Of a DNA stretch of 64,000 nucleotides, positions 1-64,000 are shown piece after piece. The translations under genes were made by a program, and so were the position numbers. Position 1 is the stretch's first letter. The number at the start of each line of letters is the position of its first letter. The notes below the pieces were generated by a model. That model had not been told where the DNA came from. It was given only the letters and a program-made list of their open reading frames with translations, and did not search any database. The DNA comes from Phycisphaerae bacterium (lineage in GTDB: Bacteria > Planctomycetota > Phycisphaerae > Phycisphaerales > Phycisphaeraceae): NCBI GenBank assembly GCA_030432595.1, contig JAUIGU010000010.1:1-64000 (forward strand), given 5' to 3'.

Positions 1-9
1 GGGCCAAGG

Positions 10-307
10 GAGTCCGATCCGAACGCGACGGCTCGCCGGGGTTGATGCGAGGTGTGCATCAGCGTGGTGCTGCGTGAAGTGGGAGCCGCCGCCGCGTGGG
101 ACGAAGGTCCGGCCTTGGTGAAGGTGGTGATATAAAGCGGCCGAAGGTGTCGGCCGTTCGGGGCGCGTGGGTTTGCGAGCGCTCGACGGCGGCCACCGGC
201 CGCCGCTTTATAGCTGCCGGCTCTTTGACAAGTGAAGCAGGGGCGTTGTCGCTCCAACGTGGCGTCGAAAGAAGAGATGAAGCCCACGGATTGAATCCGT
301 TGGCTTC
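10..307 (+). repeat. Dispersed repeat, copy A (about 300 bp)
   Basis: This stretch is an inverted copy of 34771-35100. About 110 bases at its left (10-120) match copy B nearly base for base. The middle (about 125-212) differs, and 215-246 matches again exactly (CTCTTTGACAAGTGAAGCAG is inside it). The right end carries a GAAGCCCACGG palindrome (279-307) with one mismatch in the stem. The middle of this copy holds its own inverted repeat, TATAAAGCGG (131-140) against CCGCTTTATA (203-212). Differences between copies include a stop codon and an indel in the only shared frame, so I read it as non-coding. The left edge may lie near the window start. Confidence 0.85.
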
Positions 308-342
308 GGGGGAGATTGATGTAGTTCGCAGTATCCGCGTGC

Positions 343-1839
343 TCAGTGCGCGTACGCCGCATCATTCCACAGCAGTTCCTGCTTGAAGCTTCGCAGCTTT
401 GTGTCCTGATCGATGAGCAGGAACTCGATTCCGGCCATGTCGGCGAAGTCTTCAAGATGCTCGGGCGTCAAGTCCAGCGAGAAGCCGGTGTGGTGTGCGC
501 CGCCCGCATGGATCCACGCGGCCGCGGCGGTGGGCAGGTCGGGGTGCGGTTCCCACAGCGCCCGCGCGACCGGCAGCTTCGGCAAATCGTGCGGCGGGGT
601 CACGGACGTCACTGTATTGACCACGAAGCGGAAGCGGTTGCCCATGTCGACGACGGTGGCGTTGAGCGCGGGGCCGGCCTTGGCGTCGAAGACCAAGCGC
701 ACCGGGTCGGCCTTTCCGCCGATGCCCAGCGGGTGGACCTCGCATTTCACCTTGCCGTTCGCGATGGACGGGCAGATCTCGAGCATGTGCGAGCCGAGCA
801 CGCCGGGCGAGTTCGGGTCGAAGTGGTAGGTGTAGTCCTCCATGAAGGACGTGCCGCCCGACAGGCCGTGGGCCATGACCTTCATGGATCGCACGAGCGC
901 GGCGTGTTTCCAATCGCCTTCAGCGCCGAAGCCGTAGCCGTCCGCCATGAGCCGTTGCGACGCGATGCCGGGGAGCTGATCGAGGCCCGTCAGGTTCTCG
1001 AATGTGTCGGTGTACGCACCGAAGCCGCCGTCTTCGAGGAAGCGTCGGATGGCAAGTTCGATCTTTGCGGCGGTTTTGAGCGAGTCGTTCTTCGCGCCGC
1101 CGGTTTCGAGGCCGGACGCGAGCTCGTATTCGTCGGCATAGGTCTTGCAGAGCTGGTCGACCTCTTTGTCGGTGACGTCGTTCATGACCGCGACGAGGTC
1201 GCCGAGGCCATAGCCGTTGACGGAGTAACCAAACTTCAGCTCGGCCTCGACCTTGTCGCCCTCGGTGACGGCGACGAAGCGCATGTTGTCACCGAAGCGG
1301 GCCACTTTCAGGTTTTGACTGTCGTGCCAGGCGGCGGCGGCGCGTTGCCACGTGGCAAGTTGGCCGTGTACGCGGGCGTCTTCCCAGTGGCCGACAACGA
1401 CCTTGCGGCGTTTGCGCAGACGTGAGCAGATGAACCCAAACTCTCGGCCGCCGTGGGCGGACTGGTTGAGGTTCATGAAGTCCATGTCGATCGACGACCA
1501 CGGGATATCGCGGTTGAACTGGGTGTGCAGGTGGCACATCGGCGCCTTCAGGGCGCTGAGCGCGCGGACCCACATCTTCGCGGGGCTGAAGGTGTGCATC
1601 CACGTGACGACGCCGATGCAGTTGGAGGTCGTGTCGGCCTCGGCGAGAAGCTTAATGACTTCTTCCGTCGTCTTAAGCACGGGCTTGAAGACGACCTTGA
1701 CGGGCAGGTTTCCGGAGGCGTTGAGGCCGTCGACGATTTGTTGCGAGTCGGCATCGACCTGCTTGAGGGTTTCGGGGCCGTAGAGGTGCTGGCTGCCGGT
1801 GACGAACCAGACTTCGAGCGGCGAAAAGTCAATCGACAT
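343..1839 (-). CDS. araA: L-arabinose isomerase
   Basis: Cytoplasmic isomerase converting L-arabinose to L-ribulose, the first step of arabinose breakdown. The 498 residues match the family's usual length of about 500 and are collinear with it. The N-terminus reads [13 protein letters not shown], typical of AraA, followed by the conserved [11 protein letters not shown] and [10 protein letters not shown] blocks. The metal/active-site region contains [10 protein letters not shown] and [10 protein letters not shown]. It is the last gene of a minus-strand run araB-araD-araA, 31 bases after araD, so it is probably co-transcribed. No AraC- or GntR-type regulator lies next to the operon. The identification is firm. 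Confidence 0.97.
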
Positions 1840-1870
1840 GTTGCGTGGGTCCTGGGGTGAGTGCCTGGGC

Positions 1871-2566
1871 TTACTTCTTCGCTTGGCCGTAGTAGGCGTC
1901 GGGGCCGTGCTTGCGTTGGTAGTGCTTGTTGAGCACGTAGTCTTCGAGGCGCGGCGCGTCGGGTTTGATCGTGAAGGTGCCGAGAGCCATCTGCGCGACG
2001 GCCTCGAGGGCGACAGCGTTCTTGACCGACTCCTTCGCGCTCTTGCCCCAACAGAACGGGGCGTGGCCGGCCACCAGCACCGCGGGCATTTCCAAGGGGT
2101 TGAGGTCGGCGAAGCGGTCGATGATCACGGTGCCGGTGTCGTGCTCGTAGGCGCGGTCGACCTCGTCGGGAGTCAGCGGTCGCGTCACGGGAACCGGACC
2201 CGCGAAGTGGTCGGCGTGGGTGGTGCCGAGGCAGGGGATCTCGACGCGGGCCTGGGCGTACATCGTGGCGTGGAAGCTGTGGGTGTGGGTGACGCCGCCG
2301 ATGTCTTTGAAGTGCTGGTAGAGCAGGACGTGGGTCGGCGTGTCGGACGACGGGCGGAGGTCGCCTTCGACGACCTTGCAGTCGAGGTCGACGAGCACGA
2401 TGTGCTCGGGCTTGAGTTCGTCGTAGTCGACGCCGCTGGGCTTGATGGCGACGAGGTTCTTGTCGCGGTCGATGCCCGAGACGTTGCCCCAGGTGAGGGT
2501 GACGAGCCCGTGCTCGACGAGGGCTTTGTTGGCGTCGCAGACCTGTTGCTTGAGTTTCTTAAGCAC
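1871..2566 (-). CDS. araD: L-ribulose-5-phosphate 4-epimerase
   Basis: Class II aldolase-fold, zinc-dependent epimerase turning L-ribulose 5-phosphate into D-xylulose 5-phosphate, which enters the pentose phosphate pathway. The 231 residues match the family length. Visible motifs are [10 protein letters not shown] near residue 25, [12 protein letters not shown], and the zinc-binding [13 protein letters not shown] with its paired histidines, then TTHADHF. The start is a GTG whose first codons overlap the last 8 bases of araB, so translation is probably coupled. Sequence just upstream (AAGGGCGG) is a plausible ribosome binding site. It is the middle gene of araB-araD-araA. Confidence 0.96.
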
Positions 2567-4343
2567 GCGTGCCGCCCTTCTTTTTGGACGACTTTTTGGC
2601 GGTTTTCTTTGCCGTCTTTTTCGGCTTTGTCGCGCTGCCGGCCTTGCGGGCGTGGTCGCGGATCAGGATCAGCTTCTTCATCACGTCGCCGAAGGTGTCG
2701 GCGTGGTTAGGCGTGCCGAACGCGTCGTGCAGGCGTTTGTAGAGCTGGTAGAGCTCTTCGTAGACCGCGGCGTTCTTCTTGATGGGCTTGTAGACGGTCG
2801 GCTTGACGCCGGTCATCTTCTTGCTGGCGGCCTCGGCCGTCTTGTACGCCCCGCCGACCACGGCCCCGAAGATCGCCGAGCCGAGCGCACAGGTCTGGGC
2901 GGAGCGGCTGACCTTCATCGGACGGTTACAGACGTCGGCGTAGATCTGCATGGTCATCGGGCTCTTCTCGGCGATGCCGCCGCAGTTGACGACCTCCTTG
3001 ATCTGGACGCCGTACTCCTCGAACCGGTCGATGATGGCGCGGGCACCGAACGCGGTGGCTTCGATGAGCGTGCGGTAGATTTCGGGCGCGGTAGTGTGCA
3101 GGGTCTGCCCGACGAGCAGGCCGGAGAGCAGCGGGTCGACGAGGATCGTGCGGTTGCCGTTGTTCCAGTCCAGCGCGAGCAGGCCCGAAGCGCCGGGCGC
3201 GAGTTTTTCGGCGTCTTTGGTGAGCGCGACATGGGCGTCGCCGGCGGCGCCGTATTTCGCGGGAGTGAGGTGGTTGACGAACCAGTTGAAGATGTCGCCG
3301 ACGGCGGACTGGCCGGCTTCGAGGCCGTACATGCCGGGGATGACCGACCCGGGCACGATGCCGCAGAGGCCGGGGATGTCGGCGAGTTCGGCGTCGCCGG
3401 GCCAGACGGTGATGTCGCAGGTGCTGGTGCCCATGATCTTCACGAGCGTGCCGGGCTTCACGCCCGACCCGACCGCGCCGGTGTGGGCGTCGAAGGCGCC
3501 GGCGGCGACGGGGATGCCGGCGGGCAGGCCAACCTTTTTCGCAACCTCGGCCGTAAGGTCACCAACCTTTTGATCGCTCGGGAAGGCCTGCGTCGTGTAG
3601 CGGTCGCGCAGGTCCGCGAGCGCCGGGTCGAGCGACTTAAGAAAGCTCTTGCTCGGCAGCCCGCCCCAGTCGTCGTGGTACATCGCCTTGTGGCCGGCGG
3701 CGCAGATGCCGCGGGTCATGGTTTCGGGTTTCGTGTTGCCGGTGACGTAGCCGGGCACGAAGTCGGCGAGTTCGACCCACGCGTACGCGGCTTTGAACAC
3801 GGCCGGCGCGGTGCGTTTGCAGTGGAGGATCTTCGACCACCACCACTCGCTGGAGTAGACGCCACCGCACTTGTCGAGGTATTTGTCCTTGTGCTTGCCG
3901 GCCTTGGCGGTGATCTCGGCGGCCTCGGCGTGGGACGTGTGGTCCTTCCACAGCCAGGCCTGCGCGGCGAGGTTCCCCCGGAATTTCTTTTGCATGGCCA
4001 GCGGCGTGCCGTCCTTGTCGACGGGCAGCGGGGTGGAACCGGTGGTGTCGACGCCCAGGCCGATGACGCGCTCGGGTTTGAAGCCGCGCTTCTTCTTTGC
4101 CTTCTTCACCGCTTCGCGGACGGAGGTGATGAAGCCGTCGACGTAGTCGCCGGGGTGCTGGCGGGCGACGAGCGGGTCGTTCTTGTCCAGCAGGATGCCG
4201 GCCTCGCCGCTGGGGTAGTTGAAGACGTGGTCGGCGAGTTCGTTGCCGTTCGCGACATCGACGATCAGGGCACGGACGGAGTTGGTGCCGTAGTCCACGC
4301 CGATGGCGTAACGCGGCTCGGACGGAGCTTTCTTGGCAGGCAT
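2559..4343 (-). CDS. araB: Ribulokinase
   Basis: FGGY-family sugar kinase that phosphorylates L-ribulose using ATP. The N-terminal nucleotide-binding signature YAIGVDYGTNSVRALIVD is clear, and so are LGVDTTGSTPLPVD, GAFDAHTGAVGSG, MGTSTCDI and the C-terminal NCGGIAEKSPMTMQIYADV. I chose the ATG at 4343 (MPAKKAPSEPRYAIG), giving 594 residues. A longer frame runs 20 codons upstream, but those residues do not look like the family. The last 20 or so residues are a lysine/alanine/serine-rich tail not expected in the enzyme. The end overlaps araD by 8 bases. It sits 149 bases downstream of the GH43 gene. Confidence 0.96.
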   Translation of the reverse strand: MPAKKAPSEPRYAIGVDYGTNSVRALIVDVANGNELADHVFNYPSGEAGILLDKNDPLVARQHPGDYVDGFITSVREAVKKAKKKRGFKPERVIGLGVDTTGSTPLPVDKDGTPLAMQKKFRGNLAAQAWLWKDHTSHAEAAEITAKAGKHKDKYLDKCGGVYSSEWWWSKILHCKRTAPAVFKAAYAWVELADFVPGYVTGNTKPETMTRGICAAGHKAMYHDDWGGLPSKSFLKSLDPALADLRDRYTTQAFPSDQKVGDLTAEVAKKVGLPAGIPVAAGAFDAHTGAVGSGVKPGTLVKIMGTSTCDITVWPGDAELADIPGLCGIVPGSVIPGMYGLEAGQSAVGDIFNWFVNHLTPAKYGAAGDAHVALTKDAEKLAPGASGLLALDWNNGNRTILVDPLLSGLLVGQTLHTTAPEIYRTLIEATAFGARAIIDRFEEYGVQIKEVVNCGGIAEKSPMTMQIYADVCNRPMKVSRSAQTCALGSAIFGAVVGGAYKTAEAASKKMTGVKPTVYKPIKKNAAVYEELYQLYKRLHDAFGTPNHADTFGDVMKKLILIRDHARKAGSATKPKKTAKKTAKKSSKKKGGTRA

Positions 4344-4492
4344 GAGGCAGCCTCGGGGGCAGAAGGCGGAAGGGCTCGGAGCCCTATCAAGATAATGAAT
4401 CACCGCTGGTCCGTGGACTGGTGGCGACCTTTGAAAAGGCTTGCCCGCAATGCCAACGCGATTTCACGAAAAGCACGGGACGGGTCGGCGGA

Positions 4493-6154
4493 TCAAGGGG
4501 CCGCTTCATCACCCGGGCCGATACGGAAGAAGTCGAAGTCGACGTGGCCGCCGGGCGTTTCGGTTGCGAAGTTGAACAGTGCGAAGCGGTAACCCATGAA
4601 GTGCGGCAGGGTGTAACGCATCTCGACCGCCTCGCCAATGGGCCGCCACACCTGCCCGTCGAGGCTGAAGAAGAACGTCGCCCGTTCGGGTTGCCTGGTG
4701 TGGAAGCCGGTGAAGTCGCACTCGACCTTGAGGTAGACCACATCCTGATCGAGCCAGACCGATTCGACCTCGCGCGGCTCGTTCGTCGCGGCGCCGACCA
4801 TCACGACCGACTTCCGGCCCGCGTCGGCCTTGACCCCGACGTAGCCGTAGTGGCGTTGAAACGCCGCGAGGCCAGCGACGTCGCCGTCATTCATGCCCGA
4901 AACGTCGATCGAGGTGGTTGCGAAACTCGTCGGGCCGAACGTGCGCTGGGTCAGACTGTTGCGGGCCTCGGGCAGCGTCCCATCGACCCGGCCGGTGGTC
5001 AGCCGCAGGAATCCCGGGCGGTCGGTGAGCGACCAGAAACGGTTGTCCGGATTGTGGTTCCACTGCCAGACGAGGGGGAAGGCTTCGCGGACGTAGTCGT
5101 GCTCGCCGCGCGGGGCGCTCAACTTCTCCAGGAGTTCATCCGGCCGGTCGAAGTCGTCGGACGCGATGAGGTTCCCCATGCCGCCGCGGCCCTGCGGGAG
5201 GTCGAGCGTGTCTGGCGCAACGCCTTCTTCGCCTTCTTTACCGAGCACGGGCCAGCCGTCTTCCCAGCGCATCGGGACCATAAACGGTGCCCGCCCCACC
5301 GCGCCGTGGTCACGGAACAGGTACGCGTACCAGTCGCCATCCGGCGTGTCGATCAGGCTGCCCTGCGCGACGCCCTTGTCCTGCAGCACCACGCGTCCTT
5401 CGTACGGGCCGGTGAGTTGGTCGGCACGGTGGATGATCTGCGTCCGCATCCCGCCGCGCGGCCAGGTGATGTTGCTGAGGTAGTACCGCCCTTCGTGCTT
5501 GATCATCTGCGACCCCTCGGCCCCGAGCTGGCGACGCTCGGCCGCCACCGCGCCGGCGTCGCGGATCACGACTTCATCCACGCCACCGGGCTTGAGCCCC
5601 GAGAGATCGGGCATGAGTTCGCGCAGGCGCAGGTTGTCGACGCCGTTGAGCATGTAGACCCGGCCGTCGTCGTCGAACCAAAGCGTGTGGTCGTGCAGCA
5701 CGGGCTCGAAGGTCGTGTGCTTCCACGGCCCGTGCTCGATGTCGTCGGTGGTGAAGACGTGGGTCTTGCCGGTGGTGTTGGCGAAAGTCGTGACGTAGAA
5801 CGTGCCGTCGTGATAACGGATGCTGCTAGCCCACGAGCCGGCGCCGTAGGCGCTGCGGCCGTTCTCCAGATTCAGCGCATCGTTGTCGTCTTCGAGCGTG
5901 TCGTAGCAGTAGCCGATCAGGTCCCAGTTCACCAGGTCCGTCGATTTCATGATCGGCAGGCCCGGCGCCATGTGCATCGTCGTGCTGCTCATGTAGTACG
6001 TGTCGCCGACGCGGATCATGGCGATGTCGGGGACGTCGGCGTGGATCACCGGGTTGGTAGCGGGCTCGTCAGACATGGCGGATGGGTGAAGCGTCATCAA
6101 GAATGCCCCGGCAAGGGACCGCAAAAAAAGTCGTGAAACAGAGCGTGATTTCAT
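4493..6154 (-). CDS. Glycoside hydrolase family 43, probable secreted arabinofuranosidase/xylosidase
   Basis: Five-bladed-propeller glycosidase with a C-terminal jelly-roll domain, of the beta-xylosidase/alpha-L-arabinofuranosidase type. The start at 6154 gives 553 residues beginning MKSRSVSRLFLRSLAGAF, a signal-peptide-like stretch, with AAGG just upstream. Near residue 36 PVIHADVPDIAMIRVGDTYY matches the GH43 opening, and Asp43 is the expected general base. AEGSQMIKHEGRYYLSNI carries the expected general acid Glu. About 200 C-terminal residues (SFATTSIDVSGMNDGDVAGL to HVDFDFFRIG) resemble the GH43 C-terminal beta-sandwich. Its place just before araB suggests that it frees arabinose from arabinan or arabinoxylan. 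Xylosidase activity is the main alternative. Confidence 0.88.
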   Translation of the reverse strand: MKSRSVSRLFLRSLAGAFLMTLHPSAMSDEPATNPVIHADVPDIAMIRVGDTYYMSSTTMHMAPGLPIMKSTDLVNWDLIGYCYDTLEDDNDALNLENGRSAYGAGSWASSIRYHDGTFYVTTFANTTGKTHVFTTDDIEHGPWKHTTFEPVLHDHTLWFDDDGRVYMLNGVDNLRLRELMPDLSGLKPGGVDEVVIRDAGAVAAERRQLGAEGSQMIKHEGRYYLSNITWPRGGMRTQIIHRADQLTGPYEGRVVLQDKGVAQGSLIDTPDGDWYAYLFRDHGAVGRAPFMVPMRWEDGWPVLGKEGEEGVAPDTLDLPQGRGGMGNLIASDDFDRPDELLEKLSAPRGEHDYVREAFPLVWQWNHNPDNRFWSLTDRPGFLRLTTGRVDGTLPEARNSLTQRTFGPTSFATTSIDVSGMNDGDVAGLAAFQRHYGYVGVKADAGRKSVVMVGAATNEPREVESVWLDQDVVYLKVECDFTGFHTRQPERATFFFSLDGQVWRPIGEAVEMRYTLPHFMGYRFALFNFATETPGGHVDFDFFRIGPGDEAAP

Positions 6155-6260
6155 GCCTTGACGATATCGCAACCGGGCCGATCGACCCGACGCATACCGC
6201 CACGGTCTTTCCGCCAGATGCACGGCCGTTGTGCGGGCCCGCGTTCGCGTTTGGATCGGG

Positions 6261-8312
6261 TCAGCGCTCTCGCGATGCACGCCCATTCACAACGGACACG
6301 TGGTCGAACGTGGCATTGACCGTGTTTTCGCTGCCCGACGAGACCGCGATGCCGGCGTAGACCGCGGCAGGCATGTCGATGTCAGTGGACGCGACTTCGT
6401 GCCAGGTTTCGCCGTCGTCGGACTGGTAGCCGGTGAAGGTGTCGCCGACGCGGGTGATTCGGAACCAGGTGGGCAGGTGGGCGGAGTAGGCGTTGCCGCG
6501 GGTGAGGTGCATGTTTTCGCCGGGGGCGGGCCGGCCACCGAAGCTGGCGACGCGGTAGCCGAGGTCTCCGAGCAGTAGCGCCGCGGCGGGCGCATCGGGA
6601 TGGAGTGAAGAACGCAGCGTGATGCCGATGCGGGACCACCGGCCGTGGCCGCGCAGGTTCTTTTCGATGAGCCGGGCGGTGAGGACCGTGTCGCCGCGGG
6701 TGCGGCAATAGGTGAAGGTCATGCCGTCGGCAGTCCCGCCCACCGAAGCGCCAGCGGAATGGACGACAAAAGTGCTCTCGCCGACCGCGGCGTGCGCGGC
6801 CTTGCCGGGCGCGGCGACACGGCCGACGTCACGCACCGCCCAGCCCCGGGGCAACGAAGGCCCGGCCGCGACCGGCGTCGCGCTGACCTCGATCGACACT
6901 TCGCTCGTGCCGGCCTGATTCTCGGCGGCGACGCGGTAGCGATAGGTCGTGCCGGCCTCAACACCATGGTCGGTGAACTCGGGGATCACGCCGCGGTACT
7001 GCCTGATTTGCTCGAAGTCCCCGCCGGGTTCAGGCGCGCGGAACACCGTGAAGCCGTTCGCGTGTTCGGGCGGCGTCCATTCGAGGACCACGCGGCCCAC
7101 GCCCGGCGTCGCCGTTAAGTCCTGCGGCGCATCGGGGGTCGGCAGCGGCGGGAAGTCCGAGGGCTCGAGCGTGTAGATCAGCGTGCCGTAGCCGAAGTGG
7201 TCATCGTGGGTGAACGCTTCGGGCCGATTAAGTTTGGCGATGGCGGTGACGTTCGGCGCATCAAGGCCTTGCCGGACGACGTAATGGTTGTAGAGCTGCT
7301 CCCAGATCGGCCGTTGCAGTCGGCCGCGCTGCGACCGCGAGACCCAGTAGTGGTTCACGTCGTCGCAGTTGTCGTAGAACGTGAACGGCACGGGCTTACC
7401 CAGCTGGTATCGCGCGACGTACTCGGCGCCGGCGAGCAGGCGGTGGTTGTCGTAGGCGTACAGGTCGAGCCCCTGGTTCCAGGCGATCTGGCAGAAGCTC
7501 GCGAGCAGGCCGACGCCCAGCGCGCCGTGCTCAAAGTCGCGGCCGGCCTCCTGCCACTGCCCCAGGCCGTCGGGGTGGATGAACGGGACGGCGTTGCCGA
7601 TGCTGCCGTTGCCCTCGCCGTGCTTGAAGTATTCGACGGCCTCATCGAACAGTTCGCGGTCGTCACACAGCACGCCGATCGCCGCGATGGCGGCGATGTT
7701 GCACGCGTCCCAGTTCGCCCAGTAGTGCGAGATGCATGCCCCGTTGTGCCGGGTGAGGAAGTCGTGACAAACGGGATACAGGTGGTCGCGCATCATCCGC
7801 TTGAAACGCGTGAAGTCTTCCTCCGCCCAGCGCGTGCCGACGTGGAGGCGCAGGATTTCGCCGACGACCGCGAACTGGTAGGTGTAGATGCCGTTGAGCC
7901 CGGGCTGGTCCGAGCCGTGCGGCTTCTGATCGACGGCGGCGGACCATTGGTTGCAGATGTCGATGGCGTGGTCGGTGTAGCGGTGGTCGCCCGAGACGTA
8001 ACCACGGATCGCGAGCAGGTAGACGGCGACGGCGTCGGCGGCGGCGCGTTGCCGGCTGGCGCCCATGTTGGCACGCGGCGCGGGGCGATAATCGAGTTGG
8101 GCTTTACGGTCTTTGGTTAAAGCGTCCCAACTCTCGATCCAAGGCGAGTCGCCGGCCGCGACGCGGTCGCGCATGCGGTCGAGGTCTTCCTGCGTGTGCA
8201 GGCCGCCGGGGTGGACGAAGGGCTGGGCGCGGGCGTGCTCGCCAAACAACACCGAGCCCACGGTGAACCACACAACACAACAAGCGCCAACACGCAGAGC
8301 GAACGAAATCAT
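6261..8312 (-). CDS. Secreted alginate-lyase-fold (PL38-like) polysaccharide lyase with fibronectin III domain
   Basis: A 683-residue protein with a signal peptide ending near AHARAQP (residue 29). Residues about 40-390 form an alpha/alpha-barrel of the alginate-lyase superfamily. Conserved pieces include RAAADAVAVYLLAIRGY, NGIYTYQFAVVGEILR, HYWANWDACNIAAIAAIGVL and QEAGRDFEHGALGVGLLASF, whose Asn, His and Tyr residues suit a lyase active site. Residues about 400-485 are a fibronectin type III domain (APQDLTATPGVGRVVLEWTP). The remaining 190 resemble a concanavalin-like carbohydrate module. It is probably the first gene of the operon leading into GH43 and araBDA. The substrate cannot be read from the sequence; glucuronan, alginate or another uronate polymer are possible. 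Confidence 0.8.
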   Translation of the reverse strand: MISFALRVGACCVVWFTVGSVLFGEHARAQPFVHPGGLHTQEDLDRMRDRVAAGDSPWIESWDALTKDRKAQLDYRPAPRANMGASRQRAAADAVAVYLLAIRGYVSGDHRYTDHAIDICNQWSAAVDQKPHGSDQPGLNGIYTYQFAVVGEILRLHVGTRWAEEDFTRFKRMMRDHLYPVCHDFLTRHNGACISHYWANWDACNIAAIAAIGVLCDDRELFDEAVEYFKHGEGNGSIGNAVPFIHPDGLGQWQEAGRDFEHGALGVGLLASFCQIAWNQGLDLYAYDNHRLLAGAEYVARYQLGKPVPFTFYDNCDDVNHYWVSRSQRGRLQRPIWEQLYNHYVVRQGLDAPNVTAIAKLNRPEAFTHDDHFGYGTLIYTLEPSDFPPLPTPDAPQDLTATPGVGRVVLEWTPPEHANGFTVFRAPEPGGDFEQIRQYRGVIPEFTDHGVEAGTTYRYRVAAENQAGTSEVSIEVSATPVAAGPSLPRGWAVRDVGRVAAPGKAAHAAVGESTFVVHSAGASVGGTADGMTFTYCRTRGDTVLTARLIEKNLRGHGRWSRIGITLRSSLHPDAPAAALLLGDLGYRVASFGGRPAPGENMHLTRGNAYSAHLPTWFRITRVGDTFTGYQSDDGETWHEVASTDIDMPAAVYAGIAVSSGSENTVNATFDHVSVVNGRASRER

Positions 8313-8385
8313 GTGGGGATTTTAAACAGGTCGCGCGCGATTCACGCGCGGGATTCGCCGTGCCGTTTTGCCGCGGCACATCGCG

Positions 8386-9552
8386 TCACTCGTTCACGGT
8401 GACCTCGGCGCTGGCCGCGGTCTTGTACGCCGAGAACGCCATCAGCGGCACCCAGATCAGGTCGAACAGCGACAACGCGCCGATGAAGCTGATCACCCAG
8501 ATCAGGCCGCCGACCACGGCGTCGGCCACCTCCTCGGCGGCCTCCAAGTCCGGCTCGCCGTTGGCGGCGACGTAGTCCGCGACCAGGGTGTCGATCTGTT
8601 CGTACTGCTCGGCGTTGAGTTCGTCGCTGAACCAACGCTCGTGCAAGGCTTCGTCCATCGTGCCTTCTTCTGCCAAGGCCCCGAGGATTACGCCCTCGCG
8701 CATCATCGCGTTCGGCGGTGGCTCGCCGTTCTGCTGCACCCATGTGTTGATGAGCGTGTCGATCTGTTCTTCTTGCCCGGACTCGAACTCCTCCCACTCC
8801 CACGCCTCGTACAGCGCGTCGTTCATGCCTCCCTCGGCCCGGACGCGCTGCACGATGTAGTTGTCGCGTTCCCACGTGCCGTCCATGTAGCCGCCGACTT
8901 CTTCGGAGAACATCGGATGAATCACCCACACCGCGATCAGCGCCTTGGCGGTGAGCCAGCCCAGGAACGAGACGAACACGGCCCCCAGTCCGACCAGCAC
9001 GCCGCCGCGCCGTGCGATCAGCGCCACGCCGACGCCCACGCCCAGACCCAGGCCCCACGCGAGGTAGCCGAGTTCGTAGCCGGTGACCTTGGCCACCAGC
9101 GCCCAGATCACCCCGCACCCTAGCGCGATCCCCAGGCCGCCCAGGATCGCGAACCCGGTGCGGCCCGCGACGGCCGCGGACTTCTTGGCCCGCACCCGGT
9201 TCTGCGCGCTCAGGCCGCCGAACCCGGCGCCGCACTCAACGCAGATCTTCGCCGACGGGTTCGCAGCGGCGCCGCACTTGGGGCAGCTCTTGCCCGCCGC
9301 GGATGGACCGGTGTCCGCGTCCGCGCCGCCGACGCCCGGCGCCTCGACCGACCGCAGCGCCTCGTCCGGGCCGCCGGCCAGCGCCGCGAGCGCATCAATG
9401 GCGTCGCCCGACCCGGCCGGCGCAGTTTCCGCGGGTTCGGGCTGCGGGATGCGCACCGGCTCGCCGCAGCCCGGGCACTTCACGCGCTTGCCGGCGAACT
9501 CGTCCTTGACGCCGATCTTCTTCTCGCAACTCTGGCACCGGAACTTGATCAT
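8386..9552 (-). CDS. Zinc-ribbon multi-pass membrane protein of unknown function
   Basis: 388 residues. The first 35 form an MJ0042-type zinc finger (FRCQSCEKKIGVKDEF, then KCPGCGEP). A second zinc ribbon (SCPKCGAAANPSAKICVECG) follows near residue 90. Four or so hydrophobic segments come next between roughly residues 130 and 215, and a last pair lies near 350-385. The soluble stretch between them contains two similar segments: EEQIDTLINTWVQQNGEP, and EQIDTLVADYVAANGEPD. A TTG two codons upstream could be a start, but GAGG sits 8 bases before the ATG at 9552, which settles the choice. Such architectures are frequent in Planctomycetota. I cannot assign a function. Confidence 0.75.
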   Translation of the reverse strand: MIKFRCQSCEKKIGVKDEFAGKRVKCPGCGEPVRIPQPEPAETAPAGSGDAIDALAALAGGPDEALRSVEAPGVGGADADTGPSAAGKSCPKCGAAANPSAKICVECGAGFGGLSAQNRVRAKKSAAVAGRTGFAILGGLGIALGCGVIWALVAKVTGYELGYLAWGLGLGVGVGVALIARRGGVLVGLGAVFVSFLGWLTAKALIAVWVIHPMFSEEVGGYMDGTWERDNYIVQRVRAEGGMNDALYEAWEWEEFESGQEEQIDTLINTWVQQNGEPPPNAMMREGVILGALAEEGTMDEALHERWFSDELNAEQYEQIDTLVADYVAANGEPDLEAAEEVADAVVGGLIWVISFIGALSLFDLIWVPLMAFSAYKTAASAEVTVNE

Positions 9553-9694
9553 CCCCAAAACCTCGAAGTGACACGGAATCGGCCGGCAGGCGTAACGGAT
9601 CGCAGACCCGCGACACCCTCGGCCAGCGCGACGCGAAAGTCAAGAGAAATGTGCCCGGGGGCTTGGAGGAGGCTCCGGCAACGCCCGGCCGGAT

Positions 9695-11026
9695 TCACGC
9701 GGGCTCGGCCTCGAGCGGGCTGAACCGCGAGCCCGCCAGCGGGACCTTGCGGTTGACCTTCGGGCCCGTCGGCAACAGCGGCCCCACCACCGCCGCCACG
9801 ATCGCCACGGCCACGTTCGCCACCGCGTACCACACCCAGCCCTGCACGCCCATGAACACCATGAACCCCACCAACAAGAGCATCACCAGCGACAGCGGGA
9901 TCAACCCCTGCCACGCCAGCCGCATCAACTGATCGAACCGGAAGCGCGGCAGCGTCCACCGCACCCACATCATCACGAACAGCAGAAACACCACCTTGCC
10001 CGCGAACACGTTGAACTTGATGAACACCACGAGCAGGCCCAACCAACCCGTCGCCACCTCGGGAAGCAAACTTACGACCGGAATCGGCAAGTCCCAACCA
10101 CCCAGGAACAGCAGCGCGAAGAACGCACAGCCCGTGATCATGTGCATGTATTCGCCGAGGAAGAACATCGCCCACTTCATGGACGAATACTCGGTGTGGA
10201 ACCCGCCGACCAGTTCCTGCTCCGCCTCGGCCAGGTCGAACGGGGCGCGGTTGCTCTCCGCCAGGATGCAAATGAAGAACAACACCGCTAGCAATGGATG
10301 AATAAAAATCCCCCAAGCAGTCGAAAAGCCAACGGGTAACTCGCCGGTTTGGGCCTGCACAATCACTTCGGCGTCCGCCGAGCGATACATGAGGATCATC
10401 AGCAGCACGCACACGCCCATCGGGATCTCGTAGCTGAGCATCTGCGCCGTCGCGCGGAGGCCGCCCAGGAAGCTGTATTTGTTGTTGGACGAGTATCCCG
10501 CGAGCACCACGCCGTACACCGCCAGCGAACCGACCGCCAGGATGTAGATCACGGCGAGGTTGATCGGCAGCACCGCGACGCGCGCGACGCCGGACTCGAC
10601 CAGTTGCGTGCCGAACAGTTCGATCCCCGGGAACGCCACGACCCCGCCCCACGGGATCACAGCCCAGCCGATGAGCGCCGGGATCACCGCCAGCGCCGGG
10701 GCCATGAGAAACAGCGACTTATCGACGAACGGCGGGGTGTAGTCCTCCTTGAGCAAAAGCTTCACGCCGTCCGCGAGCGCCTGGCCCAGGCCGAACAGGG
10801 CTTTGGGGCCCACGAGCAGCCACGACAGGAAGCCGCCGGCCAGCGGGATCTGCTTGATGAGGTCGCCCTGCCCGAAGGAAAAGTCGGTGCGGTTGGGCCC
10901 GATGCGGTCCTGCGCCCACGCGGCGACCTTGCGTTCCAGGAAGATCAGGTACGCCGTGCCGCCAAGCATCGCGTGGATCACCACCAGGATCACGATCGTG
11001 CTGACGAAGAACTGGGCGGAGATCAT
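9695..11026 (-). CDS. nuoH: NADH-quinone oxidoreductase subunit H
   Basis: Membrane subunit of respiratory complex I that helps form the quinone-binding chamber and the first part of the proton path. 443 residues with about eight or nine hydrophobic segments. Family signatures are ERKVAAWAQDRIGPNR near residue 31, GGFLSWLLVGPKALFGLGQALADGVKLLLKE, and CILAESNRAPFDLAEAEQELVGGFHTEYS. The C-terminus is somewhat longer than usual. Unusually, no other nuo gene lies beside it: the upstream neighbour is lepB on the other strand and the downstream one is a zinc-ribbon protein. The other complex I subunits are presumably encoded elsewhere. No clear ribosome binding site precedes the ATG. Confidence 0.95.
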   Translation of the reverse strand: MISAQFFVSTIVILVVIHAMLGGTAYLIFLERKVAAWAQDRIGPNRTDFSFGQGDLIKQIPLAGGFLSWLLVGPKALFGLGQALADGVKLLLKEDYTPPFVDKSLFLMAPALAVIPALIGWAVIPWGGVVAFPGIELFGTQLVESGVARVAVLPINLAVIYILAVGSLAVYGVVLAGYSSNNKYSFLGGLRATAQMLSYEIPMGVCVLLMILMYRSADAEVIVQAQTGELPVGFSTAWGIFIHPLLAVLFFICILAESNRAPFDLAEAEQELVGGFHTEYSSMKWAMFFLGEYMHMITGCAFFALLFLGGWDLPIPVVSLLPEVATGWLGLLVVFIKFNVFAGKVVFLLFVMMWVRWTLPRFRFDQLMRLAWQGLIPLSLVMLLLVGFMVFMGVQGWVWYAVANVAVAIVAAVVGPLLPTGPKVNRKVPLAGSRFSPLEAEPA

Positions 11027-11029
11027 GGG

Positions 11030-11056
11030 ATTGCCGATTTAAGATTGCCGATCTTG
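11030..11056. repeat. Tandem repeat with GATTGCCGAT core
   Basis: Two copies of ATTGCCGAT separated by a few bases (11030-11039 and 11044-11052) abut the nuoH start codon on its upstream side. It belongs to the same style of short tandem intergenic repeat seen at about eleven other places in this window. Confidence 0.6.
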
Positions 11057-11186
11057 GTTGGCCGAATGCCCATGGCCGGGTGGGATTGACCTCGGCGAGA
11101 GTGTACCGGCCATCAAGACTTCGGTCGATGTCACCGAAGCCTCGACCGGCGCAGCGTACACTCGGCAGACCCTCCCGGAGACGGAC

Positions 11187-12920
11187 GTGCGGAAAAAGCG
11201 GAACCCGGCCAACCTCCATCGGCGATCCACCAAAACCGCCGACCAGTCGCTCAAGGACACGGTCGAGGCCGTCGTCGTCGCGTTCATCCTCGCGTTGACC
11301 TTCCGGACCTACATCGTCGAGGCGTTCCAGATCCCCACCGGGTCGATGGCCCCCACGCTGCTGGGCAAGCACCTCCGCGTGGCCTGCGACCAGTGCGGGT
11401 ACGCGTTCCGCGTCGACGCCGGCGCCGCCGTCGGGCGCGAGACCGTCTCGCTCGACTGCGCGATGTGCTTCAACCCCGTCGAGGTCCACATCCCGCCAAA
11501 AACCAGCCTCGACGTCGCCGGCGACCGCATCCTCGTCCAGAAATACCTCTACCGCTTCGCTGAGCCGCGCCGGTACGACGTCGCCGTCTTCAAAAACCCC
11601 GAGAACCCCGAGACCAACTTCATCAAACGCCTGGTCGGCCTGCCCGACGAGACGCTCATGATCCTCGACGGCAACATCTACACCCAGCCGGGACACCACG
11701 GCCCGTGGCGCATCGCCCGCAAGACCGACCCCGCCGTCAACCCCCGCTGGGAAAAGATCCAACGCGACGTGTTCCAGCCGGTCTACGACTCGCGTTACAT
11801 CCCGCAAGATAAGGGCACGAGCGAACGCCGGTACGGCACGACGTGGCGGCAACCCTGGGAACCGCAGGATCAGCCGCTGTCCGCCGACGACACCGCGGAC
11901 AACACCGCCGACACCGAAAACAGCGACACCGATAGCGCCGACGCAAACCAGGCACCAGGCTGGGACATCACCACCGACGCAGACCACGGCGCGGTCTTCA
12001 CCTACACCCCCGCCGCCGCACGCATCGCCGGCACGCTGCGCTTCAACCCCGACCCCGTCGGCAGCTACCGCCTCAATTACGCGCAGGACTTCGCGCGTTA
12101 CCCCTACAACGAGCCGGACGGCTCCGCCGCGGCGCTGCGCGGCTGGTTCGAGGACCTCCGCCTGGCCGTCACCGTCACGCCCGACCCGGCCGCCCCACCC
12201 GACGCGTTCTCGGTGAGCCTCGCCGCCGACGCCCGCTGGAACGCCGGCCCCGAAACCCTCACCGCCCGTTTCGACGCCGACGGCACTGTCTCGCTCCAAC
12301 CCGCCGTCGGCGACCGCGGCCGCGTCCTGCCGCCCGTCTCGCTGCCGCCGTTCTTCAAGCCCGGCCAACCCACCACGCTCGAGTTCTGGATCGTCGATCA
12401 GTCCTTCATCCTCTGGATCGACGGCAAAGTCGCGCTCCGCCACGATCTGGACCTTGGTCGGGACCAACTGCTCCGCCGCCCGCCGCCGATCTCCGCGCGG
12501 GACCAGCGCCCCACCGTCACCGTCACCGGCGGCGCGACGCTGCGCCGCCTCCAACTCGACCGCGACCTGGTCTACAACGACGCCCGGCCGGACTACCCAC
12601 GCCGCGGCGCGGTCGAACGCCGCACGCCCTACGGCTTCGACCTCCAGGACACCCACTCCGTCGAACTCAGCAAGGACGAGTTCTTCGCCGTCGGCGACAA
12701 CAGCCCCCAGAGCGAGGACAGCCGCAAGTGGGCCAGCGTCAACCCCTTCGTCGCCGAACGCCACTTCGCCGGCGACGGCAGCCCCGCGGTCTACGGCCGG
12801 GTGCCGCGCGACCTGCTTATGGGCCGGGCATTCTTTGTCTACTTCCCCGCCCCACGCCCGATCGTGACCAGCGGCCGCAACGTTGTGCCCAACGTCGCGG
12901 AGATGCGGTTCATCCACTGA
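11187..12920 (+). CDS. lepB: Signal peptidase I, enlarged form with zinc-ribbon and beta-sandwich inserts
   Basis: Membrane serine protease that removes signal peptides. I chose the GTG at 11187 because GGAG lies 6 bases before it, giving 577 residues; an ATG at 11058 is the alternative. A single transmembrane helix (VEAVVVAFILALTFRTYIVEAF) leads into QIPTGSMAPTLLG with catalytic Ser53. The catalytic Lys147 lies in NFIKRLVGLPDE, and GDNSPQSEDSRKW is the terminal box. Two insertions are unusual. CDQCGYAF and CAMCFNP (cysteines 67/70 and 91/94) form a likely zinc ribbon straight after the serine box. Some 300 residues between the Lys and GDN boxes include an acidic linker and a concanavalin-like sandwich (TTLEFWIVDQSFILWIDGK). 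Typical bacterial enzymes are 200-320 residues. Confidence 0.93.
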   Translation: MRKKRNPANLHRRSTKTADQSLKDTVEAVVVAFILALTFRTYIVEAFQIPTGSMAPTLLGKHLRVACDQCGYAFRVDAGAAVGRETVSLDCAMCFNPVEVHIPPKTSLDVAGDRILVQKYLYRFAEPRRYDVAVFKNPENPETNFIKRLVGLPDETLMILDGNIYTQPGHHGPWRIARKTDPAVNPRWEKIQRDVFQPVYDSRYIPQDKGTSERRYGTTWRQPWEPQDQPLSADDTADNTADTENSDTDSADANQAPGWDITTDADHGAVFTYTPAAARIAGTLRFNPDPVGSYRLNYAQDFARYPYNEPDGSAAALRGWFEDLRLAVTVTPDPAAPPDAFSVSLAADARWNAGPETLTARFDADGTVSLQPAVGDRGRVLPPVSLPPFFKPGQPTTLEFWIVDQSFILWIDGKVALRHDLDLGRDQLLRRPPPISARDQRPTVTVTGGATLRRLQLDRDLVYNDARPDYPRRGAVERRTPYGFDLQDTHSVELSKDEFFAVGDNSPQSEDSRKWASVNPFVAERHFAGDGSPAVYGRVPRDLLMGRAFFVYFPAPRPIVTSGRNVVPNVAEMRFIH

Positions 12921-13096
12921 CGCACGACCGGTGGCCATTCGCACGCACGGAAACCGCACACCCGCATAAATCTCATGTTACGGAGGAGTTAAACCACCAA
13001 AACCCGGTGGAGTTTTCCCCATCGAACTCGTCAAGCCGCTTCGATTTCTACGGGTCTGCCCTTATGACTGCAATGACGACCGCCGACACCTAGATT
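12921..13096. other. Gene-free stretch after lepB
   Basis: Holds a weak hairpin, CCACC and GGTGG around AAAACCC, followed by AGTTTT (about 12992-13016), which may end lepB transcription. The rest, as far as the promoter at 13097, shows no convincing coding frame. Confidence 0.4.
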
Positions 13097-13126
13097 TTGC
13101 CAAGCAATATGGCATAAAAATATAAT
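13097..13126 (+). promoter_or_regulatory. Sigma-70-type promoter for ilvN
   Basis: TTGCCA at 13097-13102 and a perfect TATAAT at 13121-13126 are separated by 18 bases, inside a short AT-rich island in otherwise GC-rich DNA. Transcription would start near 13133 and leave a leader of about 180 bases before the ilvN ATG at 13311. I saw no clear attenuator in the leader. Confidence 0.65.
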
Positions 13127-13310
13127 TGTCATGTATTTGTAAGTAGAATTCCGCAGTGGTGAATTGGTGGTTCGCAGCCCAATCCCGGCCGTTCTGGGGC
13201 TTGATGCCCGCAGCCCTGACCGAAGGTCCGGTTCATCCCCGCGTTTTCCACACGAAGGTGGCGGAGCCGACCTGTTCACAAGCCGTTCGGCCCGGGGCCC
13301 CGCCGGTATC

Positions 13311-13925
13311 ATGCCGCGCATGCCCGAGGAAACCCCCGACCCCGCCGTGTTCCGCCACGTCATCGCCGCCCTGGTCACCAACGAGCCCGGCGTCCTGGCC
13401 CAGGTCGCCGGCATGTTCGCCGCCCGCGGCTTCAACATCGACTCGCTCGTGGTCGGCCGCACCGAGAACCCCGAGCTCTCTCGCATGACCATCGTCGTCG
13501 TGGGCGACACCGCCGTCCTCGAGCAGGTCCGCAAGCAGCTCGCCAAGCTCGTGCCCGTCGTCAAGGTCGTGGACTACCAGTCCGTTCCCTTCGTCGAGCG
13601 CGACCTGATCCTCGTGTCCGTCTCGACCAAGGGCGACACCACTTCCGGGGGCGGCGATGGCGACAAACGCGAAGAGCTCGCCAGCCTGTCGTCGCTGTTC
13701 GGCGCCAAGGTCGTCGATGTCGCACCCGACCGGTTGATGATCGAGCTGGCCGGCTCCGAGGACAAGCTCGAAAACTTCGTCGAGCTGCTCGCCCCCTACG
13801 GCATCCTCGAACTCGCCCGCACCGGCGTCATCGCCATGCCCCGCGGCATGACCGCCCCGCTGCGCAAACGCGCCGTCGCCACCGCCGGCAGCGCGGTGGA
13901 TGACGCGGATTTGCCGCCGGGGTGA
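13311..13925 (+). CDS. ilvN: Acetolactate synthase small (regulatory) subunit
   Basis: Regulatory subunit that binds the large acetolactate synthase subunit and confers valine feedback in branched-chain amino acid synthesis. An ACT domain opens the protein: HVIAALVTNEPGVLAQVAGMFAARGFNIDSLVVGRTENPELSRMTIVV. The C-terminal half matches the family's second domain (ERDLILVSVSTKG, LFGAKVVDVAPDRLMIELAG, LLAPYGILELARTGVIAMPRG). I place the start at 13311, giving 204 residues (a second ATG is three codons later), because upstream residues do not resemble the family. The catalytic subunit gene is not adjacent, as it commonly would be. A good promoter lies upstream at 13097-13126. Confidence 0.93.
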   Translation: MPRMPEETPDPAVFRHVIAALVTNEPGVLAQVAGMFAARGFNIDSLVVGRTENPELSRMTIVVVGDTAVLEQVRKQLAKLVPVVKVVDYQSVPFVERDLILVSVSTKGDTTSGGGDGDKREELASLSSLFGAKVVDVAPDRLMIELAGSEDKLENFVELLAPYGILELARTGVIAMPRGMTAPLRKRAVATAGSAVDDADLPPG

Positions 13926-13930
13926 TCTAG

Positions 13931-14575
13931 ATGAGCGGGCAAAAAAAACGCCTCGTCGTACTGATTGTCGTCGTGATCCTTGCTGGCTTGGCCGTATTGA
14001 CGCAGCAATACGTTTGGCCAAGCCTCAGGTGGCGGCTTGTCACCCGCCGAGACCTCATTGAGCAGTTCTACGCTTCAGATTTACCTGACATTGAACTTCT
14101 CAGTGCAGACGTGCCCAAAGATTTTATTCATTCGGCAACTGTCAATAGCACCTGGATATACAGCCCGTTTAAACTCGAACTTCATGATGATCGTGTCACG
14201 CATGGCGAGTTCCGCCTTATCGTGACGGATTCGATCATTACTGATGCCGACGCACATCACGAACTCCAACTATACCTTGACATGTTTTCATTAACGGAAG
14301 AGAAGATACGAACTGCAAAAATCGATTCGGAACGGGAATACATGGCAACCCTCATAAATGGAATGGGGATAGTGGGAGCAACACAGCCCGAAAAAGCCGT
14401 TATCTGTGAATCCAATGCTTCCTCCGTTTTCTGGTTCGGAAACAACAAAGTGATCTCCGGATTTGTTTTTACAGACGATCGTTCGACGACAAAGGTTTTC
14501 TACCTGAGGGTCGGTGACTTAAAGCAAGCCACAGCCGAAGCCATTGCATCCAGCCTGACTATCGATGGCCCATAA
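13931..14575 (+). CDS. Hypothetical single-pass membrane or exported protein, AT-richer
   Basis: 214 residues beginning five bases after ilvN. An N-terminal helix (RLVVLIVVVILAGLAVLTQQYVW) anchors or exports the protein. The rest is soluble, with no motif that I recognise and no cysteine pairs or repeats. Base and codon use differ clearly from its neighbours: more A/T at third positions (AAT, TTT, ATA, AAA are common), and its downstream flank is AT-richer too. This suggests recent acquisition or relaxed selection. It may be co-transcribed with ilvN by position, but a functional link is not apparent. Confidence 0.6.
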   Translation: MSGQKKRLVVLIVVVILAGLAVLTQQYVWPSLRWRLVTRRDLIEQFYASDLPDIELLSADVPKDFIHSATVNSTWIYSPFKLELHDDRVTHGEFRLIVTDSIITDADAHHELQLYLDMFSLTEEKIRTAKIDSEREYMATLINGMGIVGATQPEKAVICESNASSVFWFGNNKVISGFVFTDDRSTTKVFYLRVGDLKQATAEAIASSLTIDGP

Positions 14576-14669
14576 GTCATCTTCGGTAGATTTCATTCCG
14601 GCCAATATCGTGCGAAGGTAGATCAAGCACCGGATACACAAGAAGTTCCTTAGCGTTTCCAGCAATGTG

Positions 14670-15401
14670 TCACAGCTCAAACCGTCTCATCAAGCAAAAA
14701 TGCATGCCTGCCACGAACAGTAGCGCGGTCCCCGGTTCCGGCACCGCGGTGAAGTCGCCAAACACGGGTGCCGTCGCAACGCCCCAATTCTGCAGCACCC
14801 CGTCGAGCTCGGCCTGATCGACCAGGTCCGTGGGGGCGTGGTTCAGCCAGCCTTCCGACACGCTCGCCGACGGCGTGCCCCAGTCCTGCAGCACCAGGTC
14901 GAGGTCGCCCTGTTCCACCGTGCCGTCAAGGTTGTAGTCGCCGGCGGGCCCGTCGTCGGCGAACACGCGGAACGTCATCGTGCCCGCGCCTTCGGTCGGG
15001 CCGAGCGTCCCGGGGTCCAAGGGCAACGCATTGTTCGGCACGTGTCGCCAGTCCGCGAAAACCTCGTAGATGCCGGGCGCGAACGGGCCGAGCGTGATGG
15101 ACTCCGCCAGCGGCAGCAACACCTGGAACGACGGTTTATCGTTGTTGTAGCTCAGAATGCTCCAGTCGATCCGGTGCCCTTGCGCGAGCACGGTGGACTC
15201 GACCGTGTGGCTGCCGTTGAGGAACACGTCGATCCCTGAATGCGCGAGCAGGCGGACGTCGTCGGACGTGGTGATGACCGTGGGCGGAGCCGGCTCGCGC
15301 ACCGAAACGTCGAGGTCGATGCCCTGCCCTGCCAAACCCGGAGCCCACAGCAAAACCGTCAGCGCCACCGGGCCCGACCGCGCGAAAAACCGCTGTTTCA
15401 T
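14670..15401 (-). CDS. PEP-CTERM sorting-domain protein with dockerin-like repeats
   Basis: 243-residue exported protein. The ATG at 15401 is preceded by GTGAGGAG, a strong ribosome binding site. Residues 1-25 form a signal peptide ending near GLAGQG. The middle is a beta-rich domain I cannot name. Two dockerin/EF-hand-like repeats follow (GDYNLDGTVEQGDLDLVLQDWG, broken here as GDYNLDGTVEQ and GDLDLVLQDWG, and DLVDQAELDGVLQNWG). The C-terminus has the three parts of a PEP-CTERM signal: VPEPG, a hydrophobic segment and a basic end (MRR). An exosortase (58843-60900) is expected to process it. Its role at the cell surface or matrix is unknown. Confidence 0.87.
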   Translation of the reverse strand: MKQRFFARSGPVALTVLLWAPGLAGQGIDLDVSVREPAPPTVITTSDDVRLLAHSGIDVFLNGSHTVESTVLAQGHRIDWSILSYNNDKPSFQVLLPLAESITLGPFAPGIYEVFADWRHVPNNALPLDPGTLGPTEGAGTMTFRVFADDGPAGDYNLDGTVEQGDLDLVLQDWGTPSASVSEGWLNHAPTDLVDQAELDGVLQNWGVATAPVFGDFTAVPEPGTALLFVAGMHFCLMRRFEL

Positions 15402-15518
15402 TGCTGGCTCCTCACGTAATCCGCCAGAATCCGTGCGTCGCAACCACATAATCCTACACCATCTGCACAGGTTCTCCGAACCCAGATTCGCCTCGCGGCC
15501 TCGCTTACACTTGTTCCT

Positions 15519-17963
15519 ATGAGCGACGGAGCGCTGAATACGAGTGACGACGCCTTGGAGCTTCCCCCGGAACTGTCGGACGACGCGTTTCCGGGTGAGG
15601 ATGTGGACAGCTCCGATGAAGAAGCCCACGCCGTGACGGCGTGGGCTTCGGGGGACCATGCATCTTCCGACAGCAGAGAAGATGATTCGGACGACCTGCT
15701 CGCGGGCCTGACCGCGCCGCAGCGCGAAGCCGTGACGCACGTGGACGGGCCGATGCTCGTGCTGGCCGGGCCGGGGTCGGGGAAGACGCGGGTGATCACG
15801 CGACGGATCGCGTACCTCGTGCGGCAGGTGGGCATCCCGCCGTGGAACGTGCTGGCGATCACGTTCACCAACAAAGCCGCCGGCGAGATGCGCGACCGCG
15901 TCGGGCAACTGCTCACCGAACGCCAGGCCCGCGCCGCGACGGTGTCGACCTTCCACGCGCTGTGCGCCCGGCTCATCCGGCAGTATTCCGACCGCGTGGG
16001 GCTGCCGCCGGGCTACAGCATCTACGACACGGCCGACCAGAAGAACGCGATCAAGACCGCGCTCGACGAACTCGAGATTAACAGCAAGAACTTCCCGCCC
16101 GCGTCGATGCTGTCCACGATCAGCAACGCCAAGAACGAGCTGATCGACGCCGAGGCCTTTGCGAAGTCGGCCGGGGACTTTTACTCGCGCACGGTCGCGA
16201 AGGTCTACACGAAGTACGCCGAGGTGCTCGAACGCAACGCGGCGGTGGACTTCGACGATCTGCTGCTCAAAACGGTCCAACTGCTGCGTGACCACCCGGA
16301 CGTGCTGCAACAGCTCCGCAACCGATTCCAGTACATCCTCATCGACGAGTACCAGGACACGAACCATGCCCAGTTCATGATCGCCAACGCTTTAGGGCAA
16401 AGGCAAGGCGACACGCCGGGGAACTTGATGGTTACGGGCGACCCCGACCAGTCCATCTACGGCTGGCGCGGCGCGAACATCCGCAACATCCTCGAGTTCG
16501 AGGCCCACTACCCGGATGCGAAGATCGTTCGGCTGGAACAGAACTACCGCTCGACCAAAACCATCCTCGCCGCCGCCGACGCCCTGATCGCCAACAACCG
16601 CACCCGCAAGCACAAGGAACTCTTCACCGACAACCCCGAGGGCGACCCGGTGCGCGTCGTGACCTGTTACGACGGCCAGCACGAGGCCCGGTGGATCGTC
16701 GATGAGCTGAAACGACTGCACGAAGAGCACGACACGCCCTGGTCAAGCATGGCCGTGTTCTACCGCATCAACTCGCTGTCGCGCGTCATGGAGGATGCGC
16801 TGCGCAACGCCGGCATCCCGTACCAGATCGCGCGCGGCACGGCCTTCTACGACCGCAAAGAGATCAAGGACGCGATCGCGTTTCTGCGTGTCGTCGCCAA
16901 CCCGGCCGACGAGGTCACGACCTTCCGCATCATCAACACGCCCGCCCGCGGCATCAGCAACGCGACGGTCAAGGCGATGCAGGCCTACGCGCTCACGCAC
17001 AACGTGCCGGTCAACGAGATCATGGCCAACCCCGCGGTGCTGACCGCGGTGAACACACGGGCTCAGACCTCGGTGGGCAAGTTCGGCACGATGGTGCGGA
17101 CATGGCGAGAACGGGCGAGTTTGGTTGACGACGATTCCACAGCCGAAGAAGGCGAGCACACCCACGAGCCGTCGCTCCGCCAGTTCGTCGAGGACGTGCT
17201 GCGCGAGTCCGGCCTCGAGACGTTCTACCGCAACGACAAGTCCGACCCCGACCAGGAACGCCTCGCCAACCTCGGCGAGCTGGTCAGCTCCGTCTCGCAG
17301 TTCGAGGAAGAGTTCGAGCTGAACCAGGAGATCGAACAGACGGACCTCGCCCCCACCCTTGCCAACAAGCTGCTGGGTTTCCTCGAGCGCGTCGCGCTGG
17401 TGGCCGACGTGGACGCGTTGGACACCGGGCACGGCGCGGTGACGCTGATGACGCTGCATGCCGCGAAGGGGCTGGAGTACCCGGTCGTGGCGATGCTGGC
17501 GTTTGAAGACGGGCTGCTGCCGCACGAACGCGCGAACCACGACCCGCAGGAGTTGGAAGAGGAGCGGCGGCTGGCGTTTGTCGGGATCACGCGGGCCGAG
17601 CGGTATTTGATGTTGACGAATGCGAAGTACCGCACGGTGTTCGGGCAGACGATGCCGACGATCCCCAGCCGGTTTCTCAACGAGCTGCCCCCGGAAGTGC
17701 TGCACGTTGAGGACGTGGCGGACGACGAGTTGGAGCAGGAAGACGACGGTTACGGCTTCGGCACCGCGCAGCGCTCGCGGGCGGTGAAGGCGGCCGGTCA
17801 GTACCAGCCGGGCACGCTGGTGCGCCACGCGCAGTTCGGGCTTGGCCGGGTGGTGCAGGTGCAGCCGATGGGCGCGCACACCAAGGCGAAGATTGAGTTC
17901 AACACTGCCGGGGCCAAGACGCTGGTGCTGCAGTACGCGCGGCTGGAGGTGGTGGAGGGGTGA
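15519..17963 (+). CDS. UvrD/PcrA-type superfamily 1 DNA helicase
   Basis: 3'-5' DNA helicase of the UvrD/Rep/PcrA group used in repair and replication restart. Walker A is LAGPGSGKTRVITRRIAYL near residue 86. Later motifs include LAITFTNKAAGEMRDRV, LIDEYQDTNHAQ, VTGDPDQSIYGWRGA, RLEQNYRST, TLHAAKGLEYPVV and VGITRAERYLM. The C-terminus (LVRHAQFGLGRVVQVQPMG) resembles the PcrA/UvrD Tudor-like domain. The 814 residues are slightly longer than the family norm because of an acidic N-terminal extension of about 60 residues. Part of that extension, residues 35-44, is encoded by a perfect 29-base palindrome. Which of uvrD, pcrA or rep is orthologous is uncertain. Confidence 0.93.
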   Translation: MSDGALNTSDDALELPPELSDDAFPGEDVDSSDEEAHAVTAWASGDHASSDSREDDSDDLLAGLTAPQREAVTHVDGPMLVLAGPGSGKTRVITRRIAYLVRQVGIPPWNVLAITFTNKAAGEMRDRVGQLLTERQARAATVSTFHALCARLIRQYSDRVGLPPGYSIYDTADQKNAIKTALDELEINSKNFPPASMLSTISNAKNELIDAEAFAKSAGDFYSRTVAKVYTKYAEVLERNAAVDFDDLLLKTVQLLRDHPDVLQQLRNRFQYILIDEYQDTNHAQFMIANALGQRQGDTPGNLMVTGDPDQSIYGWRGANIRNILEFEAHYPDAKIVRLEQNYRSTKTILAAADALIANNRTRKHKELFTDNPEGDPVRVVTCYDGQHEARWIVDELKRLHEEHDTPWSSMAVFYRINSLSRVMEDALRNAGIPYQIARGTAFYDRKEIKDAIAFLRVVANPADEVTTFRIINTPARGISNATVKAMQAYALTHNVPVNEIMANPAVLTAVNTRAQTSVGKFGTMVRTWRERASLVDDDSTAEEGEHTHEPSLRQFVEDVLRESGLETFYRNDKSDPDQERLANLGELVSSVSQFEEEFELNQEIEQTDLAPTLANKLLGFLERVALVADVDALDTGHGAVTLMTLHAAKGLEYPVVAMLAFEDGLLPHERANHDPQELEEERRLAFVGITRAERYLMLTNAKYRTVFGQTMPTIPSRFLNELPPEVLHVEDVADDELEQEDDGYGFGTAQRSRAVKAAGQYQPGTLVRHAQFGLGRVVQVQPMGAHTKAKIEFNTAGAKTLVLQYARLEVVEG
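15621..15649. repeat. GAAGCCCACG palindrome inside the helicase gene
   Basis: A perfect 14-base inverted repeat around a single central base. Read in frame it encodes EAHAVTAWAS in the helicase N-terminal extension. The same family occurs at 279-307, 19868-19897, 20496-20516 and 34771-34803. Confidence 0.85.
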
Positions 17964-17976
17964 GCGAGGAATCAAT

Positions 17977-18004
17977 CGCCAAGACGCCAAGCGGCCAAGA
18001 CACC
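17977..18004. repeat. GCCAAGAC tandem repeat
   Basis: Three copies of GCCAAG spaced by two bases lie between the helicase stop and the chosen trpF start. The last copy runs into AGGAG, which could serve as the trpF ribosome binding site. Confidence 0.65.
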
Positions 18005-18013
18005 AGGAGCGGC

Positions 18014-18748
18014 ATGGCCCGAACGCGCATCAAGCTCTGTGGATTCCGAGCGATTGATGCGATCTACGACGCGCTCGATCACGGCGTCGATCACGGCGGC
18101 ACGGATTTTGGTGAAGACGGCCGGTGGAGGCTCGCGTATTTCGGTCTGAACCTGATCGAACGCTCGCCGCGCCGCATCGCGTCGGAGCAAGCCGTCGACA
18201 TCGCCATGCAGTTGATCGAATCCGACATGACGCAGCTTTGCGATCCGGTAATGCTGTTCGCAGACCACAGCGTTGACCAGATCATTTCGGCCCTGCAACC
18301 GCTTTTGGACCAGCACCCCGAGGAACCCTGGCTGATCCAGTTGCACGGCGACGAGTCGCCCGATTTCGTATCAGCCTTGCCGGAGAATCTTGGGGTCATC
18401 AAGGCCGTGCCGTTCGACCCGACGGCGATTGATCGTTGGCGTGGCGATGACCGGCTGTACGGCTTGATGGTCGATGCGCCCAAGGTTGCCGGCGAACTCG
18501 GCGGGGGTACCGGGAGGAGCTTCGACTGGCAGGCGTTGGCTGACCTGGACAAACAGGGCCTGCCCGAAAGACTCTTCCTCGCCGGGGGGCTGACTCCGGA
18601 CAACGTCGAGGACGCGGTCCGCACGGTGCGTCCCTACGCGGTTGATGTCGCAAGCGGCGTCGAGTCTTCCCCCGGCGTCAAAGACCTAAAGAAGATTGGG
18701 GCGTTCTGCGCGGCGGTGCGTGCCGCGGACGACGCGCTCGGAACATAA
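18014..18748 (+). CDS. trpF: Phosphoribosylanthranilate isomerase
   Basis: TIM-barrel enzyme of tryptophan synthesis that isomerises N-(5-phosphoribosyl)anthranilate. The start at 18014 gives MARTRIKLCGFRAIDA, matching the usual K(I/L)CG opening with its catalytic cysteine, and AGGAG is 4 bases upstream. A longer GTG frame at 17960 would overlap the helicase and translate the tandem repeat, so I reject it. QLHGDESPDF, LFLAGGLTPDNVEDAV and DVASGVESSPGVKD are the family's conserved blocks. At 244 residues it is longer than the usual 200-215. trpS follows shortly; no other trp synthesis genes are nearby. Confidence 0.92.
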   Translation: MARTRIKLCGFRAIDAIYDALDHGVDHGGTDFGEDGRWRLAYFGLNLIERSPRRIASEQAVDIAMQLIESDMTQLCDPVMLFADHSVDQIISALQPLLDQHPEEPWLIQLHGDESPDFVSALPENLGVIKAVPFDPTAIDRWRGDDRLYGLMVDAPKVAGELGGGTGRSFDWQALADLDKQGLPERLFLAGGLTPDNVEDAVRTVRPYAVDVASGVESSPGVKDLKKIGAFCAAVRAADDALGT

Positions 18749-18790
18749 AGCCGCGGTCGGCGTCCGCGGTTCTCGTCGTTACGCGGAATC

Positions 18791-18823
18791 TCCGAAAACA
18801 CCGGAAACGCTCGAAACTTCCGA
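18791..18823. repeat. CGAAAAC/CGGAAACG tandem repeat
   Basis: Three degenerate copies of a CGAAAC-type core with 3-4 base spacing lie between trpF and trpS. They are in the same style as the other short tandem repeats here. Confidence 0.5.
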
Positions 18824-18866
18824 TGCCATCGGCGGCTATGTGTGCCGTCCCGTTACACTTCGCCGC

Positions 18867-19859
18867 ATGAAACGCGTCCTCTCGGGCATCCAACCCTCCG
18901 GGCAGCTGCACCTGGGCAATTACGCCGGGGCGATCCGGCAGTTCCTCGACATGCAGCACGATCACGAAATCTTCGTGTTCGTCGCGAGTTACCACGCGCT
19001 CACAACGTCGGGCGACGCCGACGAGTTGCGCGCGAACATCCGGCAGGTCGTGATCGACTACCTCGCGTTCGGCCTGGACCCCAGCGAGTGCCACATCTAC
19101 CTGCAGCACGACGTGCCGGCGGTGTGTGAGCTCGCGTGGCTGTTGGGGTGTGTGTGCCCGAAGTCGCAGATGGACAAGGCGACGACGTACAAGGACAAGG
19201 TCGCCAAGGGCATAGCGGCGAGCGTCGGGCTGTTCACCTACCCGGTGCTGCAGGCGGCGGACATCCTCGCGGTGGACCCGGACGTCGTGCCCGTGGGCGC
19301 GGACCAGCAGCAGCACATCGAGATCACGCGCGACCTGGCCCAGCGGTTCAACCACCGCTACGGCACGGAGGACGCGCCGGTGTTCAAGGTGCCCGAGGTG
19401 ATGTTGCGCGAGGGCAGCGCGGTCGTGCCGGGCGTCGACGGGCAGAAGATGTCCAAGAGCTACGGCAACGGGATCGACCCGTTCATGGCCGAGAAGCCGC
19501 TGCGCAAACGGATTATGAAGATCGTCACGGACTCGAAACCGCCGGAAGAAGCGAAGGACCCGGAGGACTCGACCATCTTTCAGATTTATGTCGCGCTGGC
19601 CGGGCGGGAGGACGAGCGCACGCAGAAGCTGGCGGAGCGCTACCGCGCCTCGGGCGAGCACGGCATGGGTTACGGCGAAGCGAAACAGGCGCTGTTCGAA
19701 CTCGTGATGGACACGTTCAAGGATGCGCGGGCGCGGCGGGCGGACCTCATGCAAGACCCCGGGCACATCGACGCGGTGCTGCGCGACGGCGCGGCGGCGG
19801 CGAACGCGGTGATGGCCGGTGTGCTGGCGCGGGCGCGCAGTGCCGTCGGGTTGGGGTGA
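18867..19859 (+). CDS. trpS: Tryptophanyl-tRNA synthetase
   Basis: Class I aminoacyl-tRNA synthetase charging tRNA-Trp. The protein starts MKRVLSGIQPSGQLHLGNYAGA, containing the HIGH-type HLGN motif. The second signature QKMSKSYGNG is near residue 195. GADQQQHIEITRDLAQRFN and MDTFKDARARRADLM are also typical. 330 residues, the usual length. The chosen ATG removes about 57 residues of non-homologous frame upstream. Its end faces fliS with a hairpin between them that can stop transcription from both sides. Confidence 0.97.
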   Translation: MKRVLSGIQPSGQLHLGNYAGAIRQFLDMQHDHEIFVFVASYHALTTSGDADELRANIRQVVIDYLAFGLDPSECHIYLQHDVPAVCELAWLLGCVCPKSQMDKATTYKDKVAKGIAASVGLFTYPVLQAADILAVDPDVVPVGADQQQHIEITRDLAQRFNHRYGTEDAPVFKVPEVMLREGSAVVPGVDGQKMSKSYGNGIDPFMAEKPLRKRIMKIVTDSKPPEEAKDPEDSTIFQIYVALAGREDERTQKLAERYRASGEHGMGYGEAKQALFELVMDTFKDARARRADLMQDPGHIDAVLRDGAAAANAVMAGVLARARSAVGLG

Positions 19860-19867
19860 ACAAAAAG

Positions 19868-19897
19868 AAAACCCACGGACGGTGTCCGTGGGCTTCG
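19868..19897. terminator. Bidirectional hairpin between trpS and fliS (GAAGCCCACG family)
   Basis: Stem CCCACGGAC / GTCCGTGGG (9 pairs) with a three-base loop lies in the 64-base gap between convergent genes. It is followed by a T-rich, not pure T, stretch on the plus strand and by TTTTC on the minus strand. It belongs to the same palindrome family as 15621-15649. Confidence 0.7.
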
Positions 19898-19923
19898 CGT
19901 TTCGTTTCGGTTTGATCTTGCGG

Positions 19924-20391
19924 TCAGGCGCTCTTGGTGTAGGCGCTGAGGGCGGTCTGCTGGCTCGTCGCGGCGGTGCCGGGTTGATTCGCCTGCTCGG
20001 CGGCGGTCTTGTCCATGAGCATGACCCAGGTCTCGCGTTCGTAGCCCAGGAGCTTGATGGCCTCGTCGAGGGCTTCGCGGTCGCGGTTCATGTTCGCGTC
20101 CATGAGCAGCCGGTAGATGTAGGTGTAGAGCGCGTTGAGCTTCTCGACGATCTCGGGGGCGACGTCGGTCTTCATGCTGGTGGACAGCTCGAGGACGATC
20201 TTCTGCGTGCGGGAGACGTTGTCGTAGAGCTTCTCGTAGTCGGTCTTGCCACCGGTCTGCTCGGCCTCGAGCGTCTGGCGGGCGAGCTTGGCGAACTTGA
20301 GCGCGCCGTCGAAGAGCATGAGGCGCAGCTCCTGCGGGGAGGCGGTGAGGATCTTCGTGCGGAGATACGGGTTGGGGCCGGGCGCGGTCAT
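19924..20391 (-). CDS. fliS: Flagellar chaperone FliS
   Basis: Small helical protein that binds flagellin in the cytoplasm before export. The core reads NPYLRTKILTASPQELRLMLFDGALKFAKLAR, which is diagnostic for FliS, followed by four-helix-bundle residues through YIYRLLMDANMNRD. The start at 20391 gives 155 residues. An upstream extension of 27 codons looks unlike the family. No clear ribosome binding site is visible. It follows fliD on the same strand, the common fliD-fliS order, but a hairpin in the 161-base gap may reduce read-through. No flagellin gene is nearby. Confidence 0.9.
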   Translation of the reverse strand: MTAPGPNPYLRTKILTASPQELRLMLFDGALKFAKLARQTLEAEQTGGKTDYEKLYDNVSRTQKIVLELSTSMKTDVAPEIVEKLNALYTYIYRLLMDANMNRDREALDEAIKLLGYERETWVMLMDKTAAEQANQPGTAATSQQTALSAYTKSA

Positions 20392-20495
20392 GACGGGAGA
20401 GGTATCGGCCGGGGCGCGGGCTGTGGTTTGACGTTCGGGGCCGGGGGCCGATAACGCGGAGCTTCGCGGCACGGGAAGCGGCGGCTGTGTCTCGA

Positions 20496-20516
20496 CCCAC
20501 GGACGGCGTCCGTGGG
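20496..20516. repeat. GAAGCCCACG-family hairpin between fliD and fliS
   Basis: CCCACGGAC / GTCCGTGGG with a GGC loop. Its stem is the same as in the hairpin 620 bases away at 19868-19897. As it lies 36 bases after the fliD stop, it may act as a partial terminator. Confidence 0.7.
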
Positions 20517-20552
20517 CTTCACGCGCGACGGGTCAGCCGGTTCGGGTCACGC

Positions 20553-23500
20553 CTAGGCGGAGGCGGCGAGGACCTGGAGTTGGCTGAGCGCCGAGCCCTG
20601 GTCCTGGATCTGGGCGAGGGCGGTCTCCATGTTGTTGAACTGGCGTTGGAGTCGCTCGCGCTTGGCTTCGATGCTGTCGTTGATCGTGTCGATGCGGTTG
20701 TTGTTCTGGAGGATCTGGGTGTCGAGCCGGTCGATCGTGGACTGGAGGACGCCGAACTCCGCGTCGGTGAGGCGTTCGAGGAGCCGGTCGATCTCGACGG
20801 CGATGCCCTCGGCGATGACGGTCTCGGTCGGCTCGTTGGTGTCGGGGTCGAGCTCGAACTCTTCGGTGGCGAACAGCTCGCGGACGGCGTCGGGGTCGGT
20901 GTCGATGGCTTCGCGGAGCTTGCCTTCGTCGATTTCGATGGACGTGCCGCCGCTGCCGACGGTGATGCCGATCTGCGAGAGCGACTGGTACCGGCCGGTC
21001 AAGTCGGTGTTGAACCCGATCACGGCGTTGAACAGCGACGAGCGGACCTGCTGGAGGACGGGGTCGCCGAGCAGGAGGCCGCGCTCTTCGGTTTCGGTGT
21101 CGAAGCTGTCGAGCTCGTCGATGCGGGTGACGATCTCGTTAAAGCCGGTGACGAAGTTGCTGACCTCTTCGACGAGCCTCTCGGGGTCGTCGCTGACGGT
21201 GAGGCTGACGGGCTCGTCGGAGGTGGCGTTGAGGGTGATGGTGGAGCCGGGGATGACGCCCTCGAGGGTGTTGTCGGTGGACCGGACGAAGGTGGCGGAG
21301 GCGGGGTCGTCGCCGCCGAGCAGGACGGCGGCGTCGCGGGCCTCGATGAAGGTGTCGGCGTTGAAGCCGGCGCCGCCGTCGTCGAAGATGAACGCCCCGA
21401 CGGTGCCGGTCTTGTCGGCGGAGAGGTTGAGGCGGAAGGGGTTGCCCAGCGAGCCGTCGTTGATGACGCCGGCCGAGATGCCCAGCCCGGCGTCCTCGAT
21501 CTTGGTGGCAAGGTCTTCGAGGGTGTCGGTGCCGGTGATGGTGAGGGTGCGTTCGTAGCTGCCGTTGATGTTCTCACCGGGCGCGGCGGCGGTGCCGGCT
21601 AGCCCCAAGTCGGCGGCGGCACTGCCCTCGAGGTCCTCGATCTGGAGTTCGACGAAGCCGGGGCCGGTGTCCTCGATGAGGATGCCGTCACCGGTGTCGT
21701 TGAGGCGGGCGGTGAGCTGGAGGCCGCGCGAGTTGATCTCGTTGAGGACGGCGGCGATGGTGGTCTCGTCGCCCTGGGTGAGGTCGACCTGCGCGCTCGC
21801 GCCCGAAGAGTCCCGGATGGTGAAGATGCCGGGATCGACGCCCAGCGACGCGGTCAGCGTCGAGCCGGCGACGTACTGGTACTGCAGGTTGCCCGAGTCG
21901 GCGAAGCCGTCCTCGAAGGTGCCGAGGAGCCCGAGCGCTTCGCCGCCGTCGCCGGTGAGGTCGGCGATGATCAAATCGCCGGCACCCTCGGCCTGGTCCT
22001 TGATCTGGAGGCCGTGCCCGGCGCGGTTGAGCGTGGCCTTGACGCCGGCGCCGGCGTCGTTGATCGCGTCCAACAGGTCGCGGACGCTCTGGGCGGTCGA
22101 GATGTCCACGTCGGTGACGCCGCCGGCCGAGTTGGTGATGCGCAGCGTGCCGGGCCCGGTCGCGGCCTGGGGCGTGGGCGTGGGGTCCACGTCGTTGCCG
22201 AGCACGGTGCTCGTCGCGGCGTCGACGATCAGGCCCAGCTCCGTGCCGGCCGTGCCGTTGGGCTCGGTGACGCGGAGGTTGACCAGGGGGATCGCCGTGT
22301 TGTCGGTGAGACGGAAGGCGTTGCCCTCGATGCTGAGCGAAAGCGTGCCGCCCGAGTCGGCGTCGATCAGGTCGATGAGGTCCTGGGCGGTAGCGGCGCC
22401 GTCAAGATCGAAGTCGTAGGTCGAGCCGTTACGGGCGCGGACGGTCAGGTCGATGTCGCCGTCGCCCGAGGTGTTCAGGCCGCCGCCGTTGAAGAACTCG
22501 GAGATCGGTGTGGTGGTGTCGAGCGTGCTCTGCAGGATCGTGTCGGTGCCGCCGCCGCCGTTGACGTAGCGGAGCAGCTTCGAGTTGATGGCGGCGATGA
22601 GGCGTTCCCCGTCGATGTCGCCGTTGGCGTCGTCGTCGGCGCCCTCGATCCCCAGGTCCGCGGCGGCCGTGGACGCGCCGACGGAGGCAACGGTGAAGCC
22701 CGCGCCGCCGCCGGTGGTGTCGGTGAGCTTGAGGCCGTAGCCGTCGTCGGTGACCGCCCCGGTGACTTCGTCGCCGGTGCCTTCCTCGATGAGCTTGATG
22801 ACGTCGCCGAGCGTGGCGGCGCCGTCGAGGTTGATGGAGTAATTCCCGCCGCCGGCGGTGGTGATCTGCAGGTCGGCGCTGCCGCTGGCGACGCCGACGC
22901 CCTTGCCGTCGTTGAGCGTGGCCAGCACGGAGGACTTGCCGACGGTGTTGATCTGCTCGCCCGTGATCGTGCTGCTGGCGACGCTGGCGACCAGGCCCAG
23001 CGAGTCGGCGGTCTCGCCGTCGCCCAGGTCGTAGACCTCGAAGAGGTTGGTGGTCTGGCCGGTCTGGTCGGTGAGCTCGATGCCGTCGGCGCCGAGCGTG
23101 GCGCTGACGCGGATGTCGACGTTCTCGTTGATGCGTTCGAGGACGTCATCGACGGTGATGACGTCGGAGAGGTCGATGATGGCGCTGTCGCCGGCGCGGT
23201 CGTTGATGCGGATCTTGCCGCGCTGGATGCCCTCGCCGCCGTTGAGGTCTTCGAGGAAGGTCGTGCTGTCGAGGCGCGAGAGGCCCTTCTCGAAGGTGAG
23301 CGTGGTACCCGAGGGCGCGACGGGCGTGGTGGTGTCGTCGGTGAAGCCGCGCGTGATGAGCTGCTGGCTGGCGGAGAGCTGCTTGACGGTGAGCTTGTAT
23401 TCGCCGGTCGCGGTGCCGGCGCTGGAGCTGATGGTCGCGATGGCCTCGTTGCTGCTGCCCGAGGTGGTGGCGGTGTGGGTCGCGTCCAGGGCGAGCCGGT

Positions 23501-23687
23501 TGGCGTTGAGTTTGAGCGACAGCAACTGGGCGGAGATGCCCGCGAAGGCGGACTGCTGCTCTTGGAGCGTGGCGTTCTGGGCCTCGACGCGCAGGCGCGG
23601 CTGGGTCTCCAACTCGATCAGTTGGTCGATGATGTCGGCGGTGTTGATCCCGCTGACCAGGCCGATGCTCGAGGTGATCTGTCCCAT
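20553..23687 (-). CDS. fliD: Flagellar filament cap protein FliD, giant form with about six flagellin-IN motifs
   Basis: Filament cap (hook-associated protein 2). The N-terminus ITSSIGLVSGINTADIIDQL and an early coiled coil match FliD_N. The end matches FliD_C: NFVTGFNEIVTRIDELDSFD, SLFNAVIGFNTDLTGRYQSL, IGITVGSGGTSIEIDE, then a long helical tail (RLDTQILQNNNRIDTIND). At 1044 residues it is about twice the usual 400-550. The extra mass is a series of flagellin-IN-type motifs, roughly at residues 175, 285, 430, 535, 635 and 720 (for example TVDDVLERINENVDIRVSAT, TLGDVIKLIEEG, SVRDLLDAINDAG, TLEDLATKIEDAG). A sigma-28-like -10 box lies 73 bases upstream. Confidence 0.94.
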   Translation of the reverse strand: MGQITSSIGLVSGINTADIIDQLIELETQPRLRVEAQNATLQEQQSAFAGISAQLLSLKLNANRLALDATHTATTSGSSNEAIATISSSAGTATGEYKLTVKQLSASQQLITRGFTDDTTTPVAPSGTTLTFEKGLSRLDSTTFLEDLNGGEGIQRGKIRINDRAGDSAIIDLSDVITVDDVLERINENVDIRVSATLGADGIELTDQTGQTTNLFEVYDLGDGETADSLGLVASVASSTITGEQINTVGKSSVLATLNDGKGVGVASGSADLQITTAGGGNYSINLDGAATLGDVIKLIEEGTGDEVTGAVTDDGYGLKLTDTTGGGAGFTVASVGASTAAADLGIEGADDDANGDIDGERLIAAINSKLLRYVNGGGGTDTILQSTLDTTTPISEFFNGGGLNTSGDGDIDLTVRARNGSTYDFDLDGAATAQDLIDLIDADSGGTLSLSIEGNAFRLTDNTAIPLVNLRVTEPNGTAGTELGLIVDAATSTVLGNDVDPTPTPQAATGPGTLRITNSAGGVTDVDISTAQSVRDLLDAINDAGAGVKATLNRAGHGLQIKDQAEGAGDLIIADLTGDGGEALGLLGTFEDGFADSGNLQYQYVAGSTLTASLGVDPGIFTIRDSSGASAQVDLTQGDETTIAAVLNEINSRGLQLTARLNDTGDGILIEDTGPGFVELQIEDLEGSAAADLGLAGTAAAPGENINGSYERTLTITGTDTLEDLATKIEDAGLGISAGVINDGSLGNPFRLNLSADKTGTVGAFIFDDGGAGFNADTFIEARDAAVLLGGDDPASATFVRSTDNTLEGVIPGSTITLNATSDEPVSLTVSDDPERLVEEVSNFVTGFNEIVTRIDELDSFDTETEERGLLLGDPVLQQVRSSLFNAVIGFNTDLTGRYQSLSQIGITVGSGGTSIEIDEGKLREAIDTDPDAVRELFATEEFELDPDTNEPTETVIAEGIAVEIDRLLERLTDAEFGVLQSTIDRLDTQILQNNNRIDTINDSIEAKRERLQRQFNNMETALAQIQDQGSALSQLQVLAASA

Positions 23688-23759
23688 GGTGGTTCCGGGG
23701 CCGAATCGCCGACACGCGGGGTGGGTGCCGGCCGCGCCCGATCAGGTCCCATAAAGCCT

Positions 23760-23767
23760 TTATCGGC
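23760..23767 (-). promoter_or_regulatory. Candidate sigma-28 (FliA) -10 box upstream of fliD
   Basis: The minus strand reads GCCGATAA, an exact match to the enteric FliA -10 box, 73 bases before the fliD ATG. The -35 side is weaker (TCAAGCGT, about two bases farther away than ideal), so this is a candidate only. The gap 23688-24091 otherwise holds the small-RNA candidate described next and no gene. Confidence 0.4.
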
Positions 23768-23902
23768 AACGGGGTTAAGCACGCTTGAGCTGGCCGTTCA
23801 ACTGACCTACGGGGTCACCCCATGCGAAAGATTCTGTGCAAATCAATCGCCGTAAATACACGTAGTGACATGTACTTGGCACTCGTGGCGTATCGACACG
23901 CA

Positions 23903-24026
23903 TATAATGTGAGTCGCATCGCACAACTCAACCCGGCCGGTCAGACCACCTCAACAACCGCTCGACCCGATTGTGCCCCCGTCGCGAACCTACACGGATC
24001 CCCCCCGCGCGACGGGGGCCGTTTTT
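23903..24026 (+). ncRNA. Candidate small RNA: TATAAT box followed by a strong intrinsic terminator
   Basis: A perfect TATAAT at 23903-23908 would start a transcript near 23915. It would end at a 12-base perfect stem (GCCCCCGTCGCG at 23975-23986 against 24008-24019), a 21-base loop and GTTTTT. The resulting RNA would be about 110 bases. The -35 is poor: TTGGCA at 23876-23881 is 21 bases away. No credible coding frame ends before the terminator, and both flanking genes run on the other strand, so the terminator has no obvious protein gene to serve. Confidence 0.4.
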
Positions 24027-24091
24027 GAGCAAGCGCATTTACTTGTTTTCACAACAACTTACGTCGGTCTCGTTTGCGCCCGGACGGAGCG

Positions 24092-25174
24092 TCAGCGGCC
24101 CGCCGGAATCGCACAATCCGTGGGCGCATCGTCCGCTCGGCCGTCTCGCTCCGCCTCCGGTGGAACGTTCCGAACGCCCGGCCCGTCACCGCTATAAAAA
24201 CGCTCCAACACCGCGTGCCACTCACGCAGGCTCGATGCCGCAATGAAGCACTGTTTCACTTCGTCACCGCACGGGTGATGCCGGGCGAAGCGGATGCCGA
24301 ACTTCCGCATCGTGCGCGACGCCAGCGACTCGCCGTGCATCGCCACCGACATCGTGAAGTGCTCGTGCAGGACGTCACGCTGCTCGAAGATGGTCGGCGG
24401 GCGCATCGCGCCCGGGTCGCCGGCCATGAGCTTCCGCGCCTGCGTGAACACCCACGGGTTCCCGATACACCCGCGTGCGACCGACACCCAGTCCACGCCG
24501 GTCTGCTCGATCATCGCGAAGATGTCGGGCGCTTCCCACACGTCGCCCGATCCGCCGATGGTGAAGCCGCGGGCCTTCGCGTCGTCGCCGTATTGATCAA
24601 CGATCTCGCGCAGCGCCGACCGCCGACCGGGCCCGACGTACTTCTGCTGCACCGTCCGGCTGTGCACGGTCGCGCCGGAAAAACCCTGCTCCATCGCCGC
24701 CTGAAAGATGCGGTGAAACGCCGACACCATCTCGGGCGTGTCGTCGTAGCTGCGCCGCAGTTTCACGGTCATCGGCACTTCCCCGCCGACCGCGTCCGCC
24801 ACCGCCGCCAGGATCGCCACCGCCTCGTCCGGCACGCTCAGCAGGTGCCCGCCGCGGGCCTTTTTCTTGATCTTCTTCACCGGGCATGCCAAATTCACGT
24901 CCACCACGTCGTAACCCAGCGACACCAGCACCCTCGCCCCGGCCGCGATGTCGTCGGGGTGGCTGCCCATCAACTGCCCGGCGATGGGGTGGTCCCGGTC
25001 GCCGAGTTCCGCCGCCTTGACGCCCTTGCCGCCGTTGAGCAGGAACACGTCGAGCATCGCCTCGGTGATGCAGTACGGGCAGCCATGCTTCCGCGCGACC
25101 ATCCGCATCGCCGCGTCGGAATACCCCGCCAGCCCCGCCTGGTAGAACGGCGCGTCGATGACGACCGCCCGCAT
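24092..25174 (-). CDS. tRNA-dihydrouridine synthase
   Basis: FMN enzyme reducing uridines in tRNA. I chose the ATG at 25174 because AAGG lies 7 bases before it and it gives MRAVVIDAPFYQAGLAGYSD, aligning with the family's N-terminus; longer frames reach 25315. The catalytic cysteine is in NLACPVKKIKKKARGG. PMTVKLRRSYDD, ATVHSRTVQQKY and GGSGDVWEAPDIFAMIEQTGVDWVSVARGCIGNPW follow the Dus barrel order. 360 residues is normal for the family. Which of dusA, dusB or dusC it corresponds to is not clear; it looks closest to DusB. The divergent lipoprotein gene starts about 50 bases away. Confidence 0.92.
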   Translation of the reverse strand: MRAVVIDAPFYQAGLAGYSDAAMRMVARKHGCPYCITEAMLDVFLLNGGKGVKAAELGDRDHPIAGQLMGSHPDDIAAGARVLVSLGYDVVDVNLACPVKKIKKKARGGHLLSVPDEAVAILAAVADAVGGEVPMTVKLRRSYDDTPEMVSAFHRIFQAAMEQGFSGATVHSRTVQQKYVGPGRRSALREIVDQYGDDAKARGFTIGGSGDVWEAPDIFAMIEQTGVDWVSVARGCIGNPWVFTQARKLMAGDPGAMRPPTIFEQRDVLHEHFTMSVAMHGESLASRTMRKFGIRFARHHPCGDEVKQCFIAASSLREWHAVLERFYSGDGPGVRNVPPEAERDGRADDAPTDCAIPAGR

Positions 25175-25223
25175 TTCGTCGCCTTGTTTGCCCAATCGCA
25201 GCATCGCGGCCATGATACGAGGC

Positions 25224-25694
25224 ATGCCCCGCCGAGCCCCGCTGACCGCGATCACCCCGATTCTTCTGGGCACCGCCGTGCTCACCGGCTGCACCGCCCC
25301 GCTGCCCGTCGGCACCGCCGAGCAACGCCAGCAACTCGCCCAGCTCCGCTACCCCGCCGACGCCGACGCCGGCAAACCCCTCCACGTCGATGTCGAACGC
25401 ACCGGCCAGGGCCTGCGCTTCGTCAACCGCGAGCCGCGCGAGTTCCGTGACGCCGTCGTCTGGATCAACCAGCAGTACGCCGGCCGCGTCGATCGCCTCC
25501 GCATCGGCACCGGCAACACCGTGCCGCTCAACCGCTTCGTCAACCAACACGGCGAGGCCTTCCCCACCGACAGCTTCCTCGCCCCCGACGACTCCCAGGC
25601 CGTGGTCAGCGTCGAACTCGTCGCCGCCGCCGACGGCCGCCCCACCCGCCACGCCATGACCGTCTGGCCGGACAAACGCTGGTTCGAGGACTGA
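25224..25694 (+). CDS. Small lipoprotein of unknown function
   Basis: 156 residues with a lipoprotein signal: a basic start (MPRRAPLTAITPILL), a hydrophobic core and LTGC, after which the acylated cysteine would be residue 24. An ATG at 25212 four codons earlier is also possible. The mature part is one small domain (about residues 40-150) with VDVERTGQGLRFVNREPR and VVWINQQYAGRVDRLRIG, which suggests a beta-rich fold. I do not recognise the family. It is divergent from dus and followed by a long GGGTCTGGGG hairpin before pgi. Confidence 0.7.
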   Translation: MPRRAPLTAITPILLGTAVLTGCTAPLPVGTAEQRQQLAQLRYPADADAGKPLHVDVERTGQGLRFVNREPREFRDAVVWINQQYAGRVDRLRIGTGNTVPLNRFVNQHGEAFPTDSFLAPDDSQAVVSVELVAAADGRPTRHAMTVWPDKRWFED

Positions 25695-25708
25695 CCTTGC
25701 TGGGGGCT

Positions 25709-25837
25709 GGGGTCTGGGGCTTGGGGTTGGGCCAGAAACGTAAAGGTCCGCCCATTACTTTTTTCGATCATTCGCTGAATGGGGATACAAACCCAAGCGG
25801 CACGAAGCTGCAGACCAAACCCCAAGCCCCAGACCCC
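25709..25837. repeat. Long inverted repeat of GGGTCTGGGGCTTGGGG type
   Basis: A perfect 20-base arm at 25709-25728 pairs with 25818-25837 across an 89-base loop. Each arm is itself a tandem of TGGGG-type units. It fills the space between the lipoprotein stop and pgi and could terminate the former or fold in the pgi leader. Confidence 0.8.
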
Positions 25838-25884
25838 AGACCCGCCCCACCCGGCCGCCACTCAACCCCAAACCCGAGCACGCC

Positions 25885-27456
25885 ATGACCGCCGCCGAAC
25901 TCTGGAAGCGCTACAAGAAGCACCTCTGCAAGGTCACGCCCCTCGGGTTCACGCTCGACATCTCCCGCATGGATTTCCCCGACGGGTTCCTCAAGTCCAT
26001 GGAGCCGGCCATGCAGGACGCGTTCGCCGCGATGGACCAGCTCGAGGCCGGCGCGATCGCCAACCCCGACGAAGGCCGGATGGTCGGGCACTACTGGCTG
26101 CGCAACGCCGACCTTGCGCCCAAGCCCGAACTGCAGAAGGCCATCCGCGACACCGTTGAGGACGTCAAGGCCTTCGCCACGGCCATCCACAAAAAAGACA
26201 TCATCCCGCCCAACGCCGCGAAGTTCACGGACGTCCTCTCCATCGGTATCGGCGGCTCGGCGCTGGGCCCGCAGCTCGTCTCCGACGCGCTCGGCGTCAA
26301 ACGCGACAAGATGAAGATGCACTTCATCGACAACACCGACACCGACGGCATCCACCGCACCCTCGAAGGTCTGGGCAGCAAGCTCAAGTCCACGCTCGTG
26401 CTGGTCATCTCCAAGTCCGGCGGCACGCCCGAACCGCGCAACGGCATGATCGAGGCCGAGGCGTACTTCAAAGCCAAGGGCCACGTTTTTTCGAAGCACG
26501 CCGTCGCCATCACGGGCGACGGATCCAAGCTCGATGAACACGCAAAGAGCAACGGCTGGCTCAAGCGCTTCCCCATGTGGGACTGGGTCGGCGGGCGCAC
26601 CTCCGTCATGGCCACCGTCGGGCTCGTGCCCATGGCCCTCCAGGGCATCGACATCCAGAAGTTCCTCGACGGTGCCGCCAAGATGGACGGCGCTACTCGC
26701 GAACCCACCACCAAAAAGAACCCCGCCGCCCTGCTCGCCCTCATGTGGCACCACGCCACCAACGGCAAGGGCGACAAGGACATGGTCGTCCTGCCCTACA
26801 AAGACCGTCTGCTGCTCTTCTCGCGCTACCTCCAACAACTCGTGATGGAGTCGCTGGGCAAAGAACACGACCTGAACGGCAACGTCGTCGAGCAGGGCAT
26901 CGCCGTCTACGGCAACAAGGGCTCCACCGACCAGCACGCCTACGTCCAGCAACTCCGCGACGGCGTCGACAACTTCTTTGTCACCTTCGTCGTCGGGCTG
27001 CAGGACACGGCACGCCCGCTCAAACCCGAAGACGCCGTCGAAGTCGATCCCGGCGTCACCGCGGGCGACTACCTCAACGGGTTCTGGCAAGGCACCCGCA
27101 CCGCCCTCTACGACAAGGGCCGCGGCTCAGTCACTATCACGGTCAAGAAAGTAGATGTGCAAACGCTCGGCGCCTTGATCGCGCTCTATGAACGCGCGGT
27201 CGGTTTCTACGCGACCCTCGTGAACATCAACGCCTACCACCAGCCCGGCGTCGAAGCCGGCAAGAAGGCCGCCGCCGCCGTCCTCGACGTCCAGCACGCC
27301 GCGGTGTCCAAGCTCACCGACACGCCGCAGACCGCCGACGATCTCGCCAACGCGATCGGCAACCCCGACGCCGCCGAGCCCATCCACCACATCATGGAAC
27401 ACCTCGCGGCGAACAAACGGGTGAAGAAGTCGGGCAGCAAGTATTCCGCCCTCTGA
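25885..27456 (+). CDS. pgi: Glucose-6-phosphate isomerase
   Basis: Cytoplasmic enzyme interconverting glucose 6-phosphate and fructose 6-phosphate. 523 residues. [19 protein letters not shown] near residue 117, [60 protein letters not shown] and [11 protein letters not shown] are conserved PGI blocks that include the catalytic Glu and His. Length is between the short archaeal and the long enteric types. Its product fructose 6-phosphate is the substrate of GlmS (31420-33339) in the same region, though the genes are not in one operon. Confidence 0.96.
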
Positions 27457-27514
27457 ACACGAACCGGCCCGGGCTCACGTCCGTAACACCACGACGTCAG
27501 TGAGCACACCGGGC

Positions 27515-29299
27515 ATGGAAACCCTTTCCGAGCCAGATCGCGCGACGACCCAACCGGTCTCGGTCGATCTGTCCTCCCTCTCGCCGCGCGAGCTTCAACC
27601 GACGCTCGAAGTCGAACTGCTCGATTACCAGCGCGTCGCCCCCCTCGTCGTCAACCACGACGGCTCGACGGCCTTCGCGATTGTCGGCGAAACCCAGACC
27701 GACCTCTGGAGGTGCGCCCTTCCCTACTTCCACGAAGCCACCGCCGTGCTGGCCGTCGCGTCGATGGTCCTGTTCCTGCTCGTCGCCTGGCGCGTGCGTC
27801 GCCGCCGGATCGTCCGTGCGTGGGAGCGCAACCCGGACGGCTACTGCCGCCGCTGCGGGTACCCATGCCGAGGCCTGTTGCGCCCGTCCGCCGACGCCCC
27901 GCCCAACTGTCCCGAGTGCGGGCTCGCGCTGGACCAACAAAACCGCACGTCCCGGCAGCCCTCCCGACTGCGCAAAGGGCTTTGGTCCTTTGCCGTCGTC
28001 CTGTTTTTCGGAATCCTCATCGCGTCCGGGTGGTGGTGGCGGCAGGAGCCCGGCTCCGCGCTGCACTTCCAATGGAACCCGGGCTGGTACTCCTCCACCG
28101 TCTGGCGCTACGCCAAACGACACGACATCCAATGGCTGACGAGCCGAATCAACCACCGACGGATGTTGCTGGCACTCGACACCCGTACCGGCGAAACCCG
28201 CGAGTTACCACTGCCCCCGTCAGACGGACTGAACCTTTCGACGATCCAGCTCGAATGGCACACCCCGTCCGACCGGCTGCTCATGCGTTTCGAGAAAAAG
28301 GACTCGGGGTACAAACCTGTGCATCCGTTCGGACAACAACTCGGACGGCAAGCCTCGTTCACGCTGGCCACGCTCGACCTCAAAACCGAAACGTGGGAGA
28401 CCGTCAACGAGTATTGGCGGTACTACAGTCCGAATAGCCTCGTGGGTTACGTCTTCCCATCCTTTCAGCTCGCGCCCAACGGCAACCTGGTCTGGTTCGA
28501 CCTCCGCGATGAGCTTTTGACTTCGAGCCCGCCGACCGGCCCCGTCCGCCCGACCGCAACCCCGGTTCAACCGCGCACAACGCACACCGTTCTCTACGAC
28601 GGCCCCGCGGTGGAACCGGGGAGCGGCACGTATCGAGCGGAAGGCGTCTGGACCATGCAACCGGACGGGCAGACCGTTCTGTTTCAACGACACGCGTTTC
28701 ATACCAACTGGTCGAAAGACTTGCGTTTCCCCGCGGACCTTGTCGAGATCAACCTGAACAACAAAACGCAAAAAAAACTGGGCCCTCTGGCCGACGACGT
28801 GTCCGGCAAACACCTCGCATTCAGCCCGGACGGCACAATCACAAGTGTCGGTCTGTCAGTGCCGCGACCTGAATCATCAGGAACCAGCAATCACTCAACC
28901 AACCGGCGCTTCCGCGTGGCGCTGTTCACCACCTCGCCCGGTTTCGCCCGGATCGCGGAAGTTGCTTTCGAGGCCAGGGGCACGTCCGCCAACCTGTACC
29001 TGGCCGGCACGCCCGACCGGCCCACGGTCATGATCGGGCCGCTGCACGTCGAAGCCGACTGGGCCGCCCGTCCGCAAGCCCCGCTACCTCCGACGACCAC
29101 CCGGACCTTTGCGCTAGTGGGGCCGGGCTTCGAGACCTTCCGTCTGCGTGACAACCTGCATGGCGTGGCGGTCAGCGGGAACGGCCGCACGGTCGTCGCC
29201 AGCTCCGGGGAGGTCACCCCACGCCTGCTGGTCTACGACTTACCGCACGGAGCATCGGCCCCGCCGGGAAACAACGCTCGCACCGTCAGCACGAAATGA
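27515..29299 (+). CDS. Zinc-ribbon membrane protein with large extracytoplasmic domain, unknown function
   Basis: 594 residues from the ATG at 27515; a GTG five codons earlier is the alternative. Residues about 1-65 are soluble. A first membrane helix (ATAVLAVASMVLFLLVAWRV) is followed by a four-cysteine zinc ribbon (GYCRRCGYPCRG, then NCPECGLALDQ). A second helix (LWSFAVVLFFGILIASGWWW) precedes about 420 residues that look like a beta-propeller with recurring strands such as LLALDTRTGETRELPLP and TLDLKTETWETVNEYW, and HLAFSPDGTITSVG near the end. This resembles WD40-like/TolB-type surface domains in other proteins, but I cannot name a family. Confidence 0.65.
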   Translation: METLSEPDRATTQPVSVDLSSLSPRELQPTLEVELLDYQRVAPLVVNHDGSTAFAIVGETQTDLWRCALPYFHEATAVLAVASMVLFLLVAWRVRRRRIVRAWERNPDGYCRRCGYPCRGLLRPSADAPPNCPECGLALDQQNRTSRQPSRLRKGLWSFAVVLFFGILIASGWWWRQEPGSALHFQWNPGWYSSTVWRYAKRHDIQWLTSRINHRRMLLALDTRTGETRELPLPPSDGLNLSTIQLEWHTPSDRLLMRFEKKDSGYKPVHPFGQQLGRQASFTLATLDLKTETWETVNEYWRYYSPNSLVGYVFPSFQLAPNGNLVWFDLRDELLTSSPPTGPVRPTATPVQPRTTHTVLYDGPAVEPGSGTYRAEGVWTMQPDGQTVLFQRHAFHTNWSKDLRFPADLVEINLNNKTQKKLGPLADDVSGKHLAFSPDGTITSVGLSVPRPESSGTSNHSTNRRFRVALFTTSPGFARIAEVAFEARGTSANLYLAGTPDRPTVMIGPLHVEADWAARPQAPLPPTTTRTFALVGPGFETFRLRDNLHGVAVSGNGRTVVASSGEVTPRLLVYDLPHGASAPPGNNARTVSTK

Positions 29300-29320
29300 T
29301 CGCCAGGCGACGCGCGAACT

Positions 29321-30565
29321 TCACCCGCCCAGATTGTCGTCATCCACACGCAGCTTCACGACCGAGGGCAAAAAGAAGTCGCGTTCGAAGTAGCGGTAGA
29401 CCCGGCCGGACACGACGAACACCTGCGACCCGCCGCGCCGGGCGACGGAGTCTTCCATCCATTCGCGCAGGCGGCACGGCAAGACGCCGATCGGCGGCTC
29501 GGCGAGGTCCGCACCGTCGGCCTCGAACGCGAACAGCACGTTGCGCAAGTCGGCCGAGCGGATCAGCCGCCCGGAGCGCGACACGATGAACGCGCCCTCG
29601 CGCCGGTCCGCGGGGCCGCTTCCGCGCGTCGCGGCGCCGCCGCCCGCGGCCCCGGCCCCCACCGGCGGCGCCGCCGGCTGCACCGGCGAGGCCAGCTCGC
29701 GAAACTTGTCCGCGGACTGCACCTTTGTCGCCTCGGCCGCGAGCTCATCGGCCATCGCGTCCATCATCGCCATCGGGTCCTGGTTGGCCGACAACTCTGT
29801 CGCGCCCACGCTTTCGGGCGTCGCCTCGTCCAAATCGTCCGACGCGCCCAGCGTGTCCAGGGCATCAGGCTCCGAAACAGTGCCGGGCGTATCCGTTTCT
29901 CTTCCCGCCTCGTCCGCGTCGGCGTTGGTGGCTTCCTGATCCGCGTCGGCCTGTCCTTCCTCGGCGATCGGTTCGTCGTCCTCGGACTGGTAGCCAGTTA
30001 ACGCCGTGGGCAACAGATAGTTCACCCCGCGGTAGGTGTGGACCTGCCCGGTGACCCGGAACAAGACGCCGCCGCCCTGCTGCTCCGCGACGCTGATCAT
30101 CGTCTGCAGACGTTGACACGGCTGGACGACCATGACGCGGCGTGGTTTGACATCGGGTGTTTGGGATGTGTCGGCGTTACCGGCTTCGCCCTCGTCGATC
30201 AACTCAAACGCGATCGCGCTGTTGGATAGCGGGTGCAGCCGGCCGAGCTGGTCGACGATGAAGTCGCCCTCACGGTGCAGCGTCGGCGCCGGTTGCCCGG
30301 GAAGCGGCCCGAGGATCGCGGGGTCCAGGTCGACGGTGGTGGCCGGCACGCCGACGCGCGATTCGCGGGAACGGAACCACGGCTGCGTTTCCGGGTCGAT
30401 GGTCGGACGGTCGGCCTGGCCGGGCAGCGGCGCGTCGGCGGCGTCCACGGCCGTGGCTTCGGGTTGGGGTGCTTGCGCGAGCGCCGAAGTATTTAATAAC
30501 ATCGCACCCGACAGAACCGCGGCGAATCCCCACCGGTCCAGCTTCCTTGCCTGGATCAAACACAT
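29321..30565 (-). CDS. Secreted protein with a duplicated domain of unknown function
   Basis: 414 residues with a signal peptide (AAVLSGAMLLNTSALAQAP), and GGAGG 8 bases before the ATG. Two related domains of about 90 residues flank an acidic, alanine-rich linker. Domain 1 (about residues 98-195) has GDFIVDQLGRLHPLSN, QPCQRLQTM and FRVTGQVHTYRGVNYLLPT. Domain 2 (about 320-405) has GAFIVSRSGRLIRSAD, LPCRLREWM and FVVSGRVYRYFERDFFLPS. The shared pattern is FIV...GRL, a PC-R-L-M helix, then F-V-G-V-Y and a LP end. I do not recognise the family. It lies 139 bases downstream of a lipoprotein gene on the same strand, with a hairpin between them. Confidence 0.7.
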   Translation of the reverse strand: MCLIQARKLDRWGFAAVLSGAMLLNTSALAQAPQPEATAVDAADAPLPGQADRPTIDPETQPWFRSRESRVGVPATTVDLDPAILGPLPGQPAPTLHREGDFIVDQLGRLHPLSNSAIAFELIDEGEAGNADTSQTPDVKPRRVMVVQPCQRLQTMISVAEQQGGGVLFRVTGQVHTYRGVNYLLPTALTGYQSEDDEPIAEEGQADADQEATNADADEAGRETDTPGTVSEPDALDTLGASDDLDEATPESVGATELSANQDPMAMMDAMADELAAEATKVQSADKFRELASPVQPAAPPVGAGAAGGGAATRGSGPADRREGAFIVSRSGRLIRSADLRNVLFAFEADGADLAEPPIGVLPCRLREWMEDSVARRGGSQVFVVSGRVYRYFERDFFLPSVVKLRVDDDNLGG

Positions 30566-30627
30566 GGATTGGCCCTCCGTGGTGAAGGAACGATCGTTCT
30601 GCCTTTCACACCTGTGTTCTCAAACCA

Positions 30628-30686
30628 GTCGCTGACGCTCCCGGCTCTGTTTTCTTCGTCTCGACGGAGCCGGGAGCGTGAGCGAC
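30628..30686. repeat. GTCGCTGACGCTCCCGGCTC palindrome
   Basis: Arms of 20 bases (30628-30647 and 30667-30686) pair with one mismatch around a 19-base T-rich loop. It sits 18 bases after the stop of the lipoprotein gene on the minus strand and may end its transcript. No poly-T follows, so it is a palindromic repeat first and a terminator second. Confidence 0.75.
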
Positions 30687-30704
30687 CGGTCGCGCTCAAC
30701 AGGT

Positions 30705-31352
30705 TCACGCATCTGGCACCATCGCCGACCGCGCGGGCTCGAGGTCCATCCCCGCGCCTTCGTCGGGCGTGGACGGCGGTGCCGCGTCGTCTTCGGCGGG
30801 TGGTTCCTCGGGTGATTCCGGCGGCACCTGCATGCCCGCGGGTGTGGGCACCGGCGCGTCGGCCGGCTCGGGGGGCAGGACCGCCTCGGGCGAAACACGC
30901 AACGGCCGGACCCGCTCGACCTGCCACTCCGCGCCGTAGTACCAGAACAGGTACACCGTCAGCACCGAACGCCCGGTCGGGCTGGGCCGGGTGACGTCGA
31001 CCTCGGCCTTGCGGTTGCGCACCCGGATCGCGGCAACGCGCACCGTGGGTACGGGCTGGTCCCGCAGCGTGTCCGGCGTGATCGCCCCGCCCCCGACCCG
31101 TCGCGCCACGTCTTCGTAGGTGAGCTGCTCGGTGCCCGAGGGCAGCAGCACCTCGTAGGCCCCGTCAAGCGTTTCGTAATCGACCGCCGCCTCGATCGCC
31201 GCGACCATGATGTCGCGGATGTCCCCGGCGTTGGGGTTGCCGCGGGCGACGTCCCCCTCCTGCGGCGGGATGTTGACGTAGGTCGGCGTCGAGCAGCCCG
31301 TCACGAAGAGAAGCAGCCCGCACCCCAATGAAAGCATGAGCGTCCTGATCAT
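30705..31352 (-). CDS. Lipoprotein of unknown function
   Basis: 215 residues. The start at 31352 gives MIRTLMLSLGCGLLLFVTGC, a clear lipobox (FVTGC), so the acylated cysteine would be residue 20. The mature domain (GDIRDIMVAAIEAAVDYETL, then VRVAAIRVRNRKAEVDVTRP and TVYLFWYYGAEWQVERVRPL) looks like a small alpha/beta fold. About 50 C-terminal residues are proline/glutamate-rich and probably disordered. I recognise no family. It is followed by the duplicated-domain secreted protein and may be part of the same envelope function. Confidence 0.65.
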   Translation of the reverse strand: MIRTLMLSLGCGLLLFVTGCSTPTYVNIPPQEGDVARGNPNAGDIRDIMVAAIEAAVDYETLDGAYEVLLPSGTEQLTYEDVARRVGGGAITPDTLRDQPVPTVRVAAIRVRNRKAEVDVTRPSPTGRSVLTVYLFWYYGAEWQVERVRPLRVSPEAVLPPEPADAPVPTPAGMQVPPESPEEPPAEDDAAPPSTPDEGAGMDLEPARSAMVPDA

Positions 31353-31419
31353 GCAGACATGGTAGCAACGCCATCGAAGCCGCCACAAACCCGGTGGCCC
31401 TCCGTGGTGACCCGGCGGC

Positions 31420-33339
<1,920 letters not shown>

Positions 33340-33666
33340 GCGTTTTCTCCTGGTCGGCCGGCGCTGCGTCGGCCTGCTCCCGTTCCTTCAAACCGTCCGC
33401 ATCCTCGCCGCGCCAATCAAACCACGGCCACGCCGACACGCCACCGTACCCGACGCTTGCCGACAACCTCGGCCACGCCTGGTCGCCTTGCGCGACACCG
33501 CCCGGACCATCCGCAACGCAATCAACATCGGCAAGGTTCGCCCGATCGGCACCACCCCGAAGAACCTGCAGAGAAACCGCGAACGCCGGCCGGAACAATC
33601 GGCACAAACGCCACAAAGCTTCTGCAACACCCCGGCCCAGATCACCCTCGACGGCCCGGCTAGACC
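33340..33666. other. Gap between metallophosphoesterase and glmS
   Basis: 327 bases with no convincing gene, repeat or strong hairpin. A minus-strand frame of 85 codons is arginine- and cysteine-rich and looks like chance. The region presumably contains the glmS promoter and leader. Confidence 0.4.
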
Positions 33667-34725
33667 TTAAGCCGCGCCGGTCGCCGCGGGCTCGCTCGAC
33701 GCGTGTTCCATCTCTTTCGCATCGACGAACGCCCGGGTCTCCCAGGCCAGCCCGGCCTTGTCGCCCGGTTGCCCGTCGCCCGGCTCGCGCGGCACGTGAT
33801 GGACCGCCGCCACCGCGCCGTCGGCCAGCGGGTCGTCGGCCAGCGTCAGTTCCCAGAACCCCTGGCCCCGCGGGTATTGGCTCGACTTCAGGCACGGCGA
33901 CCCGGCGTTCAGGCACTCGAACCGCCGACCCACGCCCTTGGGCCCGGCGACGTACCAGGGCTTGTGCACGTGCCCGTGGATAAACAACACCCGGGCGCCG
34001 CGCTGCGCCGCCCCGGACAGCGCCGACCGCAGCAACTTCGCCTCGGCCAGGTCGTGCGTCCATCCGCTGGGCACGCCCTTGGGCACGACGCAGGGGTAAT
34101 GGCACAGCACCACGAGGCCGTCGCCTTTTTCCAACGTGTTGATGCGATCGATCGCGCCGTCGGTCTGTTCCCGCCCCAGCACGCCGCGCGACAGCACGCG
34201 GTTCGGCACCGCCGAGTCCAACGCCAGCAACGACCACCCGCCCCGCAGTTTCCGCCAGTGCGGGAACGCGTCGGGCATCATGCCGGCCAACGCCGTTTCG
34301 ATCCGTCGAGTCCGGCGGGACTTGAACGTGTACCGGTCGTGGTTGCCGGGCACCAGCACGATGCCGCAGCCGCCGCTCGCCATGTCGCAGTGCGCTTTGT
34401 CGCCGAGTTCTTCTTCGACCACCTCGGCGTCTGGGCCTTCCTGCATCCCGCCGTCGGTCACGCGCCAGCCGCCCTGCACCATCAACTCGCGCAGCTCGCC
34501 GAACTCGCTTTCGAGCGACGACGTGCTGACGTCGCCGGACATCAGGGTCAGGTCCGCGTCGAGGTGGCGCAGCCGTTCCAACATCGCCGGCAGCAGCGCG
34601 TGCTCGAAGCGCTTGCGGCGATTCAAGGCCAGGTTGACGTGACCCAGCGCCCGCTTGGACAGCAGCCGGCGCGGATGGACTTTGAGCGTGAAAAGGTGGA
34701 TGTCGCCGAGCACGCCGAGCTTCAT
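33667..34725 (-). CDS. Calcineurin-like metallophosphoesterase
   Basis: Binuclear-metal phosphoesterase of about 350 residues. All metal-binding motifs are present: GDIH at the N-terminus (MKLGVLGDIHLF), SGDVST near residue 64, VPGNHDRYTF near 125, CHYP near 205, and IHGHVHKPW near 247. The C-terminal 90 residues complete the sandwich and add a glutamate/alanine-rich tail. No signal peptide is evident, so it is probably cytoplasmic. Substrate is unknown; nucleotide or phosphodiester substrates are both possible. The gene is not clearly in an operon: glmS is 327 bases downstream, and the upstream flank is repeat copy B. Confidence 0.88.
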   Translation of the reverse strand: MKLGVLGDIHLFTLKVHPRRLLSKRALGHVNLALNRRKRFEHALLPAMLERLRHLDADLTLMSGDVSTSSLESEFGELRELMVQGGWRVTDGGMQEGPDAEVVEEELGDKAHCDMASGGCGIVLVPGNHDRYTFKSRRTRRIETALAGMMPDAFPHWRKLRGGWSLLALDSAVPNRVLSRGVLGREQTDGAIDRINTLEKGDGLVVLCHYPCVVPKGVPSGWTHDLAEAKLLRSALSGAAQRGARVLFIHGHVHKPWYVAGPKGVGRRFECLNAGSPCLKSSQYPRGQGFWELTLADDPLADGAVAAVHHVPREPGDGQPGDKAGLAWETRAFVDAKEMEHASSEPAATGAA

Positions 34726-34770
34726 GTCGGCAGCATAGGGCGCGGCGGGCCAACGCTACATGAACCCCGC

Positions 34771-35100
34771 GTGAAGCCCACGGATCCAATCCGTGGGCTT
34801 CACTCTTCTCTCGTGCTTTCGTGGAGCTCCTTACGCCCCTGCTTCACTTGTCAAAGAGCCGGCAGGCGTGCCTCGGGTGCCACGGACGTTCGATCCGTGC
34901 CTGCCGTGCCGTGGTTCCCGAAGCACACGGACATAAAAGTCCGCGGCACCCGGCAACGACGCGTCACCCCAAACACCTTCCCACCTTCACCAGGGCCGGA
35001 CTTCAATGTCCCACGCGGCGGCGGCTCCCACTTCACGCAGCACCACGCTGATGCACACCTCACATCGACCCCGGCGAGCCGTCGCGTTCGGATCGGACTC
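34771..35100 (-). repeat. Dispersed repeat, copy B (about 330 bp)
   Basis: Inverted relative to copy A at 10-307. Read on the minus strand, the order is the same: a conserved block of about 110 bases ending near 34985, a variable middle, a conserved block containing CTCTTTGACAAGTGAAGCAG (about 34835-34866), and a perfect GAAGCCCACGG palindrome (34771-34803; 15-base arms, three-base loop). The middle differs in sequence from that of copy A and contains its own short palindromes. No shared open frame survives between copies. Confidence 0.85.
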
Positions 35101-35488
35101 GCTCGGCGTGTGTCCCGTCGGGGGTCTTGCGAAGCGTGGGGTGGCGCTCATTCCTCGTCTCTTACGCCTTTGGTGCGAGCATCCACTCGCCGGGCGCACC
35201 ACCCAATCCCAACCACGCAGCGGACCCCTCGTTTCACCAGAACACGGCCTCACCGACCTGGAACCCCGCGACAACCTGCGGGCCCCCGCCCCCGGAAGTT
35301 CCGGAGAGAAGCGGGGCTTATCTCGGGGAGCGGGTGCGCGTTGTTGCGCAGCCGATTGAACCGCGGAGGCGCGGAGGGCGCGGAGAGCACTGAGACACAA
35401 AGCTTTATGTTTTCAGCTGCAGTCCAACGGACTGCGCGCCGGGCGTCAGAAACCTGCGCACGGCGCTCAGCCCGTTGGGCTGCGGCTA
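35101..35488. other. Gene-free repeat-rich stretch
   Basis: Contains no credible gene. It holds a heptamer-type tandem repeat with CGCGGAG cores (35361-35386), a palindrome GCAGTCC-AAC-GGACTGC (35419-35435) and a second one CAGCCC-GTT-GGGCTG (35468-35482). Confidence 0.6.
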
Positions 35489-35514
35489 AAAACCTGCGCC
35501 GGGTCGCAGGTTTT
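35489..35514 (-). terminator. Intrinsic terminator after the anti-sigma-like gene
   Basis: A perfect 10-base stem AAAACCTGCG / CGCAGGTTTT with a six-base loop starts about 32 bases past the stop at 35546. On the minus strand it is followed by more T residues. Confidence 0.7.
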
Positions 35515-35545
35515 CGAAGGCTTTGTGGATTGGATGATCAGTTCG

Positions 35546-36961
35546 TTACGGCACGAGGAACGTGTCGCTCGCGATGCCGGCGGGGAGTTCTTCGCCGGTG
35601 TAGCGGTAGTCGTCGCGTTTGCCCAGGACGGACCAGAACACGTCGGGCTGTTCGTCGGGCTGGCCGATCTCGGCGGGCGTGGCGGGGGTGATGGTCCACT
35701 GGGCGTGGCCGTCGATGCTCAGGGCGTTCTGGCCACGGCCGCCGTGGAGCCGGCTGGGGGTGGTGGGCGCGGTGTCGTCGTCGAAGACGATCCGGCCGGC
35801 CTTGGCGATGAACAGCGGGTTCTTGTCGGCCAGCACCACGAAGGCGGGCTTGGCGTCGTCGACGCGGAGCGGTTCGAGGGTGAACTGGTTCTGGTAGGAG
35901 TACGAGACGGCGAGCGGCGTCTTGAAGTCCAGGTGGGAGACGGTCATCTGGCCGTCGGGCGGCGCGAACTCGTTGGTCTTGCAGGCGAGGGTGCCGGGCT
36001 CGAGGTAGCCGGCGCGGACGAGGGTGTAGAGGTGGGCGGAGTTGGAGAAGACGGTGCCGTCGTCGGTGACGGCGTTAGGCAGGCCGACGTTCCACCACGG
36101 CGATCCGGGCATGCTGCGGCCGCGCGGGAGCACGCCGGCGTGGTCGGCGGCGTAGCTGTTGAACGCCGAGCCGATCAGGCCCATGTTGCTCATGCAGGCC
36201 ATCTGCTGGCCGGTGTGACTGGCCTTGGACATCATGGGCAGCAGGAGCGAGACGCCGATGAGCAGGACGGCGGCGGCGGAGAAGACCTGCTTCCACGACA
36301 CGCCGGTGGTGCGCGGGCCGTGCCGGAGCATGTCGATCTGCTGGGCGAAGCGTTCGCGCTGGCGGGCCTGCTGCACGGCGTGGAGCGTGCGGGCCGCGAG
36401 GTCTTCGGGGACGTCGACGTCGGAGGCCGTGTCGCGGTCGAGCAGGGCCAGGACGGACGCGAGGTTCTCGCAGCGGTCGCGCTGCCCGGCGAGCGCCGGG
36501 CCGGTGAAGCCGGTGGGTGTCGATTGCGAAAGGTTGTCGTGGCCGACCGCGCGGTGGGCGAGCACGGTCTCGAGCGCCGCGGCGTCGTCGGAACACAGTG
36601 AGGTCAACGCGGTGGCCCGCCGCTGCGCGACGTGTTGCAACGTGCGCCGGGCGAGGTCGGCGGCGGGGGCGGAGGATGCGTCCGCGGCGTCGGCGTCGAG
36701 CAGGCCAAGCAGGGCCCGGACTCGGGCGACACGCTGCGGGTCGGCGACGTCCTCGGCAGGGACGACGTGGTCGGTGACACCGGCGTGCTCGGCGAGGCCA
36801 CGCTCAAGCAACACAGCGTCCAGGGCCGCGGCGTCGACGGCGTCGAGCGTCGGCCGAGGGTCGGCCGGGCGCGAGGCGTGCGTGGGGTGACCGGACGTCG
36901 CCTTGTTTGGAGACTTGCCCCGCGGCTTGGGTTTCAGGTTGGACTCCGGCTCCGAGGACAT
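35546..36961 (-). CDS. Membrane protein, probable anti-sigma partner with pseudopilin-like tail
   Basis: 471 residues from the ATG at 36961; a TTG three codons earlier has GGAG closer to it and is an alternative. The first 245 residues are cytoplasmic and helical, and three segments resemble each other (DLARRTLQHVAQ, DLAARTLHAVQQARQRE, and ARVRALLGLLDAD). One membrane helix (KQVFSAAAVLLIGVSLLLPMM) follows. The outer part begins CMSNMGLIGSAFNSYAADH and ends with HGGRGQNALSIDGHAQW, the H-G-DGH pattern seen in planctomycetal DUF1559/pseudopilin-like proteins. It lies just downstream of an ECF sigma gene on the same strand. An anti-sigma role is inferred from this position and topology only. Confidence 0.6.
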   Translation of the reverse strand: MSSEPESNLKPKPRGKSPNKATSGHPTHASRPADPRPTLDAVDAAALDAVLLERGLAEHAGVTDHVVPAEDVADPQRVARVRALLGLLDADAADASSAPAADLARRTLQHVAQRRATALTSLCSDDAAALETVLAHRAVGHDNLSQSTPTGFTGPALAGQRDRCENLASVLALLDRDTASDVDVPEDLAARTLHAVQQARQRERFAQQIDMLRHGPRTTGVSWKQVFSAAAVLLIGVSLLLPMMSKASHTGQQMACMSNMGLIGSAFNSYAADHAGVLPRGRSMPGSPWWNVGLPNAVTDDGTVFSNSAHLYTLVRAGYLEPGTLACKTNEFAPPDGQMTVSHLDFKTPLAVSYSYQNQFTLEPLRVDDAKPAFVVLADKNPLFIAKAGRIVFDDDTAPTTPSRLHGGRGQNALSIDGHAQWTITPATPAEIGQPDEQPDVFWSVLGKRDDYRYTGEELPAGIASDTFLVP

Positions 36962-37327
36962 GCGGTGCAACCCACTCCGTAAAAGACGTGTCAGGGATCA
37001 GTGGTCAGTGGTCAACTGTTTAGCGGGCGACGCGCAGCGTCCCGCGGGGTCAGGGTCAGAAAGCGGTCGAAATCGGGGCGAGAATCACCCGGGATACGGG
37101 CCTTTTCGACATTTCTCGAATCCGGCCCTTGATACGCCCGGCGGCAGGGCCGGTTCGCGGGATTGCGAAAGAATTCTCAGCCGAGCCCAAAACGACGTAG
37201 GCGGTGGAAAACCTGTTCCAAACACGCAGGCACGGCAAACTGGGAAAAGTGGTTTCAGGCATCATTTCAAGTCTTTCTCGCCGGTTTCGCACGCCGGATC
37301 GCCCGCCCCGCCCCCGTCACCACTGCG
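36962..37327. other. Gap between the ECF sigma gene and its neighbour
   Basis: About 366 bases with no gene. It contains a short direct repeat, three copies of GGTCA/GATCA-type units (CAGTGGTCAGTGGTCA, 36999-37014), and otherwise unique sequence. Promoter or processing signals for the downstream gene could lie here, but none is clear. Confidence 0.45.
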
Positions 37328-37945
37328 TCACACCTCGGCCCCGAGCGCGGGATATCGGGCCTTCCACAGCTCGGCAAAGGTGCCCACCGCCGCGTGCAGC
37401 CGGGACTTCACCGTGCCCAGCGGGATGCCGAGCATCTCGGCGATTTCCTTGTAGGCCAGCCGCTGGAAATACGCGAGCAGCAGGACTTCGCGGAGGTGGT
37501 CGGGCAGCTCGCCGACGATCCCGCGGACCAGCTCGCGGACCTCCTCGCTGTCGGCGGTGTCGTCGGGCATGGGGAGGTCGGCCTCCATGAGGTCAACGAA
37601 ACTCGTGCCGCCCTCGCCGTCCACCGACGCGTCGAGCGGGACCGCCTTGTGGCGTTTGTTTCGGCGGAGGTAGTCGCGGGCCTTGTTCGCCCCGATGGTG
37701 AACAGCCACGGCTTGAAACGTTTGGTCACGTCAAACGTGTCGGCCGAGATGTGGACCTGGAGGAACGTCTCCTGGAACAGGTCGTCCGCCGCCGCCCGGC
37801 TGTTGACGAAGCGCAGCAGGAAGTGGAACAGCTCGCCCTGGTAGCGGGAGATCAGCTCGGCCAACGCGGGCTCGGTGCCCGTGCGGTAAGCGCCGACGAG
37901 CTGCTCGTCGGTCAACTCTCCCAGATTCGCACCCTCAGACGACAT
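37328..37945 (-). CDS. ECF-type RNA polymerase sigma factor
   Basis: 205-residue extracytoplasmic-function sigma factor. Region 2 spans about residues 15-90 (ALAELISRYQGELFHFLLRF, DDLFQETFLQVHISADTFD, FKPWLFTIGANKARDYLRR). Region 4 spans about 140-200 (LPDHLREVLLLAYFQRLAYKEIAEMLGIPLGTVKSRLHAA), with its helix-turn-helix. A 50-residue acidic linker separates them. The gene downstream encodes a membrane protein that may hold it inactive. Target promoters cannot be read from this window. Confidence 0.95.
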   Translation of the reverse strand: MSSEGANLGELTDEQLVGAYRTGTEPALAELISRYQGELFHFLLRFVNSRAAADDLFQETFLQVHISADTFDVTKRFKPWLFTIGANKARDYLRRNKRHKAVPLDASVDGEGGTSFVDLMEADLPMPDDTADSEEVRELVRGIVGELPDHLREVLLLAYFQRLAYKEIAEMLGIPLGTVKSRLHAAVGTFAELWKARYPALGAEV

Positions 37946-37987
37946 GGCCGGATTGTACGGCCCGGGAGTGGGTTGGGTTCGGGGCAG

Positions 37988-38246
37988 ATATCACAGAGGA
38001 CACAGAGACACGGAGGCACAGAGCGGGCAGTTGAGCCGCAGATTTCGCAGATGACGCAGATGGGAACAGGCAAAACAGGATGGGCAGGATGAGTCAGGAT
38101 GACGCGATTCATTTTAAAACGAGGACATCAAGCCATCCTGTTCCATCCTGATCATCCTGTTTGGATTGCTTCATCAATCTGCGTCATCTGCGATATCTGC
38201 GGCGGTTCTTCTCTGTGCCTCCGTGTCTCCGTGCCCTCTGTGATAT
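37988..38246. repeat. Triple-nested long hairpin built from three heptamer-repeat families
   Basis: Three inverted-repeat pairs are nested exactly. Outer arms of 36 bases (37988-38023 with 38211-38246) have CACAGAG-type units and two mismatches. Middle arms of 27 bases (38035-38061 with 38177-38203) have CGCAGAT units and one mismatch. Inner arms (38071-38102 with 38133-38164) have CAGGATG units. The loop is 38103-38132. It lies 16 bases after the argC stop, so it would be in the argC 3' untranslated region. Confidence 0.9.
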
Positions 38247-38261
38247 GCCGGAAAAGCAAAC

Positions 38262-39353
38262 TCACAACAACCCCAGTGTCTCGTCCAGCTCGAAGACCGC
38301 GTTCATGTTCTGGATCGCTTGGCCGGACGCGCCCTTGATGAGGTTGTCCTCGGCGACGAACACGACGACCGTCGGCCGACCTTCGGCGCCGGTGGTGACG
38401 CGGCGAACGGTGACGTCGACGAAGTTGGTGCCGGCGACGTGTTTCGTGTTGGGCAGAGCATCCCCGGCCTCGCGGACGCGCACGAACGGCTCGTCGGCGT
38501 ACGCGTCCAGCAAGGCCTCGAACAGTTCGTCCTGCGTGACCTGCTCGTCGGCGGGTTCGAGGTAGATGGTTTCGAGGATGCCGACGTCCGTCGGGAGCAG
38601 ATGCGGGACGAAGAGCGGGTCGATCTGCCCGTCGCTTTTTCCCGCGACGCGGCAGAGCGTCTGCGCGATCTCGGGCTGGTGGCGGTGGCCGCCGATGGTG
38701 CCGTACGGGCCGTACGCTTCGTTGACCGAGATGAAGTGCGTGGCGGGTTTGGCGCTGCGGCCGGCGCCGCTGGTGCCCGACGAGGCGTTGATGACGATCG
38801 GCTCGGGCTTGACGAGCGCGTGCGTGAGGAACGGCGCGACACCGATCGCCGCGGCGGTGGGGTAGCAGCCGGGGTTGGCGACGAGCGTCGCTCCCGGAAG
38901 ATCATCCCGGAAGAGTTCGGGGAGGCCGTATACCGCGCTGGGCAGGTTGGCGGCGTCGAGGTGCGGCGTGTGGTAGACGCGCTCGTAGCGCTGCGCGTCG
39001 TTGAGCCGGTAGTCGGCCGAAAGGTCGACGACGCGCACGCCGGCGTCGAGCAGCGGCGGGACGTACGCCATCGCCGCGGTGTGCGGCAGCGCGAGGAAGG
39101 CGACGTCGGCATGCTCCGCGATCGCGCCGGCGTCGATCGGCCGGCACTGCGCGGTCTCGTCGTCGAGCTTGCCCGTCAGCCGGGGGAACTCGTCGCGCAG
39201 GTCGGGCAGCTCGTCGCGGTGCGAGGCGAGGTAGGTCAGCTTCGCCGCGGGGTGGCGGTGCAGCAGCTCGACCAGGTGGACGCCGGTGAACCCGGTGGGC
39301 CCGACGATGGCGGCGCGGATGGGGTCGGTCTGGGGCGCGGGGGTGGCGGGCAT
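38262..39353 (-). CDS. argC: N-acetyl-gamma-glutamyl-phosphate reductase
   Basis: NADP-dependent reductase of arginine synthesis, acting on N-acetylglutamyl phosphate. The start at 39353 gives 363 residues beginning MPATPAPQTDPIRAAIVGPTGFTGVHLVELL, the expected NADP fold. The catalytic cysteine is in VANPGCYPTAAAIGVAPFL. SSGTSGAGRSAKPATHF and the late segment GQAIQNMNAVFELDETLGL are also characteristic. A longer frame extends 35 codons upstream but lacks family similarity. No other arg gene is adjacent. A triple-nested hairpin follows its stop. Confidence 0.95.
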   Translation of the reverse strand: MPATPAPQTDPIRAAIVGPTGFTGVHLVELLHRHPAAKLTYLASHRDELPDLRDEFPRLTGKLDDETAQCRPIDAGAIAEHADVAFLALPHTAAMAYVPPLLDAGVRVVDLSADYRLNDAQRYERVYHTPHLDAANLPSAVYGLPELFRDDLPGATLVANPGCYPTAAAIGVAPFLTHALVKPEPIVINASSGTSGAGRSAKPATHFISVNEAYGPYGTIGGHRHQPEIAQTLCRVAGKSDGQIDPLFVPHLLPTDVGILETIYLEPADEQVTQDELFEALLDAYADEPFVRVREAGDALPNTKHVAGTNFVDVTVRRVTTGAEGRPTVVVFVAEDNLIKGASGQAIQNMNAVFELDETLGLL

Positions 39354-39529
39354 GTCCGGGGATTGTGCGAGGCCCGGCCGGGTAGAGCAATGTTGGCTCC
39401 GCGATTCGTGCAGTTGTTGGGGTTTCCAGCCGGATCGGCGGGCGTGGCAAACGACCACGATAAACCTGCCACATTGGCATTCACAATCTTCGTAAACCCT
39501 TGTTAAAGCTCAATTCGGGCGTTTCTGAT

Positions 39530-39546
39530 TTGGCACGGGACTTGCC
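39530..39546 (+). promoter_or_regulatory. Sigma-54 (RpoN) promoter for hsp20
   Basis: TTGGCACGGGACTTGCC carries the -24 element TGGCACG and the -12 element TTGC at the standard spacing of four bases between them. Transcription would begin near 39557, 70 bases before the hsp20 ATG. Sigma-54 promoters need an activator ATPase; I found neither the activator gene nor an obvious activator site in this short gap. Confidence 0.75.
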
Positions 39547-39626
39547 ACAGGTGTGGCGGACGCGGGGATACGGAAACCGCGGCCGATCAATCTCGAATGT
39601 CATGCGTCTTTTTGAAAGGAGACCCC

Positions 39627-40064
39627 ATGCTTCCCACCATCCGCCGACAGTTTGAGCCGACCTTCGCCGTGCTGCGTGAGTTCGACCGGGCCCTGAACCG
39701 GGCGTACGACGACACCACCTCGGTCGGCACCGACACGTTCCCCGTGGACGTCTACGAAGAGCAGGACACGCTTGTCGTCGAAGCCGAGCTTCCCGGCTAC
39801 GACCGCGAACAGATCGACGTCAACGTCGAGCAGGGCGTGCTGAGCATCGAAGCCAACCGCACCGAGAAAACCGAGACCACCGACGGCGAAGGCAAGTCCG
39901 CCAAGCGTCACGTCTCGGAACGCGTCACGCACGTGACCCGGCGGTTCAGCCTGCCCAGCGCGTACGACACCACGCAGGTCGATGCGTCGCTCAAGGACGG
40001 CGTGCTCACCCTCCGCCTGCCCAAGCGCGAAGAGGTCAAGCCCCGCAAGATCAGCGTGAAATAA
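39627..40064 (+). CDS. Small heat-shock protein, Hsp20/alpha-crystallin family
   Basis: ATP-independent holdase chaperone of 145 residues. AAAGGAG stands 5 bases before the chosen ATG. The alpha-crystallin domain occupies about residues 35-140, with FPVDVYEEQDTLVVEAELPG, YDREQIDVNVEQGVLSIEA and the closing ASLKDGVLTLRLPKRE. A short C-terminal KPRKISVK ends in the I-x-V type tail motif that binds neighbouring subunits. A sigma-54-type promoter lies upstream and an intrinsic terminator downstream, so it is a single-gene transcript. Confidence 0.95.
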   Translation: MLPTIRRQFEPTFAVLREFDRALNRAYDDTTSVGTDTFPVDVYEEQDTLVVEAELPGYDREQIDVNVEQGVLSIEANRTEKTETTDGEGKSAKRHVSERVTHVTRRFSLPSAYDTTQVDASLKDGVLTLRLPKREEVKPRKISVK

Positions 40065-40140
40065 CCCGACACCGTCGTGGGTTGCACCGGTGACCGCCGA
40101 CCGATCCGCGACGGACCTAACCCGCTTCTCTCTCCTCCGA

Positions 40141-40173
40141 CGCCGCCAGTTCTCGTAATTGGCGGCGTTTTTT
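40141..40173 (+). terminator. Intrinsic terminator after hsp20
   Basis: CGCCGCCA pairs with TGGCGGCG across an 11-base loop and is followed directly by six T residues. Confidence 0.88.
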
Positions 40174-40294
40174 CTGCGCGTGCGTCGCGTTGTTCGCGAC
40201 GTGTTGCGTATCCCAGCCTCGGCATCGACGATCCCGATGGACGTATCACGCATCGCGATGCGGAAACCGAAGCGGTCTGCCGTATCAACGTGTC

Positions 40295-40561
40295 ATGCAC
40301 ACCACCCCCCTGCCCCGCGTCTTGCGTGAAGCCCGTGAACCCGCCGAAACCCCCGAGACCGCCAAACCTGCACGGCTTTCGTTCGCCCGCACCGTGACGC
40401 AGCGCGTCGGCCGTATGCTTTCGGGCCTGCGTCCGCGGTACCGCGTGGAGCCTTTCACCGGCCCGGCGTCGCTGGAGCCGCGGCGGCCGGGCGAGCGTCG
40501 CGTGTTCATGCACCACCGGGTCATCGTGTACGAACCGAGCCCGCCGAAGGACCCCGACTGA
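40295..40561 (+). CDS. Small basic protein coupled to the LysR gene
   Basis: 88 residues, rich in arginine and proline, with no motif that I recognise (RLSFARTVTQRVGRMLSGLR in the middle, then RRVFMHHRVIVYEPS). The stop codon TGA shares its last base with the ATG of the LysR gene (TGATG), the usual arrangement for translational coupling. This is the best evidence that it is real. The start could be another codon, and no strong ribosome binding site is evident. Confidence 0.5.
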   Translation: MHTTPLPRVLREAREPAETPETAKPARLSFARTVTQRVGRMLSGLRPRYRVEPFTGPASLEPRRPGERRVFMHHRVIVYEPSPPKDPD

Positions 40562-41493
40562 TGGAACTGCACCTGATCCGAACGTTCGTCGCGGTCGCAG
40601 AAACCGGCGGCGTGACCCGCGCGGCCGAGCGGCTGCACCAGACGCAGCCGACCGTCAGCGGCCACCTCAAGACGCTGGAGGGCCGGGTCGGCGTGGCGCT
40701 GTTCGTCCGCGGCGCGCGCGGAATGCAGCTCACCACCGCGGGCCAGGAGCTGCTGCCGTCGGCGCGGCGGTTCGTGGAGCAGGCGGACGCGATCGAACGG
40801 CTGGCGAAGAACCTCAAGCGCGGGCTGGCCGGCTCGCTGCGCGTCGGGCTCAACAACGCGCCGTTCTGGTTCCAGCCCGGGCCGTTGTGGTCGCGGCTGA
40901 GCGCCTCGTACCCGGACCTGACGCTGTCGTTCGATCAGGGGCCCAGCGGTCAGTTGATGCAGTGGCTGCGCGACGGGCAGCTCGACGTGGCGTTCATCGA
41001 GGGCGCGGCGCACGCGTCGATCGAGACGCGTCCGCTGACCGACGTGGACGTGGTGCTCACCGTGCCGCCCGCCTGGGCCGACGAGCTCGCGGACCGCCCG
41101 AGCCGGGACCAGTTGCGCCTGCTGCACGGCCGGCCGTGGGTGTTCACCAGCCCGCAGTGCTCGTACCACCGCCTGTTCGAGACGCTTTGGCGGGACCTGG
41201 GCCCGCCTTCGGACCGGCGTTACCAGGTCGACCACTCGCTGCCGGACATGATCGACCTTGTGCAGCAGGGCCTCGCGGCGTCGCTGATGGAACGCCGCAC
41301 CGCCGAGGCCGCCGCGGCCGAGGGGCGGGTGGCGATCTGCGACGCGTTCGAGGCGACGATCCCGATGAGCGTGGCCGTGCTGCGCAGCCGGCGGGACGAG
41401 CCGGTCGTCGCGGCGTTCTTGGAGAGCTGCGCCGCGATGCGGGGAGAGATCGTCGCGGCGCTGCGGCCCGACCCGGCCACGCCGAGCGCCTAG
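40561..41493 (+). CDS. LysR-family transcriptional regulator
   Basis: 310 residues. The N-terminal winged helix-turn-helix is plain: MELHLIRTFVAVAETGGVTR, AERLHQTQPTVSGHLKTLEG, GVALFVRGARGMQLTTAGQE. A linker helix is followed by a periplasmic-binding-type effector domain (about residues 90-300; LRVGLNNAPFWFQPGPLW, MIDLVQQGLAASLMERR). The effector and targets are unknown. LysR regulators often control a divergent gene, but here the upstream side is the small coupled ORF and hsp20. The end is only 3 bases from the convergent efp stop. Confidence 0.93.
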   Translation: MELHLIRTFVAVAETGGVTRAAERLHQTQPTVSGHLKTLEGRVGVALFVRGARGMQLTTAGQELLPSARRFVEQADAIERLAKNLKRGLAGSLRVGLNNAPFWFQPGPLWSRLSASYPDLTLSFDQGPSGQLMQWLRDGQLDVAFIEGAAHASIETRPLTDVDVVLTVPPAWADELADRPSRDQLRLLHGRPWVFTSPQCSYHRLFETLWRDLGPPSDRRYQVDHSLPDMIDLVQQGLAASLMERRTAEAAAAEGRVAICDAFEATIPMSVAVLRSRRDEPVVAAFLESCAAMRGEIVAALRPDPATPSA

Positions 41494-41496
41494 CGC

Positions 41497-42057
41497 CTAC
41501 TCGTTCACCCGCCCCAGGTACTCGCGCGTCTCGGTGTTGATCTTCACCGTTTCGCCCTCGTTGATGAATGGGGGGACGCGCACCTTCAGGCCGGTCTCGG
41601 TGACGGCCTCCTTCATCACGTTTGTCGCGGTCGCGTTCTTGATGCCCGGCTCGGTCTCGGCGATCACGTGCATCACCGCCTGCGGCAGCTCCAGGCTCAG
41701 CGGCTGGCCCTCGTAAAACAGGCCCTTGATCGTCTCGTTGGGCTTGCAGAACAAGAGCGCATCGCCCAGCACGTCCTCCATGATCGTGAACTGGTCGTAG
41801 GTCTCGCAGTCCATGAACACGCCGTCCTTGCCCTCGGCGTAAAGGAACTCGATGTCGCGGCGGTCAAGGTTGGTGGACTCGACCTCGTCGACGCTGCGGA
41901 AGCGTTTCTCGGTGACGTTGCCGTGCTTGATGCTCTTGAGCTTGGCCTGCACGAAAGCGCCGCCCTTCCCGGGCTTGACGTGCTCGGTCTTGGTCACCAG
42001 CAGGAGGTTGCCGTCGAGGTTGACGACTTGCCCGGGCTTGAGGTCGTTGGCTTTCAT
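41497..42057 (-). CDS. efp: Elongation factor P
   Basis: Ribosome-bound factor that relieves stalling at polyproline. 186 residues, normal length. KPGQVVNLDGNLLLVTKTEHVKPGKGGAF presents Lys31 at the loop tip, the residue modified in many bacteria; which modification is used here is not known. EKRFRSVDEVES, the OB-fold segments and the C-terminal KEAVTETGLKVRVPPFINEGETVKINTETREYLGR are typical. The proline-rich proteins of this window would make such a factor useful. A hairpin repeat lies in the gap upstream. Confidence 0.97.
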   Translation of the reverse strand: MKANDLKPGQVVNLDGNLLLVTKTEHVKPGKGGAFVQAKLKSIKHGNVTEKRFRSVDEVESTNLDRRDIEFLYAEGKDGVFMDCETYDQFTIMEDVLGDALLFCKPNETIKGLFYEGQPLSLELPQAVMHVIAETEPGIKNATATNVMKEAVTETGLKVRVPPFINEGETVKINTETREYLGRVNE

Positions 42058-42137
42058 CGCATTGATTCCGTGGGTTCGCGGGTTTGGTGTAGCCCGGTAT
42101 TGTGGCGGATAGCCAGCGTCACCGCAAAACCAGAAGC

Positions 42138-42213
42138 AACCACCGATGAACTCAGATAGACACCGATCCAGATGGAAACTTCATCCGCGTTCATCCGTGT
42201 CCATCGGTGGTTT
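42138..42213. repeat. Hairpin of CACCGATG/GATGAAC-type repeats reaching into truD
   Basis: Left arm 42138-42176 and right arm 42180-42213 pair imperfectly with almost no loop. Each contains several CACCGAT or CATCCG(T/C) units. The right arm lies within the 3' end of truD and supplies its last codons (KPPMDTDERG). Confidence 0.8.
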
Positions 42214-43476
42214 CATGACTTCCCGCAGCACCATCGTCGCGTAGGCCCCGCGGGGCAGTTCGAAGGTGCAGCGGAGGTACGGGCCGTGGTCGTCGACGCC
42301 GCCGGAGTAGTCGAGGTCACGGACGACGATGCGCAGTGGTCGGCGGTCGCCCTTGACCGACGCCAGCGGGTGGTCGTGCTGCAACAACGCCGGGTCCAGA
42401 TCGAGCGTGGCCAAAGCCTGGTGTTCGACGGCTTCCGCCGGGCTTCCCGGGGTGGCGGGCATCAGGTCGGTGCCCGGCAGCGGGCCGGACGGTGAAACCT
42501 CAAACGTCTCGACGCGACCGCCAGGCGCGTTCTCTTGCTCGGCGGTGGGTGGGTCCACCGTGAACTTGGCGCGGTTGTCGTGCTTCCACGCCACGTCGCC
42601 TGCGATCAGCTTGTTCCACGTCCCGTCGCGCAGCCGGCGGTCGAGCACGGCGTTGAACACCTCGGACTGCAGCGCCGAGATCAGGAAGTCGCGCTGCGAC
42701 TTGGCGATCATGCGGATCGCCTGCTCCGGCGTCTTGCCCTGGCGCAGCGCGTCCAGCGCCTGGCGGTCGTACGGCAGCGCCTTGGGCCAGAGGTCGAGCG
42801 CGCCCAGGTAGTTGCCGGCCTTGAAGCGTGCCCGGCCCTCCGCCAACTCCTCGCGGTCGCTAGGGCCGGGCGCGCCGAGCAGTTCGTCGATGAAGGCCTG
42901 GTGCTCGTCGCGCAAAAGCAGCCGGCCCAGCTTCGCGGAGTTGCCGCGGTAGCCGAAGCGCTGCTCGCCGATGTAGTTGGGGATGCCGTGCTGCGCGAGC
43001 GCGTCGAAGATCGGCTTGGCCTTGACCACGGCCGTGGGCTCGACCTGGCGGAGCTTGAGGACGAAGCGGTTGCCGCCGTGGTGCCCGCGGCGGAGCTTGT
43101 TGCCGTGCCGCTGCGCCCAGTGCACGGTGATGCGCGGGTGGTGCTCGATGCGTTCGACGGCGTGGGCCTCGGCGGCCTTGTCCTCAACGGGCAGGTAGAC
43201 CGACAGGTGCTGCCGAGTGACCGCGTGCTTGTCCTTGAGCCCGGCGTGCCCGACCTCGCGCTTGCTAACCCGGAAATCCTTCGCGACCCGCTTGATGAGG
43301 TCGTGCGTCGTCAGCTCACGCTTCTCCACAAACAGGTACAGGTGCTCGCCCTCGCCCGAGAGGTCGTAGAGCGGCTGCTCCTCGACGAGAAAGTCCTCGG
43401 GGCGCTCTTTGAGGACGCCGCCGACGCCGGGGAGGTCGGGGGTGAGGTAGGCGAGTTGTGCGGTGGGGTCAGGCAT
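42181..43476 (-). CDS. truD: tRNA pseudouridine synthase D
   Basis: Makes pseudouridine 13 in tRNA-Glu. 431 residues, longer than E. coli TruD (349). ERPEDFLVEEQPLYDLSGEGEHLYLFVEKRELTT is the expected N-terminus. The catalytic Asp is in VGHAGLKDKHAVTRQHLSV. RHGNKLRRGHHGGNRFVLKLR and PNYIGEQRFGYRGNSAKLGRLLL are characteristic, and a TRUD insertion domain follows. The C-terminal residues after YATMVLREVMK are encoded by a repeat arm, so the original stop may have been displaced. It lies between efp and ilvE on the same strand. Confidence 0.95.
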   Translation of the reverse strand: MPDPTAQLAYLTPDLPGVGGVLKERPEDFLVEEQPLYDLSGEGEHLYLFVEKRELTTHDLIKRVAKDFRVSKREVGHAGLKDKHAVTRQHLSVYLPVEDKAAEAHAVERIEHHPRITVHWAQRHGNKLRRGHHGGNRFVLKLRQVEPTAVVKAKPIFDALAQHGIPNYIGEQRFGYRGNSAKLGRLLLRDEHQAFIDELLGAPGPSDREELAEGRARFKAGNYLGALDLWPKALPYDRQALDALRQGKTPEQAIRMIAKSQRDFLISALQSEVFNAVLDRRLRDGTWNKLIAGDVAWKHDNRAKFTVDPPTAEQENAPGGRVETFEVSPSGPLPGTDLMPATPGSPAEAVEHQALATLDLDPALLQHDHPLASVKGDRRPLRIVVRDLDYSGGVDDHGPYLRCTFELPRGAYATMVLREVMKPPMDTDERG

Positions 43477-43490
43477 TCAGGCAGAACATA

Positions 43491-43570
43491 GCCACAGAAT
43501 TCACATAAGACACAGAAGCATGGGTCCGTAATGCTCGCCTGATTCTGTGTGTTCTGTGCCTTTTGTGGCC
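43491..43570. repeat. Hairpin of CACAGAA-type repeats after ilvE
   Basis: Left arm 43491-43518 (GCCACAGAATTCACATAAGA and on) and right arm 43542-43570 (ending TTTTGTGGCC) pair over about 28 bases with a 23-base loop. It fills the gap between the ilvE stop and the truD start and may act as a terminator. Confidence 0.8.
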
Positions 43571-43581
43571 AAGACGTTCGC

Positions 43582-44553
43582 TCAATCCTCCGGCACGCCC
43601 TTCGCGATCAGGTCGCGGAACGCCTTGATGAGTTGCCGGGTAATGGGCCCCGGTTCGCCGGCGCCGATCGGGCGGCCGTCCACGTCGGTGACGGGGATGA
43701 CTTCGGCGGCGGTGCCGGTGAGGAACATTTCGTCGGCGGTGTAGAGGTCGTGCCGGGTCTGGTCTTCGCGGACCACGGGGATGCCGGCCTGCTTGGCGAG
43801 CTCGATCACCAGGTTCATGGTCACGCCCTCGAGCACGCCGGCCGAGAGCGGCGGGGTGAAGAGCGTGGGTTTGCCGTCGCGCGGGCGGACGAGGAACACG
43901 TTGTCGCCGGTGCATTCGCTGACGTTGCCGAGGTGGTTGAACATCACGGCCTCGAGCACGCCGTTGTCGATGGCCTCGATCTTGGCGAGGATGTTGTTGA
44001 GGTAGTTGAGGCTCTTGATGCGCGGGCTGAGCGCCTGCGGGTGGTTACGCAGGAATGACGAGCACACGACTTTCAAGCCGTGATCGTAGAACTCCTGCGG
44101 GTAGAGCTGGATCGTGGCGGCGATGATGTAGACACAGGGCTGCGGACACTGGAACGGATTGAGGCCCATGGTGCCGGCCCCGCGCGTGGCGACGAGGCGG
44201 ATGTAGCCGTCGGTCAGGCCGTTGGCTTCGACGGTTTTCTTGGTCGCGTCGAAGAGCTCGTCGATCGTGTACGGCAGCTCCATGCGGATCGCGCGGGCCG
44301 AGGCGAACAGGCGCTCGAGGTGGGTGCGGAGCTTGAGGACGCGGCCGGCGTAGAAGCGGATGCCCTCGAAGACGCCGTCGCCGTAGAGCACGCCGTGGTC
44401 GAAGACGGACACGGTGGCCTTCTCCGCGGGGACCAGCGCGCCGTCGAGCCAGACCTTGCGGTCCTGGTAGGCGGCGAGGGGGTTGACGGTCTCGAGCGGG
44501 GACTTGGCGTCGGCTTGAGCGGCGTTTTGGTCGGAAGTCTGGGTCGGCGACAC
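43582..44553 (-). CDS. ilvE: Branched-chain amino acid aminotransferase
   Basis: Fold type IV pyridoxal-phosphate aminotransferase for valine, leucine and isoleucine. I chose the GTG at 44553 because GAGGAG stands 6 bases before it, giving 323 residues. KVWLDGALVPAEKATVSVFDHGVLYGDGVFEGIRFY is the family N-terminus. The cofactor lysine is in RIKSLNYLNNILAK. EAVMFNHLGNVSECTGDNVF and EMFLTGTAAEVIPVTDVDGR complete the signature. The longer upstream frame to 44667 lacks similarity. ilvN is far away, so the pathway's genes are scattered. Confidence 0.95.
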   Translation of the reverse strand: MSPTQTSDQNAAQADAKSPLETVNPLAAYQDRKVWLDGALVPAEKATVSVFDHGVLYGDGVFEGIRFYAGRVLKLRTHLERLFASARAIRMELPYTIDELFDATKKTVEANGLTDGYIRLVATRGAGTMGLNPFQCPQPCVYIIAATIQLYPQEFYDHGLKVVCSSFLRNHPQALSPRIKSLNYLNNILAKIEAIDNGVLEAVMFNHLGNVSECTGDNVFLVRPRDGKPTLFTPPLSAGVLEGVTMNLVIELAKQAGIPVVREDQTRHDLYTADEMFLTGTAAEVIPVTDVDGRPIGAGEPGPITRQLIKAFRDLIAKGVPED

Positions 44554-44696
44554 GGGGCACTCCTCGGTTAGGACCCTGAGTATATCGGTCGATCCGGCCT
44601 GGCCATGCGGGGCGAAAGGACAACGGACAGCTTTTGGGCGGGTCGGTATCCTGACGCTGCGGATCATTTCAATCCGGATTATTCAAGGAACGAGTC

Positions 44697-46697
44697 ATGA
44701 GCGAGGACTACGAAGCGCGTCTGGCGGAGCTGCCGATCGCGGAGCGGCGTGGGGTGTGGACGACCTGGGGGGCCGATACTTGGGAGGCGGTGCTGATTAA
44801 GGGCGAACTCGACGCGGCGCTCGACCGGCTCGAAGCCGCGGATGGCGTCGGCGGCGTCGAGCGTGACGTGACGGCGGACGTGCTCGCGGGCAAGCGGCCG
44901 GCGCCGGACGGGACGTGGCTGCTGCTGGTCGCGTTGGCGGACGGCACGCCGTGGATGCACGTCGCGCACGGGTACCGCTATTTCGAGCAGTTCGAAAACC
45001 TCGCGACGTGGCTCGACGTGCCGGCGATGCGCGTCGGCTACCAGGACACCGCGGGCGCGACGCACGTGACGGTCCGGGAAGGCGGCGACGACACGCTGTT
45101 TTTCGAGTCCACCGGGATGAGCGGCGGCGGCGATGACGATTTCGGAGGCGATAAAGACTTTGACGACGAAGAGATGGACGACCCGTTCGACGTGCCGCTG
45201 CGCTTCGAGACCGAGATGCTGCCCGCGGACTGGCCGAAGCAGTTCAAGCGCGAGGACGAGGTGCAGCAGGCGCTGATGCGTGAGCTGGACGCGTACGTGC
45301 CGATGATCGGGGCGGGCGTGCAGGACGGGAACATCCTGCTCTGGGCGGGGCACGAGGACGTGCTGAAGAAGAAAAACGTGAAGCGCATCGCGCTGGTGCT
45401 GCTGGGGGAGAAGCGTTCGTCGCTGCCGATCGACGGGAACCGGCAGATGGCGGAAGCGATCGAAAAGGGCGACGTCGAGGGCGTGCGGACGGCGGTGGAG
45501 ACGGGGGCGTCGTTGACGGAGGTGTCGGGCCGGAAGTGTTCGCCGCTGAGTTTTGTGGTGACCGCGTACCGGGTGGAGCCGGACGTGCGGCTGGCGATGG
45601 CGGACGTGCTGCTCGAGGCGGGGGCCGACCCGGACGTCGGCGGCCCGGGCAGCGACCCGCCGCTGATCGCGGCGATCGACAAGGCGAGCTTCGAGACCGC
45701 GCTGGCGTTGAAGCTCTGCAAGAAGCTGATCGATGCGGGCGCGTCGCTTGAAGTCGAGGGTCAGGGCATGCTGGCCAAGGGGCAGACGCCGCTCTACAAG
45801 GCCGCGTTAACGAACAAACTCGGGCTGGTGCAGTTCCTGCACGCCCACGGCGCGGACGTGAACGCCAAAGACAGCCAGGGCCGAACCGTCCGCGAGGCCA
45901 TGGAACAAACGCACGCGCGGATGGCCGAGTTCATGGGCGAGGAGGACGCCGACGAACACATCGACGCGGCCCGGCCTGTATTGGATTACCTCGCCCGCGC
46001 CGAGGCCGGCGAACCGCCCTCAGACGACTGGCAGGCGCAGCTCGACGAAGAAGAAAGGGCCGCCACCCGCATGAAGCGCGAACTCAAGGCGAGCTTCGGC
46101 AAACTCGGCGAGGCGTTCAAGGAACTCGGCAAGCGGATGGACGAGAAAGACGCCGCGGAAGGCGACGAACAGGACGGCAGCGCCGATGCTGCGACTGAAG
46201 ACGTACTGCTTGCCGGCGCGGCCGCGGCTCAGCCGACCATCGAGCTCGAGCCCCATGATGGCGAATGGGTCAATGCGAAGCGGCAGGAGCAATTGGGCGA
46301 GGCCTTCGCCGACCAGGGATTCACGCGCATCGGCACGTTCAAGACCACGGCCGGCGCGGACGTCAAGGTCCTGGCGTTCGTACACCAAACCGACGGCTTG
46401 TACGGCACGGTCTACGAACAACGTGACGGCACGAGTTGGTGCGACGTGGTGCGGATGCACGCGGACGACACGGTACTCACCGCGACCAACACCGCGTCGC
46501 CGGCCGCTTACGAACTGGACCGATTCCCGAAGATCCGTCAGCCGCGCTGGGGGGTGAACAAGCTGGTGGCGGCGGTACGGGATGCCGCGACGACCGAGGG
46601 TGGTGTCAAAGCTGTGTCGGCCGAGCGATTCCTGGACGACGTGAAGTGGGTGATCGCGCAGGAGCAGGCGGCGCTGCGTAAGCAGACCGGTGGCTGA
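44697..46697 (+). CDS. Ankyrin-repeat protein of unknown function
   Basis: 666 residues with AAGGA before the ATG. No signal peptide is seen. Residues 1-125 form an alpha/beta domain (RGVWTTWGADTWEAVLIKGE). An acidic linker (DDDFGGDKDFDDEEMDD) and a second domain follow. About residues 255-405 are ankyrin-like repeats: MAEAIEKGDVEGVRTAVETG, LAMADVLLEAGADPDVGGPG, LCKKLIDAGASLEVEGQG, TPLYKAALTNKLGLVQFLHA and HGADVNAKDSQGRT. A charged helix (TRMKRELKASFGKLGEAFKE) and a C-terminal domain of about 150 residues end the protein. I recognise no catalytic motif. It probably acts through protein binding. Confidence 0.75.
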   Translation: MSEDYEARLAELPIAERRGVWTTWGADTWEAVLIKGELDAALDRLEAADGVGGVERDVTADVLAGKRPAPDGTWLLLVALADGTPWMHVAHGYRYFEQFENLATWLDVPAMRVGYQDTAGATHVTVREGGDDTLFFESTGMSGGGDDDFGGDKDFDDEEMDDPFDVPLRFETEMLPADWPKQFKREDEVQQALMRELDAYVPMIGAGVQDGNILLWAGHEDVLKKKNVKRIALVLLGEKRSSLPIDGNRQMAEAIEKGDVEGVRTAVETGASLTEVSGRKCSPLSFVVTAYRVEPDVRLAMADVLLEAGADPDVGGPGSDPPLIAAIDKASFETALALKLCKKLIDAGASLEVEGQGMLAKGQTPLYKAALTNKLGLVQFLHAHGADVNAKDSQGRTVREAMEQTHARMAEFMGEEDADEHIDAARPVLDYLARAEAGEPPSDDWQAQLDEEERAATRMKRELKASFGKLGEAFKELGKRMDEKDAAEGDEQDGSADAATEDVLLAGAAAAQPTIELEPHDGEWVNAKRQEQLGEAFADQGFTRIGTFKTTAGADVKVLAFVHQTDGLYGTVYEQRDGTSWCDVVRMHADDTVLTATNTASPAAYELDRFPKIRQPRWGVNKLVAAVRDAATTEGGVKAVSAERFLDDVKWVIAQEQAALRKQTGG

Positions 46698-46721
46698 AGC
46701 AGCGGCGACACCCATCACGAA

Positions 46722-46751
46722 AGAGCCCGGAGACGGCCGTCTCCGGGCTTT
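46722..46751. terminator. Bidirectional terminator between ankyrin gene and tsf
   Basis: AGCCCGGAGAC pairs with GTCTCCGGGCT around GGCC. The minus-strand side reads into TCTTTCG and the plus-strand side into TTAT. It separates two convergent genes. Confidence 0.8.
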
Positions 46752-46777
46752 ATGGATCGTTGGGTTCTGGTTTTGGT

Positions 46778-47599
46778 TCAGCCCACCGCGGAGCGGACGA
46801 AGCCGGTGATGGTGGTGCCCTTGGGCAGGTAGTCGCGGACGGGCTTCTTGGCGTCGAGTTCGCGGATGTAGGTCTGGCCGAGCAAGGTCTGCTCGTCTTC
46901 CCACTTTTTCATCTTTCCGCCGGCGATCTTCTCGGCGATCTCGGCGGGCTTGCCGGTGGCCTGGGCCTCCTCGACGAACTGCTTCTTGGCTTCGTCGCGG
47001 GCTTCGGTGGGCAGGCCCGAGGCGTCTATGGCGAGCGGCGCGGGCGTCACCGGCGGGACCGCGGCGGTCACGTGCATCGCCAGGCCCTTGAGCAGCTCTT
47101 CGTCGGCCTCCCCCGCGACGCCGACCAGGGCACCGGACTTGCGGTTGGTGTGGACGTAGGTGCCGAACTTGTCCGCCTCGAGCCGGTGGATGGACTTGAG
47201 GGAGATGTTCTCTTTGATGGTGATGCGCAGGTCCTCGACGAGCTGCTTGATCTCGTCGGTGGCTTGATCGGTGACGTCTCCCGTGCCGGAAAGCGCCAGC
47301 GCGAGGTCGGCGATCTTCTGGGTGTTGTTGACGAAGTCGTCGTTCTTGGCGGCGAAGTCGGTCTCGGCGGTGAGGAAGACGAGGGTGGCCGCGCCGTTGC
47401 CGGTGGCGGAGGCGATCGCGCCCTCGGCGGCCTCGCGGTCGCCGCGGTCGTCCATCTTGCCGCCGGCCCACTCACGCAGCAGGGCGATGGCCTTGTCGAC
47501 ATCTCCGTCTGCTTCGCTCAATGCTTTCTTGCATTCCATCATACCCATGCTGGTGCGTTCGCGGAGGGCTTTGACGTCGGCGGCGGTGAAAGCGGGCAT
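46778..47599 (-). CDS. tsf: Elongation factor Ts
   Basis: Nucleotide exchange factor for EF-Tu. The ATG at 47599 has AAGGAG 6 bases upstream and gives 273 residues. The UBA-like N-terminus VKALRERTSMGMMECKKALSEADGDVDKAIALLRE is classic. The EF-Tu-contacting TDFAAKNDDFV lies near residue 80. The usual downstream subdomain and a final VRDYLPKGTTITGFVR follow. It is downstream of rpsB, the standard rpsB-tsf order. The gap holds a hairpin repeat. Confidence 0.97.
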   Translation of the reverse strand: MPAFTAADVKALRERTSMGMMECKKALSEADGDVDKAIALLREWAGGKMDDRGDREAAEGAIASATGNGAATLVFLTAETDFAAKNDDFVNNTQKIADLALALSGTGDVTDQATDEIKQLVEDLRITIKENISLKSIHRLEADKFGTYVHTNRKSGALVGVAGEADEELLKGLAMHVTAAVPPVTPAPLAIDASGLPTEARDEAKKQFVEEAQATGKPAEIAEKIAGGKMKKWEDEQTLLGQTYIRELDAKKPVRDYLPKGTTITGFVRSAVG

Positions 47600-47614
47600 G
47601 GGGTCTCCTTCGGA

Positions 47615-47743
47615 GAGTCGAAAGGCGAAAGTCAAAAGGTGTAAGCGAAATATCGAACGTTTGAGGATGGGCGAGTCAGGGGGAGAGAAAGCGTCCGGCC
47701 AAAGCGTTTCCACTTTCGCCTTTGGACGTTGCCCTTTCGACTC
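47615..47743. repeat. Inverted CGAAAGGCGAAAGTC repeat in the rpsB-tsf gap
   Basis: GAGTCGAAAGGCGAAAGT on the left (47615-47632) has counterparts in CACTTTCGCCTTTGG and CCCTTTCGACTC on the right (47711-47743). The arms are in the same heptamer style as other gaps and enclose about 75 bases. In the rpsB-tsf transcript this would be a large internal hairpin. Confidence 0.7.
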
Positions 47744-47750
47744 GGGTTGT

Positions 47751-48644
47751 TCAGCCGTTTGCGGCGGCGGGCTGGGCCGGGGCGTCGGCGGGCTTGGACG
47801 GCGCGGCCTGGTCGCCCTGACCGTCGGCGTTGTCCGCGTCTTCCGCGGTCTCGGCCGGGGCGTCAGCGGAGTACTGGGCGCGGCGGCTGCGGCGGCGCGG
47901 CGCGCCGTCGGCGGAACCCGCAACCTGCTCGTCCTTGGCCTCGGCGGTCTGGGCGCGGGCGGTCTTGCCCTCGTTCACGGCCCGGGCGAGCTGGTCGATC
48001 ACGATCTCGATGGCCCGCATCGCGTCGTCGTTGCCGGGGATGGCGATGTCCGCGTGGTCGGGGTCGGAGTCGGTGTCCAGGAGCGCGACGACCGGGATGC
48101 CCAGCTTGCGGGCCTCCTTGACCGCGTTGCCTTCAGCGTTGACATCGACGATGACCATCGCGCCGGGGAGCTTGGTCATGTTGCGGATGCCCGCGAGGTT
48201 GCGGAGGATCTTGTTCTTCTCGCGGCGGAGGGTGGACTCCATCTTCTTGGAGTAGTTGTTGATCTCGCCGGACTCTTCGAGGCGTTCGAGCTCTTCGAGG
48301 CGCTTGAGGCGTTGACGGATGGTGGTGAAGTTGGTGAGCGTGCCGCCGAGCCAGCGTTCGACGCAGTAGTGCATGCCGCAGTCGGTGGCGTGCTGCTCGA
48401 TGATGCCGCGGGCCTGGCGCTTGGTGCCGACGAAGAGGACGTCCTTGCCCGAGGCGACGGTCTTGGTCAGGAACTTCCGGGCCAGGAGCAGGCCCTTGAT
48501 GGTTTCCTTGACGTCGATGATGTGGATCTTGTTGCGTTTGCCGAAGATGTAGGGCTGCATCTTCGGGTTCCACGCGTTGGCGCGGTGTCCGAAGTGGATG
48601 CCCGCTTCGATGAGGTTCTTGACGAGGGAGTTGCCGGTGGCCAT
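47751..48644 (-). CDS. rpsB: 30S ribosomal protein S2
   Basis: Small-subunit ribosomal protein needed for S1 docking. 297 residues: a normal S2 core of about 230 and an extra alanine/glutamate/proline-rich tail of about 65 residues not found in the usual protein. NLIEAGIHFGHRANAWNPKM, FVGTKRQARGIIEQHA, ERWLGGTLTNFTTIRQRLKR and PGAMVIVDVNAEGNAVKEAR are hallmark blocks. AGGA lies 9 bases before the ATG. It is expressed with tsf. A promoter lies about 340 bases upstream. Confidence 0.97.
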   Translation of the reverse strand: MATGNSLVKNLIEAGIHFGHRANAWNPKMQPYIFGKRNKIHIIDVKETIKGLLLARKFLTKTVASGKDVLFVGTKRQARGIIEQHATDCGMHYCVERWLGGTLTNFTTIRQRLKRLEELERLEESGEINNYSKKMESTLRREKNKILRNLAGIRNMTKLPGAMVIVDVNAEGNAVKEARKLGIPVVALLDTDSDPDHADIAIPGNDDAMRAIEIVIDQLARAVNEGKTARAQTAEAKDEQVAGSADGAPRRRSRRAQYSADAPAETAEDADNADGQGDQAAPSKPADAPAQPAAANG

Positions 48645-48985
48645 GCGAGGGGTTCCTGTCTGCCTTGTGCGGTGAGCGGCTTGCTTGCCGGGTGTCGGAC
48701 TCGAGCACGCTCGGGGCGTGAGGGAGAAAAAAGAAGCGGGGCGACACGCCGGCGACATTGCCGGGCGCGGCGGCGAAACCCGCGGGTTGGGGGTGGAGCG
48801 TGGCGAGGCGGGTCGGGGGCCGGGAGGAATCCGGGGTCCGACGGATGGTCGGCGGGTTGCGTCCTGCGTCGCCGAGTGCCTTGTGGCCGTTCGCTCCGAG
48901 AAAAAAGAGGTCGGGCCGGTTCCCCGATCCGGGGGCCGTACCCGCACCACAGCCTTGGCCGGCGCCGATCACCAGCCAGCGGAGC
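48645..48985. other. Long rpsB leader region
   Basis: No gene. If the promoter at 48986-49013 is right, this is a 5' leader of about 335 bases. On the minus strand it contains two pyrimidine runs, CTTCTTTTTTCTC (near 48725) and CCTCTTTTTTCTC (near 48905). An S2 autoregulatory structure could lie here; I could not define one by eye. Confidence 0.4.
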
Positions 48986-49013
48986 ATTGTACGCATCCGC
49001 GGCGGGGCTGCAA
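48986..49013 (-). promoter_or_regulatory. Sigma-70-type promoter for rpsB-tsf
   Basis: On the minus strand TTGCAG (49013-49008) is followed after 16 bases by TACAAT (48991-48986). The start would be near 48980. Confidence 0.55.
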
Positions 49014-49089
49014 GACGGGTCGGGCCGGCGGGTACAGGTCAGCGGGATCGGACCGGCAGAAAGCGGCCGATCCGGCCAGCGAGCCGGGC

Positions 49090-50496
49090 TTAGTTGGGGT
49101 GTTCGACGTTGTAGCGCGAGCTCGCGTTGGTCTGGGCCGGGGATTCGAGGCCCGCGGCGCTGTCGTCGGCATGGTCGCCGGCGGCCTGGGCGCTGGGATC
49201 GGGCTGGTCGATGGGGGCGTTGTTGCTGCCCAGGCGTTCCTCGGCCTCGGCGTCCTCGCGCTGGCGACGCTCCAGGGCGAGTTGGTAGGCCCCGTACTTG
49301 AACGAGATCGCCATGATCGTGCCGTACAGCAGGAAGAACACCACGAGGATGTACCGCCACGACCACTCCATCGCGACCATCGACACGCCCAGCACCGCGA
49401 ACACCAGGCCCGCCGCGTACATCACCATCACCGACTTCTTTACCGACAGCCCGCTGCGGCGCAGCAGGTGGTGGATGTGCTGGTTGTCGGGCGCGGTGAT
49501 CGGGTAGCCGCGCATCTTGCGGCGGACGATGGCGAGCGACGTGTCGGTGATCGGCACCGCAAAAATGATCAGGAGCGCCGTGACGAGCTTGAGCGCGAAG
49601 CCGCCCGTGTCGCTGAACAGCAGGATGGTCGCCGCCGCGAGGTAGCCCAGCAGCAGCGACCCCGCGTCGCCCATGAAGATGCTGGCGGGGTTGAAGTTGT
49701 AGGGCAGGAACCCCAGGATCGCGCCGATGATCGCCAGACACATGACGATCCGCACCGGGTTCATCAGCTCGGGCGGCGCCTCGATGGCCGGGTCGGCGGC
49801 GCGGGCGGCGACGATGAGCGTGACGGCCAGGAAGCCCGCGGTCGCGATGGCGACCACGCCCGACGCCAGGCCGTCCAGCCCGTCGATCAGGTTCACCGAG
49901 TTGCACGCGCCGATGACGAACGCGGCAATCAGGATCGTGCCGATCGTGTAGACGATGGCGTCGCCCAGCGGCGAGCTCATCATGGGGACGCTGTAGGCGT
50001 TGAGGTCTTCCCAGGGGATGTGCAGGACGTTGAGCGCGTTGCGGGTGAGCTGGACGCCGACGTTCTGCGAGGCGAGGGCGGCGGCGGCAAAGAGCTGGCC
50101 GCCGATCTTGACGCGGGCGCGGATGCCGTACACGTCGTCGAACATGCCGGTGAGGGTGATGACCGCGGCGCCCAGGATGATGCTCAGCGGGAAGGCGACG
50201 CGTCCGTGGAACGGGCCCACGTCCCCGCCGAAGCCCTTGGTGTTGAGCACGATGGCGGAGGTGACCGCGGCGAGCCAGCCGACGAAGATCGCGACGCCGC
50301 CGAGATACGCCACGGGGACGGCGTGGTTCTTGCGTTTGAGGTCGGGCCAATCCACCACGCCGTTCTTGATGGCCAGCCGGCGCATGATCGGGGTGGCGAT
50401 CAGCGCGACCAGGAACCCGACGATCAGCACGCCGACGTACGGCGCGAGGACCTCCATCACCGAGACCGAAACGTCTTGAGCCAGCAGCGGGTTCAT
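49090..50496 (-). CDS. WecA/MraY-type undecaprenyl-phosphate sugar-1-phosphate transferase
   Basis: Integral membrane enzyme that loads the first sugar phosphate onto undecaprenyl phosphate for polysaccharide assembly. 468 residues and about ten or eleven membrane segments. Signatures are GMFDDVYGIRARVKIGGQ near residue 118, NSVNLIDGLDGLASG near 202, NPASIFMGDAGSLLLGY near 270, and DNQHIHHLLRRSG, the histidine motif that distinguishes WecA-like enzymes from MraY. The last 65 residues are hydrophilic. The ATG overlaps the epimerase stop (ATGA), with GAGAAGG upstream. The donor sugar is not readable. Confidence 0.93.
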   Translation of the reverse strand: MNPLLAQDVSVSVMEVLAPYVGVLIVGFLVALIATPIMRRLAIKNGVVDWPDLKRKNHAVPVAYLGGVAIFVGWLAAVTSAIVLNTKGFGGDVGPFHGRVAFPLSIILGAAVITLTGMFDDVYGIRARVKIGGQLFAAAALASQNVGVQLTRNALNVLHIPWEDLNAYSVPMMSSPLGDAIVYTIGTILIAAFVIGACNSVNLIDGLDGLASGVVAIATAGFLAVTLIVAARAADPAIEAPPELMNPVRIVMCLAIIGAILGFLPYNFNPASIFMGDAGSLLLGYLAAATILLFSDTGGFALKLVTALLIIFAVPITDTSLAIVRRKMRGYPITAPDNQHIHHLLRRSGLSVKKSVMVMYAAGLVFAVLGVSMVAMEWSWRYILVVFFLLYGTIMAISFKYGAYQLALERRQREDAEAEERLGSNNAPIDQPDPSAQAAGDHADDSAAGLESPAQTNASSRYNVEHPN

Positions 50497-51539
50497 GCCT
50501 TCTCGCTCTCCTTCACTCTCTCGCCCGGCGTCGACGCGGCGTCGTTATCCGGAACCAGCGTACCCCCTGAACATTCATCGGCGATGAGCGTGTCGATCGT
50601 TTGCTCCAGCGAAAAAGCCGGCGTCCAGCCGATCGCCTCCCGCAGGCGCGACACGTCCGGCAGGCGGTGCGGCGGGTCTTCGAACCCCTCGCCGTAGACC
50701 GCCTCGTACGGCAGCGTGCGGATCGCGCCGCCGGTCCGCCCCGCCGCCGCGGCACGCTCCAGCACGAGTTCGGCGAGCCGGCGGATGGTGATGCGGCGGT
50801 CGTGGCCGACATTGAAGACCCGGCCGAACGCGTCGCCACACGCCATCAGGTCGGTGAGCGCCCGGACGACGTCGCGGACATCGCAGAACGCGCGGGTCTG
50901 CTCGCCGTCGCCGTAGACGTCCAGGTCCTGCCCGGCACAGGCGCGGGACACGAAGCGCGGCACGACCATGCCGTACCGCCCCACCTGCCGCGGGCCGATG
51001 GTGTTGAACAGCCGCACGACAACCGCCTTGAGCCCGTCGCGCCGCGCGAGGTCGATCGCGAGGTGCTCGTCGAGGGCTTTGGTGAGGCCGTAGCTCCAGC
51101 GCGACGCGGTGGTGGGCCCAAAAACCAGGTCCATGTCCTCGCGCAGCGGCAGCACCGGGCACTTGCCGTAAACCTCGGACGACGATGTCACCAGGACGGC
51201 AGCGCCCGCGGCGGCGCAGGCGCGGAGCACGGCGATGGTGTCGTCGATGTTCGTGGCGATCATGCCGGCCGGGTCGTCGACGATGAGCTTGACGCCCACC
51301 GCGGCGGCCAGGTGGTAGACCTCGCTCACGCCGTCGAAGACCGCCGAGTCGGACAGCACCTCCGCGGCGGTGCCCTCGATCAGCCGGACGCCGCGGTCCA
51401 GCAACGGCTGGACGTTTTCGAGCCGACCGGTGGCCAGGTTGTCGACAAGCACGACCTCGCGGCCGGAGTCGTGCAGACGCCGGGCCAGGTGCGAGCCGAT
51501 GAACCCCGCGCCGCCGGTGATGATGGCCGTGTCGTTCAA
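50493..51539 (-). CDS. NAD-dependent sugar-nucleotide epimerase/dehydratase
   Basis: Extended short-chain dehydrogenase acting on a nucleotide sugar. 348 residues. The nucleotide site is IITGGAGFIGSHLARRL. The catalytic set is SSSEVYGK and SRWSYGLTKALDEHLA (YxxxK). RLFNTIGPRQVGRYGMVVPRF and the domain after it bind the sugar nucleotide. The start is TTG at 51539 by homology, with no good ribosome binding site. It is translationally coupled to the WecA-like gene downstream. The family includes UDP-glucose 4-epimerase, UDP-glucuronate decarboxylase and GDP-mannose dehydratase; I cannot choose among them. Confidence 0.88.
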   Translation of the reverse strand: MNDTAIITGGAGFIGSHLARRLHDSGREVVLVDNLATGRLENVQPLLDRGVRLIEGTAAEVLSDSAVFDGVSEVYHLAAAVGVKLIVDDPAGMIATNIDDTIAVLRACAAAGAAVLVTSSSEVYGKCPVLPLREDMDLVFGPTTASRWSYGLTKALDEHLAIDLARRDGLKAVVVRLFNTIGPRQVGRYGMVVPRFVSRACAGQDLDVYGDGEQTRAFCDVRDVVRALTDLMACGDAFGRVFNVGHDRRITIRRLAELVLERAAAAGRTGGAIRTLPYEAVYGEGFEDPPHRLPDVSRLREAIGWTPAFSLEQTIDTLIADECSGGTLVPDNDAASTPGERVKESEKA

Positions 51540-51600
51540 GGCGTGGCTCGCGGGGTCCGGGCGGGATCGAGAGAAAGCGTTCGCTCCCCGGGCGAGAAAA

Positions 51601-51631
51601 GGCCTCCGCGGTGTTTGGCACCGCGGAGGCC
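51601..51631 (-). terminator. Intrinsic terminator after the BY-kinase gene
   Basis: GGCCTCCGCGGTG pairs with CACCGCGGAGGCC (13 bases, five-base loop). On the minus strand TTTTC follows directly. It lies 21 bases after the kinase stop and before the epimerase, so it may separate the EPS cluster into two transcripts. Confidence 0.85.
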
Positions 51632-51651
51632 GGAGTGGTCGGAAGGAGGCT

Positions 51652-54021
51652 TTAGATGTCGTCGTCTTCGTCGAGGGTGAGGGTCTCGACGTCGAGGCCG
51701 CGGTCGGACTCGGTGACGCCGTTGGTGGCGGACACGTCGTCGAGGTCGGCCTTGGCGCGGCGCTTGTCCTTGCGGCTGGGCTTGGCGGCCTTCTCGGGCT
51801 TGGGCGCCCGGCCGTTGGTCTTGCGGCCGCGTTCGCCGTCGGCGCGGTAGTTGTAGAAGTCCTCGTACGACTTGCGGAAGTAGCCGCCGGCCGAGGTCTT
51901 CACGCCGTTGAGCACGATGCCCAGCACGTCGGCCCGCTGGCCATCGAGCTTGCGGAGCATGCGTTCGACCATGCCGCGCTTGTCGGTGGTCGCCCGGACG
52001 ATGACGGCGATGGCATCGACGTGCTTGGCGAGCAACTGGCTGTCCGACGTCAGCAGCGCCGGCGGCGCGTCGATGATGACGATGTCGTACTCCGACTCCA
52101 GCCGGCCCATCAGGGCGCGGAAGGCCGGGCCTTCGAGCAGCTCCGGCGGCGAGTCGGCGGCCTTGCCGGTGGGCAGCACCGACAGCGGCAGGTCCGCGTG
52201 GCGGTGGATGACCTCGGCGGCGTCAACGTCGTCACGGAGGATGTCGACCAGGCCGCGGTCGTTGCGGACGTCGGCCAGCATGTGCTGCGACGGGCGTCGG
52301 AAGTTGCTGTCCACGATCAGTACGTTGCGGCCGTTGTAGGCCAACGAGGCGGCGAGGTTCTGCACGACCGTGGACGTGCCGGCTTCGGGCTGGGCCGAGA
52401 CGACGACCAGGGTCTTGTAGCCGCGGCGGTCCATCCGCGAGAGCACGGCGGTGCGGACCTGGCGGTAGGCCTCGGCCATCAGGCTGGTGGGCGCTTTCTC
52501 GACCACGCGCTCGACGCCGGCCTCGCCCGAGGGGTCTTCCAGCGAACTGGGCAGCATGCCCAGCAGCGTCGCGTCGGGCAGCAGCTTCACGTCGTCGGGG
52601 CTCTTCACCCGCTGGTCCATCAGTTCACGCATGAAGATCACGCCGGCCACCGAGAGCACGGTCATCAGCGCGATCGCCGGGATCCAGTACCACCGCGGCG
52701 AGACGAGCTCGCCCTCGGTCGGGGCCACGGCGCGGGAGACGCGGGTCGCGTCCTTGCGGTTCTGGAACTGGCGGAGTTCCGCGAGGTTCTCTTCGGTCAG
52801 GAGCTTGCGCTCACGGGTCGCCTCGATCTCGCTGACCAACTGCTCGAAGGTCGCAAGCTTCTGGGTCATCTCTTTCATCTCGGCGTGCACCGAGCGGGAA
52901 CGCTCTTCGAGGTCGGCGATCTGGGCGTTGATGCCCTCGGCGGCCTGCATCGCGCCGGCGACCTGGGCGTTGCGGAGTTTGCGCAACTCCGAATTCATCA
53001 GGCCGTCAAGCTCTTCCTGCACCGACGCGATCTGCTCGTTGAACTGCCGGATCATCCGGTGCTCGTCGCCGTAGCCCATGGCCTTGAAGGTGCGGATCTG
53101 CTCGTTGAGCTGACGGATCTGCTCCTCACGCTGCATGATGCCCGGCGACTCCATGCGGAGGGTCTTCTCTTCGCCTTCGGAGATCGGGCGGTCGGGGTCT
53201 TCCTCGTTGGCCTGGAGCATGCCGGCGATGGAGGCCTGGGCGGCCTGGAGTTCAAGCTCCATGGCAACCTTCTGACGGTTGAGCGTTTCGTACTCGATGC
53301 TCGCCTCGGAGCGCTGGAGCTCGACGGTCGCCAGGTCGTTCTCGGTGATGAACCGGGCGCGGTCGAGGTTGAGGCGTTGCAGCTCGTCCTCGGCGCGTTC
53401 GCGCTCGCGGATGTGCATGGCGTTGAGGGTGGCGACGTCGTTCTCCAGACGGATCTTGCGGTTCTGGAGGTAGACGGTGATCAGGGCGTCGAGGACGACC
53501 TGGGCGTCGGCGGGGTTGCCCATGCGGACCGAGAGGTTGATAAGCGTCGAGTCGCGCTGCGGGCTGACCGCGAGGTGGTCGTCGGCCAGGGCCTCGGCGG
53601 CGAGGCGGACGTCGTCGTCGAACTGCGCGAACCAGGTGGTGTTGCGGACGGCGGGCCACTGGATGGCGTCGCGGAGCATGTCGTCGGAGGTGAGCACCGC
53701 GATCTGGTTGCGGATGAAGGTCTCGATCTCCTCGATCTCGTACTGCTTGATGCCGTAGAGCGAGACGTCGTCGGACTCGTTGGGCGTGCCGGTGGCCAGG
53801 AGCTGGGCCATCGACGCGTACTCGGGGCCGAACTTGCGCTTGGCGCCCCAGATCGCCCCGCCCAGGAACAGGCCCACGATGGTGGCGATGATCAGCGCGT
53901 TGACGTGCTGACGCAGGAGGCGGACCGGGTCGATGGGCTTGAACCGGCCGGCGGCGGGCGGCGCGGTCATGCCCGTCGTCGGGCCGATGGGCGGGATGGT
54001 GGAGAGCGGGTTCGCGGTCAT
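51652..54021 (-). CDS. Wzc-like polysaccharide co-polymerase/tyrosine autokinase, atypical Walker A
   Basis: 789 residues; GGAGGG precedes the ATG. An N-terminal Wzz domain has membrane helices at about 41-60 and 445-465, enclosing a long periplasmic coiled coil. The C-terminal cytoplasmic domain is a BY-kinase (CapB/CpsD type): NVLIVDSNFRRPSQH is Walker A', DIVIIDAPPALLTSDSQLL is Walker B, and a tyrosine cluster (GGYFRKSYEDFYNYRAD) ends the fold. Walker A reads PEAGTSTVVQNLA (547-551 AGTST), so the usual lysine is replaced by Thr549. The protein may bind ATP differently or be a pseudokinase. It regulates chain length and export with Wza. It sits amid the exosortase locus. Confidence 0.88.
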   Translation of the reverse strand: MTANPLSTIPPIGPTTGMTAPPAAGRFKPIDPVRLLRQHVNALIIATIVGLFLGGAIWGAKRKFGPEYASMAQLLATGTPNESDDVSLYGIKQYEIEEIETFIRNQIAVLTSDDMLRDAIQWPAVRNTTWFAQFDDDVRLAAEALADDHLAVSPQRDSTLINLSVRMGNPADAQVVLDALITVYLQNRKIRLENDVATLNAMHIRERERAEDELQRLNLDRARFITENDLATVELQRSEASIEYETLNRQKVAMELELQAAQASIAGMLQANEEDPDRPISEGEEKTLRMESPGIMQREEQIRQLNEQIRTFKAMGYGDEHRMIRQFNEQIASVQEELDGLMNSELRKLRNAQVAGAMQAAEGINAQIADLEERSRSVHAEMKEMTQKLATFEQLVSEIEATRERKLLTEENLAELRQFQNRKDATRVSRAVAPTEGELVSPRWYWIPAIALMTVLSVAGVIFMRELMDQRVKSPDDVKLLPDATLLGMLPSSLEDPSGEAGVERVVEKAPTSLMAEAYRQVRTAVLSRMDRRGYKTLVVVSAQPEAGTSTVVQNLAASLAYNGRNVLIVDSNFRRPSQHMLADVRNDRGLVDILRDDVDAAEVIHRHADLPLSVLPTGKAADSPPELLEGPAFRALMGRLESEYDIVIIDAPPALLTSDSQLLAKHVDAIAVIVRATTDKRGMVERMLRKLDGQRADVLGIVLNGVKTSAGGYFRKSYEDFYNYRADGERGRKTNGRAPKPEKAAKPSRKDKRRAKADLDDVSATNGVTESDRGLDVETLTLDEDDDI

Positions 54022-54069
54022 GGGTGGGTTCCCTCCGGGTACAGACGGATATCGAGGATCAGAAGTATG

Positions 54070-57000
54070 TCACAGGGACGCGCTGAGGCGACGTGCTTTT
54101 TCGAGCGTGTCCTGATCATTGGCCGCTTCGGCCTTGCGGATTGCCTGCTGTAACGATTGGCGAGCTTTGGTCGGCAGGTCCAGCTGCTGATAGACCTCGG
54201 CCAGGTGCAGGTGCAGCGGGGCGATGTCCTTGACCTCCAACGCGCCTTCGAGCGTCTTGCGGGCCTCGTCGAACCGGCCCGTGCGCAGCTGGGCCAGGCC
54301 GAGCGTGTCGAGGATGCCGGCCTGCGGGTAATCCTGGGTCAACTCTGCGGCTTTTTCCGCCAGCTCGAGCCCTTCTTCGGCCTTGTCCCGTTCGCTGACG
54401 AGCATGTAGGCCAGGTTGTTGAGCACCTCGTAGTCGTCGGGGTTGATTTCGAGCAGTTGGCGGTAGGCGGCCTCGGCCTGCTCGAAACGCTGCGTGGCGT
54501 AGTAGCACAGGCCGATGGCGCGGCGGGCGATGACGACCGCGTTGGCGTCGACGCCTTCGGCGGCGTCGGCGACCGACGGCAGGATCTCCAGCGCCCGGTC
54601 GTATTCCTGCTCGCCGACCATGAGCAGGGCCTTGGCCAGGTCGGTGTTGCGGCGGTTGCTGGAATTGTCGCCGACCAGGTCCAGCAGTTGAGAGATGCGG
54701 TCGAGGCCCAGGGCGGCGTTCCCGGCGCGGGAGACGTACATGAGCTGGTTCAGGCTGCGGCAGCGCTGCAGCGCAAGGGTCAGCATGCGGGCGCCGGGGT
54801 CGAGCTGGCCCGAGGCGATGAGGGCGTGGCCCTTGCGGGCCTGCAGCGCAACGTTGGCGTTGACCAGGCCGGCGTTTTCTTCCAGGAGCGCCAGGGCGTC
54901 GCGCGGCTGGTCGTTGTCGAGGTAGGCCTCGCTGAGCGCCTGGACGTTGACGGGGCTTGGGTTGTCGAGGACGGCCTCTTCGAGCTTGGCGATGATCTCG
55001 TCGGGGTTGCCGCTGGCCACGGCGTAACGCGCTTCGAGCTGGCTCCAGATGGGGTTGTCCGGGTCGAGGCGGCGGCCCTCGGAGATCAGCGGGCGGCCGG
55101 CCGCGAGGTTGCCCTCACGCAGGTACAGGTCCGCGAGATTGGCGCGGGCCACGAAGTCGTTGGGGTTGGCGGAAATGACGCTGTTGAAGCCGCGGATGGC
55201 TTCGGTGGTCTTGCCCTGGCGCATCTGCACCTGGGCCTTGAGCCGCAGCGCCGACGCCAGCGTCCCGTCGATCGCCAGCGCCGCTTCGGCGTCGGCCAGG
55301 GCGGCGTCGAGGTCGTCTTGCGACTTCAGCGTCCCGCGCTGGACGTAGGCCATGGCGTAATTGGGGTCCAGGCGGAGGGCCTGGTCGAGCTGGCCGAGCG
55401 CCGCCGCATCGTCGCCGCGCTGCCGGCTGACCAGCGAGCGGAGCATCAGCACCTCCGGCGTGTCTTGCTGCGAGGCCAGCAGCTCTTCGGCCCGGCCGAT
55501 CTCGTCGGCGCGGAGCAGGGTCTCGGTCTGGCGGCGGTAGAGCCGGCCGCGGTCTTCATCGTCGGTGACCGCGGTGTCGATGACGCTCTGGTAGAGGTCG
55601 GCCGCGCGGGCGTACTGCGCGTTTTCAAACAGACGGTCGGCCAGTTCGCGGGTCGCGGGCTTGGCGTCGTCGGTGTCAATGGCGATCGCCCGTTCGTAGG
55701 CGGCGTAGGCGGCGTCGTTCATGCCGGCCTGGAGGAGGTACCGGGCACAGGCGATGTGGTCTTCGAGCGTCGCTTCGTCGCCGCGCTGGGCGAGGTAGCT
55801 CTCGAACGCGGCGCGGCCGGCCTGGCTGTCGCCGCCCTCGTGAAGGACCTGGGCGCGGGTCGCGGTGGTCTGGAGCGTCGCGCCGAACTGCTCTTCGATG
55901 GCGACGATCTCCTCGGCGGCCTCGTCGTACTGGTTGTTCTGGGCCAGCAGCAGCGCGATGCCCAGGCGGTTCTGCAGCACGTTGGGGTGGCGCTCGGCGA
56001 TGCGGCGCTGGACGGCCAACGCCTCCGCCGGGTTGCCCAGGCGCGTCTCGATTTCCAGGTAGCGCTGCAGCACGGCCGGGTTGGTGTCGACCTGACGGAC
56101 GGCCTGGCGCATGGCCTGGACGGCGGCGCTGGGCCGGCCGCGCTTCTCGTTGGCGCTGGACAGGCCGATCAGGGCGGCGACGTTGTCGGGCTTCTGGTCG
56201 ACGGCCTTCTGGTAGGCGTCGGCGGCCTCGTCGAGGGCGTTGCGACGCATGTACAGGTCGCCGAGCATCTTCCACCCCTCGTCGTAGATCGGGCGCTTCT
56301 CGAGCCCCTGGGTGTAGAAGGAGATGGCCTCGCCCAGCTTTTCGGGGTTTTCGATGGATTGGGCGGCGGCGATCTGCCCGCGGACGAAGTCGCCGTTGGC
56401 CAGGTCGACGTTCCCGTCGGCGGCCTTGGTCGCCAGCCGGTTGAGCTTCTGCGTGTCGTTGTCCTTCACCGCATACTTGATGCCGGTGAGGATGACCTGC
56501 GGGTGGTCCGGTTCGAGCGCCTCGGCACGGCGGAACGCGGCGCGGGCTTCCGCGTCGTTGCCCATGCGGTCCCAGAGGCTGGATTTGCGGAGCTCGACGA
56601 CCACGTCGTCGCCCGAGCCGGCCATGACCTCGACAAACTCGCTGCGGGTCGCTTCGTCGTCGATGCCCGCGACCGCGATGCGCATGGCCCGGACGCGGTT
56701 GGGGTCGGCGCCCGCGGCTTCGGCGCGGTCAAGGAACGGCTTGAGCTCTTCGGCACGCTCCTGCGGGTCGGCGGACAGGTAGACGTTCAACTCGTTGATC
56801 AGCGCCAGGTTGTCGGGGTGCTCCAGGAGGTAGCCCTCGAGCATCGCCCGGGCCTCGTCGTGGCGGCCGGCGGCACGCAGCCCGCGCGTCACGTTGTTGA
56901 TCACCGAGGGGCGGTCGGCGATGCCCGCGGCTTCGTAGGCGGCCATGGCGTCTTCGACGCGGCCGTCCTTGAGGTCCAGGGCGGCGGACAGCATGGCGAT

Positions 57001-58731
57001 GGGCGCGATCTCGTGGCCGATCTCCTTGAGCCGGTCGATCTGGAAGCGGGCTTTTTCGACCTGATCGGAGTTGAGGTAGACCTCGGCGAGCTGCGAGCGC
57101 AGGCGGGACTCGCTCTCGGGGCTGCGCGCGATGTTGGGGATGGACACGACGCGTTCGAGGCGTTCGGCGGCGGCACCCCACTGCTGCTGCTGCTGACGCG
57201 CCCGGGCCGAGAGCAGCATCGCCTCGATGTCCGGGCTGCCAGCCTGAATGTAGAGCTCGGCGGCCTGGTCGAGCTTCTGCATCGCGACCGTGCTCTGGCC
57301 GCGCAGCATGGCGACCTTGCCCTCCAGCAGGTAGATGCGCGCCTTGCTCTGGCTGACCTGCCCCAGGGCCTCGATGGCGTCCTCGGCGATCTTCAGCTTC
57401 GCTTCGCGCAGCGTGGTGTCCGTCTCGTTCTCCGCGTTGATCAGCTCGATGTTCGCGATCTCGTAGCGGGCGATGTGCTTGGAGCCCATCTCGCGCACGA
57501 CCATCTCGGCGGTGCCCTGGGCGGTGATGCCGTCGGCGTCGCGGTAGACCTGCAGCGCCTCGTCGAGGTTCATCTGCAGCTTCAGCAGGTTGCCCAGGGC
57601 CACGCGGTAGACCACGTTCAGCGGCTCGGCCTGGATCGCCTTGCGGAACAGCTCCTCGGCCTTCTTGATGCCCTCGGTGGTCTGGCCGCGCTGGCCCTCT
57701 TCGGCCGCGACCAGCTTGCGGTCCAGCAGCATGGAGATGTCACCCAGTTGCAGGACGGCTTCCATCGGGCGCGGGTCCGCGAGGAGCTTGGTGCGCAGCT
57801 CCTCCACGACGCGGCGCACGTCCGTGAGGATCTCCTCGTTGCGCTGCTCGATGTGCTCCGGACGGTCCTTGCCCGGGCGGAACACGGGCTCGGCCAGCAG
57901 GTTCTTCAGGAACCACAGCTTCGTGTCGGTGTCGTCAGGGAATCGTTTGAGCGTCTCACGGGTGAGCTCGAGAGACTGCTTGATGTTCTCTTCGAGCTTC
58001 GTCTCGTCGGCGCTGACGCGGTCGGCCTCCTTGATGTACCACCGGGAAAGGAACATCGGGACCAGCGGGTCTTCGGGCAACAGCCTGCGGGCTTTTTCGA
58101 GGTCGTCCTTGGCGTCGTGGTAGTCGTCCAGGCCGCTGCCCTGATCGAGGCGCATCGTGCGGACGACGCCGCGGTATTTCAGGGCGATCGGGTTCTCCGG
58201 GTCGACGTCGAGCTTGTTGTTGACGCGCGTGGACAACTCGCCCAGGAACGACTCGGTCACGGACGCGCCGCCGCCCCAGGTGGTCTTGGCGAAGGTCGAG
58301 GCGTAGTAGCGCTCGAGCAGGTCGTCGCGGTTGCTGATCTCGGTGGCGAGCTGCAGCTTCTGGTCCACCTCGAAGAGCACCTGCCGGGCCTGCAGCGGCG
58401 TCTCGACGTGGACGTGATTCAGCGCGTCGATGTAACGCAGGATCAGGTCGACGTCGGTGCGGCGGTCCTCGAGCGCCTTGCGGAAGTTGTGGACCGCGAT
58501 GCCGAACTCTTCGCCCGAGCGGGCGTAGGCCTCGTCGGCCTCGGAGCCGGTGAGGTTGTCCACCGAGCGGGCGTAGTCCATGCCCGAGGCGAAGTAGGCC
58601 TCGCCCTCGTTCATGTAGGTCTCGGGGCTCTTGTAGAGCACGAAGTAGTAGCCCAGGCCGGCCCCGGCCACCAGGACCACGAGCACCGCCGAGAGGATCA
58701 GCACGAATTGGGTGTTAACGCGAGCGGCCAT
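54070..58731 (-). CDS. Giant TPR-repeat protein of the exosortase/EPS locus (PrsT-like)
   Basis: 1553 residues. One N-terminal membrane helix (FVLILSAVLVVLVAGAGLGYYFVLY) anchors it, and nearly all the rest is tetratricopeptide repeats, with units such as AYQKAVDQKPDNVAALIGLS, AYAAYERAIAIDTDD, QLDQALRLDPNYAMAYVQRG and AYRQLLEINPDDYEVLNNLA. The scaffold probably projects into the periplasm. PEP-CTERM/exosortase loci in other bacteria often encode a large TPR protein (PrsT); those are usually lipoproteins, and this one is not. A role in assembling the export machinery is inferred from context. It lies between the BY-kinase (48 bases downstream) and the exosortase. Confidence 0.85.
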   Translation of the reverse strand: MAARVNTQFVLILSAVLVVLVAGAGLGYYFVLYKSPETYMNEGEAYFASGMDYARSVDNLTGSEADEAYARSGEEFGIAVHNFRKALEDRRTDVDLILRYIDALNHVHVETPLQARQVLFEVDQKLQLATEISNRDDLLERYYASTFAKTTWGGGASVTESFLGELSTRVNNKLDVDPENPIALKYRGVVRTMRLDQGSGLDDYHDAKDDLEKARRLLPEDPLVPMFLSRWYIKEADRVSADETKLEENIKQSLELTRETLKRFPDDTDTKLWFLKNLLAEPVFRPGKDRPEHIEQRNEEILTDVRRVVEELRTKLLADPRPMEAVLQLGDISMLLDRKLVAAEEGQRGQTTEGIKKAEELFRKAIQAEPLNVVYRVALGNLLKLQMNLDEALQVYRDADGITAQGTAEMVVREMGSKHIARYEIANIELINAENETDTTLREAKLKIAEDAIEALGQVSQSKARIYLLEGKVAMLRGQSTVAMQKLDQAAELYIQAGSPDIEAMLLSARARQQQQQWGAAAERLERVVSIPNIARSPESESRLRSQLAEVYLNSDQVEKARFQIDRLKEIGHEIAPIAMLSAALDLKDGRVEDAMAAYEAAGIADRPSVINNVTRGLRAAGRHDEARAMLEGYLLEHPDNLALINELNVYLSADPQERAEELKPFLDRAEAAGADPNRVRAMRIAVAGIDDEATRSEFVEVMAGSGDDVVVELRKSSLWDRMGNDAEARAAFRRAEALEPDHPQVILTGIKYAVKDNDTQKLNRLATKAADGNVDLANGDFVRGQIAAAQSIENPEKLGEAISFYTQGLEKRPIYDEGWKMLGDLYMRRNALDEAADAYQKAVDQKPDNVAALIGLSSANEKRGRPSAAVQAMRQAVRQVDTNPAVLQRYLEIETRLGNPAEALAVQRRIAERHPNVLQNRLGIALLLAQNNQYDEAAEEIVAIEEQFGATLQTTATRAQVLHEGGDSQAGRAAFESYLAQRGDEATLEDHIACARYLLQAGMNDAAYAAYERAIAIDTDDAKPATRELADRLFENAQYARAADLYQSVIDTAVTDDEDRGRLYRRQTETLLRADEIGRAEELLASQQDTPEVLMLRSLVSRQRGDDAAALGQLDQALRLDPNYAMAYVQRGTLKSQDDLDAALADAEAALAIDGTLASALRLKAQVQMRQGKTTEAIRGFNSVISANPNDFVARANLADLYLREGNLAAGRPLISEGRRLDPDNPIWSQLEARYAVASGNPDEIIAKLEEAVLDNPSPVNVQALSEAYLDNDQPRDALALLEENAGLVNANVALQARKGHALIASGQLDPGARMLTLALQRCRSLNQLMYVSRAGNAALGLDRISQLLDLVGDNSSNRRNTDLAKALLMVGEQEYDRALEILPSVADAAEGVDANAVVIARRAIGLCYYATQRFEQAEAAYRQLLEINPDDYEVLNNLAYMLVSERDKAEEGLELAEKAAELTQDYPQAGILDTLGLAQLRTGRFDEARKTLEGALEVKDIAPLHLHLAEVYQQLDLPTKARQSLQQAIRKAEAANDQDTLEKARRLSASL

Positions 58732-58842
58732 GTGAGAATGACGGTCCTTTCCTCAATCCCCAGCATCCAGATGAAGCATCTCCGACATGGTTCAGATCCA
58801 TACCCGCCGCGACGGCCGCGGGTTCGCCGGATTGCACGGTTT

Positions 58843-60900
58843 TCACGGTTGAACCCCCGGATTCCCGGATAAATCCGCCGCCACCGGGGGCGGCGCGCCG
58901 TCGTTGGGCCAGCGGCCGGCCCGGACGTCGGTCCAGTCCGGCAGGCAGGCCATGATCTCGGGCAACACTTCCGAGAGGAACACGGTCGTGCGCTGCTCGA
59001 TCTCGGCGGGGTCGGTCAGTTTCAGGAAGCGGACCTCGACCTTGCAGTAGTAGCTGTACTTGTCGTGCATGTCGAAGGCCAGGAAACGCACCTGGTTGGG
59101 CGACGCGTAGAACGAGCCGTTGGCGACAAAGAAGTACGTCGCGCTGACGAACTGCCGGGACTCGGGGTCGGTGCCGGCGAAGGTCCGCACCTCCACCGAC
59201 TCGCCGGGCAGGCGGACCTGCTGCCGGCCGTCCACCGGGTCGGCGAGTTGGACGGGCGCGACCAGGCCCGCGCCCTCGGCGGCGGACTCGGCGTCGGGGA
59301 CGTCCAGCACCAGGTCGATCGTGCGGGCGTCGACCGGTTCGACGCCGCCGGCCACCCAGCAGCGGTCCGGGACGTGCGGCACGGTGTCGATCATGCCGGT
59401 GTAGTACGCCAGGTGCACGCTCGCCACCGCCGCCGGGTCCGATTCGGGCAGGCGTGTGTCGCGGTAGTAGCGGGTGATGTAATTGTCGGTGCCCAGCTCG
59501 TCTTCGACGTCCTTCTCGAGCGGCTCGGCCTCGCCAATAAGCGTCCAGGACCCGATGTCGCGGGGCAGCTTGAAGAAGTTGTGCCGCATCTCGACGGGCT
59601 TTTTGATGAGCGCAATCTCGGTGGCGGCCACGGTCGATTGCAGCCCCACCGCCGCCGTGAACATCACGCCGATCAGCAGGATCGCCCCGGCCAGCACCGT
59701 GCGGACGAACCGGGTCAGCACGACCAGCACCACGAGCACACCGACGATGCACAACGCCGCGCCGACGTACGACGGCCCCGTCCCCAGCCATTCGAGCACC
59801 GGGTTGGCCGCCCGGGCGTTGAGCACCAGCACGTACGCCAGCCCGACCAGCACCGACAACACCGCCCCGCCCAAAAGCCAGGGCGAGTTCTGCAACACCG
59901 CGGCGCCGGTCGGCGTCGGCAGGGCCTCCGGCGGGTCAGTCTGGCCCGACGCGGACCGCGCGGACGCGTCTTCGTCCACGATCACCATCATGTCCAGCAC
60001 CTTGCCGATCCCCAGGAACAGGATCAGGCCCGGGATGTACCACAGCAGGCCGACGGCCAGGTGCGAATCGCCCTTGGCCAGTTCCGGCTCCCAGAGGTTG
60101 ACCAGGCCCAGCGTCACCACCCGGGCGATGTTGACCGCCAGGGCAACCGGGACGCTCAGCAGGATCATCGCCAGCCGCTGCCACCAGAAGCGGTCCCAGA
60201 GGAACGCCATCGCCACGCCCATGAAAATGAACGTCATCAGGCCGCGCAGGCCCGAGCACGCCTCGGCGATCCGGAAGCCGTGCTCGATCCGCTGGCCGTT
60301 CTCGATCCAGGACATGGTCAGGCTCTGGCCGTCCTTCATGATCGTGAAGCCCAGGATCTGCCCGAAGATTTCGAGCACGACCTCCGAGGCAGCCGCGGCG
60401 ATCAGGGTCAGCTTGAACGCGATGCGTTCCCACAGGCTGTCCGAGACCTTGATCGTGAACACCATGAAGGCCACGGGGAACCACAGCAGCTTCATCCGCG
60501 GCACGCCCTGCACGAACAGGACCACGCCGAACAGCGACACGACCATGCTGAAACCGCGGAGCATGTCGTTGCGCCCGGGGTACAGCGCGAGCAAATAGCA
60601 AAACACCCCGACAAAAAGAATGAGCAGCCCGGGCCAGCACAGCTTCGCGGGCCGGGCGAGGATGCGGTCACGGTTCAGGAAGATGTAATACCCCGCGACC
60701 AGCGGGGCGATGGGGATGTGCTGCCAGTTCGGGTCGCCGATGGAGGCCCGAGCGCTGCGGACCAGGAACTCCCAGTGCAGCAGCCCGAACATCACGGCGA
60801 TCAGGCCGGCCAGAACCCACCACAGCGTCATGCCCCGCGAGCGCGGGTCCGCGGCGGTCACGCCGGTGGGCACGGGCCTCATCGTCGAGCTCTGCGTCAT
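58843..60900 (-). CDS. Exosortase fused to EpsI domain
   Basis: Membrane transpeptidase thought to cleave PEP-CTERM proteins. The 685 residues have about eight to ten helices in the first half. Catalytic Cys215 is in AEACSGLRG, Arg260 in NIARVV and His280 in DSHLAVGLLWY, the three conserved exosortase residues. More helices follow about residue 335. The last 250 residues form an EpsI domain (DIGSWTLIGEAEP, LGTDNYITRYYRDTR, VHLAYYTGMIDTVPHVPDRCWVAGG), often a separate gene in other bacteria. It lies between the Wza-like gene and the TPR gene. The PEP-CTERM protein at 14670-15401 is a candidate substrate. Confidence 0.93.
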   Translation of the reverse strand: MTQSSTMRPVPTGVTAADPRSRGMTLWWVLAGLIAVMFGLLHWEFLVRSARASIGDPNWQHIPIAPLVAGYYIFLNRDRILARPAKLCWPGLLILFVGVFCYLLALYPGRNDMLRGFSMVVSLFGVVLFVQGVPRMKLLWFPVAFMVFTIKVSDSLWERIAFKLTLIAAAASEVVLEIFGQILGFTIMKDGQSLTMSWIENGQRIEHGFRIAEACSGLRGLMTFIFMGVAMAFLWDRFWWQRLAMILLSVPVALAVNIARVVTLGLVNLWEPELAKGDSHLAVGLLWYIPGLILFLGIGKVLDMMVIVDEDASARSASGQTDPPEALPTPTGAAVLQNSPWLLGGAVLSVLVGLAYVLVLNARAANPVLEWLGTGPSYVGAALCIVGVLVVLVVLTRFVRTVLAGAILLIGVMFTAAVGLQSTVAATEIALIKKPVEMRHNFFKLPRDIGSWTLIGEAEPLEKDVEDELGTDNYITRYYRDTRLPESDPAAVASVHLAYYTGMIDTVPHVPDRCWVAGGVEPVDARTIDLVLDVPDAESAAEGAGLVAPVQLADPVDGRQQVRLPGESVEVRTFAGTDPESRQFVSATYFFVANGSFYASPNQVRFLAFDMHDKYSYYCKVEVRFLKLTDPAEIEQRTTVFLSEVLPEIMACLPDWTDVRAGRWPNDGAPPPVAADLSGNPGVQP

Positions 60901-61205
60901 CTTTCAACCGGCCGATAAAAAACGGGATGCATTCAAGAGGAGGCCCCGGGCCCGGTGATACGGCCCAAACCAGGCGGCAGTTCGATCAATCCCACCCTTT
61001 CCGCCCGGGCCGAGACGGCCCGGAGCGGCCAGGAACCCCGGCCACCCGCGCCGGAGCCGATCCGGCCGGCAGCAACCCCGCCCACCCCGACCTTAGCCGG
61101 GGCGGCACCCCCCGCGATCGGTTCCCTGATCGGCGGGGTGGCTCAACACAATCTTTCAGGCACGGCCGCGATCCGTCGGGCTGGCACGGTCAGACCAGAC
61201 CGCGG
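60901..61205. other. Gap between Wza-like and exosortase genes
   Basis: 305 bases, no gene. A GCCGATAA octamer on the plus strand (60911-60918) has no gene in its direction. I see no strong hairpin and no clear promoter for the exosortase gene. Confidence 0.4.
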
Positions 61206-62696
61206 TCAGTTGTTCGTGCTGCTGGGCGGGGCGCCGAACACGTCGTTGCCGAAGTTGCGGTCGACGATGAAGCCGAAGCCGTACGTCATCCGGAACCCGT
61301 TGCGGACCACCGCCAGCGGCACGGCCCAGCCGGAGCTGCCCACGTTGATCAGGTCGTCGGGCTTGATGAAGATGTCCGGCTCGGTCATGTCGAAGATCGC
61401 CTTGGCGTCCAGACGGACGGCGGCTTCGCTCGCGGGCCCGATGCGACGGACCAGGTCCACCTTGCGGGGGTTGGCCAGGCCGTTGAGCCCGCCGGCGGCG
61501 GCGATGACCTGCTTGAGGGTCTGCCGACGCTCGCCGAGCACGTTGTAGGTACCGGGGCGGGCGACCTGGCCCATCAGGTAGATGAAGCCGGCGTTCTGCG
61601 AGGGCACGCGGACGATGTCGCCGGGGCGGACGACCACGTTGTAGCGCATGTCGCCGTTCAGAAGCTTCTCGTAGGGCACCTCGATGATGCGCTGGGTGAT
61701 CACGGCACCCAACGCGTCGTCAAACCCGTCGCCCTGGAGTTCGGCGGCATCGACCATCGAGCCGACCGCCGCGCCGGGCTGCTGACCGGCGGGGACCCAC
61801 TTGCCGCCGACGTAGACCCACTGAGCCGAACCGCCGACGCCGGTGTCCAGGCCGGCCTCGATACCCGAGGGCGGCGCGGGACGGTCTTCGGGGGTGGCGG
61901 TGTCGGTGCCCAGTTCGCCGTTGGCGTCGCCGCCTTCGAGCAATTGATCCAGCAGCGCTTCGGGGTCGTCGGTGGCGGGGGCGGTGACTTCCTCGGCGTT
62001 GCCAGAGTTCTCGGCGGTGGCGGTGCCGGCCACACCGGGCGTCAGCGGGGTCTGCCGGAAGATCAAAACGGTGCGGGTCTGGTCGGGCACGCCGCCGGCC
62101 AGCGAGATCGCCTGCAGCAGCCGGAAGTTCGGCTGCGGGATGCCGTACGTGCCGAAGCGCGTCGTGCCCGTGCCGGGCGTACCGATGATGTGGTAGATGT
62201 TCTGACCGGACTGGTTCAGCAGGACGCTGACCGTGGCTTCACGCAGGATGCCCTTGCGTTCGAGGATGTTGCGGATCTCGTCTTCGAGCTGCGAGGGCGA
62301 GAGGCCCGCGGCCTTGACCGCGCCGACAACCGGCAGACGCACCGAGCCGGTCTCATCGACGATGCGTTGGTAGATCGCTTCCTGCCCGGGCACAATGAGT
62401 TCGAAGACCGTGAAGGTCAGGATGTCGCCGGGGCCGATCGTGTATTCCTGCACGTCCGGCTCGAGGTCTTCCGGCCGCACCGGGGTCACGGGCAACTGCG
62501 TCTCGCTGAGCTGGTCGATCACGTCCAGCTCGCTGAGGATCGGCATCGTGACCGGGGTCGGCTCCCACCGACCCACGACCGAGGGGTCCAGGAACGAGTC
62601 GGTCTCGCAGCCGGGCAGCGTCGCCGCCGCCACCAGCCCGCTCAGGGCCAAAACCACGCCGCGGGTCACGTTCGATTTGCTTGCGTTGCTGATCAT
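61206..62696 (-). CDS. Wza-like polysaccharide export outer-membrane lipoprotein
   Basis: Outer-membrane channel component for exopolysaccharide. The start at 62696 (GGTGA 5 bases upstream) gives 496 residues with a lipoprotein signal ending LPGC, so Cys29 or so is acylated. The polysaccharide-export domain (DVQEYTIGPGDILTFTVFEL, DETGSVRLPVVGAVKAAGLS) is followed by SLBB repeats (YHIIGTPGTGTTRFGTYG, FIYLMGQVARPGTYNVLGER). An acidic insertion with glycine- and glutamate-rich linker (about residues 250-345) interrupts the SLBB region. The C-terminus is serine/asparagine-rich. It is the upstream gene of the EPS/exosortase cluster. Confidence 0.9.
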   Translation of the reverse strand: MISNASKSNVTRGVVLALSGLVAAATLPGCETDSFLDPSVVGRWEPTPVTMPILSELDVIDQLSETQLPVTPVRPEDLEPDVQEYTIGPGDILTFTVFELIVPGQEAIYQRIVDETGSVRLPVVGAVKAAGLSPSQLEDEIRNILERKGILREATVSVLLNQSGQNIYHIIGTPGTGTTRFGTYGIPQPNFRLLQAISLAGGVPDQTRTVLIFRQTPLTPGVAGTATAENSGNAEEVTAPATDDPEALLDQLLEGGDANGELGTDTATPEDRPAPPSGIEAGLDTGVGGSAQWVYVGGKWVPAGQQPGAAVGSMVDAAELQGDGFDDALGAVITQRIIEVPYEKLLNGDMRYNVVVRPGDIVRVPSQNAGFIYLMGQVARPGTYNVLGERRQTLKQVIAAAGGLNGLANPRKVDLVRRIGPASEAAVRLDAKAIFDMTEPDIFIKPDDLINVGSSGWAVPLAVVRNGFRMTYGFGFIVDRNFGNDVFGAPPSSTNN

Positions 62697-63116
62697 GCGA
62701 TTCACCAGGTTTCCTGAGGTGGTCCGGAGTGGCCCGGGTGGTTCCGGGCGGAGGGATCGGGCGGTGGCCCGACGCCCGGGGCTGCTCGCTTCGAGCGTGT
62801 TTCTGTTGCGGGGTCCCTGATTCCCGGCACCGAGCCGAGCGAGCCGGGCAATATAAACCATCTTCACACGCCGCGGCCCGTCAGTGACGAACCGCCCCAC
62901 CATCTCTACCCCAGGCGACCCGTCGGGCCAGCCCGAGCGCGACACCGGAGCGGATCGGTGCCGACCCAAACGGCACAGCCGGCACCAGCGTTCCTCTCCC
63001 ACCATCGGCGCGTCACCTTACCCAGCTTTGCAAGGCCCTGCGCATCGCCCCCGATACGTGGTTACCGGACACACAGATCGGCCGAACGCCGCGCGGCGAC
63101 ACCCTAAACTGCCCTG
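62697..63116. other. Divergent gap between Wza-like gene and gpsA
   Basis: 420 bases with no credible gene. It must hold promoters for both genes. Only a short AT-rich spot (TATAAA near 62852) stands out; no paired -35 is clear. GC-rich direct repeats of GGCCCGGG type occur near 62735-62780. Confidence 0.4.
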
Positions 63117-64000
63117 ATGCCCGACGCCGCTCTTTCGCCGACAAACGAACCCTTCCGCCACATCGCCATCGTGGGCGACGGCGCCATGGCCACGGTCCTG
63201 GCGCTGCTGCTCGAATCGCGCGGCCGGGCCGTGACCATGTGGGGCCCGCACGCCGACCACGTCGCCGAGTTGATCCAGACCCGCGAAAACCGCCGCTACG
63301 TCCCCGGCCACAAACTCCCCGAGGCGATCCGCCTGACCAGCCGCGACGACTCCGCGCTGGCCGACGCCGACCTCATCCTCGCCGCCATCCCCACGCAGTA
63401 CACCCGCGGCGTCTGGGAACGCCTTGCCCCCCACGCCCCGGCCGGTGTGCCCGTCGCCTCGGTCGCCAAGGGCATCGAACGCGAAACCCTGCTCCGCCCC
63501 ACCCAGATCATCGCCGACGTCCTCGCCAAACACGCGGCCGGCACTAAGCCGGGGGCTGAGCAACGCGAAGCCTCGGATCAAGCCCCGGATCACCCCGACG
63601 CCCGCCCCCGGCCCTACGCCTCCCTCTCCGGCCCCACCGTCGCCGACGAACTCGCCAAGTGCCTCCCCGCGACCGTCGCCGCCGCGTCCGACGACGCCGA
63701 GCTCGCCGACCGACTCCAGGCCACCTTCACCTCGAACTGGTTCCGCGTCTATACCAACGCCGACCTGCTGGGCGTCGAACTCGCCGGCGCACTCAAGAAC
63801 GTCATCGCCCTCGCCGCCGGCATCCTCGACGGCCTGCAAGCGGGCAACAACGCCAAGTCCGCCCTGCTCGCCCGCGGCCTCGCCGAGATCACCCGGCTCG
63901 GCACCGCCATGGGCGCCAACACCCAGACCTTCTTCGGCCTCACCGGCGTCGGCGACCTGGCCACCACCTGCTTCTCGCCCACCGGCCGAAACCGCTCCTG
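63117..64000 (+). CDS. gpsA: NAD(P)-dependent glycerol-3-phosphate dehydrogenase, cut by window end
   Basis: Makes sn-glycerol 3-phosphate from dihydroxyacetone phosphate for phospholipids. The frame is open from the ATG at 63117 to the window edge, 294 codons. The cofactor site is IAIVGDGAMATVLALLLESRG (glycine pattern GDGAMA rather than GxGxxG). ASLSGPTVADELA carries the SGP block. ELAGALKNVIALAAGILDGL holds the catalytic lysine, and FFGLTGVGDLATTCFSPTGRN is the end block. Near residues 141-167 there is an extra stretch, AGTKPGAEQREASDQAPDH, encoded by a palindromic repeat and absent in the usual enzyme. The C-terminus lies outside the window. Confidence 0.93.
   Translation, partial: MPDAALSPTNEPFRHIAIVGDGAMATVLALLLESRGRAVTMWGPHADHVAELIQTRENRRYVPGHKLPEAIRLTSRDDSALADADLILAAIPTQYTRGVWERLAPHAPAGVPVASVAKGIERETLLRPTQIIADVLAKHAAGTKPGAEQREASDQAPDHPDARPRPYASLSGPTVADELAKCLPATVAAASDDAELADRLQATFTSNWFRVYTNADLLGVELAGALKNVIALAAGILDGLQAGNNAKSALLARGLAEITRLGTAMGANTQTFFGLTGVGDLATTCFSPTGRNRS
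63549..63588. repeat. Palindromic repeat inserted in frame in gpsA
   Basis: CCGGGGGCT (63549-63557) pairs with AGCCCCGG (63581-63588) across a loop of 23 bases. It encodes part of the extra segment in GpsA. It is a different palindrome family from GAAGCCCACG. Confidence 0.6.

Follow-up and report, generated by a model that had tools for sequence, protein, structure and literature searches.

The palindrome at positions 37988-38246 of the analysed stretch of DNA (64,000 nucleotides, referred to below as the window) was probably formed by three miniature palindromic mobile elements that became stacked by successive insertion, and these elements would be ORF-less relatives of hairpin elements carrying a GxxExxY gene. 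The nested architecture was found genome-wide, it recurred, and whole hairpins were present at some orthologous sites and missing at others. The comparison of related species suggested that the tips of older hairpins had repeatedly received new copies.

The hairpin between the argC-type and sigma-factor genes

The palindrome was composed of three nested pairs of arms. The outer left arm of CACAGAG units (family B) was located at 37988-38023 and comprised 36 nt, with two mismatches to its right arm at 38211-38246. The middle left arm of CGCAGAT units (family C) occupied 38035-38061 (27 nt, one mismatch to the right arm at 38177-38203), and the inner left arm of CAGGATG units (family D) occupied 38073-38103 (31 nt, six mismatches to the right arm at 38132-38162). 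The right arms were assigned by arm pairing and by a repeat finder, which returned the same B, C and D pairs (I1, I5 and I2, respectively), the inner arms of I2 being longer. The symmetric nesting of the three cores and the 36-base outer arms with two mismatches, as described previously from the sequence alone, were confirmed by arm pairing. The loop of 30 bases named in that sequence-only reading was found as a loop, but its size had to be corrected to 28 nt between the arms as set (38104-38131), or 32 nt between the innermost cores. A long stem was also predicted for the RNA, with 103 base pairs in the folding instead of roughly 95.

The 259 nt of the hairpin folded as RNA with an energy of -161.1 kcal/mol. 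With the flanks included (311 nt), the value was -177.3; the corresponding figure for 100 dinucleotide shuffles was -101.4 (sd 4.7), which gave a z of -16.15, and no shuffle folded as low. An ECF sigma-factor gene on the minus strand (37328-37945; Sigma70_r2 3.5e-18) began 42 bp away from the hairpin, and the stop codon of an argC-type gene on the same strand (38262-39458, true start uncertain; Semialdhyde_dh 2.9e-24) was 15 bp away, in line with the earlier placement of the hairpin downstream of argC. The Rfam scan of positions 37000-39000 yielded three matches, all far below the gathering score, and no rRNA match.

The arms were inverted and held about three heptamers each, with a period of about 9 bp. 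The frequencies of the cores in the window were also determined. CACAGAG was present six times versus 6.55 expected, which was no excess, and five of the six occurrences were inside the hairpin. CGCAGAT was recorded 15 times versus 10.4 expected, and 9 of 100 shuffles reached as many, so that no clear excess was seen, while CAGGATG was over-represented (15 versus 6.6 expected). The above-chance feature of the heptamer cores was their arrangement.

An ORF-less hairpin of the same style, built from a further family (E), was found at 42138-42212 as palindrome I15 of the repeat finder. Additionally, an unpaired CGCCAAG half-array was observed at 17977-17999, just past a gene end, and was apparently a decayed or half element.

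Nested hairpins in the genome and at orthologous sites

Pattern searches of the own genome (G000) for four cores led to the fetching of 44 stretches, with seven weak two-mismatch places left out. Including the window copy, 38 paired hairpins were obtained, and 7 further stretches carried an unpaired arm only. Five repeat families, whose period was near 9 bp, made up the hairpins and had one common style, namely a 7-base core followed by about two variable bases, with about three units per arm. This style was shared by the B, C and D cores with at least five other families, and the three families could no longer be regarded as unrelated, as had been supposed. The fifth family, E, had the core C(A/G)C(C/G)GAT; it enclosed C in L040 and C>D in L055.

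Eleven of the 38 hairpins were single-family, and two of these (L054 and L062) additionally had an unpaired E arm outside. The remaining 27 carried two to four families, and all 27 were nested and none side by side, although in at least eight of them (L035, L037, L041, L045, L058, L066, L068 and L069) one arm was lost or degenerate and the level was read from the remainder. The deepest nesting, A>B>C>D, was found in L037 and L039. Hence, single-, double-, triple- and quadruple-nested forms were all present within one genome, which supported the earlier proposal of repeated insertion at the apex, and a random assembly with cores un-nested elsewhere in the genome was not borne out by this catalogue.

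According to a hand count of the 27 multi-family hairpins, the nesting order was constrained: A was outside B in 8 of 8 cases and D was innermost in 14 of 14, while A and C nested either way (A outside C in 11, C outside A in 5). The remnants between levels had medians of 16.5 and 15 nt with outliers of up to 94 nt (24 hand-read pairs), and in sum they were comparable to the single-level loops of 17-108 nt (9 hand-read). With family D set aside, the outer arms were less matched than the inner ones in 9 level pairs and more matched in 8; with D included, the counts were 10 and 16, respectively. Arm divergence yielded no age order of the levels.

It was also observed that small ORFs other than GxxExxY were held in the loops of L044 (2041-2852), L062 (1969-2533) and, in a congener, L260 (847-1223), and it looked as if loops also take up passenger genes. 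A minus-strand ORF of L044 (2151-2414) gave a Pentapeptide_4 match below the cut-off, and the profile search with its ORF 2356-2799 returned no match. For the ORF in the L062 loop nothing was found in Pfam and one NCBIfam model was below the cut-off; the ORF in the L260 loop gave a DUF3916 match, also below the cut-off.

Outer hairpins shared between species were observed with different or missing inner hairpins. The flanks of 24 elements of the own genome were searched in the congener (G001); 20 loci were compared and 16 spacers were read, the other four being left out on account of a one-sided match, a large distance or a rearrangement. Nine of the 16 congener spacers were short (5, 11, 18, 29, 49, 55, 96, 108 and 144 bp) and by eye lacked such a hairpin, when their counterparts in the own genome were 178-673 bp long. 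Three spacers contained a longer unrelated sequence, and in two the position was taken by a different hairpin (L060/L263 and L069/L269). In the last two, a like outer hairpin enclosed other contents. An A hairpin was present in both members of the pair L044/L260, its loop being filled by a C hairpin and a pentapeptide-like sequence in the own genome and by a 112-aa ORF in the congener; in the pair L038/L266 a C-like hairpin was present in both and the D hairpin was absent in the congener. These sites, at which the outer hairpin enclosed another inner one or none, lent further support to insertion at the apex. Intermediate forms at the locus of the window copy itself, for which a search of relatives had been recommended, were not encountered: the same-site comparison for argC returned 40 loci, and in the 10 of Phycisphaera type that were read (L081-L089 and L118) there was no hairpin and the downstream genes differed.

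Further, the elements of a genome from a second genus (G036) were traced into G009, G041, G045 and G048, and 15 sites (S1-S15) were read. One outer hairpin with different or missing inner hairpins was recorded at six of the 15 (S3, S6, S7, S8, S11 and S13). At S6, B stood alone in G045, as B>C in G041, and again as B>C in G036, where the right side was duplicated; the left loop text was similar up to the C junction. Site S3 contained B>C in G036 and B>D in G041, and no hairpin in G048 and G045. At S7, B>C was shared by G036 and G041, B followed by D was found in G048, where the right outer arm had been lost, C and the right B arm were kept in G045, and G009 had none. Site S8 was occupied by A>C in G036 and, in a decayed state, in G048, by A>F in G041, and by a contiguous-7-mer hairpin containing a PF05635 match with one stop in G045. 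The outer hairpin of S11, of CGCGAAG type, was combined with C in G036, with a CACAGAT version of C in G045 and with D in G048; G041 and G009 had an F hairpin and a D-like one, respectively, at this position, the outer arm being partial or confined to the right, so that the outer hairpin, intact or partial, accompanied inner hairpins of three families across five species. At S13 the outer CACGAAG/CGCGAAG hairpin enclosed C (G036), F (G045) or D (G048), and G041 had a 20-bp spacer without a hairpin.

The remaining sites were less varied. S1, S5 and S9 were in the same state in two species, S1 being a GxxExxY gene between C arms and S9 having a longer C array in G041. S4, S12 and S15 had the hairpin in G036 alone among the species compared. 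S2, S10 and S14 were mixed or decayed, with F hairpins alone in two species at S14. At single sites, the loss of an inner hairpin was indistinguishable from its gain, and no target-site duplication was clearly established at the junctions of the 31 sites read by eye. Clean nesting was broken at L292 and L295 of G036, through a doubling of the right side and through arms arranged in tandem (B C ... B C ... C).

Heptamer arms around GxxExxY genes

The loop of L052, a C-armed hairpin of the own genome, encoded a GxxExxY protein (PF13366 1.3e-35, TIGR04256 2.2e-38), a small member of the PD-(D/E)XK nuclease superfamily. PF13366 was matched in 63 of 101 relatives, at 7 places in the own genome and nowhere in the congener, as well as in 138 of 294 genomes of the phylum. 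All 11 genomes with at least five C-array matches, the own genome among them, had PF13366 (p 0.004 against the 63 of 101 overall).

The presence of arms was assayed by comparing the left flank of a gene with its reverse-complemented right flank against a null. The loci were drawn from the high-scoring part of the PF13366 match lists, with all seven own-genome copies included. Heptamer arms flanked 61 of 63 high-scoring GxxExxY genes in the order (L152 and L159 failed); L152 exceeded the null (11.5 versus 11.0) but had no heptamers and was scored as a failure, which made the count 61 and not 62. Arms were likewise detected at 25 of 27 newly fetched high-scoring loci of the phylum (L387 and L391 failed) and at six of the seven own-genome copies. 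Random placements were above their own null in 3 of 200 cases, and none of the 200 scored 16 or more.

The weak-scoring PF13366 places served as an internal negative control. Arms were present at 2 of 20 (L398 and L399), with L411 (12.0 versus 11.5) left uncounted like L152, so that the number was 2 and not 3. Since arms were mostly absent in this group, the link with arms was limited to the GxxExxY subfamily. The weak-scoring loci (L398-L417) often had one copy per genome and longer frames and were mostly armless, and they may represent a separate chromosomal protein family. Among plasmid records of other phyla, two of eight were above the null (L275, 21 versus 14; L278, narrowly, 15 versus 14). 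In L278, from a Sphingomonas parapaucimobilis plasmid record, the GxxExxY gene at 1031-1459 was annotated between fabD and fabG and had short inverted heptamer arms.

B-type arms enclosed the gene in L151, L153 and L154, while D-type-armed GxxExxY genes were found in other genomes only (L172, L361 and L390). None of the seven PF13366 copies in the own genome was a GxxExxY gene with A or D arms. In a maximum-likelihood domain tree of 60 rows, the base that ends the arm heptamer, either T or G, changed once, whereas label shuffles required 12.8 changes on average and at least 8, and shuffles within genomes reached one change in 2 of 300. A single change was also obtained with 82 rows, of which 18 were T (shuffles: mean 16.5, minimum 13), with 84 rows after two dropped rows had been added by eye, and with 78 rows without hand labels, the labels of L362, L354, L365 and L351 having been assigned by hand. 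Rows without a usable arm label were left out of the trees (3 of 63 and 8 of 90), and the 63-domain tree was poorly resolved in parts, with 26 of 60 inner branches open. Arm type and protein were co-inherited, which shows a unit and not recognition.

Seven alignment columns were invariant in all 63 GxxExxY domains: G21, E24, Y27, D64, E74, K76 and Y92. The invariance of D64, E74 and K76 (D...E-x-K) would be expected of a working PD-(D/E)XK site. The structure comparison returned no solved structure similar to GxxExxY. The protein is mentioned in passing in PMC8934634, and no study dedicated to it was found in the literature searched, from which subscription papers and preprints were excluded.

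Proposed mode of stacking and related elements

It was proposed that a family B hairpin would first have entered the spacer between the argC-type and sigma-factor genes, that a family C hairpin would next have entered the loop of B, and that a family D hairpin would have entered the loop of C last. Such hairpins would transpose, and the GxxExxY nuclease would act, both in cis and in trans, on arms of its own type. The nuclease might open the single-stranded tip of an extruded hairpin, where a new hairpin copy would then be joined in.

An exchange of loop contents was considered as another origin of the nesting. Inner hairpins would then be swapped by recombination or gene conversion between similar-armed hairpins, with no dedicated enzyme involved. 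Sites S3, S8, S11 and S13, having one outer hairpin with different inner ones, were compatible with this, as were the unrelated ORFs enclosed under the same A hairpin in L044/L260. However, an exchange left unexplained the first arrival of hairpins in short spacers (9 of 16 congener sites) and the association of arm type with GxxExxY clade, and it was judged unlikely. It appeared very improbable that hairpins had grown in place, without mobile elements, through slippage or template switching during their replication. Such growth agreed with varying unit numbers, such as those of the C array at S9, and with the duplicated right side at S6, but the same families recurred at unlinked genome sites and different ready-made families, which template switching on a local scale would not bring in, were present at one site in different species. 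The insertion of separate elements is a better fit than template switching to the different inner hairpins seen under a shared outer one.

The hairpins were also short, dispersed, palindromic and ORF-less, as would be expected of REPIN-type elements with REP-associated Y1 tyrosine transposases (RAYTs) as their movers, and two PF01797 matches over the cut-off and one below it were found in the own genome. The three Y1 loci, however, had no heptamer hairpin beside them; L078 and L079 contained two loose A units apiece and L080 contained none, and it was the high-scoring GxxExxY genes that the heptamer arms enclosed instead. Y1/RAYT transposases were disfavoured as the movers on this account, and an origin of this type has hardly any probability in our estimate. 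Finally, the hairpins could be structures useful to the host, such as mRNA stabilisers or processing sites, kept in the spacers by selection. Very stable stems near gene ends would suit this role, but whole hairpins were missing at many orthologous sites, no conservation of the hairpin across species was found at the sites read, and no Rfam family reached its threshold; selection for such a function is a most improbable explanation. Successive insertion of mobile hairpins was retained as the preferred one.

The 23S rRNA intervening sequences (IVS) were the closest known kind, the likeness lying in a small-ORF hairpin positioned at the tip of another hairpin. According to PMC4990558, a stem-loop bearing the S23 gene replaced tetraloops of rRNA helices. 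Both kinds include long hairpins with a small ORF in the loop, and a site at a former helix tip would be common to them. In contrast to the IVS, the present hairpins had chromosomal spacers and other hairpins as their sites, GxxExxY as the enclosed protein and a period of about 9 bp rather than 7, and most of the copies read had no ORF. The window copy lay between the argC-type and sigma-factor genes and not inside an rRNA gene, and a stem-loop at the tip of an older hairpin was seen by comparison at other loci and not for the window copy.

PF05635 (S23, four-helix bundle) was matched in 64 of 101 relatives and at 10 places in the own genome. Inverted flanks above the null were recorded at 27 of 30 high-scoring PF05635 loci, and the arms displayed were mostly contiguous 7-mers. 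The flank test was symmetric in strand, and the count holds for minus-strand loci left unturned. At the 20 of the 30 loci that were scanned, no Rfam family and hence no rRNA was found. Palindromes with contiguous 7-mer arms (GGGGCTG / GTCGAAAG style) were present in the window at 25703-25843 and 47615-47743; their arms resembled those flanking four-helix-bundle genes elsewhere, with no ORF between them.

REPINs are described, in PMC3116915, as short non-autonomous hairpins co-evolving with a protein. The present hairpins resembled them in being short, non-autonomous and tied to a protein, and differed in having no adjoining Y1 transposase, in their heptamer-array arms and in the nesting in tips. 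The likeness to MITEs consisted in ORF-less inverted-repeat elements whose ends are common to an ORF-bearing form; unlike in MITEs, no enclosed DDE transposase was found, the partner was of PD-(D/E)XK type and no target-site duplication was established. Cyanobacterial small dispersed and heptanucleotide repeats are alike in size and location, being tiny mobile repeats of palindromic or heptamer type that lie in spacers; we know of no GxxExxY link or systematic nesting for them. Heptanucleotide repeats also occur in Beggiatoaceae, as stated in PMC4679880. A description of the nested-hairpin arrangement was not found in the literature searched, subscription papers and preprints being outside the search.

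We put forward, tentatively, the possibility of a separate class of bacterial mobile DNA, in which GxxExxY proteins would drive the hairpins, read the heptamer code of their own arms and land copies at the single-stranded tips of extruded hairpins, with stacking of the elements as the outcome. The rRNA IVS would then form a four-helix-bundle branch that targets the tips of rRNA helices. If GxxExxY drives hairpin elements, the function of the protein becomes testable. The nesting would bear witness to a preference for the tips of hairpins that to our knowledge has no precedent in a described bacterial mobile element, although the search was not exhaustive. Such a preference would offer a reason for the location of rRNA intervening sequences at helix tips. 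It would also account for a large class of intergenic repeats; one family alone gave 186 pattern matches in G027 and 168 in G036.
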